Positions 1 to 64,000 of a stretch of 64,000 bases of DNA are shown piece after piece (positions within the stretch are counted from its first letter, which is position 1; every line of letters starts with the position of its first letter). A program made the position numbers and the translations under genes. This DNA is from Tenacibaculum sp. (lineage in GTDB: Bacteria > Bacteroidota > Bacteroidia > Flavobacteriales > Flavobacteriaceae). The stretch lies in assembly GCA_020629275.1 (NCBI GenBank), contig JAHDDQ010000002.1:28826-92825 (forward strand). Direction: 5' to 3'. Below the pieces are notes generated by a model that had not been told where the DNA came from, made no database searches, and worked only from the letters and a program-made list of their open reading frames with translations.

Positions 1-2
1 AA

Positions 3-776
3 CGTTTAAAAATAAAAGCTTATAATCAATTAGGAACGTCAGGAGGAGGTAATCATTTTGTTGAGTTTGGAATAGTAAACATCACCGATGAGAAGAATGA
101 ATTTCAACTTCCAATAGGCGATTATGTGGGGTTATTAACACACAGTGGAAGTCGTGGACTTGGAGCGAATATTGCGAAACACTATACCTATTTAGCTACA
201 AAACAATGTCCGTTACCGAAAAATGTACAGCATTTGGCTTGGTTAGATATGGATACACATGACGGACAGGAATATTGGTTAGCGATGAATTTAGCAGGTG
301 ACTACGCAAAAGCTTGTCACGATAATATTCATAAACGAGTTGGAAAACTGTTGGGCTCTAAAGCAATTGCTAAAATTGAGAATCATCACAATTTCGCATG
401 GAAAGAACAAGTAAACGGAGAAGAGTTAATAGTTCATAGAAAAGGCGCAACGCCAGCTAATAAAGGAGCATTAGGTATTATTCCAGGTTCTATGACAGCA
501 CCAGGATATATTGTTCGCGGTTTAGGGAATTCAGAAAGTTTAAACTCAGCTTCACATGGAGCAGGAAGAAAACATTCTCGAAGAAAGTGTAAAGAGAAAT
601 TTACTAAAAGCGATATCAAACATCAGTTAAATATGAATGGTGTGAGTCTTATAGGAGGTGGAATTGACGAAGCTCCAATGGCTTATAAAAACATAAAAAA
701 AGTCATGGCGAATCAGCAAGAGTTAGTTGAAGTTTTAGGAACATTTACACCGAAGATTGTACGAATGGATAAATAA
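3..776 (+). CDS. rtcB: RtcB family RNA ligase, 5' end cut off by the window
   Basis: The frame is open from base 3, giving 257 residues; the first ATG in frame (126) is internal because conserved sequence lies upstream of it. Visible family motifs are GGGNHFVEF at the start, HSGSRGLG, NHHNFAW (metal-binding histidines) and ASHGAGRKHSR, which carries the histidine that is guanylylated in RtcB. RtcB joins RNA ends with 2',3'-cyclic or 3'-phosphate to 5'-OH ends using GTP and Mn2+. RtcB proteins are usually 370-480 residues, so the first third or more is missing. With prfH two genes downstream this looks like the RtcB2-PrfH pair that rescues ribosomes cut in the decoding centre (established for that pair); a role on the tRNA-like array nearby is inference. 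Confidence 0.95.
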   Translation, partial: RLKIKAYNQLGTSGGGNHFVEFGIVNITDEKNEFQLPIGDYVGLLTHSGSRGLGANIAKHYTYLATKQCPLPKNVQHLAWLDMDTHDGQEYWLAMNLAGDYAKACHDNIHKRVGKLLGSKAIAKIENHHNFAWKEQVNGEELIVHRKGATPANKGALGIIPGSMTAPGYIVRGLGNSESLNSASHGAGRKHSRRKCKEKFTKSDIKHQLNMNGVSLIGGGIDEAPMAYKNIKKVMANQQELVEVLGTFTPKIVRMDK

Positions 777-869
777 CTTCTCCAGATATTAAGCGAAGTT
801 GATTAGACATAGAAATTTAGGTAGATAAAAATCAATAGAATAAAACTGTATTGAAAAAATGAATTCTAA

Positions 870-955
870 ATCGAATGCTATTACGATGAAGCGGTAGCAA
901 AAGAAGTAATCTGCTTATTAAAAAAACAGATTACTTCGCTCCTCGCAATAACAGT
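870..955. repeat. REP-like palindromic element
   Basis: An 11-bp perfect stem pairs 903-913 with 927-937 around an A-rich loop, and the flanks (about 875-902 and 938-952) are weakly symmetric. The stem and the GCTCCTCGCAATAAC flank resemble the intergenic palindromes built on GTCATTGCGAGG...GAAGCAATCTG that recur in Bacteroidetes genomes. It fills most of the 217-base gap between rtcB and the next gene and could also act as a processing or termination signal. Confidence 0.55.
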
Positions 956-993
956 AAAAAAATGGGAGCAGATAAAAAATCATTGCAATAAAA

Positions 994-1554
994 ATGAAAA
1001 TTATGGGAGCAAATCATAACATAAAAAGATACGGAGAATTATGGCCCGATTACCGAATAGAATTAGGGCTTAAAATATTAGAAAAATTAAAACAATGGAT
1101 TGTAATATCAGGAGGATGGGCTTGGCATTTTATGTCAGAGATAAATCATAAAGAATACAAACACGCACATGATCATAAAGACATTGACATTTTTGTAAAT
1201 CCTAAAAATGTAGGAGTAGTGATGCAGATTCTTTTAGAAGAAGGATTCGAAAAAGTATGGACACGTTACGATCATTTACCAAGCAAAGAAAATTTTAGAC
1301 GTTATGAAAAAGTAGAATGGTTAGACATAGGAAGAGAAGTACGAACAACTATCGATTTCTTTGAATCAAAAACAGTTGAAAGTATCCAATCCAACGGATG
1401 GAATGTTGTAGCACCTAAAACGTTATTAAGTTATTATAGTAATATTCATTCTAGCGATAAATATTGGGCAGTTAAAACAGCAGTTAAACTTTTAGCAAAA
1501 GGTAAAAATCCAGTAGGAAATCCGTTGTTATCAAAAAATCCATTAGGAAAATAG
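994..1554 (+). CDS. nucleotidyltransferase-fold protein of the RtcB/PrfH locus
   Basis: The 186-residue protein has a GGWAWH motif (residues 40-45), DIDIF (63-67) and a third acidic position in TIDFF (about 121). This is the G-G/S...DxD...D pattern of minimal nucleotidyltransferase-fold proteins related to aminoglycoside or tRNA nucleotidyltransferases. Substrate is unknown; an action on RNA ends is an inference from the neighbours rtcB and prfH. The start could also be the second ATG at 1003. Its stop lies 5 bases before prfH, so the two are probably co-transcribed. No extra domains are visible. Confidence 0.7.
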   Translation: MKIMGANHNIKRYGELWPDYRIELGLKILEKLKQWIVISGGWAWHFMSEINHKEYKHAHDHKDIDIFVNPKNVGVVMQILLEEGFEKVWTRYDHLPSKENFRRYEKVEWLDIGREVRTTIDFFESKTVESIQSNGWNVVAPKTLLSYYSNIHSSDKYWAVKTAVKLLAKGKNPVGNPLLSKNPLGK

Positions 1555-1559
1555 AAAAA

Positions 1560-2252
1560 ATGGAAACAAAAATAATACAGTTAACAGCAGCCAAAGGTCC
1601 ATCAGAATGCGCATGGGTAGTTGCTAAAGTGTTAAAGATATTTTTAAAAGAAGTAATTCAAAATAAGATTGAATATAAAGTTATTCATAAAGTTAACGGT
1701 TTAGAAAACGGAACAGTTCAATCCGTAACTATTGAATTAAAAGGAGGTCAATTGACGACCCTTTTAAGTAATTGGACAGGAACAATTCAATGGATAGGAA
1801 CATCAACTTTTAGAAAATATCATAAACGAAAGAATTGGTTTATTGGTTGTTATGAATTGGATATATGTGAAGAAAACGCAATTTCAGAGCATGAAATTCA
1901 ATTTCAAGCGATACGAAGTTCAGGACCAGGTGGGCAACATGTAAATAAAGTAAGTTCTGCAATACGCGCAAAACATATACCAACTGGAGTTCAAGTATTA
2001 GTTTCAGAAAGTCGGTCGCAGCATCAAAATAAAAAAATCGCACGACAACGATTAAAAGAAAAAATAACGAATCATAATACCAATCAGTTAAAAGAATCTA
2101 TTAAGAATGAATGGGAGAATCACCTAACATTACAAAGAGGTAATCCAGTACGAGTTTTTAAAGGTTCAGATTTTAAACAGCAAAAAACAGAAAAATCATT
2201 CAAAACAAAACGTAATCAATTAAAAAATGATCTACGTAAACAGTTAGAATAA
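1560..2252 (+). CDS. prfH: peptide chain release factor H (PrfH)
   Basis: The 230-residue protein has the class I release-factor catalytic segment SGPGGQHVNK with GGQ at residues 124-126, followed by the basic SESRSQHQNKKIARQRL helix. It lacks the long codon-recognition domain of RF1/RF2. PrfH hydrolyses peptidyl-tRNA on ribosomes damaged in the decoding centre, after which the partner RtcB reseals the 16S rRNA; this is established for the PrfH/RtcB pair. It follows the nucleotidyltransferase gene by 5 bases, and the next coding sequence begins about 70 bases later, so an operon is likely. GGQ and its flanks are intact. Confidence 0.93.
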   Translation: METKIIQLTAAKGPSECAWVVAKVLKIFLKEVIQNKIEYKVIHKVNGLENGTVQSVTIELKGGQLTTLLSNWTGTIQWIGTSTFRKYHKRKNWFIGCYELDICEENAISEHEIQFQAIRSSGPGGQHVNKVSSAIRAKHIPTGVQVLVSESRSQHQNKKIARQRLKEKITNHNTNQLKESIKNEWENHLTLQRGNPVRVFKGSDFKQQKTEKSFKTKRNQLKNDLRKQLE

Positions 2253-2321
2253 TTGAATGTCATTACAAGTGAAGGGAGACAATCTATTCCTTTGATGATT
2301 TGTAATATAAAAAGAAAACAA

Positions 2322-2852
2322 ATGGGAACATTAGCAAATAATTACATTTTTAAAGCATTAGATGCATATCCGTATGACTTGGAAGAAACTATAGAAGCAT
2401 TAACATATGCACTAGCGTATGAAGATAAAAATATAGTAGCATTAGGATTAATGGGACGTATTTATGCCGAGAAATTATACGATTATGAAAAAGCAAAAGA
2501 ATATTATACAGAAGCTTTAGCTGAAAACATTAACGCCTTTCATATTTACCCACATTACATAAGTGTATTATTATGGAATGAAGATTATGATGAAGCAAGT
2601 AAGCTAATAAAGTTTGCCTTAACAATTAAAGGAGCAGATAAAGCTGTATTGTACGTATGTAAATCACAATTACATGAGCAAAAAAAGGACTATAAGAAAG
2701 CATTAAAAACATTAAAAAAAGCAAAAGAATACACGTATAATACTGATTATTTATATGTGATTGATAGAGAAAAAGAACGTATAAAGGGAAAGTTGCCAAA
2801 AAAGAAAGAAGAAAAGAGTAAAAAGAAGAAGTCTAAAAAGAAAAGGAAATAA
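2322..2852 (+). CDS. TPR-type repeat protein
   Basis: I chose the start at 2322 (MGTLANNYIF...) because the longer frame from 2253 begins directly at the prfH stop and its first 23 residues look like read-through. The 176-residue protein is all helical with TPR-like pairs (A-L-G-L...Y-E-K-A-K-E-Y-Y, residues about 45-125) and ends in a very lysine-rich tail (about 155-176). No signal peptide is seen, so it is cytoplasmic. The basic tail may bind nucleic acid. It sits between prfH and the small unknown gene at 2878; the function is not known. Confidence 0.75.
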   Translation: MGTLANNYIFKALDAYPYDLEETIEALTYALAYEDKNIVALGLMGRIYAEKLYDYEKAKEYYTEALAENINAFHIYPHYISVLLWNEDYDEASKLIKFALTIKGADKAVLYVCKSQLHEQKKDYKKALKTLKKAKEYTYNTDYLYVIDREKERIKGKLPKKKEEKSKKKKSKKKRK

Positions 2853-2877
2853 CAGTTTAATTTTAAAATAGAAAAAG

Positions 2878-3192
2878 ATGAGAAGAGAAATTTTGAAACG
2901 ATTTTTACAAGGAACAGACCATTCAGGAAGATTTATTGTAAAATCTAAAGTCACAGGAATCACATATTTCATAGAACCTATAGATAATGGAAAACCAGAT
3001 AAATTATGGGGAGATCTTGATCCGGCTACAAAAAAGTTAACAGGAGATTATGGAAACGTAAGAAGAGGTGCTGTAAAAACATCAGAGTCTATGATTACTG
3101 AAGAAAATGGCTTTGTTAATATTCGCACGTTCAAAGGAAGTCCTTTAGGTGAAATAGACCGTAGAGATAGGATTTATGAAATGGAAAACTAA
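2878..3192 (+). CDS. small conserved-looking protein of unknown function
   Basis: The 104-residue soluble protein is rich in charged residues and has no signal peptide or membrane segment. I do not recognise a domain. It follows the TPR gene by 25 bases on the same strand and precedes the exonuclease gene by 50 bases, so it is likely part of the same transcript. The ATG at 2878 is the first in the frame. Confidence 0.6.
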   Translation: MRREILKRFLQGTDHSGRFIVKSKVTGITYFIEPIDNGKPDKLWGDLDPATKKLTGDYGNVRRGAVKTSESMITEENGFVNIRTFKGSPLGEIDRRDRIYEMEN

Positions 3193-3242
3193 TTTTGAAA
3201 ATTATGTAATGAATACATAGTTTTAAAGAAATCGAAGAAAGT

Positions 3243-3788
3243 ATGAAAAGAAACAAAATTATAATAATAGACTTAGAAGCTACTTGCTGGAATGGAAAAA
3301 TTCCAGCAGGTCAAGTTAATGAAATCATAGAAATAGGAATTTGTATTTTAGATACAAACACGGGAGAAATTTATAAAAATGAAGGAATTTTAATAAAACC
3401 AGAACGATCTAAGGTGAGTCCTTTCTGTACTGAGTTAACTACAATAACTCAAGAATTATTAGATAAAGAAGGAATTTCTCTTAAAGAAGCATGTAATATT
3501 CTTAGAGAAGAATATAACCCGAAACATTATGTTTGGGCAAGTTATGGTCAGTATGATTTAAACATGCTTAAAAAGCAATGTAAATTTAGAGGAATAGAAT
3601 ATCCGATGTCTCAAGAGCATATTAATGTGAAGGAGCTTTTTACAGAAGTAAAAGGAATATCAAGAAAAGTTGGTATGAAAGGAGCATTAGGAATGTTAAA
3701 TATTCCTTTAGACGGAACACATCATAGAGGAATTGACGATGCAAGAAATATTGCTAAAATTTTAAATTGGTGTTTAATTAACAAATAA
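3243..3788 (+). CDS. DEDDh 3'-5' exonuclease (KapD/ERI-1-like)
   Basis: The 181-residue protein has the three Exo motifs of the DEDD superfamily: IDLEATCW (D10, E12), a central WASYGQYD acid and a C-terminal HHRGIDDARNIA with the histidine-aspartate pair of the DEDDh type. The ATCW form and short length fit KapD/ERI-1-like RNA exonucleases rather than DNA polymerase proofreading subunits. Its place in an rtcB-prfH locus next to a tRNA array makes RNA end trimming a sensible guess. It is the last gene of the rightward cluster, followed by a terminator. Confidence 0.85.
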   Translation: MKRNKIIIIDLEATCWNGKIPAGQVNEIIEIGICILDTNTGEIYKNEGILIKPERSKVSPFCTELTTITQELLDKEGISLKEACNILREEYNPKHYVWASYGQYDLNMLKKQCKFRGIEYPMSQEHINVKELFTEVKGISRKVGMKGALGMLNIPLDGTHHRGIDDARNIAKILNWCLINK

Positions 3789-3804
3789 ATAAACTGAGAA
3801 AAAG

Positions 3805-3830
3805 ACTCCATAGCATGGAGTTTTTTTATT
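3805..3830 (+). terminator. intrinsic terminator after the exonuclease gene
   Basis: Seven base pairs (3805-3811 with 3815-3821) around a 3-base loop are followed by seven T residues. It closes the rightward rtcB-prfH-exonuclease cluster. Confidence 0.8.
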
Positions 3831-3846
3831 AGAATACCAGTCCGAT

Positions 3847-4206
3847 TTAACTAATATATCCGTGTCTTCTTAAAATCATTAAAGTAATAGGAAATATGAT
3901 TAGTAAGATTAAAATCATAAATTCTAAAGAATGTAAAACAATTCTAGCTTTATTATTTTTTTTGAAATCTTTTCTAAAGTAAAAGAAATTTAAGATTCCA
4001 ATAAAAATATAAAGGAAAATAAATAATGCTTTACCGTTTTCGCCTAATTTAGAATTTGAAATAAAAGCATCAAAGAATAATACTATATTAAATCCTAATA
4101 ATCCAGAAAGTGTAACAATAGATAATAAATAAGGGAATTCATCTTTTGATGGAGTATTTAAAATTAAATTATAAATTAAAAAGAATAGTTTTCTGTAAAT
4201 ATTCAT
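3847..4206 (-). CDS. small membrane protein of unknown function
   Basis: The 119-residue protein has three clear hydrophobic segments (about residues 25-48, 60-80 and 90-113) joined by short polar loops, so it is an inner-membrane protein. No family is recognised. It is the only leftward gene in the RNA-repair region and converges on the exonuclease gene, sharing the terminator between them. Codon use is similar to that of its neighbours. Confidence 0.6.
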   Translation of the reverse strand: MNIYRKLFFLIYNLILNTPSKDEFPYLLSIVTLSGLLGFNIVLFFDAFISNSKLGENGKALFIFLYIFIGILNFFYFRKDFKKNNKARIVLHSLEFMILILLIIFPITLMILRRHGYIS

Positions 4207-4555
4207 ATGAGTTTACCTGTAAAGAAATAATTTATAATCATAATATGTGTTTTTTCTAAAGAAAAATCCTACAAATATGATTATAAATATTAGAAAGATA
4301 GAGCCCTTATATCTTTAAAAACAGGAATCTATTATGTTATAAAATAAATTTAGTGTAATCAAAAGCAGGATAATTTCATTCTTTAGTCGTAATATTGCAT
4401 TATTAATTAAGAAATGAAATTAAAAAATATACATATTAATAAGCAGTTTGAACTTTGTTCATATGATTTTCGCCCAAGTATTTTGCGAAAAGGAGGCTAT
4501 GTATATCAATTTCAACAATGATTTAAGTAAATTATAATACGAAATAATAAAAAAA
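4207..4555. other. non-coding stretch with hairpin and Shine-Dalgarno-led 12-codon frame
   Basis: No long gene is present. A hairpin (4467-4473 with 4485-4491) runs into an AAAAGGAGG sequence (4488-4496), fully complementary to the 16S 3' tail. Two bases later an ATG (4499) opens a 12-codon frame (MYINFNNDLSKL, stop 4535-4537). The frame ends about 20 bases before the terminator at 4556. This could be a leader peptide or small RNA; spacing from the SD is shorter than usual. Confidence 0.35.
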
Positions 4556-4587
4556 AGCGTCCAATTTTAAATTGGGCGCTTTTTTTA
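4556..4587 (+). terminator. intrinsic terminator or attenuator
   Basis: A 10-bp stem (4556-4565 with 4571-4580, one G-T pair) is followed by seven T residues. No gene longer than 12 codons ends here, so the transcript it stops is a small RNA or leader. Confidence 0.75.
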
Positions 4588-4688
4588 TGAAAAAAATGTA
4601 AATAAATAATATTTGACTAAGTAAAATTAAAATAAAGATAGAAAACTGAAAACAATTGAGAGACAGACTTTTGTGTATAATGTTCGTA

Positions 4689-4732
4689 ATCCGTTAAAAA
4701 ACGGATAGGATATGTATTGCTTAAAAAAAGCA
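4689..4732. other. two small adjacent hairpins
   Basis: A 7-bp stem with a 4-A loop (4689-4695 with 4700-4706) is followed by a 5-bp stem with an A-rich loop (4718-4722 with 4728-4732). They lie in a non-coding stretch (4588-4902) that otherwise shows nothing. They may belong to a small RNA. Confidence 0.3.
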
Positions 4733-4770
4733 TAACAAGCTGATAAACAAATAAATATATTTAAAAATAA

Positions 4771-4801
4771 TTGTATAATTAAAAAATACATTTCATATTT
4801 G
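4771..4801 (+). promoter_or_regulatory. possible Bacteroidetes-type promoter
   Basis: A TTG near 4771 is followed after about 20 bases by CATATTTG (4794-4801), one mismatch from the TAnnTTTG -7 box of this phylum. It would start a transcript that runs into the 42-codon frame at 4903 and the terminator at 5054. Confidence 0.35.
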
Positions 4802-4902
4802 CATCGTCAAAATGAATGACACAGTAGAAATAAAATAGAGAACATTTTTTAAAAAGTAGTAGACATAAAATAATTTATTTTTTAGAATAAAAATAAGATA
4901 AA

Positions 4903-5031
4903 ATGAAAGAATATTCGCAACATAACATAGCATATCATTTAGAATTTCGCTCGCCGAAGTTTGATTTACTACTATGTAATGAGGATGATTTTATTTTTAA
5001 AAAGGAGAGATATCATGAGTATATAAATTAA
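4903..5031 (+). CDS. possible 42-residue small protein
   Basis: An ATG frame of 42 codons (begins MKEYSQHNIAY, ends KERYHEYIN) lies between a possible promoter and a strong terminator 22 bases past its stop. Composition is plausible for a protein but no family is recognised. Inside it, AAAAAGGAG at 4999-5007 sits 7 bases before an out-of-frame ATG (5015) that opens a 3-codon frame, so the segment may instead be a regulatory leader. Too short to be sure. Confidence 0.3.
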   Translation: MKEYSQHNIAYHLEFRSPKFDLLLCNEDDFIFKKERYHEYIN

Positions 5032-5053
5032 TAGTATATATCAAGATAAAATA

Positions 5054-5085
5054 AAAGCATCTCCTTAAAAGAGATGCTTTTTTTA
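5054..5085 (+). terminator. strong terminator just before the tRNA array
   Basis: A 10-bp stem (5054-5063 with 5071-5080) is followed by a T run to 5084. It lies only 12 bases before tRNA-Cys, with no visible promoter between them, so the tRNA array is probably transcribed by read-through or anti-termination. Confidence 0.8.
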
Positions 5086-5096
5086 TGCAATTAAAT

Positions 5097-5169
5097 GACA
5101 AGGTGGCTGAATGGTGAAGGCAGCAGACTGCAAATCTGTTTTTTATGAGTTCGAATCTCATTCTTGTCT
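5097..5169 (+). tRNA. tRNA-Cys (GCA)
   Basis: A full cloverleaf can be drawn. Acceptor 5097-5103 pairs with 5162-5168 (7 bp, one G-T). The anticodon stem is 5123-5127/5135-5139, with loop CTGCAAA giving GCA. The T arm is 5145-5149/5157-5161, with loop TTCGAAT. The discriminator is T, as usual for cysteine tRNAs. CCA is not encoded. The D stem is only 3 bp. The sequence differs from typical chromosomal tRNA-Cys and looks phage-like, but no key base is missing. Confidence 0.88.
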
Positions 5170-5212
5170 CGATGATTTAAGTAATCTCAAACAGATTTTG
5201 AAATTAAAAAGA

Positions 5213-5295
5213 GGAAGTGTTGAGCTATTAATTGGCTCGCCAGACTGTAAATCTGGTCTTTAAAAAGCTTATAGGTTTGAGTCCTATCACTTCCA
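5213..5295 (+). tRNA. tRNA-Tyr (GTA), class II
   Basis: Acceptor 5213-5219 pairs perfectly with 5288-5294; the discriminator is A5295. D stem 5222-5225/5235-5238 and anticodon stem 5240-5244/5252-5256 enclose loop CTGTAAA (GTA). A long variable arm follows, as in bacterial tRNA-Tyr, then a 5-bp T stem with loop TTTGAGT in place of the usual TTCGAAT. CCA is not encoded. Confidence 0.85.
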
Positions 5296-5296
5296 T

Positions 5297-5375
5297 AAAA
5301 GCTCTTTTAACTCAATTGGTAGAAGAGTTGGATATAAGTCTTATCTAGTTTTGGTCCGAATCCTAGATGTAGTAT
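5297..5375 (+). tRNA. decayed tRNA-like sequence with collapsed anticodon loop
   Basis: A D-arm-like block (AACTC...GAGTT around AATTGGTAG) and a T-arm block with loop TCCGAAT (4 of 5 bp) are present in normal order. The two ends show no acceptor pairing. Where the anticodon arm should be, the sequence reads ATAAG-T-CTTAT, a perfect stem with almost no loop, or alternatively a stem with an A at position 33. It cannot decode as drawn. It may be a pseudogene or a tRNA mimic. Confidence 0.5.
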
Positions 5376-5381
5376 AAAATT

Positions 5382-5454
5382 GGTTCATTGTGGTTAATGG
5401 CTAACCTTCCCGACTGTCTCTCGGGAGATACGAGTTCGATTCTCGTATGAACCG
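5382..5454 (+). tRNA. tRNA-Asp (GTC)
   Basis: Acceptor 5382-5388 pairs perfectly with 5447-5453, and the discriminator is G5454, the aspartate identity base. D stem 5392-5395/5403-5406. Anticodon stem 5409-5413/5421-5425 with loop CTGTCTC (GTC). T stem 5430-5434/5442-5446 with loop TTCGATT. CCA is not encoded. All arms pair fully. Confidence 0.9.
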
Positions 5455-5459
5455 CAAAA

Positions 5460-5532
5460 CTGGGAAGATAACGATTGGTTGTTTACCTGCTTTGGATGCA
5501 GGAGGTTGTAGGTTCGAATCCTACTTCTCAGA
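5460..5532 (+). tRNA. tRNA-Pro (TGG)
   Basis: Acceptor 5460-5466 pairs with 5525-5531 (one G-T) and begins with C1-G72 followed by A73, the hallmark of bacterial proline tRNAs. Anticodon stem 5486-5490/5498-5502 with loop TTTGGAT (TGG). T stem 5508-5512/5520-5524 with loop TTCGAAT. The D stem is weak. CCA is not encoded. It starts 5 bases after tRNA-Asp. Confidence 0.88.
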
Positions 5533-5543
5533 CTAAACTCTAG

Positions 5544-5629
5544 AAAGGAGTGTGTATAATGACTTTGGATTGTACGATGTAATTTCAATGGCTGTGAAAG
5601 AGAAACAGTACAATCCGAAAGTCATTTTT
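5544..5629 (+). promoter_or_regulatory. Shine-Dalgarno-led 7-codon frame folded into a long hairpin
   Basis: AAAGGAG (5544-5550) lies 8 bases before ATG 5559, which opens MTLDCTM and stops at 5580-5582. The start codon forms the base of a 17-bp stem with one bulge (5559-5575 with 5608-5625), loop 5576-5607, followed by five T residues. This could be a terminator whose folding depends on translation of the mini-frame, or a processing hairpin between tRNAs. Confidence 0.45.
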
Positions 5630-5700
5630 AAATTCTAATAAAGGAGATTATAGATAAAAGAAAAAATAAGTTGCTCTAAATTATTAGTAAATAATTAAAG

Positions 5701-5783
5701 CCAGGAATGGTGTAATTGGTAGGCATACTAGATACAGAATCTAGTATCATCAAGGTTTGAGAGTTTGAGTCTTTTTTCCTAGA
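5701..5783 (+). tRNA. tRNA-Leu-like (CAG) with A33, class II
   Basis: Acceptor 5701-5707 pairs with 5776-5782 with one C-A mismatch. Anticodon stem 5728-5732/5740-5744 encloses loop TACAGAA, which places CAG in the anticodon but A, not the near-universal T, at position 33. A short variable arm (TCAA-GGT-TTGA) and a weak T stem (5 bp with two G-T, loop TTTGAGT) follow. Either a decaying tRNA-Leu or a tRNA mimic not meant for decoding. Confidence 0.65.
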
Positions 5784-5813
5784 CTATTGAGAAGATTTTT
5801 TTTCTCTAAAAGA

Positions 5814-5903
5814 TAAATCTGTGATGTAATGGTTAGCATGCAAGATTCTGATTAAAAGTCATCCATTATGGATGATGAGAATATAGCTCGAATCCTAGAG
5901 TCA
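5814..5903 (+). tRNA. decayed tRNA-like sequence (Gln-like) with inserted hairpin
   Basis: A D-arm-like block GATGTAATGGTTAGCATGC is followed by TTCTGAT, which would place CTG (Gln) in an anticodon loop, but the flanking bases do not pair. A 7-bp hairpin with a 3-base loop (5859-5865 with 5869-5875) then occupies the variable region, and a T-loop-like CTCGAAT follows without a proper stem. The acceptor strands do not pair. Identity is uncertain. Confidence 0.4.
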
Positions 5904-5934
5904 ACCTATAAATCGCTATAATAAATTATAGGTT
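5903..5934. other. hairpin closing the first tRNA block
   Basis: A perfect 9-bp stem (5903-5911 with 5926-5934) with a 14-base loop lies between the last tRNA-like sequence and the YkuK-like gene. There is no immediate T run, so processing is as likely as termination. Confidence 0.4.
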
Positions 5935-6015
5935 TGATAATGAGTTATTTATTTTTCAAGCCAAGATTTTTTCAATCTTTAAAAAGAAGAAAAATCGTTA
6001 ATAAAAAAAGGAATT

Positions 6016-6501
6016 ATGAAAATTACGCAGCAAAAATGGAGAAATTTTAAAGGTAAAGTATTTGACGAATCAGTAACTGAAATTATCGAAAATGCTATTG
6101 TAAGAGAACAACGGAAAGGATATCGTCTAAAAATTTGTGTAGGTTCAGATTCTCAGGGGTATAAGTCACATATTGAATATGCTACAGCAATTGTGGTTTT
6201 AAGAGAAGGGAAAGGAGGGTTTATGTTTATGAGGAACTATAAAGGAACAAAAGACATACAAATTAAAGAACGTATGCTTAAAGAAGTAGCTATGTCTGTA
6301 GAAGTAGCATATGAACTATGTAACATATTAGACAAATATGGTGTTGACTTAGAGGTTCATGCTGATATTAATACAAATCCAAAGTTCGAATCTAATGTAG
6401 CATTAAAAGATGCTATGGGATATATTTTAGGTATGGGCTTTAAGTTTAAAGCAAAGCCTTATGCATTTGCTAGTTCATCTTGTGCAGATAGTGTAGTATA
6501 A
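6016..6501 (+). CDS. YkuK/DUF458-type RNase H-like protein
   Basis: The 161-residue protein begins with a short helix and continues with CVGSDSQGYKSHIEYATAIV, the beta-hairpin with the first acid of the DUF458 (YkuK) family, which has an RNase H-like fold. A second acidic strand follows (EVHADINTNPKFESN, near residue 115). Length fits the family. Nuclease activity in this family is predicted rather than shown. It is the only gene of clear length inside the tRNA array, preceded by AAAGGA 5 bases before the ATG, so it may be co-transcribed with the RNAs and act on them (inference). Confidence 0.75.
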   Translation: MKITQQKWRNFKGKVFDESVTEIIENAIVREQRKGYRLKICVGSDSQGYKSHIEYATAIVVLREGKGGFMFMRNYKGTKDIQIKERMLKEVAMSVEVAYELCNILDKYGVDLEVHADINTNPKFESNVALKDAMGYILGMGFKFKAKPYAFASSSCADSVV

Positions 6502-6557
6502 TTTTAAAAATATTTTCTACTACGCAAAAAGAGTGCGCAATGGAGTTAAATATTTGC

Positions 6558-6647
6558 AGCGTTATTATGAAAAAGATGTCGTAACAAGGGGAGAATTGTG
6601 AAGAAAGAAAAAGTAGCCTCATTACAACGATGGATTGTGATGAGGTA
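6558..6647 (+). ncRNA. 16S decoding-site-like segment plus 11-bp hairpin
   Basis: Bases 6575-6589 read GATGTCGTAACAAGG, 14 of 15 identical to the universal 16S rRNA stretch GAAGTCGTAACAAGG of the decoding centre (E. coli about 1491-1505). About 25 bases later TAGCC leads into a hairpin (6617-6627 with 6635-6645, 7-base loop). The 17 bases at 6558-6574 recur exactly at 8809-8825, so part of this may be a degenerate repeat rather than a designed mimic. That it is a transcribed RNA is an inference. Confidence 0.35.
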
Positions 6648-6649
6648 GA

Positions 6650-6818
6650 TTAAAGAAAACTCTTTAGTTTAAAAGGAAGAGCTGTGGTAAAAGATTTAGA
6701 CTAAACTGTGGAGTGATTGGATGATGTTGTTAGTGATGTATTTGCTAATGAATAGATTTTGCACAAGCACCGGAATCAACAGGATTGAAAGTAGGGAAGT
6801 ACATTTAGAGCCAATCTG
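6650..6818. other. non-coding stretch with weak tRNA-like traces
   Basis: I see no gene. A possible D-arm-like block (AGTT...AGCT around 6664-6683) follows CTCTT at 6660-6664, which could pair with AAGAG at 6855-6859 after the next T arm; this would need a long insertion and is weak. Otherwise nothing recognisable. Confidence 0.25.
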
Positions 6819-6862
6819 CTTTACGTAATTAAAGAGTATCAGTTCGAATCTGATAAGAGATA
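6819..6862 (+). tRNA. tRNA fragment: anticodon-like arm plus perfect T arm
   Basis: A 5-bp stem (6819-6823 with 6830-6834) with a 6-base loop CGTAAT is followed after a short linker by a T arm of 6 bp (6837-6842 with 6850-6855) with the canonical loop TTCGAAT. The loop is one base short; if T33 was lost the anticodon would be GTA. No 5' acceptor or D arm is found in a convincing place nearby. Confidence 0.45.
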
Positions 6863-6885
6863 CAAGTTCATTGAAAAAATAAAGA

Positions 6886-6966
6886 GTGTCATTATGAAGA
6901 TAAATAACAACGGATGAATCTGTTCAATAATGAAAAAGATTGTTTCGCTTCCACTTATAATGATAA
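6886..6966. repeat. degenerate REP-like palindrome
   Basis: GTCATTAT (6888-6895) is matched 7 of 8 by ATAATGAT (6957-6964) in inverse orientation, and an inner AATCT/AGATT pair (6917-6921 with 6937-6941) flanks a loop. The order of motifs resembles the element at 870-955, so it is likely an old copy of the same repeat family. Confidence 0.45.
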
Positions 6967-7072
6967 GAAAAATATCAAGCTAGTCTTGTTGTGTGTTTCT
7001 GTATAGCACCATTGTATATATACTTACAAATATTGTATCAGATATGTATATGCAACTTGACTTGAAGGTTTT

Positions 7073-7094
7073 GATTATTTACCAAAAAATAATC
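7073..7094 (+). other. hairpin at the 5' edge of the permuted tRNA block
   Basis: An 8-bp A/T-rich stem (7073-7080 with 7087-7094) with loop ACCAAA ends exactly where the 3' half of the first permuted tRNA would begin. It may direct cleavage that makes that end. Confidence 0.45.
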
Positions 7095-7173
7095 TCACAC
7101 TATAGGTCGCGGGTTCGAATCCCGTCATAAACTCATAGTTTATGTAGTTCAGTTTGGTTAGAACAATAGATTT
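7095..7173 (+). tRNA. circularly permuted tRNA-Glu-like gene
   Basis: The 3' half comes first: anticodon bases TCAC, stem 7099-7103, variable 7104-7108, T stem 7109-7113/7121-7125 with loop TTCGAAT, acceptor strand 7126-7132. After the 5-base spacer TCATA comes the 5' half: acceptor strand 7138-7144 (7 of 7 bp with 7126-7132), D stem 7147-7150/7161-7164, anticodon stem 7166-7170. 27-30 pair with 40-43 across the permutation. Joining 7173 to 7095 gives anticodon TTC (joining one base earlier gives CTC), both glutamate, with A37 and C38 as in known tRNA-Glu. No normal-order fold is possible. Confidence 0.72.
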
Positions 7174-7174
7174 C

Positions 7175-7258
7175 AGAGTTCGTGGGTTCGAATCCCACTC
7201 CCGAAAAATCGGGATGGCAGAGTGGTCAAATGCGTTGGACTGAAAATCCAATAACTCT
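7175..7258 (+). tRNA. circularly permuted class II tRNA-like gene (Ser-like body, anticodon GAA)
   Basis: First the 3' half: variable-arm strand 7175-7180, T stem 7182-7186/7194-7198 with TTCGAAT loop, acceptor strand 7199-7204. After the spacer AAAA comes acceptor strand 7209-7214 (6 bp), D arm, anticodon stem 7235-7239/7247-7251 with loop CTGAAAA, then variable-arm strand 7253-7258, which pairs 6 of 6 with 7175-7180. So the open ends lie in the variable-arm loop. The D-arm region (TGGCAGAGTGGTCAAATGCG) resembles serine tRNAs, but the anticodon reads GAA (Phe); a one-base loss from a TGA loop would explain it. Confidence 0.7.
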
Positions 7259-7275
7259 CAGGCACTTTTATGTCT

Positions 7276-7373
7276 GTTTTTAGCACAGGTTCGATTCCTG
7301 TCAAGGCCACCAAAAATAGGCCTTGTAGCTCAGTTGGTAGAGCACTACACTCATAATGTAGGATATCCAAAAC
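7276..7373 (+). tRNA. circularly permuted tRNA-Met-like gene (CAT) with encoded CCA
   Basis: T stem 7285-7289/7297-7301 with loop TTCGATT, acceptor strand 7302-7308, A73, then CCA at 7310-7312. After AAAATA comes acceptor strand 7319-7325 (7 of 7 bp), D stem 7328-7331/7340-7343 with loop AGTTGGTA, and anticodon stem 7345-7349/7357-7361 with loop CTCATAA (CAT). The open ends lie in the variable region; flanks GTTTT (7276-7280) and AAAAC (7369-7373) could clamp them together. All canonical bases are present and the encoded CCA argues that the 3' end is processed to a usable tRNA. Confidence 0.75.
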
Positions 7374-7520
7374 TTGTGAATAACAGGTTCTACTTTTAGA
7401 TGGTAGTTTTTTAAGCACATCACCTTGTAAAACTGATGAACAAAATGAAGTATTGTTAATGAGTTTATTTATAAACACTCATGAAAATACCAGATAAAAT
7501 GTTTAATGTTAAAATTAGAT
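7374..7520. other. non-coding stretch after the permuted tRNAs
   Basis: No gene is seen. A hairpin of about 10 bp with one bulge lies near 7459-7483 (ATGAGT with ACTCAT, then TTTA with TAAA). A T-arm-like AACAGGTTC at 7382-7390 has no partner strand. Confidence 0.3.
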
Positions 7521-7620
7521 GTAAACCTTTTAGAAGTCAATTGGTAGTAATTTTAAACGATCAATCCATTTCTGAAATTATACATCAACATTTAATATGA
7601 TAATTTGATCCGTAGGTTTA
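7521..7620 (+). tRNA. degenerate tRNA-like sequence in normal order
   Basis: TAAACCT (7522-7528) and AGGTTTA (7614-7620) form a 7-bp acceptor-like stem. Inside are a D-loop-like AGTCAATTGGTAGTAATT and a weak T-loop-like TTTGATC, but the anticodon and T arms do not pair well and the total is about 99 bases. A decayed copy or an expanded mimic. Confidence 0.35.
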
Positions 7621-7679
7621 GGAGCATTTTCAATACTTCATTTTAAAAAAATAAAAAGAAAAATTTAAATAAAAATAAG

Positions 7680-8780
7680 ATGAAAAGAGTTAGAATCCTT
7701 AGAGGAAAAGTAGGGTTAGTGTTCAGGAACGGTAATTACCAAAAGATAATTAAAGAAGGAGTACATTGGTTAGGTTTTAATCAACAAGTAGTTGTTTACG
7801 ATAAGTCAAGTCAATTTCACCCAACAATTGCAACCGAAATTTTATTACGAGATGAAAAATTAGTAGACATGCTAGAAGTGGTTGAAGTAAAAGATACAGA
7901 GTTAGTATTAGTTTACGAAAATGAGAACTTCAAAACGGTATTACAATCAGGGAGATATATGTATTGGAAAGGGCTTATAAAAAGAGTCTTTACAAGAGTA
8001 GATATTAGTAAAATTGAAATTACTGAAACGATTAATAAAGCACTATTATCAAATTATGAAATTGCAAAATACATAAGAACTTTCGAAGTATTCTCATATG
8101 AAAAAGCCATTTTATTAATAGATGATGTGTATAGGCAGATATTAACAGGAGGTACGTATAGGTTTTGGAAAAACAATACTTCCGTTAAGATTGCTAAAGT
8201 TGATACGCGTCAGTTACAATTAGAAATTACTGGTCAAGAATTGTTAACTAAAGATAAAGCTAACATTAGAGTTAATTTTTACACAAATTATAAAGTTAAG
8301 AGCATTGAAAAAGCATTATTGTATACTAAAGATTATGAAAAACAATTATATGTAGCAATGCAATTAGCATTACGAGAGTATATTGGAACTTATACGTTAG
8401 ATGAATTATTAGAAAATAAAGAAGATATAGCTAAAGCAGTTTTAATTGCAACAAAAGTGGTTGCTGAGAAACTAGGAGTTGTAATTGTAAGTTGTGGAAT
8501 TAGAGATGTGATTTTACCTGGTGATATGAAAGAAATTATGAATCAAGTATTAGTTGCACAAAAGAAGGCACAAGCTAATATTATTACAAGGCGAGAAGAA
8601 ACAGCATCTACAAGAAGTTTATTAAATACCGCTAAGTTAATGCAAGACAATGAGATGTTATATAAGCTGAAAGAAATGGAATACGTAGAAAAGATTGCAG
8701 ACAAGATTGGTGAAATTACCGTTTCTGGAAATGGGAATATGGTAAAACAATTAAAAGAACTTTTTGCTGCAACTAAATAA
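7680..8780 (+). CDS. slipin-type SPFH/band-7 protein
   Basis: The 366-residue protein starts with an RNA-repair-type slipin N-terminus (MKRVRILRGKVGLVFRNGNY, with two similar 'V...F...G.Y.W' repeats within the first 120 residues) and continues with an SPFH/band-7 domain (about 110-290; VRVNFYTNYKV, ALREYIGTYTLDELL, VVAEKLGVVIVSCGIRDVILP) and a C-terminal coiled coil. There is no clear membrane anchor. Slipin genes are known neighbours of rtcB-type RNA repair genes in bacteria. It follows the tRNA array by 60-300 bases and ends in a strong palindrome, so it is probably the last gene of this locus. Confidence 0.85.
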   Translation: MKRVRILRGKVGLVFRNGNYQKIIKEGVHWLGFNQQVVVYDKSSQFHPTIATEILLRDEKLVDMLEVVEVKDTELVLVYENENFKTVLQSGRYMYWKGLIKRVFTRVDISKIEITETINKALLSNYEIAKYIRTFEVFSYEKAILLIDDVYRQILTGGTYRFWKNNTSVKIAKVDTRQLQLEITGQELLTKDKANIRVNFYTNYKVKSIEKALLYTKDYEKQLYVAMQLALREYIGTYTLDELLENKEDIAKAVLIATKVVAEKLGVVIVSCGIRDVILPGDMKEIMNQVLVAQKKAQANIITRREETASTRSLLNTAKLMQDNEMLYKLKEMEYVEKIADKIGEITVSGNGNMVKQLKELFAATK

Positions 8781-8915
8781 AAGAGGCTGTCTGAAAAAAT
8801 AACTTACGAGCGTTATTATGAAAAAATAATTTTGAAGTAATCCTGAAGTCAAGAGCTTACATTCAAAAGGTTTCTTCATTTTATTCGGAATTTTAATTTT
8901 TTTAGACAGCTTTTT
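8781..8915. repeat. MITE-like palindrome, also a terminator
   Basis: Long inverted ends (8781-8800 with 8895-8915, including GGCTGTCT/AGACAGC and A/T tracts) flank a 95-base interior. It follows the slipin stop directly and ends in T6, so it can end slipin transcription. The GAGGCTGTCT end is typical of small insertion-sequence-derived repeats in Flavobacteria. The interior shares 17 bases (8809-8825) with 6558-6574. Confidence 0.6.
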
Positions 8916-8936
8916 TAATATGGCTAATCTTTATAA

Positions 8937-9977
8937 CTAACGAATCATGGTTAAAATTTTAGTTGATAGTTCAAATACATTCCTATTCTTCTGGTTTGTT
9001 AAAATAACAATGCAAATATTGTCTTTATTGAACCGTTGAACCAAGCATTCATAATTACCGCTAGAACCATGATGCGATTGTTGAATTAAAGTGTCATTTT
9101 CCCAGGTACAATTCCCTAGTGGCGACTGTATGTGTTCACCTTCTTTTACAGTTTTAGACAAAAACTGCAACGATTTTTTACTGATAATTTTATGATTAGC
9201 CAACAACGAAAACCAGCGATACAAATCTTTGGTATCTGAAGTAAACAGAACATGTTTTGCTTTTAATTTATAAGGGTCTTCTTTAAAATCACGATTAAAA
9301 GGAACAGCCATGTTTTTTTTATTACTAAAAGGAAATTCGTTTTGAAGTTTAATATTTTTCAAGCCATTTGGAGTGAAAATATTTTGAGTCAAATAAGTTT
9401 CAAAATCTAGTTTAGAGATATTCTCAATTATTCTAATTAATAAAATAGGACTAGCATTAGTGTATAAATAATCTGTACCAGGTGTAAAGGCTAAAGAAGA
9501 AGTATTCACAATTTCTTTGAAGAGTAATTCATTTGTTGGTAAAATCCCCTTACCAAAATAATTTCCCCAGTTAATTTTAGGCAAACCACTAGCATATTGC
9601 AATACGTTTTTTATGGTAATACTTTTACCCCAAGTAGGTAAATTAGGGATAAATTTGCTAACAGGATCATTTACTTTAAGCAGATTTTTTTCTTTTAATT
9701 GCATAATAGCAACAGCAGGGAATTCTTTGTAAATAGACCCAATCATAAACTGGTGCTTGGTATTCAAAGCACTATTCTTTGTGGCGTCTACAAATCCGTA
9801 AGAGTTTTCATATATAACGCTATCATTTTGCATCACTAAAACATTACCATTAAAGGAATTTTCGAAATGAGATTTCTTCAATAATTCATCAATTTTATTA
9901 TTTTGAGAATACAGGTTAAAAATTGAAATGAATAAGAGCCAACTATAAATAAAACTTTTTGTACGCAATAACTTCAT
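8937..9977 (-). CDS. serine hydrolase, beta-lactamase/CubicO class
   Basis: The 346-residue protein has an N-terminal signal peptide (hydrophobic to about residue 24), the SxxK motif SIYK (81-84), a YTN motif near 175 (Y-x-N) and HHGSSG near 305 (the KTG-like box). This is the class C beta-lactamase/penicillin-binding-like fold used by many esterases and peptidases. It is predicted periplasmic. Substrate unknown. It stands alone, divergent from the FG-GAP gene and converging on the slipin gene. Confidence 0.85.
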   Translation of the reverse strand: MKLLRTKSFIYSWLLFISIFNLYSQNNKIDELLKKSHFENSFNGNVLVMQNDSVIYENSYGFVDATKNSALNTKHQFMIGSIYKEFPAVAIMQLKEKNLLKVNDPVSKFIPNLPTWGKSITIKNVLQYASGLPKINWGNYFGKGILPTNELLFKEIVNTSSLAFTPGTDYLYTNASPILLIRIIENISKLDFETYLTQNIFTPNGLKNIKLQNEFPFSNKKNMAVPFNRDFKEDPYKLKAKHVLFTSDTKDLYRWFSLLANHKIISKKSLQFLSKTVKEGEHIQSPLGNCTWENDTLIQQSHHGSSGNYECLVQRFNKDNICIVILTNQKNRNVFELSTKILTMIR

Positions 9978-10061
9978 AATTTATATTAGTTTTTATTTAG
10001 ACTTTTAATAGAGACTTTTGTTACAAAAGGTTTTATTATTTTTAACCTCTAAATTAACAAT

Positions 10062-11267
10062 ATGAAGAAGCATCTTACGGGGTTATTTATGGTTGGTATA
10101 ATGTGTTGTTCAGCACAAAATGGTAAGTACAGTTTTAAATTCAAAGAAACTAAGATTATACCTGTAGGAGACTCTGCAAATAAATTTTTTGATTACGACT
10201 TAGACGGTGATTTAGATCTTATAATTTCTGGATATAATAATGGATTAAGAAACGGAACCAATACACATACTTTTTTATACAAGAATGATGGATTAGGGAA
10301 TTTCACTAAAGACATCAATGGTAAATTTATGGGAGTAGAGTATGGTAGTATTGATGTCGCTGATATTGATAAGGATGGCGATTTGGATGTAGTAGTTACT
10401 GGTCAAGATCTTAAAAGAGGATCTGAATCTGTAATAGAAATTTATAAAAATACCAAAGGATCTTTTAAAAAAGTAAAAAGCATTAAGCCTTTATATCAAC
10501 AGGGATATTCTACTTTTGCAGGTTTTATTAATGCAAATAACGATGATTATCCAGACTTGTTAATAGAAAGAGATAATTCTATAGAAGTATATATCAACAG
10601 GAGGAGTAATTTTATGCTGCGCAGTAAATTAGAAGGAATCGATAGAAATTTTGAATATGGAATTGTGCCTTTTGATATGGATAGCGATGGCGATGATGAT
10701 GTTTTAGTACAAGGAGAAATGGAGTCCAATTTTACTACTAAGACAATATTGTTTCAAAATAATAAAGGAAAATACTCAGCTATAGACAACATATTCAAAA
10801 ACACAAATCAAGGGATTATACTAAAGGTAGATGTTGATAATGATGGGGATGAAGATATATTTATGTCTAATGTAGGTAATCTGGAGGACGATTTAGGTGT
10901 TAAAACGTCTCTTTTCTACATGAATGAAAAAGGAACTTTTAAAGAAAAAAGAACCCATATAAAAGTGTATAATTTAGGCAAAGCACATTTTGTTGACCTT
11001 GATAACGATGGTGATAAAGATTTAATTATCATGGGAAACAGAAGGAAAATAAATAAAGCCAACGAATCTGAAGATGTAGTAGATATTTACTTAAATACAA
11101 AGGGAATATTTAAATTATACAAGCAAAAAGCATTTCCGTATTTAAGTCAAGGATCAATTAATTCTGCAGATATAGATGGCGATAAAGACCAAGATATATT
11201 AATAACAGGTTATAAAGGAAGTGATACTCCTAGGACTGAATTATACATAAATGAATTGATTAAATAA
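10062..11267 (+). CDS. secreted FG-GAP/VCBS-repeat protein
   Basis: The 401-residue protein starts with a signal peptide (MKKHLTGLFMVGIMCCSAQ) and contains at least six calcium-loop repeats of the form D-x-D-x-D-G-D-x-D (near residues 46, 107, 205, 265, 315 and 372), each followed by a hydrophobic strand. Such repeats build a seven-bladed beta-propeller as in integrin alpha subunits and FG-GAP proteins. No C-terminal sorting domain is seen, so it may stay in the periplasm. Ligand unknown. Confidence 0.85.
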   Translation: MKKHLTGLFMVGIMCCSAQNGKYSFKFKETKIIPVGDSANKFFDYDLDGDLDLIISGYNNGLRNGTNTHTFLYKNDGLGNFTKDINGKFMGVEYGSIDVADIDKDGDLDVVVTGQDLKRGSESVIEIYKNTKGSFKKVKSIKPLYQQGYSTFAGFINANNDDYPDLLIERDNSIEVYINRRSNFMLRSKLEGIDRNFEYGIVPFDMDSDGDDDVLVQGEMESNFTTKTILFQNNKGKYSAIDNIFKNTNQGIILKVDVDNDGDEDIFMSNVGNLEDDLGVKTSLFYMNEKGTFKEKRTHIKVYNLGKAHFVDLDNDGDKDLIIMGNRRKINKANESEDVVDIYLNTKGIFKLYKQKAFPYLSQGSINSADIDGDKDQDILITGYKGSDTPRTELYINELIK

Positions 11268-11289
11268 ATAATTTAAATTTAGAACAAAA

Positions 11290-13413
11290 TCACTTTTCTT
11301 TTTTTAATTGAATACGTTTCCTAGTAATATCAACCTCTAAGACCTTAACAACAACTTGCTGTTGTAAGCTTACAATGGCATTTACATCGTTCACAAATGT
11401 ATCCGATAAATTTGAAATATGAATTAAACCACTTTCTTTAATACCTATATCTACAAAACATCCGAAATTAGTGATATTGTTTACAATACCAGGCAATACC
11501 ATCCCTACATGTAAATCTGTAATAGTTTTTACATTATCATCAAAAGAAAAGGCCTTTGCTTTTTCTCTAGGATCCAAACCTGGCTTCTCTAATTCTTTTA
11601 CAATATCCTTTAAAGTTGGAAGACCAAAGTCTGGGGTAACATAATTAGTTAATTTGATGTTTTTTAGTTCTTTAGTGTTTCCAATTAATTCTTCAGTTTG
11701 TAATCTTAAATCTTTAGCAATTGTTTTTACTAATTTATAACTTTCAGGATGAACACCAGAATTGTCTAAAGGGTTAATACCTTTTTTTATTCTAAGAAAA
11801 CCAGCAGATTGCTCAAAAGCTTTACCACCTAAACGTGTTACTTTTTTAATATCATTTCTCGTTTTAAAAACACCATTTTGATTACGATAAGTAACAATGT
11901 TTTCTGCCAATTTCGGACCAATTCCAGAAACATAACTTAGTAAAGAACTACTAGCAGTATTTATATTTATTCCAACTTTATTCACACAATGTTGAATTAC
12001 AGTCTCTAGTGATTTCTTCAATTTAGTTTGGTCAACGTCATGTTGGTATTGGCCAACACCAATTGACTTTGGATCTATTTTTACCAGTTCAGCCAAGGGA
12101 TCTACTAAACGGCGACCAATAGAAACGGCTCCACGTACTGTAACATCATGATTGGGAAATTCATCACGAGCTATTTTAGATGCAGAATAAATAGAAGCAC
12201 CAGCTTCGTTAACAACAAATATTTCCACATTGTTATTAAAAGAACAATTCTTAATAAAATGTTCTGTTTCCCTAGAAGCAGTTCCATTTCCTATAGAAAT
12301 AGCTTCTATATTGTATTTTTTAACCAAATGCTCAATACTATATTGAGCTTCCGAAATTTTATGTTGAGGTGCGTGCGGAAAAATAGTTTCGTTGTGTACT
12401 AATGTACCTTGTTCATTTAAACAAACTACTTTACAACCAGTTCTAAAACCAGGATCTAAAGCCAGAACTCTTTTTTCGCCCAAAGGTGCGCCTAATAATA
12501 ATTGCTCCAAATTTTTTGAGAAAACATTTATAGCAGCTTCATCAGCTTTCTCTTTAGCATTGTTTAGAGTTTCTGTTGTTAAGGAAGGTAATAATAAACG
12601 TTTGAAAGCATCATCAATAGCTAATTGAACTTCAGCACCACATTCATTATTGTTTTTAATAAGCTTTGCATCTATTTTTTCTAGCGTACGCTCATTATCA
12701 ATCTCAATCTTAAAACGGATGAACCCTTCTTTTTCAGCTCTTAGAATAGCAAGTAGCCTGTGAGATGGGATACGATTTAAACGCTCCGACCAATCAAAAT
12801 AATCTTTAAATTTTAATGCTTTTTCATCTTCTTTTTTAGTTTTCACAACTTTGGTTGTAATTGAAGCAAAGCGTTCTAATTGATATCGTATTAAGTTACG
12901 AATATCAGTACGTTCGTTAATCCATTCAGCAATAATGTGTCGAGCACCTTCTAACGCTTTTTCCTTAGATATTATTTCTGAAGTTATATATTTTGAAGCA
13001 ACATACGTAACATTATCGGTACGTTGACTCATTAGTATTTTAGCCAAAGGTTCAAGTCCGTTCTTACGAGCTGTTTCTGCTTTAGTTTTTCGCTTCTTTT
13101 TATAGGGTAAATAAATATCTTCCAAAGAAATTGAATCTTCAACATTTTGAATTTTAGTTCTCAACTCTTCAGATAAAACGTTCTGCTCTTCTAGAGATTT
13201 TAAAATTGTCTTTTTTCTTTTTTCTAAGGTTTCAAATTGTTCTTTATATTTTACTATTTCAGCAATTTCAACTTCATCTAAATTTCCAGTTCTTTCTTTC
13301 CTATACCTAGCTATAAAAGGAATGGTACAATCTTCATTTAACAATTCAACTGTATTGGCTACAGATTTTTCTGAAAGATTGGAATGAGAAGTTATATAAT
13401 TTAGAAGTTGCAT
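11290..13413 (-). CDS. tex: Tex family RNA-binding protein
   Basis: The 707-residue protein has the full Tex layout: N-terminal helical part, YqgF-like RNase H fold (LALDPGFRTGCKV, near 320), a helix-hairpin-helix block (NINTASSSLLSYVSGIGPKLAE, near 485-510) and a C-terminal S1 domain (GMVLPGIVNNITNFGCFVDIG, about 635-705). Length matches the family. Tex is a cytoplasmic nucleic-acid-binding protein linked to transcription and RNA turnover. It stands alone and converges on the FG-GAP gene. Confidence 0.95.
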   Translation of the reverse strand: MQLLNYITSHSNLSEKSVANTVELLNEDCTIPFIARYRKERTGNLDEVEIAEIVKYKEQFETLEKRKKTILKSLEEQNVLSEELRTKIQNVEDSISLEDIYLPYKKKRKTKAETARKNGLEPLAKILMSQRTDNVTYVASKYITSEIISKEKALEGARHIIAEWINERTDIRNLIRYQLERFASITTKVVKTKKEDEKALKFKDYFDWSERLNRIPSHRLLAILRAEKEGFIRFKIEIDNERTLEKIDAKLIKNNNECGAEVQLAIDDAFKRLLLPSLTTETLNNAKEKADEAAINVFSKNLEQLLLGAPLGEKRVLALDPGFRTGCKVVCLNEQGTLVHNETIFPHAPQHKISEAQYSIEHLVKKYNIEAISIGNGTASRETEHFIKNCSFNNNVEIFVVNEAGASIYSASKIARDEFPNHDVTVRGAVSIGRRLVDPLAELVKIDPKSIGVGQYQHDVDQTKLKKSLETVIQHCVNKVGININTASSSLLSYVSGIGPKLAENIVTYRNQNGVFKTRNDIKKVTRLGGKAFEQSAGFLRIKKGINPLDNSGVHPESYKLVKTIAKDLRLQTEELIGNTKELKNIKLTNYVTPDFGLPTLKDIVKELEKPGLDPREKAKAFSFDDNVKTITDLHVGMVLPGIVNNITNFGCFVDIGIKESGLIHISNLSDTFVNDVNAIVSLQQQVVVKVLEVDITRKRIQLKKEK

Positions 13414-13604
13414 ATAAAAAAATGTTAAAGGGGGTTCAAATATAAGAAACGAACTGAGTTGGTTTTGTTAGAATTTACATAATATGTTACTATTATGTTA
13501 ATAGCATATGAAGTTTTTGATTTATAATGAATCATGTTTCAGTAAAATAATATTTGTGCTTAATATTGCAGCTTTTAATTAAAAATAAATAATCCCTAAA
13601 ATAA
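13414..13604. other. intergenic region with divergent promoters expected
   Basis: About 190 bases between divergent genes. A TAATATTTG sequence near 13547 lies about 50 bases before the start of the T9SS gene and is close to, but not identical with, the TAnnTTTG box. Nothing else recognisable. Confidence 0.3.
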
Positions 13605-14039
13605 ATGAAACATAAAAATCAATTTCTATTTTTTTTTTCATTTTTAGCATTAGCAACAACAGCGCAGGTTAAAAATAAAAAAAACACAAAGGAAATAACG
13701 CAATTAAGAGGACGCACTACAGATCACAGCATATTTTTAAACACTGCATTTAATTCTTCTTGTGGCACTTTGTCAAATTCAGATGAATCCAATATTAATT
13801 CTATGAAGTTTAAAGTAGTCCCTAATCCTATTGAAGGGGATTATTTTGAAATAAAGATGCCACCTAAAATGACAAAAGTAAAAGTGAAAATAGCCTCAAT
13901 TTCAGGTCAAATAATAAAGGAAAAAGAAGTTTTTAGATCAGACTCGAACGTTTTTGTTGGAGATTTAGCCAAAGGGTTATACTTGGTACAAATTAATTCA
14001 GGTGTAGAAGAATTAATACTTAAAATTATTAAAAAATAG
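13605..14039 (+). CDS. small secreted protein with T9SS sorting domain
   Basis: The 144-residue protein has a signal peptide (to about residue 20), a short linker and a C-terminal type A sorting domain (VVPNPIEGDYFEIKMP ... GLYLVQINSG ... LKIIKK, about 70-144). Almost nothing lies between signal and sorting domain, so it has no catalytic module. It is 12 bases before the G8-domain gene, which itself shows no sorting domain; it may serve as its partner or be a cut-down relic. Confidence 0.75.
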   Translation: MKHKNQFLFFFSFLALATTAQVKNKKNTKEITQLRGRTTDHSIFLNTAFNSSCGTLSNSDESNINSMKFKVVPNPIEGDYFEIKMPPKMTKVKVKIASISGQIIKEKEVFRSDSNVFVGDLAKGLYLVQINSGVEELILKIIKK

Positions 14040-14051
14040 AGACCTTAGGTT

Positions 14052-17051
14052 ATGAAAACATATATACAAATTATACACCTATTTTTGGCGATAATGTACT
14101 TTCAGTTTGGTTTTTCACAAAAAACAACAACACAAAATAAAAGAAAGAGTACACAAGATCTTGTAATAGTTAGTGAGGAAAATAAAACATTAAGTCTAAA
14201 CGCAAGTCAGTTATTATCAAATCAAACGATACAATGGCAAGAATCTTTAAATAATAGGGATTGGAATGATATAGAAGGAGCAGTAGAGAATAATTATGAA
14301 GTTACTTTGGTTAATTTACCAAAATATTATCGATCAATTATAAGAGAAGAAAATTGTGGTGAATTTTTTAGATCGGATATTGTTTCTGTATTTGCTCCAG
14401 AACCGACAGATAAATTATTTTGGTCAGACCCTAATACTTGGGAAACTTTAGAAAAGCCAAAAGAAGGTGAAAGAGTCGTAATCCCGAGTGATAAACACAT
14501 TTATTTAGATGAAAACACTCCAGATTTAGGAGACTTAATAATTTTAGGAACACTAGAGTTTGAAAGACAAGATTTATCTCTTACGGCAAAGAGTATTTTA
14601 GTAAATGAAGGAGCATTAATTGTAGGAGAAAATAGAAAACCTTTTATCCATAAGGCTATTATTACATTAAATGATACTGATTTGGAACATAATGTAATGG
14701 GACAAATGGGAACACGTGGTATTATTGTTGTTGGTGGTGGAAAATTAGAACTACATGGTAAATCACCAGAAATAGCTTGGACAAAAATTAATGAACATGC
14801 TGAAGACAGAGCTACAAAGCTAATCTTAGCAGAGCAAGCAGATTGGAATGCAGGAGATGAAATCGTATTAGGTCCTACCGATTTTTATGAAGCAGCCGAT
14901 GGGAAATCAGTTAGTCAGCGTATGGAAATTACTAATATAAACTTAAAAGAAGTTGATTTAAATACAGCAATAGAAGCTTTTCATTGGGGAAAATTACAAT
15001 ATGCTACTACAAACGGTATGAGTTTAATTCCAGATGATTTGGTTGGCTCAACAACTGTCCCAAGAGAGTTTTCTTATGATATAGATTATAAGAACCCAAA
15101 TATTTTAGACCAAAGAGCACCAGTAGGGAATTTAACCAGAAATATTGTAGTAAATGCACCTAATGATGAACAATGGCAAAATGAAGGTTTTGGAGTACAT
15201 ATTATGATTATGCCTTCAGCAATAGCTCATTTAGATGGAGTGGAAATAAAAAGAGGAGGACAAAGAGGAAGAGTGAGAAGGTATCCGTTCCATTGGCATA
15301 TGTTAAGTTATAGAGGAACAGAAACTTTAGGAGACGCAACAGGCCAATACATTCAAAATTCTACCATTAATGAATCTAAAAATAGAGGGATAGTAGTACA
15401 TGGTACTAATGGAACTTTGGTTAAAAACAATATTATTTATAATGTTAAGGGGCACGCTATTTTTACAGAGAATGCTGTAGAGCGGAGAAATACTTTTGAA
15501 AAAAACTTAATATTAAAGGTTAGAAATCCAGAAACACAATACGCAATTAAGAAACACGAGCTAGAAGGGTTTAATATTGGTTCTTCAGGCTTCTGGATAA
15601 GTAATCCAGATAATATTACCATAAATAATCATGTGGCAGATTCAGAAGGTACGGGGTATTGGATAGCGCTTCCAACAAGACCTTTTGGAGAAAGCTCGGA
15701 AGTGCTTTATACAGATGGTGAAATAATGAATCCTAAAAGAATGATGTTTGGAGTGTTTGATGATAATACAGCTCATACGTGTAGAGGAGACGCTTTACAT
15801 CATGATCATGGAGAAATAAATGAAGAAGGTAAAGTTGCTGTGGGTAATTTGAAATATTATTTATGGGATTCTACAGGAAGAGACGTTATTTGGCCAAGAA
15901 CTACTTGGCAAAGATATTCCATTAGAAATTTTAGCGGTTGGAAAAGTAATTCTGCAATATGGCATCGTGCATCATATGGAAGTACAATTCAACCAGTTTC
16001 TGCCGATAATGTAGATATATCCTTTGCAGGCTCTGGAGATAGAGGGTTAGTTATAGGTGGATTAGTAGTAGGTAGAAGTTTAAACCATGAGCGAAATAGT
16101 TCATCATACAACAACCTTTATGTCAGACCAGCTTTTGCTACATATCATCACACATTTAGTATGATGGGTAATATTATTGTTAATTTTCCTGCTACGGATG
16201 GTAAAAAATCAGGTGCTTTTTCAACGGTAGATTTATATCTACGCCCCGTAGAAAAAGGGCATTGGTTAAGTTTCGATAATAGATTAATAAATAGTCACCC
16301 AGGGGTAAAACTCACGGCTAGTGAATCAAATACATCGGCATCGGGAGCAGATCCCTTAGATCCTCATTTCAATTTAGCAGGAGCTATTTGGGACCCACAA
16401 GGTATTTGGGGACCTCAAAATAATTATGTAGTTTTCGATAGACCTTTTTATACACATGGGCATCAAGTTGAAATAATATTACCCAATACAGAAATTAGTG
16501 GAGGGGTTAGTGTTTCAGGTCCTTTTTACGGATTGCAGGATTACGTTGTAAAACACTCTGATGGTACTTCAAGAGATTTAGCAGGGAAAAAATTTATAAG
16601 ATACACTAACGACCTAAATGAAGTTGATTCATTTACATTAAATCAAAATAGTAGTCCTTTGTTACAGAATATGAAAGATTGTGCAGCTCAAAAAGGAGGT
16701 GTATACGAAGTTGATTTTGTAAATCTTGAAGATGTTTATGATGTTGAAGTACGAGCAGATAATTTTTTAACAGAGAGTGATGAATTGGTAGTAGCGTTTG
16801 AATTCAGCGGATCTAAAAATGCAAAAGTATCAAGTAAAATACCTTTTACAAATAAAACAGTTCACGAGTATGTAGGTGTAAATAGTTTTTTAGAAGTACA
16901 AGAATCAGATACAGAGGTATATTGGCAAGATAATGCAAATAATAAAGTTTGGGTTAAAATGAAAGGTGGTAGAATGAATAATGATTTTAATTTAATTTTT
17001 TGGGAAAAAAATGTCTATCAAAGTTTTACAATAAAAATACAAGAACAATAA
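14052..17051 (+). CDS. G8-domain, right-handed beta-helix protein (CEMIP-like)
   Basis: The 999-residue protein has a signal peptide, an Ig-like start (about 40-110), a G8 domain (FWSDPNTWETLEKP...VVIPSDKHIYLDENTPDLGDL, about 125-235) and a long parallel beta-helix region (about 370-640; repeated N-x-x-x-G turns). This layout is shared with CEMIP/TMEM2-type hyaluronan-degrading proteins and with bacterial surface proteins. It is exported; no T9SS sorting domain is visible at the C-terminus. It forms an operon with the small T9SS protein upstream and ends in a terminator. Confidence 0.8.
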   Translation: MKTYIQIIHLFLAIMYFQFGFSQKTTTQNKRKSTQDLVIVSEENKTLSLNASQLLSNQTIQWQESLNNRDWNDIEGAVENNYEVTLVNLPKYYRSIIREENCGEFFRSDIVSVFAPEPTDKLFWSDPNTWETLEKPKEGERVVIPSDKHIYLDENTPDLGDLIILGTLEFERQDLSLTAKSILVNEGALIVGENRKPFIHKAIITLNDTDLEHNVMGQMGTRGIIVVGGGKLELHGKSPEIAWTKINEHAEDRATKLILAEQADWNAGDEIVLGPTDFYEAADGKSVSQRMEITNINLKEVDLNTAIEAFHWGKLQYATTNGMSLIPDDLVGSTTVPREFSYDIDYKNPNILDQRAPVGNLTRNIVVNAPNDEQWQNEGFGVHIMIMPSAIAHLDGVEIKRGGQRGRVRRYPFHWHMLSYRGTETLGDATGQYIQNSTINESKNRGIVVHGTNGTLVKNNIIYNVKGHAIFTENAVERRNTFEKNLILKVRNPETQYAIKKHELEGFNIGSSGFWISNPDNITINNHVADSEGTGYWIALPTRPFGESSEVLYTDGEIMNPKRMMFGVFDDNTAHTCRGDALHHDHGEINEEGKVAVGNLKYYLWDSTGRDVIWPRTTWQRYSIRNFSGWKSNSAIWHRASYGSTIQPVSADNVDISFAGSGDRGLVIGGLVVGRSLNHERNSSSYNNLYVRPAFATYHHTFSMMGNIIVNFPATDGKKSGAFSTVDLYLRPVEKGHWLSFDNRLINSHPGVKLTASESNTSASGADPLDPHFNLAGAIWDPQGIWGPQNNYVVFDRPFYTHGHQVEIILPNTEISGGVSVSGPFYGLQDYVVKHSDGTSRDLAGKKFIRYTNDLNEVDSFTLNQNSSPLLQNMKDCAAQKGGVYEVDFVNLEDVYDVEVRADNFLTESDELVVAFEFSGSKNAKVSSKIPFTNKTVHEYVGVNSFLEVQESDTEVYWQDNANNKVWVKMKGGRMNNDFNLIFWEKNVYQSFTIKIQEQ

Positions 17052-17162
17052 GATTAAATTTTAAAATATGAATATTCAAAAAGCATATTCTTGATTGTTA
17101 TAGTAGTTCAAGTTAAAATATTCTTTTTAAAATATTTAATGTAATTACGTTTCAGTATATAA

Positions 17163-17197
17163 AAAATGTAAGTGATTTTGTTCACTTGTATTTTTTT
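17163..17197 (+). terminator. terminator between the G8 gene and the deacetylase gene
   Basis: An 11-bp stem (17165-17175 with 17182-17192, two G-T pairs) is followed by a T run to 17197. Position fits termination of the rightward gene; the leftward gene may use it too. Confidence 0.7.
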
Positions 17198-17198
17198 A

Positions 17199-18101
17199 TT
17201 AAAAAAAGATATCTTGTGCTGCTCGAAATGTATTCGCGTGAGCATTTACAATAATTTTTAAATCTTCAGAATACCCACCGCCCATACTACACATCACAGG
17301 AATTGAATGATCGTAGCATGTTTGTAAAACATATCGATCTCGTTCTTTACACCCTTCAATAGAGACACTTAATTTACCAAGTTTATCACTTTCTAGGATA
17401 TCTACACCACACAGATAATAGATAAAGTCAGGTTTTTCTTGTGTAATAAGCTTAGGTAAAGTTTCCTTTAAAATATTTAAATAAGCAGTATCAGAAATAT
17501 GATTCTCTAAATGAATATCTAAGTCAGATTGCTCTTTATGAAATGGATAGTTAGATTTTCCGTGCATAGAGAACGTAAATACACTAGGATCATTTTGAAA
17601 GATTTCAGCTGTTCCATTTCCTTGGTGTACATCTAAATCAATAATTAGAATTTTGTTAGCTAATCCTTTTTTTTGAATATACTTTGCACCAATTGCCTGA
17701 TCGTTCAACATGCAAAAACCTTCACCTCTATTGGTAAAAGCATGATGTGTTCCGCCAGCAATATTCATCGCGATCCCATGTTGAATTGCAAATTCACTAG
17801 CTTTCATTGTGCCATCTGCAATTACCATTTCTCTTGCTATTAGTTGTTCTGTAAGCGGAAAGCCTATTTTTCGTTCTTCTTTCTTAGAAAGTGTGATATT
17901 TAGCAAATCGAAGAAATATTCTGGATCATGAACCGAAAAAAAGTGCTTGTTATTAGGGATTTCTGGTTCAAAAAAATTTGCCCCAACACAGGTTCCTTCA
18001 AAAAGGAGCTGTTGGGGCAATACATCATACTTATCCATTGGAAACCTGTGCTTTTCAGGTAATGGATGATTGTAAATAGGATGATAGGCGATTTTTAACA
18101 A
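17199..18101 (-). CDS. histone-deacetylase-superfamily hydrolase
   Basis: The 300-residue protein carries the zinc-hydrolase motifs of the class II/AcuC superfamily: [15 protein letters not shown] (near 115-130), [16 protein letters not shown] (near 148-163), [13 protein letters not shown] and a C-terminal MGGGY. In bacteria such enzymes deacetylate polyamines or acetylated proteins. Cytoplasmic. Its start overlaps the metG stop by 7 bases, so the two are co-transcribed. Confidence 0.9.
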
Positions 18102-20155
18102 ACCTGTCCGCCGTTTTGAATTTCTTGTTGTGGTTCAAGGAAGGCTAATTTACCATCTACAGTATCTGTCATTAAAATCATTCCTTGACTTTCAACACCG
18201 CGAATCTTTCTTGGGGCTAAGTTACATAATACAGTTACTTGTTGTCCGACAATATCTTCTGGTTTAAAACTCTCAGCAATACCAGAAACGATGGTTCTAA
18301 CATCTATACCTACATCTACTTTAAGTTTCAATAATTTTTTGGTTTTTGCTACTTTTTCAGCCTCTAAAATAGTACCGATACGAATGTCCATTTTAGTAAA
18401 ATCATCGAATTCAATAGTGTCTTTCTGTGGTTCTACTGTTTTGTTAGCAGCTTCATTAGCTTTTTTAGTAGCCTCTAACTTTTCCAATTGTATTTCGATA
18501 ATTTTATCCTCAATTTTAGAAAATAATAATTCAGCTTTTCCTTCTTGTATTTTATGATCGGCAGCTAATAAAACATCTTTTTCAGAAACTTCATTCCAGG
18601 TTAAACTACCGTCAATATTTAAGATTTGTTTTAGTTTAGCAGAAGTAAACGGTAAAAAAGGTTCACTTAAAACAGATAATGCAGTAGCTATTTGTAAAGC
18701 AACATACATGATCGTTTTTACACGTTCCTCATCTTCTTTAATAAGTTTCCAAGGCTCTTCATCTGCCAAATATTTATTCCCTAAACGGGCAACATTCATT
18801 AATTCCTGTGAAGCTTCTCTAAAACGATAACGTTCAATAGATTTAGCAATAACATTAGGAAACTGTTGTAATTGTTCTAAAACGTCTTCATCTAATTCAG
18901 TAAAATCGTTAGGAGTAGGAATAACTCCGTTATAATATTTATTAGTTAATACTGCAACTCTATTAATAAAATTACCAAAAATAGCAACTAATTCATTGTT
19001 GTTTTTTGCCTGAAAGTCCTTCCATGTAAAATCATTATCCTTACTTTCAGGAGCGTTTGCTGTTAAGGTATAACGTAAAACATCTTGTTGATTAGGAAAC
19101 TCTTCTAGGTATTCATGTAACCAAACTGCCCAGTTTTTAGATGTTGATAATTTATTTCCTTCTAAATTTAAAAACTCGTTAGCAGGTACATTTTCTGGTA
19201 AAATAAAATCACCATGGGCCTTTAACATTGAAGGGAATATAATACAATGAAATACAATATTATCTTTACCAATAAAGTGTACTAATTTTGTGTTCTCGTC
19301 TTTCCAATAATCTTCCCAGTTTTTACCTTCACGGGCTGCCCATTCTTTAGTAGCGGAAATATAGCCAATAGGTGCATCGAACCAAACATACAAAACTTTT
19401 CCATCAGCACCTTCTACAGGAACAGGAATCCCCCAATCTAAATCACGAGTTACTGCTCTTGGGCGTAAACCATCATCAATCCAAGATTTTACCTGCCCTA
19501 AAACATTAGGCTTCCAATCTTTTTTATGTCCTTCTAAAATCCATTTTCTTAAGAAATCTTCATGTTTATCTAAAGGTAAAAACCAGTGCTTTGTTTTCTT
19601 TAATGTTGGTATATTTCCAGTAATGGCCGATTTAGGATTAATTAAATCTGTTGCATTATGGCTAGTTCCACATTTTTCACATTGATCTCCATAACTTTCC
19701 TCATTTCCACACTTAGGGCATGTGCCAATAACAAAACGATCTGCTAAGTATTGATTAGCCTCTGCATCGTATAATTGTTCAGAAACTTCTTCTATAAACT
19801 CACCATCATTATACATTTTAGTAAAGAACTCCGAAGCAGTTTTATGATGGATTTTGGCAGAAGTACGTGAATAATTGTCAAATGAAATACCAAAGTCTTC
19901 AAAAGATTGTTTAATAATTGTATGATATTTATCAATAATATCCTGAGGACTTATGCCTTCTTTTTTAGCGCGCATTGGTATTGCAGCACCATGCTCATCC
20001 GATCCACAGATGTAAGCAACATCATTACCAGTTAATCGTAAAAAACGCGCATAAATATCACCAGGCACATAAACTCCTGCTAAATGACCAATATGAATTG
20101 GGCCATTAGTATAAGGTAACGCAGCTGTAATAGTATATCTTTTTGAAGAACTCAT
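18095..20155 (-). CDS. metG: methionine-tRNA ligase with C-terminal tRNA-binding domain
   Basis: The 686-residue protein has the class I signatures HIGH (PIHIGHLAG, near 22) and KMSKS-like KLSTS (near 335), the zinc-knuckle block [18 protein letters not shown] (near 145-162) and an appended OB-fold tRNA-binding domain (about 575-686; [14 protein letters not shown]). It charges Met to initiator and elongator tRNA-Met and is essential. All key residues are present. It forms a two-gene operon with the deacetylase. Confidence 0.97.
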
Positions 20156-20176
20156 TTACTTGTATTTTTGAAACCA

Positions 20177-20184
20177 CAAAAGTA
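20177..20184 (-). promoter_or_regulatory. possible -7 box of the metG promoter
   Basis: Read on the minus strand this is TACTTTTG, a perfect TAnnTTTG box, about 22 bases before the metG start. No clear TTG -33 element is seen at the usual distance, so the call is tentative. Confidence 0.4.
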
Positions 20185-20264
20185 CAAAACCCGCTTATAT
20201 TTTGTTACTTTTACGAGAATTAGATTTTCCTAATTATTGGTATAACGTATTATAAGATTTAATT

Positions 20265-21248
20265 TTGAAGCAACTATTTATACAATTATTTATTTTTTTA
20301 TTTTCTACATCGATTTTTTCGCAAGCAAAACCTATGGAATTAATAACACCGCCGTATTTGAAAAAAGGAGATACTATTGCTATGGTAGCTCCAGCTGGAA
20401 TTTTAAAAAATAGGAAACGTGTTATGGATGCTGCTAAGAATTTAGTAGAAAGTTGGGGCTTGAAAGTAGTTTATGGAAAGCATATGTTTAGTAAGTCACA
20501 TCATTTTGCTGGAACTGATGAACAGCGATGTCAAGATTTTCAAGATGCTTTAGATAATCCTAATATTAAAGCAATATGGAGTGGAAGAGGCGGATATGGT
20601 TCTGTTAGGATTTTAGATAAACTAGATTTTTCAAAATTTAAAAAACAGCCAAAATGGATAATTGGATATTCCGATATTACTGCTTTTCACAGTCATATCC
20701 ATAATTTAGGTGTAGAAACACTTCATGCAATGATGGGATCGAGTATGCAAGATAAACCAGAAACTATTGCAGAGACAATAAATACATTTAAAAAAGCATT
20801 ATTTGGTAAAGAATTAAATTACACAATAAAAACGTCAAAGAGTAATACTAAAGGGAAGGCAACTGGAGAATTAGTTGGAGGGAATATAGCCATTCTAGCT
20901 TCCTTACTAGGATCTAAAAGTCAAATATCAACAGAAGATAAAATTTTATTTATTGAAGAAATAGGCGAGTATAAATACTCAATAGATAGAATGTTACAGA
21001 GTTTAAAAAGAGCTGGGTATTTTTCAAAGGTTAAAGGTGTAATTGTTGGTGATATGACTAAGATAAAGAAAAATACAACACCTTGGGGAAGTTCTATTGA
21101 ACAATTGATTTTAGATATTTTACCTAAAGATATTCCTATATTGTTTAATTTTCCTGCAGGACATGAGCCAGATAATAGAGCATTGATTTTAGGAAGGAAA
21201 GTAGTGTTGAATATAGAGAATAAATATTCTTCAATTATTTTCAATTAG
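20265..21248 (+). CDS. S66 family LD-carboxypeptidase
   Basis: The frame begins at a TTG (20265), chosen because it gives a signal peptide (MKQLFIQLFIFLFSTSIFSQA); the first ATG would cut it off. The mature part has the S66 nucleophile strand (GRGGYGSVRILDKL, near 100-115), GYSDITAFH, a GNIAILASLLGS strand with catalytic Glu later (FIEEIGEYKYSIDRML) and the GHEPDNRAL end. These enzymes trim the terminal D-Ala from murein tetrapeptides. Predicted periplasmic. Confidence 0.88.
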   Translation: MKQLFIQLFIFLFSTSIFSQAKPMELITPPYLKKGDTIAMVAPAGILKNRKRVMDAAKNLVESWGLKVVYGKHMFSKSHHFAGTDEQRCQDFQDALDNPNIKAIWSGRGGYGSVRILDKLDFSKFKKQPKWIIGYSDITAFHSHIHNLGVETLHAMMGSSMQDKPETIAETINTFKKALFGKELNYTIKTSKSNTKGKATGELVGGNIAILASLLGSKSQISTEDKILFIEEIGEYKYSIDRMLQSLKRAGYFSKVKGVIVGDMTKIKKNTTPWGSSIEQLILDILPKDIPILFNFPAGHEPDNRALILGRKVVLNIENKYSSIIFN

Positions 21249-21274
21249 GCATACAACAATAAACCTAAGGTAAA

Positions 21275-21634
21275 ATGGCAATCCATAATGATCTTGGAAA
21301 TAGAGGAGAAGAGCTCGCTGTAGCTTATCTTATAAAAAAAGGGTATTCGATTCTTGAAAGGAATTATCGATTTAGAAAATCTGAAATAGATATTGTTGCG
21401 AAGAAAAATGAAGTACTAATTGCTGTGGAGGTTAAAACAAGATCTTCAAACTATTTTGGTAACCCAGAAGATTTCATTAATAAGAAAAAAATACAATTAC
21501 TCATTTACGGAATGGATAATTATATTCATGAACATGATCTGGATATTGAAGTTCAGTTTGATATTATCTCTGTTTTAAAAGAAAAAGAAACTTACAAAAT
21601 TGAGCATATAGAAGATGCTTTTTTATTTTTCTAA
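21275..21634 (+). CDS. YraN/UPF0102 family nuclease-like protein
   Basis: The 119-residue protein has the family start NRGEELAVAYLIKKGYSILERNYR and the restriction-endonuclease-like core EIDIVAKKNEVLIAVEVKTRSS with the D...E-x-K arrangement. Length fits the family. Its biological role is poorly defined; a structure-specific DNase is proposed for relatives. It follows the S66 gene by 26 bases in the same direction and ends at a terminator. Confidence 0.9.
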   Translation: MAIHNDLGNRGEELAVAYLIKKGYSILERNYRFRKSEIDIVAKKNEVLIAVEVKTRSSNYFGNPEDFINKKKIQLLIYGMDNYIHEHDLDIEVQFDIISVLKEKETYKIEHIEDAFLFF

Positions 21635-21637
21635 AAA

Positions 21638-21660
21638 AAGCGAGTTTAAAAAACTCGCTT
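21638..21660. terminator. bidirectional terminator
   Basis: A 10-bp stem AAGCGAGTTT/AAACTCGCTT with a 3-base loop separates the rightward yraN gene from the leftward double-glycine peptide gene. Confidence 0.75.
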
Positions 21661-21666
21661 AATTGT

Positions 21667-21837
21667 TTAACAACCTTTTTGTCTCATGCATGCATCAAAC
21701 TGATCGTAATCTGAGAGATAAGCTATATTACACACATCAAACATAATTTCGCAAGGAACTCCTCCTCCATTAATAGATTGTAATTTGTTTTTCTCTAGTG
21801 TTTTTACACCATCTAAATTTAAAATACTCTTTAACAT
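21667..21837 (-). CDS. double-glycine leader peptide, bacteriocin-like
   Basis: This 56-residue frame starts MLKSILNLDGVKTLEKNKLQ and continues SINGGG, the leader and GG cleavage site of Flavobacterial bacteriocin-like or class I lanthipeptide-type precursors. The predicted core (about 30 residues, VPCEIMFDVCNIAYL...CMRQKGC) holds four cysteines, C29, C36, C50 and C56. No modification enzyme or peptidase-ABC transporter lies within the window. Next genes in the same direction are two thioredoxin-like proteins about 90-100 bases upstream. An orphan precursor or a signalling peptide. Confidence 0.75.
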   Translation of the reverse strand: MLKSILNLDGVKTLEKNKLQSINGGGVPCEIMFDVCNIAYLSDYDQFDACMRQKGC

Positions 21838-21927
21838 AATTTATTAATTTTCATTTATCTAAAAATAGTAATAATTAGTTCTTTAAAATAAGAAGAGAAG
21901 TTAAAATGATGTTAAGAATTGGTTTTA

Positions 21928-22428
21928 TTATTCGTGAGTCTCAAAAATATTTTCTAAAGCCTCTTTTAAATCACTGAATTTTGATTGTTTTGTGCCACTA
22001 TCTATGTAAGTAAACAATCCATTTTTATCAATAATAAAATAAGAAGGATATACTTGTTTTTTATTAAACACTTCACTTACATCCATTGCAGAATAAGCTG
22101 TTTTAAACTTGAGTTTTTTATGACTAAGGAATGTTTTTAATACTTCTTTTCGTTCTAAAGCAGGAGCAATAAACAAAATATCATTTCTGTTTTCATACTC
22201 ATCAACTAATTTATTGAGTAGCGGAATATCAGTTAAGCATGGTAAACAGGAAGTAAACCAAAACTTAAAAACGACAATCTTATTAAGAATGTCGTTTTTA
22301 GTAAGCTTACTACCGTCGGTAAGCCATAGTTTAAATTCTGGAATAGTATCTCCTATTTTATAATTCTCTTGACTAAAAGAGGTAAAACTTGTAAAGAGAA
22401 ATAGTATTCCAAGAAATAAGTATTTCAT
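21928..22428 (-). CDS. TlpA-like thioredoxin, periplasmic
   Basis: The 166-residue protein has a signal peptide (to about residue 19) and a thioredoxin fold with the active site SCLPCL (near 59-64) and the cis-proline segment YPSYFIIDKNG (near 125-135). It should act as a periplasmic thiol-disulfide reductase. It is 3 bases downstream of the larger TlpA-like gene, so both form an operon; the cysteine-rich double-glycine peptide lies just beyond. Confidence 0.9.
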   Translation of the reverse strand: MKYLFLGILFLFTSFTSFSQENYKIGDTIPEFKLWLTDGSKLTKNDILNKIVVFKFWFTSCLPCLTDIPLLNKLVDEYENRNDILFIAPALERKEVLKTFLSHKKLKFKTAYSAMDVSEVFNKKQVYPSYFIIDKNGLFTYIDSGTKQSKFSDLKEALENIFETHE

Positions 22429-22431
22429 TGG

Positions 22432-23823
22432 TTATTTTTCAGCAGTTGCGTTCTGAAAGAAATCTTTTACATCTTCTATAGTATTTGGTACAGCAACTAT
22501 TTTTTTATCTTTATCTAATATAAAGTAAGTAGGAGTTGCTTCAATTCTGTACGTCTGCACTGTTTCGTTTTTAAATCTGAACTCAGGGTGTGTACCTTTA
22601 ACATTGTGCCAATTATAAAGTTTATTTTTTGCCCAAGAATCAAAATCTAAACTATTCTTTTCTTCAATAGCAAAACCAATAACAGAAGTCGTTTTGAATT
22701 CTTTCATAAATTCATGTACTTCAGGAATTTCATTTACACAGTGTCCACATTGCGTACTCCAGAAGATTAATAAATAGTTTTCACCGTCATTTAATGTTGC
22801 TAGTGATAAATCTTTTCCATCTTCTTTCCATGAAAAATCTGGAGCTACTCTTCCTACAGAAGCATTTAACTCACCTAATTTCTCATTTTTAAATTTCTCA
22901 CTCTGTAAATCTTGAGGTAATTTGCTGTAGTATTTATCGAAAGCTGCATCTACAATTTCCGAGTTTCTAGCATTAGTAAAGCGAGTGATTAAATACTCTA
23001 ATACTTCCTTTTTTACTTTATCACCCTTAATAATTTTCATTAACTTATCAACAGATTCTTGATACAGTTTTTGTTGTAACGCTTGTTTTTCTGCAATGTT
23101 TAAGTAGAAAACATAATTGGTTACCTTATCAATTATAAAAGAAGAGTTGTATAATACTTTGTCAGAAAAGTCTACATTTTTAAAAAAAGAACTAATCACA
23201 TGTTCAAGGTATTCTTGAGTATTATCAAAAGCAGAAGAAGCATTAGGAGCTTTAGATGCTTTAATAAATGTATTCACCAACATTCCTTCTGATTTTCCTT
23301 CATAAATATCCTGCATATCTTCTTGAGCGTTAACCGCTTTTTTATAAGCTTTTTTAGTTTTTTTAGCATCGTTTTTCAAGTATTCAACTTGTAAAGAATC
23401 AATGGTATGTTGTGTAAGTGCTAATGCTTCAGAATATTCTCGGAAAATTTTATTTTCTCTAGATTTTAAGAAAAAAACTGTTTCTTCTGGGTATTGAGGC
23501 TCGAAAATAAACTCAACGTTTTCTTTATTAAAGAAAAAATCAATAAAACCAGCACCACTATTTCTGTAGGTAACTCTATAAGATCCTGTTGGTGCATCTT
23601 CAGGTAGGCTTAACTCAAATCGACCTACTTTTTGAGTACCCCCACCGATATTTACATCTTCAAACTGAATGGTTGAGTTACTAATGAACTTTTGTTTTGC
23701 GCCTTCAATTCTATATAAGATAACCCAGTCACTTTCTTCTGGTGGAGTCATAGTCCCTTTTACAGAAAATTGGGCATTAGCAATCGATGTTACAAATATT
23801 AATATAGTAAGTATTTTTTTCAT
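22432..23823 (-). CDS. TlpA-family disulfide reductase with N-terminal DUF4369-like domain
   Basis: The 463-residue protein has a signal peptide, a beta-rich DUF4369-like N-terminal domain (about 20-115), a long helical middle part and a C-terminal thioredoxin domain with active site QCGHC (near 362) and cis-Pro segment EATPTYFILDKD. Typical Bacteroidetes periplasmic or outer-membrane-associated reductase. First gene of the two-gene operon with the smaller TlpA-like protein. Confidence 0.9.
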   Translation of the reverse strand: MKKILTILIFVTSIANAQFSVKGTMTPPEESDWVILYRIEGAKQKFISNSTIQFEDVNIGGGTQKVGRFELSLPEDAPTGSYRVTYRNSGAGFIDFFFNKENVEFIFEPQYPEETVFFLKSRENKIFREYSEALALTQHTIDSLQVEYLKNDAKKTKKAYKKAVNAQEDMQDIYEGKSEGMLVNTFIKASKAPNASSAFDNTQEYLEHVISSFFKNVDFSDKVLYNSSFIIDKVTNYVFYLNIAEKQALQQKLYQESVDKLMKIIKGDKVKKEVLEYLITRFTNARNSEIVDAAFDKYYSKLPQDLQSEKFKNEKLGELNASVGRVAPDFSWKEDGKDLSLATLNDGENYLLIFWSTQCGHCVNEIPEVHEFMKEFKTTSVIGFAIEEKNSLDFDSWAKNKLYNWHNVKGTHPEFRFKNETVQTYRIEATPTYFILDKDKKIVAVPNTIEDVKDFFQNATAEK

Positions 23824-23944
23824 CGTTAATAAGGGATTTATTTAATATTCTGTTTATGTTCTGGTTACCATTATTCAATAAGCATACCAAAATTACTATT
23901 TCTTATTTAATTTGAGTACTTTACACTAAATTTTCTTTAGTGTA

Positions 23945-24739
23945 ATGAAACTCAAAAATAAAATAGTTTGGATTACTGGAGCGTCCTCTGGTATAGGAAA
24001 ATCCCTAGCAATTCAACTTTCAAGCCAAAATACAAAATTAATATTATCTTCAAGAAATGAAAGTGCTTTAAATGATGTAAAGGAATTATGTGCTTATAAA
24101 AGCAATATTGAAGTACTGCCGTTAGATTTGGAAAATTATGAGAGTTTGCCAGAAAAAGTGGTTGAAGCATTACGCCTATTTGGAGATATAGATATTCTAA
24201 TAAATAACGGTGGTATTAGTCAACGATCTTTAGCAGTAGAAACCAGTATAGCTGTAGATGAGCGTTTAATGACTGTAAATTATTTAGGAACTGTTGCGTT
24301 AACAAAGGCTTTACTACCATATTTTATTTCCAAAAAGCGAGGACATTTTGTGGTTACTACGAGTATAGTAGGTAAGATAGGAACACCATTAAGATCGAGT
24401 TATGCTGCGGCTAAACATGCTTTACATGGTTTTTTTGATAGTTTAAGAGCAGAAATTCATGATTATAATATTAAAGTTACGTTGGTTTGTCCTGGATTTG
24501 TAACTACAAATGTTTCTAAAAATGCACTTACTGGAGATGGAAGTGCTCAAGAGGTAATGGACAAAGCGACTGCAAACGGAATACATCCTGATAGATTTGC
24601 TACGTTAATGATTAAAGCTATAGAAGGAAAAAAAGAAGAAGTATATATAGCAGGTGCTAAAGAAAAATTAGGAGTTTATGCAAAACGGTTTTATCCAAAA
24701 TTACTTTCTAAAATGTTACGTAAGCTAAGTGTTACTTAA
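23945..24739 (+). CDS. short-chain dehydrogenase/reductase (SDR)
   Basis: The 264-residue protein has the SDR cofactor motif TGASSGIG (near 11-18), the NNGG strand (near 88), the serine at about 142 (TTSIVGKIG) and the YAAAKHAL active-site Tyr-Lys pair (near 154-158). It is an NAD(P)-dependent oxidoreductase of unknown substrate. It overlaps the opposite-strand gene at 24732 by 8 bases at the 3' end. Confidence 0.92.
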   Translation: MKLKNKIVWITGASSGIGKSLAIQLSSQNTKLILSSRNESALNDVKELCAYKSNIEVLPLDLENYESLPEKVVEALRLFGDIDILINNGGISQRSLAVETSIAVDERLMTVNYLGTVALTKALLPYFISKKRGHFVVTTSIVGKIGTPLRSSYAAAKHALHGFFDSLRAEIHDYNIKVTLVCPGFVTTNVSKNALTGDGSAQEVMDKATANGIHPDRFATLMIKAIEGKKEEVYIAGAKEKLGVYAKRFYPKLLSKMLRKLSVT

Positions 24740-25088
24740 AGAAATCAATAGCTTCAAAATAATTTATTATGGCTTCTTTCATTAACACACTTTGTTCGCC
24801 TGGTTTTAAACTCGGTAACTCAGTTAATGTTTTATAGTGTGGCCAACCTTCGTCATCAAAATAATCAAACTCATAATATCCGTAAGGTTCTAATAATTTA
24901 CAAATGGCAATGTGCATTAAATTTATCTTTTCATCTTTTTTAAATTTACGCTGTCCTTGCCCCAATTCTTGAACACCTATTAAGTAAATTACAGCATCAA
25001 GATTTAATTCATCTCCTTCTGCAAATTGACTTGATAATGATGAAATTAAAAAATCCCACTTTTCTTTTAAGTTATTAACTTTAATCAT
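24732..25088 (-). CDS. conserved-looking cytoplasmic protein of unknown function
   Basis: The 118-residue acidic protein contains the blocks AVIYLIGVQELGQGQRKFKKDEKINLMHIAICKLL-like (about 32-66; written here as two pieces AVIYLIGVQELGQG and KINLMHIAICKLL) and a YYEFDYFDDEGWPHY segment. No domain is recognised. It is divergent from cvpA, with only about 60 bases between starts, so the two promoters lie close together. Its stop overlaps the SDR stop. Confidence 0.7.
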   Translation of the reverse strand: MIKVNNLKEKWDFLISSLSSQFAEGDELNLDAVIYLIGVQELGQGQRKFKKDEKINLMHIAICKLLEPYGYYEFDYFDDEGWPHYKTLTELPSLKPGEQSVLMKEAIINYFEAIDFFK

Positions 25089-25153
25089 TCGTTTATTAAT
25101 TGAAAAAGCAAAGATACAAACGAGTTAATTATATTTGTTTAAATTTTTTGAAT

Positions 25154-25684
25154 ATGAATACTTTCGATATTATCATAGCTGCGTTATTACTTTTTGGCTT
25201 TGTAAGAGGTTTACTAAAAGGTCTTTTTGTAGAAATAGCTTCTTTGGTTGCATTAGTCGCTGGTGTTTACGGAGCTATTCATTTCTCTTATTTTTTAGGA
25301 GATTGGTTGAAAGACAGTTTAGATTGGGATGAAAAGTATATAACTTTAATGGCTTTTGCAGGAACATTTGTGGTTATTATACTTGTTATAGCATTATTAG
25401 GGAAAATTCTTACAAGAATAGCTGACTTTGCTTCACTAGGAATATTGAATAAAATTTTAGGTGGTGTTTTCGGAGCTTTAAAGATAGGGTTGATTCTAAG
25501 TGTTGTCTTTATTTTCTTTGGAAAAATGAATGATACTATTCCTTTTGTAAACCAAGAGAGTTTGAACGAATCTATTCTCTATGGTCCAGTTAAGAAAATT
25601 GCACCTATGATTTTTCCATCTATTATAAGAGGAGAAGAAAATAATAATCAAGAAGAAAAAGATAATGAGAAACAGTCAATTTAA
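25154..25684 (+). CDS. cvpA: CvpA family membrane protein
   Basis: The start at 25154 (MNTFDIIIAALLLFGFVRG) was preferred to 25100 because it opens directly with the first membrane segment typical of CvpA. The 176-residue protein has four hydrophobic segments (about 3-20, 28-48, 65-85, 105-125) and a charged C-terminal tail. CvpA proteins are linked to colicin V export and biofilm formation in other bacteria; exact function is unknown. Ends at a bidirectional terminator. Confidence 0.88.
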   Translation: MNTFDIIIAALLLFGFVRGLLKGLFVEIASLVALVAGVYGAIHFSYFLGDWLKDSLDWDEKYITLMAFAGTFVVIILVIALLGKILTRIADFASLGILNKILGGVFGALKIGLILSVVFIFFGKMNDTIPFVNQESLNESILYGPVKKIAPMIFPSIIRGEENNNQEEKDNEKQSI

Positions 25685-25706
25685 AGCTATTCTCTATCAC
25701 ACAAAA

Positions 25707-25747
25707 AAATAAAAGCATCTTGATTTATAAATCAAGATGCTTTTATT
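25707..25747. terminator. bidirectional terminator between cvpA and carbonic anhydrase
   Basis: A perfect stem of about 19 bp (25709-25727 with 25728-25746, small loop formed at the centre) has A-rich and T-rich sides, so it can work for both converging transcripts. Confidence 0.85.
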
Positions 25748-25767
25748 TTAATAACTCTAATAATTGA

Positions 25768-26397
25768 TTATACCATAGTTACTTTACCTGTATGTAGAGA
25801 GTATACGCCACCAACAATAGAAATTTCACCATTGTCTTCCATTTCTTGTAAAATGTTACTCTTTTCTCTAATTCTATCGATAGTTAGTTTTACATTATTT
25901 TCTACGGTTTGCGCCACAAATTCTTTATTAGAAGAATCTGTTACACCTTCAACTTGTTCAGAAGATAATTTAACCGCAGGTATAATATTATCTAACATAG
26001 CAGTAATATTTCCTAATTCAACACCGTCACAAGCAGCTTTAACTGCGCCGCAACTTTCATGACCCAATACGAAAACTAGCTTACTACCAGCAACAGCACA
26101 TGAATATTCCATACTTCCTAAAATATCCACGTTTTCAAAATTACCAGCCACTCTAGCTACAAAAATGTCACCAATAGTTTGATCAAAAACTAATTCTACA
26201 GGTACACGAGAGTCTATACATGATAAAATTACTGCTTTTGGGAATTGGCCTCCAGTAGTTTGCGCTACTAAAGTGTTAACATCAGAAGCAGTTATATTAT
26301 TAGCTGCATAACGACTATTCCCTTCTAATAAATCTTGTAACACAGATTTAGGTGTTAAACTTGTTTGTAAATCTTTGGTTATAGCTGTATTTCTCAT
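25768..26397 (-). CDS. beta-class carbonic anhydrase
   Basis: The 209-residue protein has the zinc ligands of beta carbonic anhydrases: C60 and the D62/R64 dyad in CIDSRVP, then H113 and C116 in GHESCGAV. It interconverts CO2 and bicarbonate in the cytoplasm. It begins 7 bases after the stop of the SulP gene at 26405, and a second SulP gene lies just upstream, so the operon probably supplies or balances bicarbonate. Confidence 0.95.
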   Translation of the reverse strand: MRNTAITKDLQTSLTPKSVLQDLLEGNSRYAANNITASDVNTLVAQTTGGQFPKAVILSCIDSRVPVELVFDQTIGDIFVARVAGNFENVDILGSMEYSCAVAGSKLVFVLGHESCGAVKAACDGVELGNITAMLDNIIPAVKLSSEQVEGVTDSSNKEFVAQTVENNVKLTIDRIREKSNILQEMEDNGEISIVGGVYSLHTGKVTMV

Positions 26398-26404
26398 TAT
26401 AATT

Positions 26405-28270
26405 TTATTTGTTTTTAATGGTTTGTTTAACCCACTCTAAACAGTCAGAGAAGGTTTTAAATATGTGTGAATTTGAGACTAAAGCAGGGATAATGCCAAT
26501 TTTTTCCATCATGTATTTAGGTTGTTCTAAAACATCAACAAAAAGTACATGGATACCACTTTGTTTCAAATCAATTAAAATATCTTCTAAAGCAAATAAA
26601 CCAGATTGGTCTACATAAGGCATTCTTCCCATTCGTATGATTACTATTTTAGCAGTGTCAGGAATTTGTTTCGCTAACTGCTGAAAATTACTTGTAGATC
26701 CAAAAAATAAAGGTCCATTGATGTGCTTTATAAATACTTCATCAAAAAGTTGTTCAGGAAAATCAACTTCATCTTCCCAAGCTTTTTCTTCTTCTTCTAA
26801 CTTTCTAACATCCGATCTTTTAGCGGTTACATCACCAATTTTTTTCATAAAGATTAATGAAGCGATTATCAAACCGATTCCTACAGCATAAACTAAATCC
26901 CAAAATGTAGATAATAAAAGTACCACAAGCATTATAATTACTTCTGAACTCACTCTAAACGGACCTAGTTTTACATCTTTAGGTAAGTTTGGAATTGCAC
27001 GAAGTCCTTTATAATCCATTACGCCAATACCAACAGTTATAAGAACACCAGCTAAAACAGCTGCAGGAATCTTTGAAGCGATAGGCCCCAAACCTAGTAA
27101 GATAATTAATAGCATGGTACCAGCTATCATACCAGAAAGTTTTGTCTTTCCTCCAGATTTTATATTTACAACAGTTCTTATTGTAGCACCAGCACCTGGA
27201 ATACCTCCAAATATTGCAGCAATACTATTTCCGATTCCCTGACCAACTAATTCTTTATTAGGTTTATGCTTAGTTTTTGTCATATTATCTGCAACGACAG
27301 AGGTTAATAGTGAATCTATAGCTCCTAAAAGTGCTAGCGTAAACGATGTAAATATGAAAGGTTTAATGCTAGAAAAGTTAAAGGTTGAGAAAATTTCTAG
27401 TTTAGGAACAGGAAAACCACCTGGAATTTCTTCTATAGGACGATAGTTGATATTGAAAACTAGTGCTATTACCGTCATAACAACCAGTGCAACTAATGTA
27501 CTAGGAATAGAAGTTGTAATTCTTTTAAACAAATAGATAATCAGAATGGTTCCGAGTGCTAATGCTAATTCAATTAAACTAATGTTTTTTAAAGCTCTTG
27601 GAAGTACTTTAAGTGTTCCCAATACACCAGAAGATTCTTTACCCGCTAATGTTTTTGCTTCTTTTAAAATGCTAGCATCGGTTATTTCATTAGAACGTTC
27701 AATAGTTCCTTGAAAGTTTTCTAAAACTAAAATGCCTTGACCTGCCTCATCTTTTAAAATATTCTGAAGAATAATTTCTTGTGCTTTTGGTTTAAAGTTT
27801 TCAACATAACTTACATCTTCTTTTGCATAATAACCAATAGAAGGTAAAATTTGAGTTACTAAAATAATTAAACCAATAGCAGTCATAAACCCTGAAACAA
27901 CAGGATACGGAATGTAGCGTATGTATTTACCAAATCCTAAAAGGCCCAAACCGATTTGTAATATACCAGCCAATAAAAAAATAGTTAGAATGGTAGGTAA
28001 AGCTTGTTCTACATTTCCATCATTAGCAGCTATTATTGTTCCTATAACAACCATACTAACTGCTGTCATAGGAGCTGTTGGTCCAGAAATTTGAGTTGAT
28101 GTTCCTCCAAAAAGAGAAGCGAAAAATGCTATTAAAATTGCTCCGTATAAACCTGCACTAGGTCCTAAACCAGAAGAAACTCCAAAAGCTAATGCTAATG
28201 GTAAAGCTACTATACCAGCGGTAATACCTCCAAATAAGTCTCCTTTAATATTGGTAAAAAGATGTTTCAT
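26405..28270 (-). CDS. SulP family anion transporter with STAS domain (bicarbonate-type candidate)
   Basis: The 621-residue protein has 10-12 hydrophobic segments starting at FGGITAGIVALPLALAFGVS (near 12), the GGIPGAGATIRTVVNIKSGG loop (near 355-375) and a C-terminal STAS domain (about 510-620; RMGRMPYVDQSGLFALEDIL). An unusual extracytoplasmic insertion (about 150-215) lies between early membrane segments. The gene sits 7 bases upstream of carbonic anhydrase, which argues for bicarbonate rather than sulfate as substrate (inference from context). Confidence 0.9.
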   Translation of the reverse strand: MKHLFTNIKGDLFGGITAGIVALPLALAFGVSSGLGPSAGLYGAILIAFFASLFGGTSTQISGPTAPMTAVSMVVIGTIIAANDGNVEQALPTILTIFLLAGILQIGLGLLGFGKYIRYIPYPVVSGFMTAIGLIILVTQILPSIGYYAKEDVSYVENFKPKAQEIILQNILKDEAGQGILVLENFQGTIERSNEITDASILKEAKTLAGKESSGVLGTLKVLPRALKNISLIELALALGTILIIYLFKRITTSIPSTLVALVVMTVIALVFNINYRPIEEIPGGFPVPKLEIFSTFNFSSIKPFIFTSFTLALLGAIDSLLTSVVADNMTKTKHKPNKELVGQGIGNSIAAIFGGIPGAGATIRTVVNIKSGGKTKLSGMIAGTMLLIILLGLGPIASKIPAAVLAGVLITVGIGVMDYKGLRAIPNLPKDVKLGPFRVSSEVIIMLVVLLLSTFWDLVYAVGIGLIIASLIFMKKIGDVTAKRSDVRKLEEEEKAWEDEVDFPEQLFDEVFIKHINGPLFFGSTSNFQQLAKQIPDTAKIVIIRMGRMPYVDQSGLFALEDILIDLKQSGIHVLFVDVLEQPKYMMEKIGIIPALVSNSHIFKTFSDCLEWVKQTIKNK

Positions 28271-28329
28271 TATAAGTTAGATTGAAAAATAATAATAATA
28301 TTTAATAAACTTAAGCCATTTGATAGCAA

Positions 28330-29910
28330 TTAGCTAGCTTTTGGAGTCAATTTAAAAAACTCAATGAAACTATCAGGGTTTTCAACAACACCGCGTTCAG
28401 AATATAGTTTAATGTCTATATTTTTTTCTTTGGCTTTGAATGCGAAATCCTCTAAAATTTCAATAATATCGTTATCAAGATAACGTGTTTTTCTTACGTC
28501 TAATTCCAAGTATGTACCTTCTGGGAGTCTATCTAATTCTTTTAAAATTGCTCCTTTGTTAAAGAAAGTAACTTCTTCAGCAAAAGTCATCTTTATTTTA
28601 TGGTTTCCGTTACTCTTGTCTTCTATGTGTAAAAAGTGAGAGTTTTGATAACTCTTTATCAATATAACAACGATTCCAACGGCTAACCCTAAGCCAATTC
28701 CTACCAATAAGTCAGTAAAAACAATACCAACAACAGTAACAACAAAAGGAATAAATTGTTTCCATCCTAGTTGGTACATCTTTTTGAATAATGCTGGTTT
28801 AGCCAATTTAAATCCAACAACTAATAATATAGCTGCAAGTACAGATAATGGAATTTTATTTAAAAGGCCTGGTATAAGAATTACAGAGATTAAAAGAAGA
28901 AAACCATGAATAATAGCTGACATTTTACTTTTACCGCCTGATTGAATATTTGCAGAACTTCTAACGATTACTTGTGTTATTGGTAACCCTCCAATAAGAC
29001 CAGAAATAATATTACCAGTTCCCTGAGCTAATAGCTCACGGTTTGTAGGCGTAACATTTTTGTCTGGATCTAATTTATCTGTAGCTTCAACACATAACAA
29101 TGTCTCTAAACTAGCGACTAATGCAATTGTAAATCCAACAATCCATATTTCAGGGTTTGTAATGGCAGCAAAATTAGGAAACTTAAACTGACCTAAGAAA
29201 GAATCTAGTGTGTCAGGTACTGGAACACTAACCAAGTGCGAAGCTTTAATTCCTAAAGATTCATTTCCTTGTGTGATTAAATAAAAGATAATACCTACAG
29301 CAACAGCAACCAAAGGCCCTTGTATAAGCTGAAAAATTTTTGCTTTTTTAGAAAGAACTTTTTCCCATAAAATAAGAATTCCCAAACCTAATACACCTAC
29401 AATTGTTGACCCTAAGCTTATAAAATTGACAGATTTGAATATCTCTGAAAATGTATTTTCACCATCGATTTGAGCAAAAGCAAAATCACCTTCAGGATCG
29501 GCATCATACCCAAAAAAGTGAGGTATTTGTTTTAGAATTATAATAATTCCTATACCTGTGAGCATTCCTTTTATTACAGAAGAAGGAAAGTAATAACCAA
29601 TGATTCCAGCCTTTAAAAAACCAAAAATTAATTGAATAATTCCACCTAAAACAACAGCAACTAAAAAGTTTTGATAACCTCCAAGTGTTCCTATGGCAGT
29701 TAATACTATAGCTGCTAAACCAGCTGCAGGACCACTTACTCCTATTTTTGAACCACTTAAACCTCCAACTACAATTCCTCCAATAATCCCTGCGATTAAA
29801 CCAGAGAATAATGGCGCACCACTCGCCAATGCAATACCTAAACATAGAGGTAATGCTACAAAAAATACCACTATACTAGCGGGTAAATCACTTTTAATTG
29901 TTTTAAACAT
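28330..29910 (-). CDS. second SulP family anion transporter
   Basis: The 526-residue protein shares the SulP core: SDLPASIVVFFVALPLCLGIALASG (near 6-30, membrane segment 1), GGLPITQVIVRSSANIQSGG (near 310) and a short STAS-like end (about 435-526). It is 59 bases upstream of the other SulP gene on the same strand. The two are diverged paralogues, not a recent duplication. Bicarbonate or sulfate transport in the inner membrane; context with carbonic anhydrase favours bicarbonate. Confidence 0.9.
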   Translation of the reverse strand: MFKTIKSDLPASIVVFFVALPLCLGIALASGAPLFSGLIAGIIGGIVVGGLSGSKIGVSGPAAGLAAIVLTAIGTLGGYQNFLVAVVLGGIIQLIFGFLKAGIIGYYFPSSVIKGMLTGIGIIIILKQIPHFFGYDADPEGDFAFAQIDGENTFSEIFKSVNFISLGSTIVGVLGLGILILWEKVLSKKAKIFQLIQGPLVAVAVGIIFYLITQGNESLGIKASHLVSVPVPDTLDSFLGQFKFPNFAAITNPEIWIVGFTIALVASLETLLCVEATDKLDPDKNVTPTNRELLAQGTGNIISGLIGGLPITQVIVRSSANIQSGGKSKMSAIIHGFLLLISVILIPGLLNKIPLSVLAAILLVVGFKLAKPALFKKMYQLGWKQFIPFVVTVVGIVFTDLLVGIGLGLAVGIVVILIKSYQNSHFLHIEDKSNGNHKIKMTFAEEVTFFNKGAILKELDRLPEGTYLELDVRKTRYLDNDIIEILEDFAFKAKEKNIDIKLYSERGVVENPDSFIEFFKLTPKAS

Positions 29911-29964
29911 GTAAAATAATACTTTAATTAGCCTTTGAGAAATGCTAATACGTTAAACTTAATT

Positions 29965-30288
29965 TTAAATAAACGATAGTGTTAAACTCAAGTATTTTGG
30001 TGGTGGAGACTCTAATTTTTTATGAACAGATGCATATTCTTTTGAAAGATAAACTACTTCTTGTACATTTTCAGAAATACTATGTATAGTTCTTAGGGTA
30101 TTCGTATGAAGAAGTTTGATTTCTAGGTTTTTTGTAGTCTCGGTTTCCTCACCTTCCATGTCTTCTTCAATATCATTGATCGTTAATGATATATCACACT
30201 TGTTTTCAGTTAGACTAAAATAGGTGGGAAGGATAATAGCTGAAAGCAATACAGCTATTAATGAATATGTATAAATATTCTTAATCAT
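29965..30288 (-). CDS. small single-span membrane protein of unknown function
   Basis: The start at 30288 (MIKNIYTYSLIAVLLSAIIL) is preferred over 30315 because the first nine residues of the longer frame are unlike a leader. The 107-residue protein has one N-terminal hydrophobic segment and an acidic, polar remainder (EEDMEGEETETTKN). It could be a periplasmic protein with an uncleaved anchor. No family recognised. It lies 50-60 bases downstream of batE. Confidence 0.5.
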   Translation of the reverse strand: MIKNIYTYSLIAVLLSAIILPTYFSLTENKCDISLTINDIEEDMEGEETETTKNLEIKLLHTNTLRTIHSISENVQEVVYLSKEYASVHKKLESPPPKYLSLTLSFI

Positions 30289-30344
30289 ACAAAAAAATGA
30301 ATCGTAAATATACAATAACTGAATGTTGGTTTTGCTAAAAATAA

Positions 30345-31106
30345 CTAAAAATCATTTAATAGCTGTATTTCATTTGTGTGTAACCAACCTATTTTTCCAT
30401 CTATTAAACGTATTTTATTCCAGTTGTCGACCTTATCAAGAACAAAAACCTTAGTGCCTTCGTGTAAAACGAATGCTTCATCAGCTCTTTTAGTTGGTTC
30501 GTTTTTTACTGAAACTTCTTCTGTAAAAACGATAGCTTCAATTGTTTTTAAGCTACTATTATACTGTTGAAAGCTAACAATAACACTTAATAATAAAAGA
30601 ATTAATGATATTGAACTAGTTGTGAAAAAGAGTCTTTTTTTAAGAGGAGTTTTTGAAAAGTAGTACATTAAAAATAACATAGCTGTTATAAATGAAAAGA
30701 CAATACTAAATATAGCCCATCCATTGTAGGTAAATTTGGTAAGGAAACGATCGTTGAATTTTTGAAATACAGATTTAGGCAATTCTTCAATTCGATCTAA
30801 AGCAAGTCTTTTAGCAAAAATTAAATTATTTTTAGCATCTTCATTTAGAGGATCTAATTTTAATGCTTTTTCATAATTATAAATGCTGGGTGCTACGCTA
30901 TTTAATTTATAATAGCAATTTCCTAGGTTGTAGAATAACTCTGAAGATACTGATCCTGTCGCTACAATATCTTCATAGCGTTTTATGGCTTCTTTGTAAG
31001 ATCCAGCTTTGTATAATGAATTTGCTTCTTTAAATAATTCTTCAGAATCTTGAGCATATATAGTGCTCGAAACACATACAAGTAAATAAAATATATATTT
31101 TATCAT
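30345..31106 (-). CDS. batE: BatE: TPR protein with SH3-like C-terminus
   Basis: The 253-residue protein has a signal peptide, TPR repeats (about 20-100; SSELFYNLGNCYYKLN), two membrane segments (about 127-150 and 158-177) and a C-terminal SH3b domain (KVFVLDKVDNWNKIRLIDGKIGWLHTNEI, about 215-245). This is the BatE layout. It overlaps batD by 4 bases and is the last gene of the Bat operon, which is linked to oxygen tolerance and virulence in Bacteroides and Leptospira. Confidence 0.88.
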   Translation of the reverse strand: MIKYIFYLLVCVSSTIYAQDSEELFKEANSLYKAGSYKEAIKRYEDIVATGSVSSELFYNLGNCYYKLNSVAPSIYNYEKALKLDPLNEDAKNNLIFAKRLALDRIEELPKSVFQKFNDRFLTKFTYNGWAIFSIVFSFITAMLFLMYYFSKTPLKKRLFFTTSSISLILLLLSVIVSFQQYNSSLKTIEAIVFTEEVSVKNEPTKRADEAFVLHEGTKVFVLDKVDNWNKIRLIDGKIGWLHTNEIQLLNDF

Positions 31107-32875
31107 AATTGTTTGTCTAGTAACGTTATAATTTGCTTTGCCTTTTCGTACTCTTCATTCATTTGCACATTTGTTATTGGTGTATATCGTGCAAAATCAC
31201 AATCATTTAAAACTTCAATGAAGCTAGATATTGTTGCGTTGTCAACATTTTTACTCTGAAGTAATTCAGTGATTTTTTCTCGACTAATCTCAGAAGTTTC
31301 TACTCCTAGCTTGGCTTTAAGGTAATTATGTAGTGCTTGTTCTAAAGCTTCATAAAACTGCTCTTTATTACCTAGTTGTTTTTGAGCTTTAGATAAGTAC
31401 TTCTTGGCTAATTTATCTGCTTTTCTTTGTTTATTCCCTAAAATATCAGCATTTTTCTCTTCATTCTTTTTATTGATTAGTATAACAACAGGAATAGCGA
31501 TTAAGGGAATGAATAATAAAATATAAAATAAAGTAGAGGTAAAGAAGTCGGTATTCTTTTGTGATGAAAAAGAAGTAGAGGTTTGTATATATCTAAAATC
31601 GTTTCCACTAGTTTGGACCTCTTGCTTTTCTATAACTGTAGTAGTATTTAACTCCTTACCTTCAAGGACATCTACAAAGATTTCATCAGTAGTAATGGTG
31701 TGATATTTTTCATCTTTAGGGTTAAAGTATGAGAATTCTGTTTTTGGAATTTTATATTTTCCTTTGTATTCAGGAACTATGGTATAGGTATCGGTAACAG
31801 AACCTGTTAGTCCAGATGAGGTTATGCTAACTTTTTCTTTTCGTTCTGGTTGGTATACTTCTAACTCTTTAGGTGTTTCAATAGTTGGAAGTTCGAATAA
31901 CTTTAAATTCCCTTTACCTTTTACTGTTATTTTAAGCTGTGAAGATTCATTTGCTTTCAAGCTATTTTTACTTGCATTAAGACTGTATTTAAAATCACCA
32001 ACAGCTCCTGTAAAACTTTCAGGTTTATCTTGGATTGGTAAATTTTGAGCCATAATTGTTTTTCGAGCTGAAGTATATTCTTTTCGAACTTGGCGAGTAA
32101 TAGCATTTCCAAAGAAATCGCCCCTACCAGTAGGAACAGCAACTACAATATCCATTTTCATAGGATCGATTGTTAATTTTCCAGATTTGGTTGGGATTAA
32201 TAAAGCTTTATGTAATACAGCATACCTATATTGCTCACCGTTATACATTGCTGTTTTTACTTGTGAACCATTTCTCTTTATTTCTTGATTCCAAAAGCCA
32301 CTGTATTGAGGAGATTCAGTAATAGCATTATCATAAATTCCCACGTTATTACTAAAATATAAACGATACTCTACATAAATACCTTCACCTACATAAGGTT
32401 GGTATTCTGAGACTTCAGCAACTAAATGAATATTCTGTTCAGCAATATAGTCTGGGTCATTTGGGTTTTTAGGTACAGCAACAGCACTAGTTACAATGAT
32501 TTTTATGGGGTCAGATTTTATAGTTTCTCCATCAATTTCGATCTTCGCTGAAGGAATGCTAAATTCTCCTTTTCTTTTTGGCTTTATGATGTACGTATAG
32601 GATTGAGAAAAACTTACTTTACCATTAACCCAAGATTGACTTACAGATTGACTTGGACCACCAACAATTTTAAAATTCTTAAAATTAGGAGGAGTAAAAT
32701 GATCGCCTCCCTGTTTATTAATTGCAAATTCTATACGTAAACGTTGGTTTAACCCAAGTTTGTTTTTACTCACAGTAGCTGATAATTTAGCTTCTTGAGC
32801 AAAAATAGAACTAGAAATAAGGGCTATAAGAATAGTAATATAATACTTCACCTGTTGATTACATTTATTAAACAA
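31103..32875 (-). CDS. batD: BatD family protein
   Basis: The 590-residue protein has a signal peptide (to about residue 26), a long beta-rich periplasmic region with repeated Ig-like modules (LSATVSKNKLGLNQRLRIEFAI...; 'GKGNLKLFELPTIETPKELEVYQP'-type strands around 310-345, given here in part), a membrane segment near 440-462 and a cytoplasmic tail. Typical BatD length and order. It follows batC by 80 bases and overlaps batE. Confidence 0.88.
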   Translation of the reverse strand: MFNKCNQQVKYYITILIALISSSIFAQEAKLSATVSKNKLGLNQRLRIEFAINKQGGDHFTPPNFKNFKIVGGPSQSVSQSWVNGKVSFSQSYTYIIKPKRKGEFSIPSAKIEIDGETIKSDPIKIIVTSAVAVPKNPNDPDYIAEQNIHLVAEVSEYQPYVGEGIYVEYRLYFSNNVGIYDNAITESPQYSGFWNQEIKRNGSQVKTAMYNGEQYRYAVLHKALLIPTKSGKLTIDPMKMDIVVAVPTGRGDFFGNAITRQVRKEYTSARKTIMAQNLPIQDKPESFTGAVGDFKYSLNASKNSLKANESSQLKITVKGKGNLKLFELPTIETPKELEVYQPERKEKVSITSSGLTGSVTDTYTIVPEYKGKYKIPKTEFSYFNPKDEKYHTITTDEIFVDVLEGKELNTTTVIEKQEVQTSGNDFRYIQTSTSFSSQKNTDFFTSTLFYILLFIPLIAIPVVILINKKNEEKNADILGNKQRKADKLAKKYLSKAQKQLGNKEQFYEALEQALHNYLKAKLGVETSEISREKITELLQSKNVDNATISSFIEVLNDCDFARYTPITNVQMNEEYEKAKQIITLLDKQL

Positions 32876-32956
32876 AAACGAGCAAAAATAACTAATTTTT
32901 TTATTGTTAAAATTAATTGAATTTCAAGAGTTGTAGTCTTAATATTTTATTAATTC

Positions 32957-33769
32957 TTACCAATCCTTTTCTTGTTTTATTTTTTTGCCTTTCGATTTTT
33001 TAACATTCATTTTCTTTTGTGTTTTCTTTTCCTCGTTATTTAAATTTTCTAATAACTGTTTCATTTGCTGAGGAGTCATCTTACCTGGTTGAGGTTTAGG
33101 CTTCTGGTTTTTATCCTTATCTTGTTTGTTTTGCTGTTTTTTATCTTGATCTTTTTTGTCTTTAGGATCTTTATCATTGTCTTTTCTATCTTTGTCGTCG
33201 CCTTTTTTATTATCTTTCTTCTGTTCGTCTTTTTTATCTTTTTCCTTGTCCTTATCTTTATTTTTTTGATTCTTCTTATCTTTATCCTTATCGTTTTTCT
33301 TATTTTGTTGCTGCTTTTTTAATTCTTTTTGTGCAGCTGCAAGATTGTAACGAGTTTCATCGTCTCCAGGATTATTACGCAGTGCATTTTTATAAGCATC
33401 AACGGCTTGTTGATATTGTTTCTGCTCCATCATAGCATTTCCTATGTTATGATAAGCTTCTGCCTTTTCAATTTTATCAGTAGCAGTTTTAGTAGTTAGT
33501 TCATATTGAGAAACTGCTTCTTTATAATTCTTGTTCTGATATAATGCATTTCCAAAGTTATAGCTAGCTTTATCGTAAGAACTATTCTTGCCTAAAGCTT
33601 TTCTGTAAGATATTGAAGCCTCATCAAACTTTTCTTTATTATATAATTTATTTCCTTCTCTTAATAAAGAACGGGCTTCTCTTTGTAATTTTATAGTGTC
33701 TTGTTGTGCTGAAATTTTTATTGAAAAAAATACGAGTACAATTGCTACAAGTTCTACTGTTGTTTTCAT
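32957..33769 (-). CDS. batC: BatC: TPR protein with charged tail
   Basis: The 270-residue protein has a signal peptide (to about residue 22), three TPR repeats (about 35-140; SYDKASYNFGNALYQNKNYKEA, EKAEAYHNIGNAMMEQKQY) and a long low-complexity tail of K, D, N and Q (about 145-230), ending in a helical segment. This layout is typical of BatC. It is 1 base from batB. The tail is repetitive, so exact length may vary between strains. Confidence 0.88.
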   Translation of the reverse strand: MKTTVELVAIVLVFFSIKISAQQDTIKLQREARSLLREGNKLYNKEKFDEASISYRKALGKNSSYDKASYNFGNALYQNKNYKEAVSQYELTTKTATDKIEKAEAYHNIGNAMMEQKQYQQAVDAYKNALRNNPGDDETRYNLAAAQKELKKQQQNKKNDKDKDKKNQKNKDKDKEKDKKDEQKKDNKKGDDKDRKDNDKDPKDKKDQDKKQQNKQDKDKNQKPKPQPGKMTPQQMKQLLENLNNEEKKTQKKMNVKKSKGKKIKQEKDW

Positions 33770-33770
33770 T

Positions 33771-34811
33771 CTAATCTTTTTTTTCGTTAAATAAATCTAC
33801 TTTCTTTAACCATTTTGTTTTTCTTTCGAAGAAGAAAATATCAATCAAAAGGAACAAAAAACCGATACCAACAAGCCATTGGAATTGATCTTTATAGTCA
33901 GAGAATTGTTTGGTTTCAAATTCACTCTTTTGAGCATTCGTTATTACCTTTTCTATAGCTTCAACAGGTACTTCAGTTTTGTTACCATCAATATAATCTC
34001 CGTTTGCAGCGTTAGCAATACCTAATAAAATATCTGGTTTACGCTGTGTAATTACGGTTTCTCCTTTTCTATCTTTTTTATAACCAATAAGTCCGCCATT
34101 TAACTGTATTGGAATAGGACCTCCTTTTTCGGTACCAACACCAATAGTATATACTTTCACACCTTCATTAGCTATGTTCTGAGCTATTTGTTTTGTTTCT
34201 TCTTGATGGTCTTCACCGTCAGAAATAATGATAAGAAATTTATTGGTCTGTTCTTCTTTATTATAATAAGATTTAGTCAAATTTAAAGCTTCATTTATAG
34301 CTGTTCCTTGACTAGAAACCATATCTGGATTCGCATTTTGCAAGAACATTTTAGCAGCAGCATGATCTGTTGTAATTGGTAATAAAGGGTAAGCATTACC
34401 CGCGTAAATTATAATACCAACTCTATCGCTTCCTAATTTATCAATGATTTTTGAAATGATTTGCTTTGATTTTTCTAATCTATTTGGTGCTATATCTTTA
34501 GCTAGCATGCTTTTAGAAACATCTAATGCGAATATTACGTCAACACCTTCTCTTTTTACAGTTTGAAGCTTTGTTCCCATTTTCGGATTAGCTAGGGAGA
34601 CGATTAAAAAAGACAGTCCAAAGATTAAAAACAAAAGCTTTAATACTGGCTTAAACGTAGATACATTAGGGGCTAGTTTTAATAACAATTCTTGGGTAAT
34701 GAATTTTTTTTGTATTCTTTTCTTCCACCATAAAACCAAAAGAAATATTACAACTAATACAGGTATAATTGCAAAAAAGTAAAAATATATTGGTTCTTCA
34801 AATTTGTACAT
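33771..34811 (-). CDS. batB: BatB: membrane von Willebrand factor A protein
   Basis: The 346-residue protein has two N-terminal membrane segments (about 8-28 and 56-75), a vWA domain with MIDAS motif DVSKSM (near 96) and TAINEAL (near 165), and a C-terminal membrane segment (about 310-330). It binds divalent metal and is anchored in the inner membrane with the vWA facing the periplasm in the family model. Adjacent paralogue of batA. Confidence 0.92.
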   Translation of the reverse strand: MYKFEEPIYFYFFAIIPVLVVIFLLVLWWKKRIQKKFITQELLLKLAPNVSTFKPVLKLLFLIFGLSFLIVSLANPKMGTKLQTVKREGVDVIFALDVSKSMLAKDIAPNRLEKSKQIISKIIDKLGSDRVGIIIYAGNAYPLLPITTDHAAAKMFLQNANPDMVSSQGTAINEALNLTKSYYNKEEQTNKFLIIISDGEDHQEETKQIAQNIANEGVKVYTIGVGTEKGGPIPIQLNGGLIGYKKDRKGETVITQRKPDILLGIANAANGDYIDGNKTEVPVEAIEKVITNAQKSEFETKQFSDYKDQFQWLVGIGFLFLLIDIFFFERKTKWLKKVDLFNEKKD

Positions 34812-34841
34812 AATCTGTTAAGCGGTATAAGTATTTATTCG

Positions 34842-35846
34842 TTATATAAAACTTTTAAATAATGTGTTTTTGAGTATAAATTCTAGTAATAAAAATATTC
34901 CAGCAAGGAATACCCAAAAGCGATATTTTTCAGTGTAATTATAATATTTAAATTCTTCTATTTTGGTTTTCTCAAGCTTATCTATTTCATCATAAATAGC
35001 TTTAAGTTTAGCGTTGTCGGTAGCCCTAAAATACTCTCCTTCTGTTTGAGTAGCTATAAATTGTAGGAGCTTTTCATCTATTTCGACTTGTTGATTACGG
35101 AATGATAATTTCCCTGTTCTTGGATCTTTCGCCCAAGGGAAAGGAGCCATACCATTGGTTCCTAATCCTATTGTATATACTTTAATTCCTAGTTCTTTAG
35201 CTAGTTCAGTTGCAGTTTTAGGATCTACAAAACCAGCATTATTTACACCATCTGTAAGTAAGATAATTACTTTACTTTTTGCTTTACTTTCTTTTAATCT
35301 ATTAACTGCAGAACCTAACCCCATTCCGATAGCAGTACCACCTTCTAGTTGTCCCCATTTAATTTCTGAAATCGTTCTTTTCACAATGGATTTATCACTA
35401 GTTATAGGAGTTTGAGTAAAGCTTTCTCCAGCATAAACAACAATACCTATACGATCGTTAGGTCTCCTGTTTACAAAATCTACAGCAACCCTTTTTAAGG
35501 CTTCAAGTCTATTAGGTTTTAAATCTTTGGCTAACATACTAGCAGAAACATCTATGGCCATAACAATATCAATACCTTTATTAGTTTTTGTTCGTTTGCT
35601 AACAGAAACATTTCTTGGTCTTGCTAGAGCAATTATAAGTGCTGTTAAAGCCAATAAACGAAAGATATTTAATAAAGGCTTTAGCCTAGAGAGTATAGAA
35701 ACACCAGTCTTAAAATTATTAAGATTTGGTATTGATAATTGCGTATGTTGTTTTTTACGACTCGAAAAGAACCAAAGTGCCAATAGTGGAACTAAAACTA
35801 ATAGCCATAAAAATTGCGGATTATGAAACTCGAAATTATTCAACAT
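34842..35846 (-). CDS. batA: BatA: membrane von Willebrand factor A protein
   Basis: The 334-residue protein has two N-terminal membrane segments (about 10-28 and 57-75), a vWA domain with MIDAS motif DVSASM (near 95-100) and GTAIGMG (near 165), and a membrane segment at about 310-330. It is about 30 bases upstream of batB and overlaps the preceding gene by 11 bases, showing tight co-translation in the Bat operon. Confidence 0.92.
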   Translation of the reverse strand: MLNNFEFHNPQFLWLLVLVPLLALWFFSSRKKQHTQLSIPNLNNFKTGVSILSRLKPLLNIFRLLALTALIIALARPRNVSVSKRTKTNKGIDIVMAIDVSASMLAKDLKPNRLEALKRVAVDFVNRRPNDRIGIVVYAGESFTQTPITSDKSIVKRTISEIKWGQLEGGTAIGMGLGSAVNRLKESKAKSKVIILLTDGVNNAGFVDPKTATELAKELGIKVYTIGLGTNGMAPFPWAKDPRTGKLSFRNQQVEIDEKLLQFIATQTEGEYFRATDNAKLKAIYDEIDKLEKTKIEEFKYYNYTEKYRFWVFLAGIFLLLEFILKNTLFKSFI

Positions 35847-36918
35847 GGGCTACAGGTGCTTTTAACGAGTTTAGTAAAGGAATTGCTTTAGTTAAAGAAA
35901 TGGATAACACAGCAATAACCACTAAAACCAATACGATAGTAATTATTTTGACGATAATAGAAGGCTTTTTAACTATAGGCTTCTCTACGATTATTACAGG
36001 CTTAACGATATTTGTATCAATTGCGCTCTCGGTAATATTTGGCTTTAATTGATCTATAATTGTTCTTGCAATATTTCTGTCACCTTCAATTTCGTGAGCA
36101 AGCGGTTTAGATTTTGCAAATTTCACTAAGTCAGCTTGCTGTAAAAGCTGATTTAAGTTGTTAATTGTATCTTTTTCTGTTAAAATAGAGTCAGAGTCTT
36201 TAAAATCAGATAATGTTTCTATTAAACCGTCACTAGTTGTTTCAAGCGCAGGCACATGAAGTTCTCGTTCAATATAATTTCGGAGAATATTTGTTAACTC
36301 ACTGTAATACTGTTTTACTTTGTTGTTCTGCCAAAGTAACTTCTCATCTAATAATTTGAAGCCTCTTATTGCTTCTTGATACGGAGTTAATAATTGTTCA
36401 CTTGTTTTAACTTCATCATCTTTAGTTTTCTTTAGGGCAAAATAGAGTACTGTTCCTACCACCAAAATAATTCCAAGTATCCAGAAGATAATATGTTTGT
36501 AATCATTAAATTGATACGGTTCCCCTTTTATTCCTTTTATAGGGAATTTTTTAATTTTAGTGGTATCTACAGCAACTGTAGTTACATTTATGAGCAAACT
36601 ATCGGTTAAATGGGCTTGGTTTTTTATAAAGATTTGTTGTTGTGGAATATAAAAAGCACCACTATCAAAACCAGTTAATATATATTTTTGAATAAGAGAG
36701 TTTTTGACGGTATCTAACTTTAAACTATCAATAACTTCCAATCCTTTTAATTCTAGTTTTGGAATAATAACGTTGTCTGTTTCCGTTACAGTAATACGAT
36801 ATTCAAACTGTTCACCTATACGAATAGCTGTTGTGTCAACTTTAACGTTAACAGGTGAAGATTGAGACATCGCCGCGACTGAATAAAAAAGAACTATATA
36901 AAATACTATTTTTCTCAA
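35836..36918 (-). CDS. Bat-operon membrane protein, DUF4381-like
   Basis: The 360-residue protein has a signal peptide, an Ig-like extracytoplasmic domain (about 20-125), a membrane segment (HIIFWILGIILVVGTVLYFAL, about 138-158), a cytoplasmic helical domain (about 170-290) and a second membrane segment near 327-347. It sits between the DUF58 and batA genes and overlaps batA, where Bacteroidetes Bat operons usually carry such a protein. The precise role is not known. Confidence 0.75.
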   Translation of the reverse strand: MRKIVFYIVLFYSVAAMSQSSPVNVKVDTTAIRIGEQFEYRITVTETDNVIIPKLELKGLEVIDSLKLDTVKNSLIQKYILTGFDSGAFYIPQQQIFIKNQAHLTDSLLINVTTVAVDTTKIKKFPIKGIKGEPYQFNDYKHIIFWILGIILVVGTVLYFALKKTKDDEVKTSEQLLTPYQEAIRGFKLLDEKLLWQNNKVKQYYSELTNILRNYIERELHVPALETTSDGLIETLSDFKDSDSILTEKDTINNLNQLLQQADLVKFAKSKPLAHEIEGDRNIARTIIDQLKPNITESAIDTNIVKPVIIVEKPIVKKPSIIVKIITIVLVLVVIAVLSISLTKAIPLLNSLKAPVAHVE

Positions 36919-36919
36919 T

Positions 36920-37792
36920 TTATGCCTTGTTTTTAAAGTAACTTAATAACTTCTTTACATAACTTTCATCAACTCTAATATTAATTGTGCCTAAGCCACT
37001 TTTTTTAAATGAAGTTAAAAACTCTTCTTTTAATTTTAGTGCATTCGCTTTGTAAGACGTTCTAACAGATCTTGAACTTGTATTAATTAAACGTACCTGT
37101 TGAGTCTCACTATCGGTCATATGAACCATTCCTAAATTAGGAATTTCTTCGTCGAATTTATCATAAATTCGTATGCCTGTTAAATCATGTTTATTTCCTG
37201 CAATTTTTAAATTTTTCTTGTAGTTTTCATCAACAAAATCTGACAACATAAAAACGATTGCTTTTTTCTTCATAACACTTGATAAGAATTTTAAAGCCTC
37301 ATTAATATTAGTTTGCTTGCTTACAGGAGAAAACTCTATTAGTTCTCTTATTATTCTTAGAACATGACTTTTCCCTTTTTTAGGAGGAATATATAATTCT
37401 ATTTGATCGGAAAATAAAATCAGTCCAACTTTATCGTTGTTTTGTATTGCTGAAAAAGCTAAAGTTGCTGCTATTTCAGTAACTGTGTCTTTTTTAAATT
37501 GTGTTGAAGTTCCAAACAATTCTGAACCAGAAACATCAACCATCAACATCATAGTAAGTTCTCGCTCTTCTTCAAAAACTTTAATGTAAGGTTCGTTGTA
37601 ACGGGCGGTTACATTCCAATCTATGGCTCTAATATCATCTCCGTATTGATATTGGCGAACTTCAGAAAAAGTCATACCACGACCTTTGAAAGTAGAATGG
37701 TACTCTCCTCCAAAAATATGATTAGACAGTCGTTTTGTCTTTATTTCTATTTTACGAACTTTTTTTAGAAGTTCTTTAGTTGTAGAACTCAT
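36920..37792 (-). CDS. DUF58 domain protein of the Bat operon
   Basis: The 290-residue protein has the DUF58 signature GRGMTFSEVRQYQYGDDIRAIDWN (about 37-60, given as GRGMTFSEVRQY and GDDIRAIDWN) and a vWA-like core with DVSGSE in place of DxSxS (near 90-95). DUF58 proteins are constant partners of MoxR ATPases and Bat vWA proteins. It lacks membrane segments and is likely cytoplasmic. It overlaps the small gene upstream by 4 bases. Confidence 0.92.
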   Translation of the reverse strand: MSSTTKELLKKVRKIEIKTKRLSNHIFGGEYHSTFKGRGMTFSEVRQYQYGDDIRAIDWNVTARYNEPYIKVFEEERELTMMLMVDVSGSELFGTSTQFKKDTVTEIAATLAFSAIQNNDKVGLILFSDQIELYIPPKKGKSHVLRIIRELIEFSPVSKQTNINEALKFLSSVMKKKAIVFMLSDFVDENYKKNLKIAGNKHDLTGIRIYDKFDEEIPNLGMVHMTDSETQQVRLINTSSRSVRTSYKANALKLKEEFLTSFKKSGLGTINIRVDESYVKKLLSYFKNKA

Positions 37793-38148
37793 TGATTAGA
37801 ATTTTTTATACCAAACAGATTTTTTAAGATAAAAGTGATATTAATAGTTTTATCTATCGAATAATGATTGGGTATGTTTATAAGTTCTTGCTTTTTGAAA
37901 AACCAAAGTGTTTTGATCTTGTAATCCATAAGTTGCCTATTCGTTATGGAGTAAAAAAAGAGAAATAAAATACCTAAAGCTAATTCAAGTATAAATAACT
38001 CTTGGTGTTTAACTAGCCTTACCAATAAAAAGCAAGGAATTAAATAATAATATAAAAACATAGTAAACGCACTATGAATAAGGTGATTGTTTTTTGGTAT
38101 TTCCCTATTTATAGTAGCATTTACGTTTATGTTTTTTAATGTATTCAT
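37789..38148 (-). CDS. small membrane protein inside the Bat operon
   Basis: The 119-residue protein has hydrophobic segments at about 27-46 and 50-67 and no recognisable domain. Its stop overlaps the DUF58 start by 4 bases, so it is co-translated with it. It is not part of the standard Bat set and looks lineage-specific. Confidence 0.6.
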   Translation of the reverse strand: MNTLKNINVNATINREIPKNNHLIHSAFTMFLYYYLIPCFLLVRLVKHQELFILELALGILFLFFYSITNRQLMDYKIKTLWFFKKQELINIPNHYSIDKTINITFILKNLFGIKNSNQ

Positions 38149-38156
38149 TAATTATA

Positions 38157-38486
38157 TTAATTCAACCACTCAAGTGGTAAAGGTGGTAGCTCTATCGATT
38201 TATTTACAGATGAACTTTTAATGGCAAACAAAGGAGTCTCTTTAATAGAAAGATTCACATTATGCTTAGAGCCTATTTCTTGAATCACATTTTTCATGCT
38301 TTTCTGTTGGCATAATACAAGATAATTCATTTGGATATTCGCTTCGGTTTGTAAGTCGAAACAATCAACCAAATAAGCTGGTTTGTCGTCTTTGTATACA
38401 ACAGCTTCTGTACTTTTTTGTTTAGCCGTCTCTAAAATCTCCTTTTTTCCAGTCAGGGTTTTGTACGTTGTTAATTTAAATGTCAT
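38157..38486 (-). CDS. small protein of unknown function in the Bat operon
   Basis: Starting at MTFKLTTYKTL (38486; the ATG at 38495 is an alternative), the protein has 109 residues, is soluble and mixed alpha/beta by composition, with no signal peptide. No family recognised. It lies 8 bases before the small membrane gene and 72 bases after moxR in the direction of transcription, so it belongs to the same operon. Confidence 0.55.
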   Translation of the reverse strand: MTFKLTTYKTLTGKKEILETAKQKSTEAVVYKDDKPAYLVDCFDLQTEANIQMNYLVLCQQKSMKNVIQEIGSKHNVNLSIKETPLFAIKSSSVNKSIELPPLPLEWLN

Positions 38487-38557
38487 TACGAGCAAAATTT
38501 TTAGGGGTTATGTAATATTTTTTCTTTTTTTAGCGATTTAATTTTTAAAATATTGTT

Positions 38558-39547
38558 TTAAGGTACTTGAACTTCGTTAAGAATTGCGTTTATAATATCG
38601 ATAGATGTCATGTTTTCAGCTTCAGCCTCATAAGTTATACCTATCCTATGTCTTAATACATCATAAGTCATAGCACGAACGTCTTCCGGGATAACATAGC
38701 CTCTTCTTTTTATAAAGGCATAACATTTTGCTGCCTTTGCAAGAGCAATACTACCACGAGGAGAAGAACCAAAACTAATCAAAGGTTTTAGTTGAGATAG
38801 ATTATATTTTTCAGGATAACGAGTTGCAAAAATAATGTCTAGAATATATTTTTCAATCTTTTCATCCATATATACTTCATTAACAACTTCTCGAGCCTTA
38901 ATGATTTGATCTATTGAAATTACAGGGTTAACCTTGCCAAAACTATTATTCAGACTTTGTCTCATAATAATTTGCTCATCTTGCAATTTAGGATAGTCGA
39001 TTACAGTTTTAAGCATAAAACGGTCAACTTGAGCTTCTGGTAAAGGATACGTACCTTCTTGTTCAACAGGATTCTGAGTTGCCATTACTAAGAAAGGCTC
39101 GTCTAGTTTAAAAGTTTCGTCACCAATGGTAATTTGTCGTTCTTGCATTGCTTCTAGCAGTGCTGATTGAACTTTTGCAGGTGCACGGTTAATTTCATCT
39201 GCTAACACAAAGTTTGCAAATATTGGTCCTTTTTTAATAGAAAAATCATTTTCCTTAACATTGTAAATCATAGTACCTACAACATCTGCTGGAAGTAAAT
39301 CAGGAGTAAACTGAACTCTGCTGAAACTTCCCTGAACAGCTTTCGAAAGTGTATTAATAGCCAAGGTTTTTGCTAACCCTGGTACACCTTCAAGCAAAAT
39401 ATGGCCATTTCCTAAGAGACCAATTAAAAGGCGTTCAATCATTGTTTTCTGACCAACAATTACCTTGTTCATTTCATTTGTAAGTATATCTACAAAAGCG
39501 CTTTCTCTTTCTATTTTTTCATTAATGGCTCTTACATCCACATCCAT
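38558..39547 (-). CDS. MoxR-type AAA+ ATPase, first gene of the Bat operon
   Basis: The 329-residue protein has Walker A GVPGLAKT (near 54-61), Walker B LADEINRA (near 115-122), sensor 1 MATQNP (near 155) and the MoxR-specific EGTYPLPEAQVDRF segment. MoxR ATPases act as chaperones for vWA-protein partners; BatA, BatB and DUF58 encoded downstream are the expected partners. Length fits. A TAGCTTTG box lies about 35 bases upstream. Confidence 0.93.
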   Translation of the reverse strand: MDVDVRAINEKIERESAFVDILTNEMNKVIVGQKTMIERLLIGLLGNGHILLEGVPGLAKTLAINTLSKAVQGSFSRVQFTPDLLPADVVGTMIYNVKENDFSIKKGPIFANFVLADEINRAPAKVQSALLEAMQERQITIGDETFKLDEPFLVMATQNPVEQEGTYPLPEAQVDRFMLKTVIDYPKLQDEQIIMRQSLNNSFGKVNPVISIDQIIKAREVVNEVYMDEKIEKYILDIIFATRYPEKYNLSQLKPLISFGSSPRGSIALAKAAKCYAFIKRRGYVIPEDVRAMTYDVLRHRIGITYEAEAENMTSIDIINAILNEVQVP

Positions 39548-39579
39548 GTATATGATATTATAAGTTAAATTTCTTCAAA

Positions 39580-39587
39580 CAAAGCTA
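39580..39587 (-). promoter_or_regulatory. possible -7 box of the Bat operon
   Basis: On the minus strand this reads TAGCTTTG, a perfect TAnnTTTG box, 33 bases before the moxR start. No good -33 TTG is seen at the usual distance. Confidence 0.4.
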
Positions 39588-39638
39588 CAATAATAACACT
39601 TTTTTTGTTGTTAAAAGTAGGTTAAAGGTTGGCAATCA

Positions 39639-40406
39639 TTAAGATTGATATTCTTTTAAAATTAAAGAGGTGTTTTCATAAACGGCATAAGTGTAATATT
39701 GTATCCAATCGCCTAAATTTATGTATGTACTTTTAGTATTTAATGGAATGGTTAAAGGTAGATGTCGATGACCGAAAATAAAAAAGTCGTAATGTTTAGT
39801 TGCTAGTTTACGCTTACAATATTGCACTAACCATTCATTTTCTTCTCCCAAAAATTTTGCGTCTTCATCTCCAGAAATTAGTTTGTTTTTTACAGACATA
39901 TACTGTCCTAAAGAAACTCCTAAATCAGGATGAAGCCACCTAAATAACCATTTAAAAGGTTTGAAAGTAAACACTTTTTTCATTCGCTTGTACCCTTTGT
40001 CGTGAGGACCTAAACCATCACCATGGCCAATTAAAAAAAGACGATCATTAATTAAAAATTCTTTTGTAGTATGAAATACAGGAATGTTGAGTTCGGTTTC
40101 AAAATAATCATGCATCCATAAATCATGATTTCCAACGAAAAAATAAATAGGAATTCCACTATCTTTTATTTCAGCTAATTTCCCTAGCACCCTAACAAAT
40201 CCCTTAGGGACGACTGTTTTGTATTCAAACCAAAAATCGAATAAGTCGCCTAATAAAAATAGAGCACCAGCATCTTTCTTTATTTCGTTTAACCAACGAA
40301 CGAATTTCTGTTCGCGAGGAAAGCTTTGTGATCTTGTAGGTGCTCCTAGATGTTGATCGGAAGCAAAGTAAATTTTTTTATTTTCTGGAATATTGATTGA
40401 AATCAA
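39639..40406 (-). CDS. lpxH: UDP-2,3-diacylglucosamine diphosphatase (LpxH type)
   Basis: The 255-residue protein has the calcineurin-like metal motifs SDQHLG (near 17; D-x-H), GDLFDFW (near 53), GNHDLW (near 95), GHGDG (near 128) and FGHRHLP (near 225). Family length fits. It removes UMP from UDP-diacylglucosamine in lipid A synthesis at the membrane surface. It is divergent from tadA with about 90 bases between them. Confidence 0.9.
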   Translation of the reverse strand: MISINIPENKKIYFASDQHLGAPTRSQSFPREQKFVRWLNEIKKDAGALFLLGDLFDFWFEYKTVVPKGFVRVLGKLAEIKDSGIPIYFFVGNHDLWMHDYFETELNIPVFHTTKEFLINDRLFLIGHGDGLGPHDKGYKRMKKVFTFKPFKWLFRWLHPDLGVSLGQYMSVKNKLISGDEDAKFLGEENEWLVQYCKRKLATKHYDFFIFGHRHLPLTIPLNTKSTYINLGDWIQYYTYAVYENTSLILKEYQS

Positions 40407-40445
40407 ACTCTATTTTTTTGGTAAAAATAACTATTTTATTAAGAT

Positions 40446-40472
40446 TTGACGAAGACAATTTAGCTACTTTTG
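40446..40472 (+). promoter_or_regulatory. promoter of tadA
   Basis: TTG at 40446-40448 and TACTTTTG at 40465-40472 (a perfect TAnnTTTG) are separated by 16 bases, 22 bases before the tadA start. This is the clearest promoter seen in the window. Confidence 0.6.
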
Positions 40473-40493
40473 TTTTTGTAAAAAGGATTATTT

Positions 40494-40940
40494 ATGGAGC
40501 CGTTTACTGATGAATACTTTATGCGCAAGGCCTTACAAGAAGCAGAAATTGCTTTCGATAAGGGAGAAGTGCCTGTAGGAGCCGTTATTGTTTTGAAAGG
40601 AAGAATTATAGCTAGAGCCCATAATTTAACTGAACAATTGAATGATGTAACTGCACATGCTGAAATGCAAGCCTACACTTCAGCTGCAGACTTTTTAGGA
40701 GGTAAGTATTTAAAAGATTGTATTTTGTATGTAACATTGGAACCCTGTCAGATGTGCGCTGGAGCTAGTTACTGGACGCAAATAGGAAAGATTGTTTACG
40801 GAGCTAGTGAGCCTAAGTTAGGGTTTAGCGTTCTTAAAACAAAATTGCATCCAAAAACTAAAGTAAAAGGAGGAATTTTAGAAGAGGAGTGTAGTAAGTT
40901 ATTGAAGAAGTTTTTTATTGAAAAGCGGAATCTGAATTAG
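40494..40940 (+). CDS. tadA: tRNA-specific adenosine deaminase / nucleoside deaminase
   Basis: The 148-residue protein has the deaminase zinc site HAEMQAYTSA (H and catalytic E, near 55-58) and PCQMCAGA (two Cys, near 85-88). This matches TadA, which turns A34 of tRNA-Arg into inosine, though guanine deaminases share the fold. Its stop overlaps the ogt stop by 4 bases in convergent orientation. Confidence 0.88.
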   Translation: MEPFTDEYFMRKALQEAEIAFDKGEVPVGAVIVLKGRIIARAHNLTEQLNDVTAHAEMQAYTSAADFLGGKYLKDCILYVTLEPCQMCAGASYWTQIGKIVYGASEPKLGFSVLKTKLHPKTKVKGGILEEECSKLLKKFFIEKRNLN

Positions 40941-41419
40941 AATAATGTTTGTTGTTTAGTGCCACTTTCGTGTTCTAATAACCATTTTTTTCGCCATATT
41001 CCACCAGCATAACCTGTTAACGAACCATCAGAACCTATAATTCTGTGGCATGGTATAATAATAGATATCGGGTTCTTACCGTTAGCAGAAGCTACAGCTC
41101 TAATGGCTTTAACATCACCAAGTTTTTTAGATTGTTCCAAGTAGCTTCTTGTTTTGCCAAAAGGAACTTTTAGTAGTTCATTCCAAACACTTCTTTGAAA
41201 CTTGGTGCCTACAGGTTGCAATACTAATTCGAACGTTTTTCGTGCTCCTGAAAAGTATTCTTTGAGTTGTGTGATACACTTTTGTAGTGATAGAGGAATC
41301 TCTATACTGTCAACAATATTTTCATCTTTAAATAGAATTGAGGAAATACCATTATTATTTCCTGTAATTTCTAGAGTACCTAACGGAGAGTTATAATATG
41401 CTTTATCTAACTTAGACAT
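40937..41419 (-). CDS. ogt: methylated-DNA-protein cysteine methyltransferase
   Basis: The start at 41419 (MSKLDKAYYNSPLGTLEI) overlaps the tatD stop by 8 bases; the longer frame from 41479 adds 20 residues with no homology pattern. The 160-residue protein has the acceptor-cysteine motif PCHRIIGSDGSLTGYAGG (near 125-142) and the DNA-recognition helix GKTRSYLEQSKKLG. It removes alkyl groups from O6-guanine; the protein is used once. Co-transcribed with tatD. Confidence 0.92.
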   Translation of the reverse strand: MSKLDKAYYNSPLGTLEITGNNNGISSILFKDENIVDSIEIPLSLQKCITQLKEYFSGARKTFELVLQPVGTKFQRSVWNELLKVPFGKTRSYLEQSKKLGDVKAIRAVASANGKNPISIIIPCHRIIGSDGSLTGYAGGIWRKKWLLEHESGTKQQTLF

Positions 41420-42176
41420 TAAAAATATCTTTAGAGTTTTGAGTAGTAATTTCGGAAATTTCTTCAAAAGAAAGTCCATAAATATCTACCAATTTACCAA
41501 TAACTTGCGTTATGTAACTACTCTCGTTTCTTTTTCCTCTGTAAGGAGTTGGAGCTAGGTAAGGTGAATCAGTTTCTAAAACGATATGCTTAATGTCAAT
41601 CTCATTCAAGAATTTATCAATTTTTCCATTTTTGAATGTAGCAACACCCCCAATTCCAAGCTTCATATTATAAGCGATAGCTCGCTTAGCTTGTTTTAAA
41701 TCTCCTGTAAAACAATGAAATATACCAAATAAATCATCTCCTTTTTCATTTTCTAAAACTTCGAAAATTTCATCAAATGCATCTCTACAATGGATTACAA
41801 TTGGAAGCTTTTTTTCTTTAGCCCATTGAATCTGAGTTCTAAAAGCTTCTTGTTGTTGTTTTAAAAATGTTTTGTCCCAATATAAATCGATACCAATTTC
41901 ACCGATTGCATAAAAATTACGTTTGTTAATCCAGTTTTTAACATGAGCTAATTCCTCTTTATAATTTTCTTTTACCGATGTAGGATGTAATCCCATCATT
42001 AAAAATACATCATTAGGGTAGTTGTGCTCCAATGCTAACATGCTATCAGTGTATGAACTATCTATAGCAGGAATAAAAAAACGAGAAACACCAGCTTCCT
42101 TAGCTCTAGTTATCATTTCATTTCTGTCTTCATCAAATTGTTCAGCGTAAAGATGTGTATGCGTGTCTGTAATCAT
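41412..42176 (-). CDS. tatD: TatD family metal-dependent hydrolase
   Basis: The 254-residue protein begins with DTHTHLY (metal ligands), followed by GEIGIDLYWD (near 92-100), HCRDAFDEI (near 128), FHCFTGD (near 152) and ETDSPYLAP (near 200). The family includes 3'-5' DNases that act in DNA repair and in RNA or protein quality control. Cytoplasmic. First gene of the operon with ogt. Confidence 0.92.
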   Translation of the reverse strand: MITDTHTHLYAEQFDEDRNEMITRAKEAGVSRFFIPAIDSSYTDSMLALEHNYPNDVFLMMGLHPTSVKENYKEELAHVKNWINKRNFYAIGEIGIDLYWDKTFLKQQQEAFRTQIQWAKEKKLPIVIHCRDAFDEIFEVLENEKGDDLFGIFHCFTGDLKQAKRAIAYNMKLGIGGVATFKNGKIDKFLNEIDIKHIVLETDSPYLAPTPYRGKRNESSYITQVIGKLVDIYGLSFEEISEITTQNSKDIFNV

Positions 42177-42280
42177 ATTTTATAAAGTTTGTCATTAGAT
42201 GTGCACAGTAATCTTTTCGATAGATTATTCAGCTTTATTCCTAAATGACGTATTTTTGTTTCGGATGTAAAAGTAAAGAA

Positions 42281-42754
42281 ATGGGAAGTTTGAAAAAAGT
42301 ATTGCGAAAAAAGAAATACGTAAAAATTAAGCTTAAAAAAATTGTAACCAACCATTTGGAATTAACAGCAAAAATTAATGGAATAAAAGGTAGATTTATT
42401 CTTGATACAGGTGCTTCAAACTCATGTGTTGGGTTAGATATGAAAAGCTACTTTAATTTAATTTCTAAAGAGAGTGAGGTAAAAGCTGCGGGTGCTGGTG
42501 CTATTGATATGGAAACACAGCAATCTGAAAATAACAGTTTAAAAATAGGAGATTGGAAAACCAAAACATGTGACCTAGTGTTATTTGACCTGACGCACGT
42601 TAATATGGCCTTAAAGCAGCATAAAGCTAAAGAAGTACATGGAATTATAGGTGCAGATATTTTGGAAAGAGGCAAGGCTTTAATCGATTATGATAAGAAG
42701 CTTTTATTTTTAAGAAAAGAGAAGAAAAAGAAGTTGAAAAAAGTACCTTTTTAA
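42281..42754 (+). CDS. retropepsin-like aspartic protease
   Basis: Starting at 42281 (MGSLKKVLRKKK), the 157-residue protein has the flap and catalytic DTGAS motif (RFILDTGASNSCVGL, near 42-56) and the second strand VHGIIGADILERGKALIDYD (near 122-141) of single-domain retropepsin-like proteases; they act as dimers. It is lysine-rich at both ends, and no signal peptide is seen with this start. Target unknown. Confidence 0.85.
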   Translation: MGSLKKVLRKKKYVKIKLKKIVTNHLELTAKINGIKGRFILDTGASNSCVGLDMKSYFNLISKESEVKAAGAGAIDMETQQSENNSLKIGDWKTKTCDLVLFDLTHVNMALKQHKAKEVHGIIGADILERGKALIDYDKKLLFLRKEKKKKLKKVPF

Positions 42755-42974
42755 ATTTAGTGTTTGAATTTTTGTATGAATAAATAATTTTTTTTAGCTT
42801 TTTTCTTACTGTTTTAGCATCTTGTTTTTCTTGTCGCGTAAACTATAAATGCTAATATTCATGATTTTTGATTAGTCTTAGTTCTGTGTTTTTTAACAGC
42901 TAAGTTCTTTTTTAGCTGTAACATTTTTTTGAGATACACGTCGAACTAGTGTAATATCAATTAAACTAAACATC
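42755..42974. other. intergenic region, nothing recognised
   Basis: About 220 AT-rich bases separate two rightward genes. I see no stable hairpin with a T run and no clear TAnnTTTG box. Confidence 0.4.
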
Positions 42975-43190
42975 ATGAAATCATCAGCAAATAATTTAGT
43001 CTTAGAGAGAGGAATTTTAACTTCATCGTACAAACAAGAAATCAGAAGAAATATTCGTTCTATGAGAGCTCAATCATTATCAAAGATTAAAAGTAGTGTA
43101 AAAGGAGAGCGATCAAAGTTTATGAGTGAAACAGCGACAGCAATACGAGTCTCAATGTTTGTTGTAGTATTGTTATTAATTGTCTTTTAA
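42975..43190 (+). CDS. small basic protein with C-terminal membrane segment
   Basis: The 71-residue protein is basic in its first 50 residues (KQEIRRNIRSMRAQ, KIKSSVKGERSKF) and ends with a hydrophobic segment (VSMFVVVLLLIVF), so it may be tail-anchored. No family recognised. It is 40 bases before the next rightward gene. Confidence 0.5.
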   Translation: MKSSANNLVLERGILTSSYKQEIRRNIRSMRAQSLSKIKSSVKGERSKFMSETATAIRVSMFVVVLLLIVF

Positions 43191-43230
43191 CTTAAGTTTT
43201 GTGTACTTTAGTAAAGTAAAGTTTTACTAA

Positions 43231-44028
43231 ATGAAATTAAATATAAGTTACAGTATACTTCTACTAATAATCTTTCTTTTTATTGTAAATGGAAACGCAC
43301 AAGAATATTTTACAGACACTGTAGGTGCAGTTTTCGAAAATAAAAGGGCAATTAAAAAGAAAGAATGGAATAGTAACTATGAGATGTTAGAGCAGTATAA
43401 TAAAAACTTCAAGTATTATACAGTAGAGTCTAATAAGCTTAGTAATTTTCAAACTTGTTTTGTCATAAGAGAATATGATTCTGAAAGTATTCACTGGCTA
43501 TTACTTTTAGATGAAAAACAGAAAGTCATAGATTTTTTGATGACTGCATATGATAATGCAGAGGGATTCTTAGAAATTAAGTCTGATTGTTACACAGATA
43601 AAATTACCGTAAATACTTACAATAGTTATGAAAAACCGGAAGAACAGATGGAATCATATGTGCCTTCCTCAAAAGGTTTTCTACTTAAGAATGATTTAAT
43701 TTTTGAATATTCTGAGAGTTATGGCTCATCCTGTTGTCCTAGAGATCCTTTCAGAGACAGTGTAAAAGTCGGGTTAAAGGAGTTTGTCACCAAATTCGAG
43801 CAAGAGAATTCTATTTCTCTAAAGGAAACTTACATGGTAATTCAAGGTAAAGAAGGGGAAAAAACATATTATTTATCTTTCAAAGGATGGTCTAAAGCGA
43901 TGAGAGAAAAATTTATTAAAAAACGAACTTATGAGGCAGCTTTCCTTAGGTCTAATACAAGCACAAAAGTAACTTACAACGACATAATTAAGAATAATAG
44001 GAAAGAGTTGATATTTAAATTGAATTAA
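43231..44028 (+). CDS. secreted protein of unknown function
   Basis: The 265-residue protein has a signal peptide (MKLNISYSILLLIIFLFIVN, cleavage near residue 23) and a soluble mature part with a SSCCPRDPFRDS segment (near 168-180). No domain is recognised. It should be periplasmic. It ends at the hairpin 44031-44060. Confidence 0.65.
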   Translation: MKLNISYSILLLIIFLFIVNGNAQEYFTDTVGAVFENKRAIKKKEWNSNYEMLEQYNKNFKYYTVESNKLSNFQTCFVIREYDSESIHWLLLLDEKQKVIDFLMTAYDNAEGFLEIKSDCYTDKITVNTYNSYEKPEEQMESYVPSSKGFLLKNDLIFEYSESYGSSCCPRDPFRDSVKVGLKEFVTKFEQENSISLKETYMVIQGKEGEKTYYLSFKGWSKAMREKFIKKRTYEAAFLRSNTSTKVTYNDIIKNNRKELIFKLN

Positions 44029-44030
44029 AT

Positions 44031-44060
44031 AAAAAGCTCTTCTAAATGTATGAAGAGCTT
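44031..44060. terminator. terminator between the secreted protein and aminotransferase genes
   Basis: A 9-bp perfect stem (44034-44042 with 44052-44060) with an A run on its left side suits the leftward aminotransferase transcript best. Confidence 0.55.
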
Positions 44061-44089
44061 GATTATATATTGTTAAATAAGTTGATTAA

Positions 44090-45277
44090 TTAACTTAAAA
44101 CTTCTCTTATGCGTTTTACGGCTTCACGAAGTTGTAACTCAGAAGCAGCATAGGATAATCGAATGCAATTAGGAGCTCCAAAAGCAGCACCAGTTACACT
44201 AGCAACATTTGCTTCTTCTAATAGTAACATAGAGAAGTCATTCGCATCTTTTATCTCTTTACCTTTAATGGTTCTTCCAAAGAAAGCAGAAATATCTGGA
44301 AAAATATAAAAAGCTCCTTCAGGTACATTTAATTTAATGCCTTCTATTTTACCTAATAAACCTAAAACAATATCTCTACGAGATTTGAATTCATCTATCA
44401 TATACTGAACTTTATCTGGAGTTGCCGAAACAGCTGTAATTGCCGCACGTTGGGCGATACAGTTTGTTCCTGAGGTAATTTGACCTTGCATTTTTGTACA
44501 AGCTTTAGCTATCCATTCAGGAGCACCAATAAAACCAATTCTCCAACCAGTCATGGCAAATGCTTTTGCCAATCCGTTAACAGTAATAGTACGGTCGTAC
44601 ATATTTTCAATAGCAGCAAAGCTAAAATGTGTTACACCGTAATTAATGTGTTCATAAATCTCGTCAGAAAGTATAAAAATATTTGGGTACTTCTCTAACA
44701 CTTTTGCCAAAGCTCTGTATTCCTCTTCGGTATAAATACTACCACTAGGATTATTAGGAGAATTAAAGAAAACCATTTTTGTTTTCGGGGTAATTGCAGC
44801 TTCTAATTGTTCAGGAGTGATTTTAAAATCGTTATCAATAGAAGATGGAATTTCAACAAATCTTGCTTCGCACAGCGTAGCTATAGCTGAATAACTAACC
44901 CAATATGGAGCAGGAAGTAATACTTCATCTCCAGGGTTTAATAAAACTTGAGCAATATTTGCAATAGATTGTTTCGCTCCAGTTGAAACTACAATTTGTT
45001 TTGGCGTATACTCTAAATTATTATCGCGTTTAAACTTGTTACAGATAGCTTCTTTTAATTCAAGATATCCATCCACTGGTGTGTATGAGTTGTAATCTTG
45101 GTTGATAGCTTCTATAGCAGCGTTCTTAATAAAATCAGGAGTATTAAAGTCAGGTTCTCCCAAACTTAAACTGATAATATCTTTTCCTTCCGCTTTTAAT
45201 TCTCTTGCTTTAGCTGCCATTGCTAAAGTCTGTGAAATAGGTAAACTATTAATTCTGTTAGATAATGCTTTAGACAT
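44090..45277 (-). CDS. class I aspartate aminotransferase family
   Basis: The 395-residue protein has the class I fold with PLP-binding lysine in NGLAKAFAMTGWRIGF (near 233-248), GAKQSIANI (near 100) and NNPSGSIY (near 176-183) with the substrate arginine near RLSYA (about 375). It uses PLP to transfer amino groups between aspartate or related amino acids and 2-oxoglutarate. Cytoplasmic. Upstream of it, about 15 bases away, lies the desaturase gene on the same strand. Confidence 0.92.
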   Translation of the reverse strand: MSKALSNRINSLPISQTLAMAAKARELKAEGKDIISLSLGEPDFNTPDFIKNAAIEAINQDYNSYTPVDGYLELKEAICNKFKRDNNLEYTPKQIVVSTGAKQSIANIAQVLLNPGDEVLLPAPYWVSYSAIATLCEARFVEIPSSIDNDFKITPEQLEAAITPKTKMVFFNSPNNPSGSIYTEEEYRALAKVLEKYPNIFILSDEIYEHINYGVTHFSFAAIENMYDRTITVNGLAKAFAMTGWRIGFIGAPEWIAKACTKMQGQITSGTNCIAQRAAITAVSATPDKVQYMIDEFKSRRDIVLGLLGKIEGIKLNVPEGAFYIFPDISAFFGRTIKGKEIKDANDFSMLLLEEANVASVTGAAFGAPNCIRLSYAASELQLREAVKRIREVLS

Positions 45278-45291
45278 TTTTGTTGTGTTGG

Positions 45292-46383
45292 TTATGCTAA
45301 TTGTGGTTTTTTCCCAAGTTCTGCTATATGCTTTAAGTGCTCTATAACTGCTCTTCTTGTTGTTTTGTATTCATGATAAGGTAAGTTGAACTCTTTAGCT
45401 GTTTCTTTAACTATTTGAGCAATTTTCTTGTAATGAATATGAGAGATATTTGGAAAAATATGGTGTTCTACTTGATGGTTTAATCCTCCAGTATAAAAAT
45501 TGATAAACCAGTTCTTAGGTGCAAAATTAACTGTAGTATATAGTTGATGAATTGCCCATGTATTTTTAATATTTCCATCTTTATCTGGTAAAGGCATTTC
45601 AGTTTTAGGAACTATATGCGCTAATTGAAAAACAAAACTTAGAATAATTCCTGCCGTGTAATGCATCACGAAAAAACCAATTAATACTTTCCACCAAGCT
45701 ATATTTAATACTAAAATTGGTAATACAAGCCATAAGGCATAGTATACAATTTTAGAGATGATCAGCTTAGTCCATTCTACTCTCGGGTTAGGGAATTCTC
45801 CGTAAGAAAGTTTTCTTTTCAGGTACCCATGCATCTGCTTAAAATCAGTAGTTATAGCCCAATTAATAGTTAACAAACCATAAAGTAGTGGAGAGTAATA
45901 TTTTTGATATTTATGAAAAGGAAGCCATTCCGAATGTTTAGAAAAACGAATAATTCTTCCGGCATCTATATCTTCGTCGTGATCTTTTATATTAGTGTAA
46001 GTGTGGTGTAGTACGTTGTGTTGTACTTTCCAGTTGTAAACATTACCTGCAAGAACATATATACTACTTCCCATTAATTTATTTACCCACTTTTTGCTAG
46101 AAAAAGATTCGTGGTTACTATCGTGCATTACGTTCATTCCAACCCCAGCCATACCAATTCCAATAACTACTGTGAGTAATAACTGTAACCATTGTGACAT
46201 ATTAACGGTTAAAATAATAATAAAAGGAGCAAAGAATAAAGCAAACATAATAATTGCTTTTATATATAATTTCCAATTACCAGTTCTTTTAATCTCATTT
46301 TCTTTGAAGTAATTATTGACTCTCTTATTCAAAGTTCTGAAAAACTTTGCATTGTCTATTCTGGAAAACTTTATTGATTTCAT
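45292..46383 (-). CDS. membrane fatty-acid desaturase
   Basis: The 363-residue protein has the three histidine boxes HDSNHE (near 91), HNVLHHTYTN (near 124-133) and HQVEHHIFP (near 300-308), with membrane segments between. It is a diiron acyl desaturase of the front-end/linoleoyl-CoA type in the inner membrane, introducing double bases into lipid acyl chains. Common in cold-living marine Flavobacteria. No truncated box. Confidence 0.92.
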   Translation of the reverse strand: MKSIKFSRIDNAKFFRTLNKRVNNYFKENEIKRTGNWKLYIKAIIMFALFFAPFIIILTVNMSQWLQLLLTVVIGIGMAGVGMNVMHDSNHESFSSKKWVNKLMGSSIYVLAGNVYNWKVQHNVLHHTYTNIKDHDEDIDAGRIIRFSKHSEWLPFHKYQKYYSPLLYGLLTINWAITTDFKQMHGYLKRKLSYGEFPNPRVEWTKLIISKIVYYALWLVLPILVLNIAWWKVLIGFFVMHYTAGIILSFVFQLAHIVPKTEMPLPDKDGNIKNTWAIHQLYTTVNFAPKNWFINFYTGGLNHQVEHHIFPNISHIHYKKIAQIVKETAKEFNLPYHEYKTTRRAVIEHLKHIAELGKKPQLA

Positions 46384-46491
46384 ATCGTAATTTAAAGTTG
46401 TAAAAATAATTCTTTTTGTTGATGTTAAATAGTGAACTAAACTTTTTAATTATAAAAGCTTTGTTAATTCAACAAAATTACATTTTGTTGT

Positions 46492-46499
46492 TATTTTTG
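46492..46499 (+). promoter_or_regulatory. possible -7 box of rsmG
   Basis: TATTTTTG is a perfect TAnnTTTG box, 19 bases before the rsmG start. A TTG at 46461 is somewhat too far upstream for the usual spacing. Confidence 0.45.
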
Positions 46500-46518
46500 C
46501 CAATGTAATTTTAGCACT

Positions 46519-47148
46519 ATGGACCTTATTTTAAAATACTTTCCTAATTTAACGGAAAATCAAATACAATGTTTTGAAAAATTGCAAGAACTTTACGAAG
46601 ATTGGAATTTAAAAATTAATGTGGTATCAAGAAAAGATATAGATGAGTTGTATCTACGTCATGTTTTACATTCTTTAGGAATAGCAAAAGTAATGCAATT
46701 TAAACCTGGAGCAAAAGTAATGGATGTGGGTACAGGAGGTGGCTTTCCCGGAATTCCTTTAGCAATTTTATTTCCTGAAACTAAATTTCATCTAGTAGAT
46801 TCTATTGGGAAGAAGATTAAAGTTGTTAATGAAGTATCTGAAGGCTTAGGTTTAGAAAATGTAAAAACTACACATGGAAGAGTTGAAGAGGTTAATGAAA
46901 CTTATGATTTTATTGTGAGTAGAGCTGTAGCACAAATGGAAACATTTCATCGATGGATAAAGAATAAAGTACATAAGAAACACATTCATGAACTTAAGAA
47001 TGGTATTTTGTATTTAAAAGGTGGAGATTTAGAAGAAGAACTTAGTAAATTTCCCAAAGCTACAATTTATGATTTACCAGATTATTTTGAAGAATCATTT
47101 TTTGAAACTAAAAAAGTAGTACACTTACCTGTAAAATATAAAGGCTGA
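46519..47148 (+). CDS. rsmG: 16S rRNA (guanine527-N7)-methyltransferase
   Basis: The 209-residue protein has the RsmG layout: NVVSRKDIDELYLRHVLHSL (near 35-54), SAM-binding DVGTGGGFPGIPLAI (near 72-86), VEEVNETYDFIVSRAVA with the catalytic region and a C-terminal KGG block. It methylates G527 of 16S rRNA. Family length 205-215. Loss of it gives low-level streptomycin resistance in other bacteria. Confidence 0.95.
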   Translation: MDLILKYFPNLTENQIQCFEKLQELYEDWNLKINVVSRKDIDELYLRHVLHSLGIAKVMQFKPGAKVMDVGTGGGFPGIPLAILFPETKFHLVDSIGKKIKVVNEVSEGLGLENVKTTHGRVEEVNETYDFIVSRAVAQMETFHRWIKNKVHKKHIHELKNGILYLKGGDLEEELSKFPKATIYDLPDYFEESFFETKKVVHLPVKYKG

Positions 47149-47219
47149 AGTTTTATACTCCAGCCTTATAGAGACTTAAATAAAAGTCATCTTTCATAGT
47201 AATTATACAAAATTGTATA

Positions 47220-47627
47220 TTAATTTGTAGAGAATTGCCATTGTTTATCACCATTGGTAATTCCTACACTTAAATCTCCTGAACGTAAAGAAACCCCTTC
47301 AGCGCTTCCTGAACCAGATGCTGAGTCGAATGTTCCGTTATTTTCTATAAAACGAAGCCCGCCGATTTCTGGTACATTGTTACTAAAAGTTACTTTATAT
47401 ACCTTGTCGCCTGTTTTAGTTAGTGTAGCAGTTGCATCAGATTCTGTTACTTGTGGAGTTTGGTTTACATTATATTGTAAGATACCGTTGTAGCTTGTCG
47501 TTAAGCTAGCAGGAAGTTCCACAAATTTAGCTCCATCAGGTACGCCATTTTCGTCCTTACTACACGATAAAAATAAAATAAAGGCAAATGCCATAATCAC
47601 TTTTGAAATTTGTTGAATGGTTTTCAT
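47220..47627 (-). CDS. small lipoprotein sharing a domain with the protein at 50810
   Basis: The 135-residue protein has a lipobox FLSC|SKDE with the lipidated Cys at 22. The mature part carries a strand pattern Y-N-G-I-L...T-K-T-G-D-K-V-Y-K-V-T-F-S-N-N-V-P-E-I-G-G-L-R-F that is also found twice in the secreted protein at 50810-51868 (e.g. YRLDFSNGIPSIHGVQF). It lies downstream of the LytTR regulator gene. Probably outer-membrane or periplasmic. Confidence 0.65.
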   Translation of the reverse strand: MKTIQQISKVIMAFAFILFLSCSKDENGVPDGAKFVELPASLTTSYNGILQYNVNQTPQVTESDATATLTKTGDKVYKVTFSNNVPEIGGLRFIENNGTFDSASGSGSAEGVSLRSGDLSVGITNGDKQWQFSTN

Positions 47628-47737
47628 AATTGTTTCGATTAAAAAATTTGATATGAAAGTATTCTGAAAATAAAATGTAAAAATTGAAATGTGGATTACT
47701 TACGGTTTCATGTGTCTAAATAAAACTGATTTAAGGA

Positions 47738-48451
47738 CTAAATTATTCGAAGTCGTTTCAAAATTTCAGCTTTATAAGTCCGTCCTACTGGAATACTATT
47801 ACCCTGCAAGTCGATACTTTGATCAGCTTCTGAAAAAGAATGAATAAAATTCCAGTTTATTAGATAAGATCGATGTGTTTGTATAAACTGTTCATTATTT
47901 AATGTTTTCAATAAACCAGTAATAGAATTTCGAACAGAAAATTTCTTATTATCCTTTGTTACTATAGAGCAATAATTTTTAGAGTCTGTATGTGCATAGA
48001 GGATGGAATCAATTTTTAATTTGTGTAATTTATTTCCACTTCTAACAAAGAGTTCAGATGAAGATACATAATGTGTTTCGTCTTTTTTATGGAACGATTT
48101 TTCAGCTAATATAAGAGCAGCCTTTAAATCATTCTCTTTAACAGGTTTGGTTAAGTATGCAATAGGAGAAACATCTATAGCTCTTGTAATGGTGTCATCG
48201 TCAATTTCAGAAGTAACAAAAACGATAGGAGTTTGGTATAATTCTTTAATTTTTTTAGCTAATTGTATACCAGCTTCTCTTTTATGTAAATGAATGTCAA
48301 TTAAGGCTAAGTCTGGTGTTAATAAACCAATTTGTTCAAGAGCATCAAAAGTATCATCTGAACTTCCTATACAGTCATGACCAAGTTTTTCTACTGTAAT
48401 TTTAATATCTTCTAATTGAAAGATTTCGTCTTCAACAATATATAGCTTCAT
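47738..48451 (-). CDS. LytTR family response regulator
   Basis: The 237-residue protein has a receiver domain with the phosphoacceptor aspartate in LALIDIHL (near 52), a conserved T/S near 82 (FVTSE) and K near 100, then a LytTR DNA-binding domain (about 135-235; FIQTHRSYLINWNFI). It starts 31 bases after the histidine kinase stop and is its likely partner. Confidence 0.93.
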   Translation of the reverse strand: MKLYIVEDEIFQLEDIKITVEKLGHDCIGSSDDTFDALEQIGLLTPDLALIDIHLHKREAGIQLAKKIKELYQTPIVFVTSEIDDDTITRAIDVSPIAYLTKPVKENDLKAALILAEKSFHKKDETHYVSSSELFVRSGNKLHKLKIDSILYAHTDSKNYCSIVTKDNKKFSVRNSITGLLKTLNNEQFIQTHRSYLINWNFIHSFSEADQSIDLQGNSIPVGRTYKAEILKRLRII

Positions 48452-48482
48452 TAATTTTAAAATTTAAGTATAAAGAATAATC

Positions 48483-50687
48483 TTAAGCGCTTAAACTATC
48501 TGACTCTTTAGGTAAACTCTTAAAATCTTTTATTGGAAAAGATAATTCAAATTTTGTGCCTATTCGTTGTTCTGAAGAAACTTTAATGTCTCCATTATGG
48601 ATTTGAACAAATTTATAAACTAAGTTTAAACCAAGTCCAGACCCTTTTTCGCCGTGTGTTCCTGAAGAAGAGTTATTTTCGGTAAGTGTAAAAATATTTT
48701 TGAGTTGTTCTCTAGGGATACCAATACCAGAGTCAGTAACCGTAAAATGTAGCACGTTAAATTTTTTGAGTACTGAAATTTTAATAGTACCATTTTCGGT
48801 GTATTTAATAGCATTATTAATTAGGTTTCTGAAAATTAGATGAAAACCACCTTTGTCGAATGTTATTATTTCATCTTTTTTAATGTCTAAGGCAACTTTA
48901 GTATTTTTAAGTTTTGCATGATAACTATAGCTTTCAATAATTTCTGTTAGTTCTTGTTGAATAGACATTTCTTCTTCATTATAACTATATCCATTCATTT
49001 GTTGTACAGACCAACTCAAAAGATTATCAAGAGTGTTTGATAATTTTTCAGAATTGCGTTGTAATTCTTGTGAAAGCAGATTTGTTTTTTCATAATCTTT
49101 TTTATCGATATAATGATTAATAACTTTTCCTACACGCTGAAAAGGAATCAACATACCTCTTAGGTCGTGAGAAATTATAGAAAATAAGCGAGTTTTAGTT
49201 GAATTCAGTTGAGCTAATTCTTTTTTTTGTCTATTTAGTTTATTATAAAAATAATATCCAAATAGAAACAAGAATACAAATGAAATTAGAGAAAGAATTA
49301 ATAGTTGTTGTTTGAACTTAGCTTGTGATATTAACTGTTCTTTTTTAGCATTTTCTTCATTCAATTTAGCAATTTTAAGTTCTTTATTTTTAGTGTCATA
49401 TTTCTTTTCTAGTGCAGCGATTTTTTCTTTAGTATCCACGTTATTAATAGAATCGTAAAGAGAATATGATTTTTTATAATGAAAAATAGCAGTTTTATAT
49501 TTACCTATTGCATTAAAATACTTAGCTGATTCCTTATGGAATATTTGCTGATACTCAAGATCTTTATTTTTGTTTAGCACACTTTTAAATTCAGCTAAAT
49601 AGCGCTTGGCCAGCGATGTATTGCCATTGGAAAGCGAAGAAGAAATTAATTTTTCAATAACAGCTAACTTTTTATAATATCGGTATTTATGCTCTTTAGA
49701 ATTAAGACGCTCGTATGCTTTTTGATAATGCAATAATCCTTGTTCATTATCATTGAATAAATCAAAATAGATGTCTCCTTTATTCTTGATTAACTCGGTA
49801 GTGATACTCCACATATTCATTTTTTCAGAAAGAATTAAACCTGAATCATTAAATATTAGAGCTTTGGATCTGAGTTTTCTTTTGGTATATTGTTTAGCAA
49901 GAGTTAAGTAGCTTCTTAATACAACTTCGTCAAGTTGTTGTTGCTTTGCAGCCTTAATTGCTTTCTTAATGTATTTGTTAGCTTGATCGAATATTTTTTT
50001 ATTATTATACATTAAGGCAAGTATAAAATAAGAACTGGCAGAGTCTTTACTGTCATATTTTTCTTTAATAGTAATAGCTTTTAGTAAATTACGAACAGCA
50101 TTTTCAAGTTTATTCTGGTTATAATATTGAATACCTAAATTGTGATATAAATTTGCAGTCTTGGAAGTATCTTTCAAACGTAATAAAAACTGGATTGCAG
50201 AATCGGAATATTGGATTGAGTTTTCGTAGTTGTTTAAACTGTTTAGTAAACTTCCCATTTGTTGATAGTAACTAGCCCACATTGGATTAGCCTTATTATG
50301 AATAAGTACTTTTCTTGCAGCATGCATATTTTTCTTAGCTTTTTTTAACTGCTGATTTCTCATATAAATAGTTGCTTTTGCTATGTAAGCTTCAGCAATA
50401 GCAGGATGTTTAGGAAATTCTTTTTTATAAATAAGTGATTTGTTTGCGTAGAAGTGAGCTGAATCTCTTTGCTTTTTATCTTCAAATCGAATAGCGATAT
50501 TGTTGAGGATGTATATTTGATTTGCTTTAGAAACCTTATTTAGATACTGCTTATCAGTTAGAATAGCAGTGTCTATATTCGAAATAGTATCTATTTTTAC
50601 TTTCCATTCCTGATAAATTACATCACTCTTCTGAGAGAAACAGATGGTGGTTATAAACACAAAAATTAAGAGTAGTTTTCTAAACAC
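48483..50687 (-). CDS. TPR-containing sensor histidine kinase
   Basis: The 734-residue protein has a signal peptide, about ten TPR-like repeats in the periplasmic part (about 30-420), a coiled coil and a membrane segment (about 463-485), a phosphoacceptor domain with ISHDLRG (near 510) and an ATPase with NLINNAIKYT, DSGIGI, GEKGSGLGL and a C-terminal PxFxxF-like end. It senses an unknown cue, perhaps through the TPR domain, and phosphorylates the LytTR regulator just downstream. First gene of that pair. Confidence 0.92.
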   Translation of the reverse strand: MFRKLLLIFVFITTICFSQKSDVIYQEWKVKIDTISNIDTAILTDKQYLNKVSKANQIYILNNIAIRFEDKKQRDSAHFYANKSLIYKKEFPKHPAIAEAYIAKATIYMRNQQLKKAKKNMHAARKVLIHNKANPMWASYYQQMGSLLNSLNNYENSIQYSDSAIQFLLRLKDTSKTANLYHNLGIQYYNQNKLENAVRNLLKAITIKEKYDSKDSASSYFILALMYNNKKIFDQANKYIKKAIKAAKQQQLDEVVLRSYLTLAKQYTKRKLRSKALIFNDSGLILSEKMNMWSITTELIKNKGDIYFDLFNDNEQGLLHYQKAYERLNSKEHKYRYYKKLAVIEKLISSSLSNGNTSLAKRYLAEFKSVLNKNKDLEYQQIFHKESAKYFNAIGKYKTAIFHYKKSYSLYDSINNVDTKEKIAALEKKYDTKNKELKIAKLNEENAKKEQLISQAKFKQQLLILSLISFVFLFLFGYYFYNKLNRQKKELAQLNSTKTRLFSIISHDLRGMLIPFQRVGKVINHYIDKKDYEKTNLLSQELQRNSEKLSNTLDNLLSWSVQQMNGYSYNEEEMSIQQELTEIIESYSYHAKLKNTKVALDIKKDEIITFDKGGFHLIFRNLINNAIKYTENGTIKISVLKKFNVLHFTVTDSGIGIPREQLKNIFTLTENNSSSGTHGEKGSGLGLNLVYKFVQIHNGDIKVSSEQRIGTKFELSFPIKDFKSLPKESDSLSA

Positions 50688-50750
50688 GTAATTGGTTTTT
50701 GTAGTTAAAGATAAAACATTTAAAACTTAACAATATTGTTTATAAAAGCA

Positions 50751-50784
50751 AAAGCGGCTATATTACATTGAATATAGCCACTTT
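50751..50784 (-). terminator. terminator of the gene at 50810
   Basis: A 13-bp stem with one mismatch (50751-50764 with 50771-50784) lies 26 bases past the stop of the leftward gene, with an A run further left on the plus strand (T run in the RNA). Confidence 0.65.
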
Positions 50785-50809
50785 AACTTATGTTTTGATA
50801 AAGAGTTTA

Positions 50810-51868
50810 CTATTGTTTTTCTCCATCAAAAACTACATTTACTAATCCTCTTTCTATATTTAAATCATCAAAACGCATGTCAATTTCAATTTCTGTTGCA
50901 TATTCTCTTTCAATAACAACCGAAGTAAATTCCTTAAAATTATTCATACGCCCAAATTGTACACCATGAATAGAAGGAATACCATTACTAAAATCTAGTC
51001 GATATGTTTTACAACCTGTTTGTACAATTTTACAGATCCCTTTTTTAGTATGAACACCAGGAGCTTCTAAAGTTCCCATATAAATTCCAACTACTTGTTC
51101 TGGTAAATCAGCGATCTGATTCGATTCACATTCATAAAAAGCATTTCCTGAATATACATGTAGACTTTCATTATTATCTATATGAGTTTCTCCATCATTT
51201 ACATGTATACTTCCGTTACCAGTCACAATACTTACATTTCCGTTGGATGCATCAATACCTAAATCACCAGTTTTGATACTTATACTACCGTTTCGTCTTG
51301 TTTTAACACGTTGATTTCCATTTTTGATATTAGTAGAGTTTCCTTTAGTAGTAATTGTTTGATTCCCGTTTCTAATTTTGGTGTTGTCTCCTTTTGTTGA
51401 AATACTTTGATGTTGTGTGTTTAAGTTTACATTACTGTAAGTTCCTGATGATATTAAATCTCCTTCAAATGCTAGTACTTTACTGCCAGAAATACTTCCA
51501 ATACTTAAGCTATTATCGTCTGAATCTATAGTTATACCTAGTTTTTTACCACTATATAAAGCAGTAGCGGTATAAATTTCATCGTCTTGTGTAAATCTCA
51601 CATTTCGTATAGATGTTAGTCCATTACTAAAGTGAAGATTATACGTGTTTCTACTTCCTTTCTTTATAGTGCAAGTGCCTTCAGGGTTTACAATAGTCTT
51701 ACCACTTAACTTAGTAAGTGTTCCTTCATACGTACCAATTAGATTTTGAGGTAATTGTCGTTTAAGTACATGTTTCTCTTTGTTAATAGAGTTTGTTGAA
51801 AAAGCGCCTACAGCTATGAAAAGCCCGATTGCTAGAAATATTGAATTTAGTTTGTTTAAATAGTTCAT
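50810..51868 (-). CDS. secreted repeat protein with two copies of the lipoprotein domain
   Basis: The 352-residue protein has a signal peptide (to about residue 27). Two domain copies (about 42-105 and 255-315) share a pattern with the small lipoprotein at 47220 (Y-x-G-T-L...C-x-I...Y-x-L-x-F-S-N-G...I-x-x-V-x-F). Between them lies a run of short repeats rich in N, G, T and K (about 140-245; units like NTKIRNGNQTITTKG), likely a beta-solenoid. Function unknown. It lies upstream of the kinase gene, probably under its own promoter. Confidence 0.65.
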   Translation of the reverse strand: MNYLNKLNSIFLAIGLFIAVGAFSTNSINKEKHVLKRQLPQNLIGTYEGTLTKLSGKTIVNPEGTCTIKKGSRNTYNLHFSNGLTSIRNVRFTQDDEIYTATALYSGKKLGITIDSDDNSLSIGSISGSKVLAFEGDLISSGTYSNVNLNTQHQSISTKGDNTKIRNGNQTITTKGNSTNIKNGNQRVKTRRNGSISIKTGDLGIDASNGNVSIVTGNGSIHVNDGETHIDNNESLHVYSGNAFYECESNQIADLPEQVVGIYMGTLEAPGVHTKKGICKIVQTGCKTYRLDFSNGIPSIHGVQFGRMNNFKEFTSVVIEREYATEIEIDMRFDDLNIERGLVNVVFDGEKQ

Positions 51869-52002
51869 AATAATTGTTTTATAGATAAGTTTCTAGTATC
51901 TAATCAAACTTAATACCTAAAAAACGGAAAATATTTTAGCTGTGGAGGAACGACCAAAACCTGTGGTCTTTTGCCTTAGAAAAAGTGATGAAGGAATAAA
52001 AT

Positions 52003-52037
52003 AAAAAACGAGTTAAATCATAATTAACTCGTTTTTT
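52003..52037 (-). terminator. terminator of the DUF1501/DUF1800 operon
   Basis: A 14-bp perfect stem (52003-52016 with 52024-52037) with a poly-A left side stands 26 bases past the leftward DUF1501 stop. Confidence 0.85.
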
Positions 52038-52062
52038 AAGACGTATTAATGTTGTTTACGAT

Positions 52063-53697
52063 TTAAAGTCTAAAAATCTTGTGATTTTCAGTGTTACTTC
52101 CACTTTGAATTTGTAGAAAATATAAACCCGATGATAAATAGGGTACTTCTATTAAAACAGTATTGTCGATAACCTCTTTCTCGCCAGAAAGAAGAAGTTT
52201 ACCATCATTATTATATAGTTTAAATACTATTTTTGAAAATCTCTCAATAGCACTTAAATTCAATTTATCAGTAAACGGATTAGGATAAACTAACCATTTT
52301 TTTCTTTCATTAGATTTAATATCAGTGTCTGTACTCAAAATACATCCTTTAGCTATAGAGTGAGAATCTTTAATAATATCAGCGATTTTTACAGCTGTAA
52401 AACTTTTGTTAGTTGTATAATCAAAAAAGGCATGATCAATTATAGAATCAGAAGCACCTAAGAAATCTTGAAGAAGTGTAGTTACAGTCTGACGGTAATC
52501 GTACTGTACAGTTTCCAATTGATAATTGTTATCTGAAGTAGCCTCAGACAAATCTACATTTGTTCCAGAAACTCCTCCATTAACAGGTTTTCCAAATAAA
52601 AACATAGGAGCGATCTCTCCATGATCCGTACCAAGATTTCCATTTTCTTTTGCTTTTCTTCCAAATTCAGAATAGGTAAGCCCAACGACATCGTCGCTTA
52701 ACGATTGCTCATTTAAATCTTTTACAAATGCTTCAATTGCGGTAGATACTTCGTTTAATAAATCATGATGTTTACCCTTAATATCACCATTATCTTGATT
52801 TTGATTATTATGAGTATCAAAACCACCAATACTAACTAAGTAGACTTTGGATTGTAATCCGCCACTGATTAGTTTGGCAACAGTTTTTAGCTGGTTAGAT
52901 AAGTTATTATCTTCATAACTAGTTGCATTTTTACCTTTAGTAAATGCGTCTGAGATAGATTTTGAATATTTGTTTGATGTTTTATTAACATCAATAATAT
53001 AAGCTAATTCAGTGCCAAAATGTGAATTAGGAATATTTGCAGGAGGCTGCCCACCTAATCCATTTATTTCTGTAAAGAATCCGGCAGGATCCTGTCCTGT
53101 AATATTAATAGATAAACCATGCTCTTCGGCTCCGTGAAACCCAAGTTCTGTTTTAGTAGAACCAATTTGAACTCCTAAAGGATACGCTTCTTCTAATTGT
53201 TCAGGATAATATTTTTCCATGAAACGACCAATCCAACCTGAATTTTTACCATTATTCCAACTATTTCCATCGTTTCCGGTTGAGTAGATGTCTTTAGAAG
53301 CGAAATGACTTTTGTTTTGTGAAGGATAACCTACCGATTGAAGAATTCTTAATTCTCCTTCATCGTACAATGATTTAAAACCCGTTAACGCAGGGTGCAA
53401 TCCTAATTGCTGATCATCAGCCAAAGTTTTATCCAATTTGATGAAGCTGCTAGCTCCAGAATTTGGAATCTTAATAGTAGGTCTTAAATTTGCATATACA
53501 TCATAATTGTTAAGTGGAATAGCGGTATTCAAACCATCATTTCCACCAACTAAATTTACTAATACAAGTTTTCTGTTTGAAATATCTCCACAGTCTATCG
53601 ATAAATCAATAGTTTTAAGCAGCGCATTTAGTTCAAAAGGCATCAAGCCTAAGGCAGAAGTAGCTGTCGCTAGTTTTATGAAATTTCGTCTTTTCAT
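52063..53697 (-). CDS. DUF1501 protein with T9SS sorting domain
   Basis: The 544-residue protein has a twin-arginine-like or Sec N-terminus (MKRRNFIKLATATSALGLM), the DUF1501 (sulfatase-like alkaline-phosphatase fold) core (LVGGNDGLNTAIP near 48-61, TDHGEIAPMFLFG near 365-378) and a T9SS sorting domain (YPNPFTDKLNLSA ... SGLYFLQIQSG, about 460-544). Surface-exposed protein in the Bacteroidetes pair with DUF1800, which starts 26 bases upstream. Substrate unknown. Confidence 0.92.
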   Translation of the reverse strand: MKRRNFIKLATATSALGLMPFELNALLKTIDLSIDCGDISNRKLVLVNLVGGNDGLNTAIPLNNYDVYANLRPTIKIPNSGASSFIKLDKTLADDQQLGLHPALTGFKSLYDEGELRILQSVGYPSQNKSHFASKDIYSTGNDGNSWNNGKNSGWIGRFMEKYYPEQLEEAYPLGVQIGSTKTELGFHGAEEHGLSINITGQDPAGFFTEINGLGGQPPANIPNSHFGTELAYIIDVNKTSNKYSKSISDAFTKGKNATSYEDNNLSNQLKTVAKLISGGLQSKVYLVSIGGFDTHNNQNQDNGDIKGKHHDLLNEVSTAIEAFVKDLNEQSLSDDVVGLTYSEFGRKAKENGNLGTDHGEIAPMFLFGKPVNGGVSGTNVDLSEATSDNNYQLETVQYDYRQTVTTLLQDFLGASDSIIDHAFFDYTTNKSFTAVKIADIIKDSHSIAKGCILSTDTDIKSNERKKWLVYPNPFTDKLNLSAIERFSKIVFKLYNNDGKLLLSGEKEVIDNTVLIEVPYLSSGLYFLQIQSGSNTENHKIFRL

Positions 53698-53723
53698 GAG
53701 AGTGATTTTTGGGGATTGTTGAA

Positions 53724-55358
53724 CTATGTTAATTGAAATTCAGGAGCATTAATCATTTGAATAATAAGAGCATCTAGTCGTGATTTAACAACTGTTTCAT
53801 CTCCAGATGCTTCAAATTCAAGCCAAGCATTTGTCCAATAATAGTCAGGGAAGCCTTCAAGTAAGTTTTGAGCAAAATATGCCTTTCTCTCTATACTAAT
53901 TGATTCAGGATATAAATAATCTACCAATTCAGTAATCAGATCTGAGGCAATTGAAGGTTCATTAATATTGTTTTTAATAAAATTAGGAGTGTTTAACTCT
54001 ACCCTAATTTTACCATTATAAAAAATCTTATTTCTACCAGTTATTAAGCTTTCAATAAGCTTGTATCTTGAAAGAACGGTGTTTGAAGAAAACCAATGGC
54101 GATCAAAATCTGGGCTTTGGTAATGCGCAGGATAACCGGCTACCGAATCGGGAGCCCAAAACTTCATACCTGCAGTAGCTAAATAGAAATTGTGAACAAA
54201 ATTAAAGAAAACGTAAAAATCATCAACTGCAGTTTCAGGATTTGGAATTTCTATCTTAAAGAAAGAAGTAAGTTCATTTAATAATTGTAGCGGACTCTTT
54301 ACAATACTTCCTATAATTTCGTCACTATCGTCTGCGTTATCTAAATCATAAAAATGATTCGACAATAAAAGTTTCTTCAGAGTTGGTAAAACTTCATAAT
54401 TATTTGCCCTCAATTCGAAAGCTAAAGGTTTTATAACATTCTGTTCAATGGTAGTATTCCATTCACTTTTTACAAAATAGCGGTATAATTTTCTAACAAA
54501 AGAGACTGCGGTAGCCTCTTTACTAAACACCATTTCAACAAAGTCATCCAACTCTTTAACTACGCCATCCTCTGTATCACTACCTTTTACTACAAAATTA
54601 TCAAAAGCATGACTGAAGGTTTTGTCTTCTTTGGAGTGTGCGTTTATTTTAATTTTTCCTATTGGTAAGTTAGTGTCAGAGTCAATAATATTTCTTTCAT
54701 GTTCAATCTTAATTCCAGAAAAAACTCTTGCCGCCTGTTGGACGTCTTGTTCTGTATAATTTGTATAATCACCACTTCCAATTTGCTCTCCTTTTAAAAT
54801 AGTGAATAATTCTAAAAATTCTCGTGCATAATTTTCGTTAGGATTATTTGCATTATTTTGAGTATTATTTAAATAATCTAACATCGAGTTATCAAAAGTT
54901 ATTTTTTTTGATAACGTTTTTAAATTTCCAAGCGCATAATGCTCTAGTAAACTCATATGATCATAAAAACTAGTAGAAGTTCCAGATCCATTATCTTTTG
55001 AAACAGTAAAAGACGTATGCAGAAAGAACATCATTTTTTGTTTTAATGAGTTTTTATGTAGTGAATTGTACCACCACCAAGAAGTAATAATTCTTCTTTT
55101 TCTAAACTGCCCTTCAAATTCTCGAGGATCTTTTTTTGAAGAGATCCAATAACCATCGGGAGCTGTATCTGGTTTGGGGTCATAAGGCTCTTTCCAGAGG
55201 TCGGGTTCGTCTAAAACAAGCTTATTGAATGCTTGTTCTGGTGTTAAAGCAGCAAATTCTTGCAATAAATCTTTATTGTAATTGAAAGAGGTTCTACGTA
55301 ATAGGTGTTTTGCCCTACGCAAACCTAGGATTTCTGTGTTTTGATCGAGATGAGTCAT
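53724..55358 (-). CDS. DUF1800 protein
   Basis: The 544-residue protein has the DUF1800 blocks AKHLLRRTSFNYN (near 15-27), WWWYNSLHKNSLKQKMMFFLHTSF-like (near 93-112, shown in part), NENYAREFLELFT (near 170) and SPDFDRHWFSSNTVLSRY (near 425). It forms the usual pair with DUF1501. No signal peptide by eye and no sorting domain. Function unknown; both are linked to surface or extracellular enzymes in marine Bacteroidetes. Confidence 0.92.
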   Translation of the reverse strand: MTHLDQNTEILGLRRAKHLLRRTSFNYNKDLLQEFAALTPEQAFNKLVLDEPDLWKEPYDPKPDTAPDGYWISSKKDPREFEGQFRKRRIITSWWWYNSLHKNSLKQKMMFFLHTSFTVSKDNGSGTSTSFYDHMSLLEHYALGNLKTLSKKITFDNSMLDYLNNTQNNANNPNENYAREFLELFTILKGEQIGSGDYTNYTEQDVQQAARVFSGIKIEHERNIIDSDTNLPIGKIKINAHSKEDKTFSHAFDNFVVKGSDTEDGVVKELDDFVEMVFSKEATAVSFVRKLYRYFVKSEWNTTIEQNVIKPLAFELRANNYEVLPTLKKLLLSNHFYDLDNADDSDEIIGSIVKSPLQLLNELTSFFKIEIPNPETAVDDFYVFFNFVHNFYLATAGMKFWAPDSVAGYPAHYQSPDFDRHWFSSNTVLSRYKLIESLITGRNKIFYNGKIRVELNTPNFIKNNINEPSIASDLITELVDYLYPESISIERKAYFAQNLLEGFPDYYWTNAWLEFEASGDETVVKSRLDALIIQMINAPEFQLT

Positions 55359-55651
55359 TTTTTGGGGATTATTTTATTGCGTTATAATTGATAACAGCAT
55401 AAAAAGATTACTCTAAATTTAAAAAATATTTCTATTAAAACGATGAAAGAATGTAAATATTTTATTATAATTTCTATTTTTATTTAAAATAAAATGTATT
55501 GATTATTAGTGTTATATGATTTTTTTGGCTGGTAGTTTTAGTGCAGTTTTTTCTGTTTTTTTTTCAAAAATTAATATCCACGCAATTTCGAGTTAAGACT
55601 CACGTTCTTATCTAAATCTTAAAACATATAACCCCTAAAATCAGTCAAATA
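55359..55651. other. intergenic region
   Basis: About 290 AT-rich bases between divergent genes. A short hairpin GAGT-TAAG-ACTC lies near 55591-55602. No clear promoter box is seen, although two divergent promoters must lie here. Confidence 0.35.
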
Positions 55652-58600
55652 ATGAAACTAATGAATTTTTTTAAAGTAGTATCAATGGTATTGTTACTCT
55701 TTTCATTTAAGCATATTCACGCCCAACGTATTTATGTTTCAAAATCAGGAAGCGACGCCAATCCTGGTACAATAACTAAGCCTTTTAAAACGATAAGTAA
55801 AGCATCATCAATAGCAAAACCAGGAAATACAATTGTTATTGGAGGAGGAACTTATGAGGAAACGATTAAACCTACCAAATCAGGAACCGCAGGTAGCCCC
55901 ATAGTTTATACTTCTAAACAAGGAGAGAAAGTAATTATTTCTGCTATGCAAGCGCTAAGCGGTTGGAGAAAGGATAAAGGAGCTATTTATAAAGTAAAAG
56001 TAAACTGGGATTTAGGTCAAGAAAACTTTATAATGAATGGAAGCACAGCGATGGACCTAGCTAGATGGCCCAATAATACAGACGGAAAACCTTTTACGCT
56101 AAATTCGTTAAGAAACGACGGAGGGAGTAATAAAAATATAGTCAATGGTGCTTACTTAACGTCGTCAAAAATTCCAGGAATTAACTGGAAAGGTGGATCA
56201 GTTTTTTTCTATGGAGATAAACCAGGAGCAGGTTGGATAGCTTGGAAAGCTTTTATTACTTCTAGCTCTTCCGGAAGAGTAAATTTTAAACTAGATAAAA
56301 GCCCTTCATGGATACGTACTTTTCATGCTCCAGCAGATAAAGGTGATTTTTATTTAGAAGGAGTAAAAGGAGCTTTAGATTACCAAAATGAATGGTGGTT
56401 CGATAGCGCAACAAAAGAATTATTTGTACAGTTGCCAGGCGGTGCTGCTCCAAAGAACGGATTGGTTCAAATGAGAAAAAGAAAAATTGCAATCGATTTA
56501 AATAACAGAAGCTACATTCATATTACCAATCTTGCAGTTTTTGGTGGTGCTATAGAATTAAAGAAGAATGCTAACAATAACAAACTTTATGGAGTTTCTT
56601 CATTTTACGGAAATCACACACAAGGAGTTTTCAAAGGATTTAATGCAGGAGCGCCAAGTGTTGAGGTTAATGGAAGAAATAACAGCATCGAAAAATGTGA
56701 AATAGCTTTCAATGCTGCCACTGGAATACGTCTTGGAGGAAATTTGAATGTATTAAAAAACAATTATATACATGATTTCAATTATTTGGGATCTTACGAT
56801 GCACCATTAGTAGCTAGAGGAGGAACTGATAATAAAATTATAGGAAATACTATTTTTAACGGAGGAAGAGATGGAATTAACTATAATGGGAATCGTTGTG
56901 AGATTGCTTATAATGATGTGTATAAGAGTAATTTAATTGCTGATGATTGCGCAACTTTTTATACTGTAGGAGGTCCACAGAATACTGAGATTCACCATAA
57001 CTGGTTTCACGATTCTGCTTCTAGAGGATCAAAGAGAAAAGCAGCTGGAATCTATTTAGATAATGATGCGGAAGCATTTTCTGTGCACCATAACGTAGTT
57101 TGGAATGTAGAGTGGACTGGAGTTCAGATTAACTGGAATGGTAAAAACATTGATATTTTCAATAATACTTTAGTGAAGACTAAAGGAGGTGCTATGGGAG
57201 CTTGGCATAAAGCAGGAACAGCATTTTCTAATGTTAAAGTATGGAATAATATTGCTGATGTTAAAAAGGTAGATGATCCAACAACTCAGGAAGATGAAGG
57301 TACTTTTGAAAGAGATGCAGATAAACAAAATAATATCATTACTAAAGTAGGATTTACAAATTATCAAGGGAATAATTTTACACTTACTTCAAGTTCACCT
57401 GCTGTTGATACTGGTAGAATAATTTCTAAGATAACTGACAATTTTAAAGGTAAAGCACCAGATGCTGGAGCTTACGAATTAGGAGCAAAAAATTGGGTGG
57501 CTGGAATCAATTGGGACCCTTCTTCATCACCAACTGGTCAAGGTTGTTATGGCCTGCCAGGAGAATCTTGTAATGAGACAAATGAAATGATTGCGTTTGT
57601 AAATCCAGTAAAAATTATAGCGCCAAAGAAAGCATATAATTTTGAAGTTAAGTATTCAGCAAAGATAAAAAGAGAAATAGTAGTAGAACTTTGGTCGGCT
57701 ACAAGTTGGTTAGGATCTGGAAGTGTAGTAGTAGATGCTGGATCTAAAACGGCAAATATTACTGTTGATTTAACGACAATTCCAAAAGTAAGGTTATATT
57801 TACACATATCAAGACCTTAGGAAAAACATGGAAAGAAGCTATAGATACAGATCAAGTTGATAACATTGAAGTAAAAGATCAAATTTTTACTGATAGTGTA
57901 AGTTTCAAAGATGCACTTACAACTGTTTTTCAAGCAAATTCATACACGCTTAATGTTAATTATGAAGCATCTCAAGACAGAGAACTTGTACTAGAATTCT
58001 GGTCCTCTAATACTTGGGTAGCTCAAAAAAATGCAATTGTAACCCAAGGGAAAGGAATCAAAACAATAGTAATCGATTTACCAAGTTTACCTGCACCAGG
58101 AAATAATTATGTGTTTAAAACCCATATTAGACCTTTAAATTCGACATGGCAACAAGCTATTGTAAGAGATCAGATAGATGGCGTTGTAGTTAAAGCACTA
58201 CAAAGTCAGGTAGTATCAAATGGTGTTTACGTTATTGAGTCTGTATTGAATAACCAAAGGTTACTTTCAAGAGTTCAAGAAAACCATTCTGCAAGAATGA
58301 TTAATCCAGGTAATTTTGACGATCAAAAATGGCAATTTACTCATCTTTCAAATGATGTTTATGTAATTAAGAATGTGGGAACTAATAGATATTTGGAGGT
58401 TCCTTATGCTAAATGTACAGATGGAGCTAATGTTGCAACATGGACCGATTCAGGAAATCAACATAAACAATGGAAAGTAATAGAAAATGGAAAAGGAATA
58501 TATGGTTTAAAACCAGTGCATTGCCTCAGTAAAGGTTTGGATAGAGCGGCTGGAGCTTTAAATGCTAATGTTCAAGTTTGGGATTATAAAACGACCAATA

Positions 58601-58896
58601 ATAATCAAAAATGGAAGCTAAAACCTTTAACGTCTGCTAGAAAAAGTAGTGTAAAGGTAAGTAAGATTCAAGTTTTCCCTGTTCCTTTTAAAGATATACT
58701 TACGCTGAGAAGTCAGGAAAACTTAAAAGGTTCAAAAATTAGAGTTTTAGATATAAATGGTAGTATTATTCTTTCAAAAAATATTACCTCAGATACCCAG
58801 GAGAAAGATATCCAGTTGGGTCATATCCAATCAGGTGTATATTTCATTGAGATAAAAACCAAGAATGGTGTTAAAGTTAAACAAGTAATAAAGTAA
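55652..58896 (+). pseudogene. T9SS beta-helix polysaccharide-lyase-like protein, frameshifted near 57805
   Basis: The first frame (55652-57820, 722 residues) has a signal peptide, the right-handed beta-helix block SKSGSDANPGTITKPFKTI typical of PL1/PL9-like and DUF1565 proteins, and one copy of a beta-sandwich module (about 640-715) ending in RLYLHISRP and a TAG. In the other frame the sequence continues with no gap from about 57805: HIKTLGKTWKEAID, a second sandwich copy, a ricin-type beta-trefoil (58200-58620; QxW motifs) and a T9SS sorting domain (VFPVPFKDILTLRS ... GVYFIEIKTK). CATATC in place of CATC, a 2-base insertion, would explain the break. It may be a real pseudogene, a phase-variable gene or a sequence error. 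Confidence 0.8.
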
Positions 58897-58904
58897 GTTA
58901 AACA

Positions 58905-58940
58905 AAAATATGCTAGGTTTAGAAACCTAGCATATTTTTT
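58905..58940. terminator. bidirectional terminator
   Basis: A 16-bp stem (58905-58920 with 58923-58938) has A-rich and T-rich sides. It separates the beta-helix gene from rhlE. Confidence 0.85.
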
Positions 58941-58961
58941 ATTTTTAGTAGGTGCTATTTA

Positions 58962-60197
58962 CTAGTACCAACGCTTTTTATTTTTTTTAGAAGCTGTAGA
59001 TTTTCTTCCTTTTTTGTGTTTGCTGATTGTATTGGGCTGTTTCTTATGTTTCGGTTTGGTTAATGGGAATGGATGATCTTCAATAATTTGAATTTTTCTT
59101 TGTAATATTTCCTGAATTAACTTAATATAACTTGTTTCGTCCGCACTACAAAACGAAAATGCAATTCCTGATTTTCCAGCCCTTCCAGTTCGCCCAATCC
59201 TATGGACGTAAGTTTCAGGGATATTCGGTAAGTCAAAATTTATAACAGCATCTACTTTAGTAATGTCAATTCCTCGGGCAGCGACATCGGTAGCTATTAA
59301 AATAGTCGCCTTATTACTTTTGAATGTAGCTATTGCTTCATTTCTTAAAGATTGAGATTTGTCTCCATGAATACTAGTTACCTTGTAACCATTTTTAGAA
59401 AGCGTCTGCTCTAATTTATCAACACCAAATTTTGTTCGTCTAAAAATAATAATTCGTCCATTAATAGTGTTTCTCAATAAGTGTAAACATAAGTCTGTTT
59501 TATTTTTCTTAGGAACATAGTAGAGTAATTGACCGATACTTTTAGAGACGGAGTCGTCAGCGTCTATTTCAATTTTTTCAGGTTTATTTAAAATAGAACT
59601 AGCGAGCACAGTTATTTTTTCAGGCATTGTTGCTGAAAAAAGTAATGTTTGCTTTTTACGAGGACACAAGGCTTCGATCTTTCTTACATCGTTAATAAAG
59701 CCCATGTCCAACATTAAATCTGCTTCATCTAAAACAAAAGTAGTTAAGACAGTTAAATCTATATGACCTTGTATATGTAAATCTATTAATCTACCTGGAG
59801 TAGCAATTAAAATGTCAACTCCTTTGGCTAGTATATCTTTCTGAGGTTCGATAGATACACCACCATAAACAGCTGTAGTTCTTAAATTACTGTATTTACC
59901 ATATTTCTTAAAGTTTTCTTCAATTTGTATGGCTAATTCTCTAGTCGGGCTTACAACTAAGGCCTTGATTTTCTTTGAGCGTTTTTCAGCATCTTGTTTA
60001 TCAAATAATTGATGTAGTATAGGTAAAGCAAAAGCAGCGGTTTTACCAGTTCCAGTTTGTGCTGAAACGATAACATCTTTATTGTCTAGAATTACAGGAA
60101 TAGCTTTTTCCTGAACCAATGTTGGGGTATGGTAACGCTCTTCATTAATTGCTTTCAAGATTGAATTATGTAATGGTAAGTCTGAAAATTGCATCAA
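58962..60197 (-). CDS. rhlE: DEAD-box RNA helicase, RhlE type
   Basis: The 411-residue protein has the Q motif (FSDLPLHNSILKA, near 4-16), motif I AQTGTGKT (near 45), DEAD (near 152), SAT (near 184), motif V and VI (HRIGRTGRAG, near 335) and a short basic tail. Length and order fit RhlE, which helps ribosome assembly and RNA decay. The tail is lysine-rich but short. Downstream terminator is not obvious; the bidirectional one at 58905 is likely used. Confidence 0.93.
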   Translation of the reverse strand: MMQFSDLPLHNSILKAINEERYHTPTLVQEKAIPVILDNKDVIVSAQTGTGKTAAFALPILHQLFDKQDAEKRSKKIKALVVSPTRELAIQIEENFKKYGKYSNLRTTAVYGGVSIEPQKDILAKGVDILIATPGRLIDLHIQGHIDLTVLTTFVLDEADLMLDMGFINDVRKIEALCPRKKQTLLFSATMPEKITVLASSILNKPEKIEIDADDSVSKSIGQLLYYVPKKNKTDLCLHLLRNTINGRIIIFRRTKFGVDKLEQTLSKNGYKVTSIHGDKSQSLRNEAIATFKSNKATILIATDVAARGIDITKVDAVINFDLPNIPETYVHRIGRTGRAGKSGIAFSFCSADETSYIKLIQEILQRKIQIIEDHPFPLTKPKHKKQPNTISKHKKGRKSTASKKNKKRWY

Positions 60198-60275
60198 GTA
60201 TTTTTTTACAAAGGTATACTAAAGAAGAACATTTGTGATTTTTATTTTCTGATTTTTAATTTTTAGAGAGCACAA

Positions 60276-60306
60276 AAAAAGCAATCCTGTAATAGAATTG
60301 CTTTTT
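60276..60306 (-). terminator. terminator of pruA
   Basis: A 10-bp stem (60276-60285 with 60297-60306) with A/T-rich flanks lies 22 bases past the leftward pruA stop. Confidence 0.7.
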
Positions 60307-60327
60307 AGTTTGTAATGTAGAAAAATA

Positions 60328-61953
60328 TTATCCTAAGAAAGGGTAACGATAATCCGTAGGAGTAACGAAAGTTTCTTTAATTAATCTAGGAGAAACCCAA
60401 CGTAATAAATTTTGGGCAGAACCAGCTTTGTCATTAGTTCCAGAAGCTCTAGCACCTCCAAAAGGTTGCTGGCCAACAACAGCACCAGTAGGTTTGTCAT
60501 TAACATAGAAGTTTCCTGCACAGTTTTCTAAAGCTTTTGTTGCTTCAACGATAGCGTATCTATCAGTTGAAAAGATGGCGCCTGTTAAAGCATATTCAGA
60601 AGTAGCATCTACTAATTTTAAAGTATCAGCCCAGTCTTTATCTTCGTATACATAAATTGTAACTACAGGTCCGAATAATTCAGTTTCCATAGTAGTATAC
60701 TTAGGGTTAGTGGTTAAAATAACAGTAGGTTCTATGAAATAACCTTTAGATTTGTCATAGTTTCCACCAGCAATAACTTCAGCATCGCTATCTTCTTTAG
60801 CTTGATCGATATATTTAGCTAATTTATCAAAAGAACCTTCATGGATCACAGCTGTAATAAAATTACTCATATCTTCTGGTGATCCCATTTTGAAAGAAGC
60901 AATATCTTCTTTTACATATTCTAATACTTCATTTGCCATTGATTTTGGTAAATAAACTCTAGAAGCAGCAGAACATTTTTGTCCTTGGAATTCAAAAGCA
61001 CCACGAGAAATTCCTGTAGCAACTTGTTTAGGGTTTGCAGATGGATGGGCAACGATAAAGTCTTTACCACCAGTTTCACCTACAATTTTAGGATATGTTT
61101 TATAGGTGTGAATATTTGTACCTATTTGTTTCCAAAGTTCTTTGAATACAAATGTTGAGCCAGTAAAATGTAATCCCGCAAAATCTGGTGATGCTAAAAC
61201 AACATCTGTGATTTCAACAGGGTCACCATAAATCACATTAATTACACCATCAGGAACACCAGCTTCTTTAAAAATATCAACAATTACCTTTGCTGAGAAG
61301 ATTTGGCTATCAGATGGTTTCCACACAACAGTATTTCCCATCATTGCAGCTGAAGCAGGTAAATTTGCAGCAATTGCAGTAAAATTGAAAGGAGTAATTG
61401 CGTACACAAAACCTTCTAAAGGTCTGTACTCAACTCTATTCCATATACCGTCATCAGAATTTGGTTGTTCGTTGTAAATATCAGACATGTACTCTACGTT
61501 AAAACGTAAGAAATCTATAAGTTCACAAGCAGCATCAATCTCAGCTTGATGTACGGTTTTAGATTGTGCAATCATGGTGGCTGCATTGATTTTTGCACGG
61601 TAAGGACCAGCAATTAATTCAGCAGCTTTTAAAAAGATTGCAGCACGCTGTTCCCAAGGCATTTGAGACCATTCTTTACGAGCCTCTAAAGCAGATTTAA
61701 TAGCTTTTTCAGCATGAGTTTTATCTCCAACATGATAAGTTCCTACAACATGTTTATGATCATGTGGAGGTGTCATGTTTTGGGTGTTTCCAGTTCTAAC
61801 TTCTTCACTACCAATATACATTGGTACGTCTACAGAACCGTTAAAATATGCTTCATATTGTTTTGAAACGTTCTCACGTTCAACAGAACCTGGAGCATAA
61901 CTTTTTACAGTTTCGTTAATAGCAACAGGTACATTAAAAAATCCTTTTCCCAT
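60328..61953 (-). CDS. pruA: L-glutamate gamma-semialdehyde dehydrogenase
   Basis: The start at 61953 (MGKGFFNVPVAINETVKSYAPGS) is typical for the Bacteroidetes enzyme; the longer frame from 62043 adds 30 non-conserved residues. The 541-residue protein is an aldehyde dehydrogenase with the glutamate in VGETGGKD (near 288) and cysteine in FQGQKCSAASR (near 323). It oxidises glutamate semialdehyde to glutamate in proline catabolism. It stands alone with its own terminator. Confidence 0.93.
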   Translation of the reverse strand: MGKGFFNVPVAINETVKSYAPGSVERENVSKQYEAYFNGSVDVPMYIGSEEVRTGNTQNMTPPHDHKHVVGTYHVGDKTHAEKAIKSALEARKEWSQMPWEQRAAIFLKAAELIAGPYRAKINAATMIAQSKTVHQAEIDAACELIDFLRFNVEYMSDIYNEQPNSDDGIWNRVEYRPLEGFVYAITPFNFTAIAANLPASAAMMGNTVVWKPSDSQIFSAKVIVDIFKEAGVPDGVINVIYGDPVEITDVVLASPDFAGLHFTGSTFVFKELWKQIGTNIHTYKTYPKIVGETGGKDFIVAHPSANPKQVATGISRGAFEFQGQKCSAASRVYLPKSMANEVLEYVKEDIASFKMGSPEDMSNFITAVIHEGSFDKLAKYIDQAKEDSDAEVIAGGNYDKSKGYFIEPTVILTTNPKYTTMETELFGPVVTIYVYEDKDWADTLKLVDATSEYALTGAIFSTDRYAIVEATKALENCAGNFYVNDKPTGAVVGQQPFGGARASGTNDKAGSAQNLLRWVSPRLIKETFVTPTDYRYPFLG

Positions 61954-62090
61954 GGTTGTTTGTTTATTGGTTTTAATATGATAATTTTGGCTCACAAATG
62001 TACAACTTTTAAGTGAGCATTTTTGGAACATCCTAAGTTCCATATCTTATAAAACTATTTATTTCTATTACAATTAAATTATAAATACAG

Positions 62091-62810
62091 ATGTGTACTG
62101 TAAGTTTTTTACCATTAGGGAATAATGATTTTATGTTAACATCGAATAGAGATGAAGACCCAGCAAGAAGAACCATTCCACCTCAAAAATATAGTGTAGG
62201 AGATTCTGTATTGATATTTCCAAAAGATGAAGTTGCAGGTGGAACTTGGATAGGTGTAAATAACGCTTGTAGACTTATTTGTTTATTGAACGGAGGTTTT
62301 GAAAATCATGTTCGGAAATCATTTTATAAAAAAAGTAGAGGCGTACTTGTAAAAGAACTTTTGACGGTTAAAGACGCTATTGTAGCTATCGATAATTACG
62401 ACTTAACTAACATAGAGCCTTTTACTATTGTTTTGGTGGATTGGAAGCGTAAGTTGAAAATATATGAATTAGTCTGGACAGGAAATAAAAAATTCTTTAC
62501 CGAACTTGAGGAAAAACCACATATATGGTCGAGTTCAACATTGTATACAGAAGAGACGAAATTGATAAGAAGAAAGTGGTTTGCTAATTGGTTAAAAGAT
62601 CGCATGTCTTTTGATAAAGAGGCAATTCTTAAATTTCATCAAAATGAAAATATTGAGTCACCTGAGGTAGCTCTGAAAATGAAAAGATCTTGCATAGAAA
62701 CGATAAGCACGACGAATGTACTTAAAAAACAAAATATCACGACGATGCTTTATATAGACTATGTTAAAAACCTAGAAAAAGAAGTGTGTCAATTATTTAA
62801 TACATTATAA
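62091..62810 (+). CDS. NRDE (TANGO2-type) family protein
   Basis: The 239-residue protein begins MCTVSFLPLGNNDF and continues with the NRDE motif (LTSNRDEDPARRT, near 15-27) and GGTWIGVN (near 45-52) that define the family. Cys2 could become an N-terminal nucleophile if Met is removed. Function is unresolved. Its stop overlaps the opposite-strand gene by 14 bases. Confidence 0.9.
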   Translation: MCTVSFLPLGNNDFMLTSNRDEDPARRTIPPQKYSVGDSVLIFPKDEVAGGTWIGVNNACRLICLLNGGFENHVRKSFYKKSRGVLVKELLTVKDAIVAIDNYDLTNIEPFTIVLVDWKRKLKIYELVWTGNKKFFTELEEKPHIWSSSTLYTEETKLIRRKWFANWLKDRMSFDKEAILKFHQNENIESPEVALKMKRSCIETISTTNVLKKQNITTMLYIDYVKNLEKEVCQLFNTL

Positions 62811-63912
62811 AACCTATAGCTGAAACCATTACAGCACCCAAAACAAATAGAATCATAAAAATAAAATTTGTCATCAAGAATTTAAATAGCGTTTTGAACC
62901 ATCCTTGTTTGTAAAATGTTTTCATAGCTATATATAGATAGATGAGGAATAATATTGAGAAGATCATCATAACTCTATCGCTATCTAAAGATTGAAAAAA
63001 GCTAATTATTATAAAGACTGTTGATAAGATGAAAAACACTGTTTGTACATGAAATGTAAAAATTAGATGATCAACATAATTGAATTTTCTCCTAAAATAA
63101 AATACTTTTAAACAGAAAGCTAATAGTGGTAATAAGAAGAGTAAAGCAATAGAGATATGAGAAACTATGTAATTAGCAAATTTTTTGTTTTCGTCTTTAT
63201 CACTTATAAAGCTATTTATGATTTTACTTCTAGAGTACCAAAAACGATTTGAGAAGTTTTTTTCAACATGTAAACTATCTAATGCTTTGTCTACAGATAG
63301 ATTAGGGTGTTTTTTCTGGAATTGAATAAAGGGTAGAATATCATCAGTATCAGCAAAAGCTAGTTTAAAGCTATCAAGTTCATTCTTTAAAGAAGTAGAA
63401 TCTTTTACTTTTTGAATTGAGTCTGTTTTTATTAGTAAATTCTTTAAAGAATCTTTTTTTCTTTGAGTTTTATCAAGTTCTTTGTATATGGTACTTTGTA
63501 GTGAATCTCGATCGATTTCATCACTAGCAATAGAGTTAATAACGGTATTGTTTCTAGAGTTAAATTCGTTGTACCTCTTTTGAGTTTTTCGAGCACCTAG
63601 TAGTAGAAAGAAGATGATAGAAGTGGTAATATAAAACCTGAAAGGATTAGTGTATCTAGCTCTTTTTCCTTCAATATAATCTCTAGAAACTTTCCCAGGA
63701 GCAATAAGTAATGGGAATAAAGTTCTCCAAAACTTGGTGTCCCAAGATGTGAATCCTTTAAAAATTTCACTCAAAAAATTGCTCAAGGTAATTTTCTTTC
63801 CTTTGTTTTTCTGTCCGCATTCAGGGCAGAAAACTTCGTGTCCAGAGAATGGGAACCCGCAGTTTAGGCAATCAATATTTTTGATTACACGAACTTTTTT
63901 AGATTTTTTCAT
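62797..63912 (-). CDS. DUF3667 membrane protein
   Basis: The 371-residue protein has an N-terminal zinc ribbon (CLNCGFPFSGHEVFCPECGQ, near 16-35), the DUF3667 block WRTLFPLLIAPGKVSRDYIEGKRARYTNPFRFY-like (near 62-94, written here in part: APGKVSRDYIEGKRARYTNP), a long helical soluble insertion (about 115-235) and four to five C-terminal membrane segments. Common in Flavobacteria, role unknown. Convergent overlap with the NRDE gene. Confidence 0.88.
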   Translation of the reverse strand: MKKSKKVRVIKNIDCLNCGFPFSGHEVFCPECGQKNKGKKITLSNFLSEIFKGFTSWDTKFWRTLFPLLIAPGKVSRDYIEGKRARYTNPFRFYITTSIIFFLLLGARKTQKRYNEFNSRNNTVINSIASDEIDRDSLQSTIYKELDKTQRKKDSLKNLLIKTDSIQKVKDSTSLKNELDSFKLAFADTDDILPFIQFQKKHPNLSVDKALDSLHVEKNFSNRFWYSRSKIINSFISDKDENKKFANYIVSHISIALLFLLPLLAFCLKVFYFRRKFNYVDHLIFTFHVQTVFFILSTVFIIISFFQSLDSDRVMMIFSILFLIYLYIAMKTFYKQGWFKTLFKFLMTNFIFMILFVLGAVMVSAIGFIMY

Positions 63913-63954
63913 TAACTAAGTGATGGTGTTGTAATAAGTTGAAATGTAGGGATG

Positions 63955-64000
63955 TTAACAAAGAATTTTTCTAAAGTTTTTAGTTGCATCTAATAGTTCT
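63955..64000 (-). CDS. C-terminal end of an unidentified leftward gene
   Basis: On the minus strand the sequence from the window edge reads ELLDATKNFRKILC and then TAA (complement of 63955-63957), 42 bases before the DUF3667 start. It looks like the end of a coding region but is too short to identify. Confidence 0.35.
   Translation of the reverse strand, partial: ELLDATKNFRKILC

Follow-up and report, generated by a model that had tools for sequence, protein, structure and literature searches.

A conserved region of permuted tRNA-like modules 5' of a slipin gene in an RtcB locus of Tenacibaculum sp.: a possible tRNA decoy or docking RNA

The locus and its features

The window, by which we mean the whole 64,000-nucleotide stretch of Tenacibaculum sp. 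DNA analysed here, begins with the 3' part of an rtcB gene (1..776, PF01139; the full protein, in L030, has 463 aa). Downstream, on the same plus strand, lie prfH, for peptide chain release factor H (1560..2252, TIGR03072 above its cut-off), a gene for a TPR protein (2253..2852, Pfam TPR) and an array of tRNA genes for Cys, Tyr, Asp, Pro and Leu called by ARAGORN (5097..5784). By PF01139 and TIGR03072 this is an RtcB–PrfH locus, as the preliminary description had proposed in placing its tRNA-like units beside rtcB. Degenerate tRNA-like sequences occur between the array tRNAs called by ARAGORN (5308-5375 and 5815-5910), and a gene for an RNase H-like protein (PF04308, 6016-6501) separates the array from the region described below.

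A palindromic operator-like site, TACGCAAAAAGAGTGCGCA (6521..6539, plus strand), is followed by a promoter-like TTTG element that marks the predicted transcript start. Further on, at 6656-6865, there is a split tRNA-like element, whose 5' part consists of the acceptor strand CTCTT and a D arm and whose 3' part consists of a T arm and AAGAG; its halves are set apart by a conserved insert of about 150 nt, and it is visible, at least partly, in the related loci L033, L034, L036 and L039.

From sequence comparison, the conserved region spans about 750 nt and consists of a predicted head domain, a pseudoknot and tandem tRNA-like units, all on the plus strand, with a slipin (SPFH / Band_7) gene closing it (7680..8780, plus strand, Pfam PF01145). 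Measured from 30 nt 5' of the head motif to slipin, its median length is 750 nt (98 loci); from the head motif itself to the slipin start, the median is 722 nt. The feature had initially been taken to extend from 7073 to 7373. The units within those limits are real, but the feature is much larger, as it also includes the head, the pseudoknot and the tail.

The head domain (6975..7065, delimited by the alignment of 23 loci) contains a conserved hairpin, GTGTTTCTGTATAGCAC, at 6993-7009. When 25 relatives were aligned 5' of slipin, the head sequence GTGTTTCTGTATAGCACTATTGTAT and its flanks were present in 22 of them plus the window, with at most 6 mismatches. The predicted fold has 30 pairs, 18 of which changed on both sides in at least one of the 23 sequences. 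A model of the head (R1) matched once each in 28 of 299 genomes of the family, including that of L053, and the distribution is patchy, the head being absent from a genome of the same genus (G131). Applied to 395 genomes of the class, R1 gave strong matches in the family only, and just two weak ones elsewhere (35.9 and 32.1 bits); since only weak matches fall outside the family, R1 is blind to the shorter heads of other families. There, the head is often shorter, with the loop TTTCTGTATA kept and the stem changed, for example to GGG..CCC or CGG..CCG. A head motif of the TTTCTGTATA type was not found in 8 of the 24 non-window slipin loci checked, and it was poor in some others.

Directly after the head comes an H-type pseudoknot with crossing helices (7067..7094, GGT..GATTATT-TACC-AAAA-AATAATC), whose sequence differs in relatives. 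In 67 of 99 loci the pseudoknot score reached the 95th percentile of letter shuffles, and a few loci (L034, L052) have a different knot as their best. The order of elements thereafter is unit A, an extra unit in some loci, and unit B. In many relatives a small anticodon-like hairpin follows unit B; next come the tail hairpin and a less conserved tail that runs up to slipin. In the window the tail hairpin, with its CATC/GATG stem, lies at 7414..7440 and begins the less conserved tail; in the 23-locus alignment its stem shows changes on both sides, as judged by eye.

The window holds three units. Unit 1 (7100..7170) is a permuted tRNA-like module in which a T arm (7109-7125) precedes a closed acceptor hairpin (7126-7144, CATAAACT[CAT]AGTTTATG) and a D arm (7145-7164); its outer strands, CTAT (7100-7103) and ATAG (7166-7169), pair in place of an anticodon stem. 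Unit 2 (7175..7258), an extra module, has its T arm at 7182-7198, the acceptor hairpin TCCCGA[AAAA]TCGGGA, a D arm at 7215-7233, a GAA anticodon arm at 7235-7251 and a long variable-arm clamp formed by the pairing of AGAGTT with AACTCT (6 bp). Unit 3 (7285..7361) comprises a T arm (7285-7301), an acceptor hairpin in which CAAGGCC and GGCCTTG enclose the 10-nt loop ACCAAAAATA, a D arm (7326-7343) and a CAT anticodon arm (7345-7361); ACCA is present in the acceptor loop. The acceptor helices of units 1, 2 and 3 have 8, 6 and 7 bp, respectively.

After rotation, all three window units were called as tRNAs by ARAGORN, with anticodons CAG (unit 1), GAA, i.e., tRNA-Phe (unit 2), and CAT (unit 3), the CAG call being meaningless because the anticodon loop of unit 1 is open. 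The coordinates and anatomy first reported are confirmed, with the 3' half before the 5' half in every unit, and the pairing of outer ends reported for units 1 and 2 was likewise recovered. The folding z-scores of the three units were −1.3, −1.4 and −3.6. Folding of the single sequence is thus weak, with only unit 3 distinct by energy, and we therefore relied on comparison.

The window can also be read in the normal order. The Rfam tRNA model gave a match above threshold across units 2 and 3 (7215-7301, 39.0 bits; model positions 8-63, without the acceptor) and another at 7319-7375 (32.6 bits), and it did so in several relatives as well. ARAGORN, run on the window, called no tRNA in normal order at either place.

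Conservation and covariation of the units

A scan of GTDB genomes with a head pattern returned at least 116 stretches, 80 of which were taken for study (the named loci). Going by their titles, nearly all come from what we take to be Flavobacteriaceae, in more than 20 genera. Tenacibaculum, Winogradskyella, Aquimarina, Kordia, Lacinutrix and Maribacter are among these genera, and there is also one Chitinophagales MAG. Pooling with the loci collected earlier gave 110 with a head, 103 of them unique and 101 long enough; L054 and L056 (no head), seven duplicate cores and two loci with short cores had been dropped before counting. Two units were found in 68 of the 101 loci, with a range of one to three. 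The trio originally described is thus present in the window, but it is not the typical state, and unit 2 is an extra.

For a blind test, units were defined by their T arm and D arm alone, following the tRNA consensus for these arms, and the acceptor was ignored. This yielded 170 units in 99 of the 101 loci. The outer five acceptor positions paired 5/5 in 141 units and 4/5 in 12, while 17 units had 3/5 or fewer. When halves were swapped between units, 5/5 pairing fell to 6.2% on average (largest value, 13.5%). The paired units contained 74 distinct acceptor helices. When the 5' half of each unit was combined with the 3' half of the next, as in the normal order, none of 71 combinations paired 5/5 and 10 paired 4/5, which speaks against the normal-order reading of the sequence. 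Hence, acceptor strands pair within units and not with their neighbours, as had been claimed for the window, and this pairing is kept in relatives through many compensatory changes. As the acceptors covary, both chance and a relic origin are excluded.

A second set, of 190 units, came from a finder that demands acceptor pairing (at least 5 pairs after filtering). Counts from this set lean towards pairing because the finder requires it, and the blind set is the fair test. ARAGORN called a tRNA in 149 of the 190 units after rotation, compared with 40-58 for swapped halves (10 repeats), 0 for shuffled letters (5 repeats) and 0 for unrotated units. The calls thus go beyond what chance would give.

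The acceptor hairpins vary in a way that matters for their interpretation. In the 190-unit set, 99 helices had at least 7 pairs and 91 had only 5-6. Loops of 3-4 nt closed 98 of them (17 GAAA and 11 UAAC), a figure that varies with the extension given to the helix; when both strands were fixed at 7 nt, at most 5 nt lay between them in 99 of the 170 blind units. In 14 of the 190 units no nucleotide was left for a discriminator base, and in 13, including unit 3 of the window, the loop started with (N)CCA. With only 5-6 pairs in about half of the acceptor stems, and tetraloops on many, the majority of units resemble the closed tRNA mimic of the Y RNA YrlA.

The anticodon arms tell a similar story. 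The later units had a canonical anticodon stem in 81 of 97 cases, against 24% for swapped strands (largest value, 34%), with 19 distinct stems. U33 was kept in 80 of the 81 intact arms, and 17 different anticodons were present. It is thus the shape of the anticodon loop that is preserved, whereas its codon meaning drifts. Stem and U33 being kept while anticodons vary, the units resemble a general tRNA mimic rather than a decoder. In first units, the outer strands paired 5/5 in 82 of 97 cases, mostly as TCTAT/ATAGA or TCTGT/ACAGA, compared with 51% for swapped strands and 17% for shuffled letters; the covariation here is modest because the helices are so alike.

Linkage to slipin, and the operator

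Slipin lay directly 3' of the RNA in 67 of the 67 named loci with room for it, a figure that is conditional on the head motif. Among the named loci, at least one tRNA lay upstream in 54 of the 64 that had 1.5 kb of sequence on that side, and a TPR protein in 39 of the 54 that had 3 kb. An rtcB related to that of the window was present in 17 of the 80 named loci, and prfH in 16, in flanks that often end before such genes.

The linkage was also approached from the slipin side. Searches for slipin gave matches in 26 of 249 family genomes, counting that of the window, and in 26 of 395 Bacteroidia genomes. A script looking for units with at least 5 acceptor pairs 5' of slipin found them in 22 of 25 loci, the window's own locus being left aside. 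It found none in L200, L203 and L205, and inspection of L203 by eye revealed a T arm and a near-complete hairpin. Outside the family, 18 of 21 slipin loci, from 12 other families, had upstream units. In 5 of 6 fetched regions of other genomes, whose ORFs were partly scanned, RtcB stood behind slipin, once with a TPR gene in between.

Two genomes depart from this arrangement. G200 has a slipin fragment without the RNA. In G036 (L246, 6000-8100), the head is kept without slipin and without the remainder of the RNA, a joint absence that looks like a single deletion; what follows this head is an operator-like site, a small ORF, rtcB and, at a greater distance, an RlaP gene.

The operator sequence TACGCAAAAAGAGTGCGCA is exact at 6521-6539; allowing up to 3 mismatches gave no further site in the window (0.05 expected). 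In the 4.14 Mb of the organism's own genome (89% complete), two copies were found at up to 1 mismatch, the second of which, 21 kb upstream, precedes a second rtcB; a WYL gene is divergent to this rtcB. This second rtcB, located about 12 kb upstream of the rtcB of the window, can be seen in L255 (G000:C17:12400-15800), where it is accompanied by a small ORF before it, by the operator and by a divergent gene for a WYL-WCX regulator. The two rtcB genes of this genome are 28% identical.

Of the 80 named loci, not filtered for room, 36 had an operator-like palindrome no more than 1.5 kb 5' of the head, and similar sites precede the RNA in several other families. Furthermore, a gene for a WYL-WCX regulator is divergent to the RNA in 4 of 6 fetched regions (the regulator loci being L217-L220). 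The WYL protein may bind the operator site, and the RNA is apparently co-regulated with an RtcB. Other transcription signals were less telling. The terminator-like hairpin between units 2 and 3 (7259-7276) is no more than chance gives (1 found, 0.5 expected), and sigma-70 promoter-like sites numbered 7, against 5.8 expected.

Some elements outside Bacteroidota are leads only. In Citrobacter, rtcR is followed by a 450-nt gap containing a T arm and a hairpin, then by slipin and a nucleotidyltransferase gene. Three enterobacterial slipin/nucleotidyltransferase loci (L210, L214, L216) have a conserved gap of about 250 nt with a T arm and a hairpin 5' of slipin, and no D arm was seen in the enterobacterial gap on inspection by eye. 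In E. coli, 1624 of 5426 genomes partly match 301 bases of the Citrobacter gap (78-81% identity among the matches listed), none covering 80% of it; the match stands 5' of slipin in 2 of 3 chromosomes read and 5' of the nucleotidyltransferase gene in the third. A Subdoligranulum plasmid record shows a permuted unit 5' of slipin, and Burkholderia (L212, 4590-4715) has normal-order tRNA-like elements there, one with an anticodon stem capped by GAAA.

Comparison with known RNAs and possible function

Permuted modules of D arm, T arm and acceptor are already known in bacteria from the Y RNA YrlA (PMC11472068; PMC8394870), which occurs in RtcB repair operons (PMC8394870; PMC7790460), and a solved Y RNA has been described to superpose on tRNA with a circular permutation (PMC11472068). 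Like YrlA (RF02553), the units described here have a T arm, a closed acceptor-like hairpin and a D arm in permuted order. Unlike YrlA, they come as tandem modules, the later ones with anticodon arms, and are accompanied by a head, a pseudoknot and a slipin partner; head and pseudoknot take the flanking position held in YrlA by the Rsr-binding basal stem. The Rfam YrlA model stayed below its gathering score of 69 bits on unit 1 (7079-7192, 39.3 bits) and on unit 3 (34.8 bits), and its best score in the relatives scanned was 51.5 bits. At E up to 10 the model also gave matches, all of them under the cut-off, in 13 of 14 control genomes; taken alone, these scores therefore mean little. By sequence, the predicted RNA has the shape of YrlA, which does not make it YrlA. 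Similarly, the Salmonella rsr-yrlBA-rtcBA operon, regulated by RtcR, combines a tRNA-mimic RNA with regulated RNA repair, but it has RtcR and Rsr in place of a WYL-type regulator and slipin.

Other identities were considered and rejected. tmRNA, including its permuted form (RF00023, RF04321), also sets a tRNA-like domain beside a pseudoknot, but the window match amounted to 13.1 bits only, the genome has a separate, true tmRNA (141 bits) and no ORF is common to most of the loci. A coding region is equally discounted, as the longest plus-strand ORF had a median of 45 aa (largest, 90) and no ORF of at least 30 aa had relatives in more than 24 of 98 loci. GOLLD and other large ornate RNAs resemble the region in being large, structured and in or beside tRNA arrays, but no Rfam match of that kind fell in the region of the window. 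As a separate element, GOLLD was detected in the upstream tRNA arrays of two relatives (L007, 30-510, 119.1 bits; L019, 3402-3897, 124.9 bits), in strong matches below gathering. No known Rfam family accounts for the whole region, where only the tRNA model passes and YrlA and tmRNA are below threshold. When 15 loci of the family and 10 others were scanned, the YrlA and tmRNA matches again stayed below threshold, the tRNA model matched the units and, in a few loci, Flavo-1 was matched near slipin. A phage origin was rejected as well, with no slipin match in 50,697 phage records; a search of viral contigs for an exact head match, a weak search with one pattern only, also found none.

What, then, could the units be? 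The preliminary description suggested true circularly permuted tRNA genes, as found in algae and archaea, whose transcripts would be cut and then closed into circles by RtcB, with trimming at the acceptor loop. The permuted order, a rotated unit that reads as a tRNA, an rtcB in the locus and the ACCA in the loop of unit 3 would all suit such genes. Short loops alone do not exclude maturation, because the intervening sequences of known permuted tRNA genes range from 1 to 74 bp according to a review (PMC3978253), and some units could still mature, given the helices of at least 7 pairs and the loops that begin with (N)CCA. Against this stand the many helices of 5-6 bp, the short loops, often tetraloops, the units in which a discriminator base is impossible, and anticodons that vary freely instead of being conserved. 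Moreover, unit 1 lacks its own anticodon loop, normal-order genes for tRNA-Met(CAT), twice, and tRNA-Phe(GAA) exist elsewhere in the genome, and the units belong to a larger region. We consider maturation through RtcB-closed circles very improbable. The other origin named at that time, functionless relics of tandem duplicated tRNA genes, might draw on the degenerate tRNAs of the same array. However, the acceptor, the head and the pseudoknot all show compensatory changes across about 100 loci, and units are present in 12 other families, which leaves it a negligible probability.

Two further explanations retain a function for the RNA, and we regard each of them as unlikely, though less so than permuted tRNA genes. 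The modules could be a Y RNA-like scaffold, tethering an exoribonuclease (e.g., PNPase) to a protein ring or scaffold, with slipin instead of Ro60 and no decoy function. The permuted T/acceptor/D order agrees with this, as do the YrlA matches of about 29 to 51.5 bits, all below threshold, that the window and relatives gave, and a Ro60 gene (TROVE + vWA_Ro60) behind slipin in G079. Yet Ro60 was not found in 28 of 30 other carriers searched, G079 being one of the two that have it, nor in a TROVE/Ro60 search of the organism's own genome (89% complete); no YrlA match reached gathering, the model being unspecific at a loose limit, and there are two or three modules with anticodon arms rather than one. 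Alternatively, the RNA may be a cis-acting leader, a tRNA-like part of the slipin mRNA that regulates the expression of slipin in response to tRNA-binding proteins or damaged tRNA. Its position on the same strand directly 5' of slipin, and its loss together with slipin in G036, are what a leader would predict, but it is large and multi-domain for one, and head and units are, by eye, more constant than the part beside the start codon.

What the comparison of loci shows is a predicted RNA with a head, a pseudoknot, usually two modules with covarying acceptor hairpins, and a constant linkage to slipin. The best explanation, in our opinion, is that the modules form part of one conserved, structured RNA, predicted to be transcribed 5' of slipin, that serves as a tRNA decoy or docking RNA; we would give this account an even chance of being correct. 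RNA damage would lead the WYL regulator to induce the RNA from its conserved operator, together with an RtcB. The closed acceptor ends would keep the mimic out of charging and translation, and the T/D elbow and anticodon loop would engage tRNA-specific nucleases or tRNA-handling enzymes. In this way the mimic could spare real tRNAs, or tether an enzyme, while RtcB mends cut tRNAs; PrfH would meanwhile free ribosomes and the array supply fresh tRNAs. Slipin might have the role that Ro60 has with YrlA.

There is some precedent for these ideas. Hughes et al. (PMC7790460) suggested that the tRNA-like domain of YrlA may act as a competitive inhibitor of an anticodon nuclease; the nuclease that they examined left YrlA uncleaved, and they, too, offer the decoy as a suggestion. 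In Anabaena, an operon of 26 tRNAs, rtcB and a slipin gene are under one repressor, whose loss raises them, and the tRNA operon responds to translation inhibitors (PMC10272220). That gene set fits the one found here. The points against a decoy include the acceptor helices of at least 7 pairs and (N)CCA loops that might let some units mature, the chance-level terminator-like hairpin, the normal-order Rfam tRNA matches, the 17 of 170 units with poor pairing, the slipin loci without units and the patchiness.

A bolder version of the decoy account seems to us possible but somewhat doubtful. According to it, the RNA belongs to an unnamed, widespread family of multi-headed tRNA mimics that accompany slipin, as its noncoding partner, in RtcB repair operons. 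Such RNAs would have been built by capture and permutation of tRNA genes, carry up to three closed cloverleaves with different anticodon loops, act as a decoy switched on with RtcB and replace the Ro60–Y RNA arrangement, with counterparts 5' of slipin in Enterobacteria, Burkholderia and Firmicutes.

In the open literature we found no paper joining slipin with a tRNA-like RNA, which does not by itself establish that none is in print. So far, bacterial permuted tRNA mimics have been linked with Ro60 and YrlA. In the loci described here the principle would recur mostly without Ro60, in a larger conserved RNA fixed to slipin. Slipin thereby gains a candidate RNA partner, and the role that tRNA mimics may have in RNA repair becomes testable.
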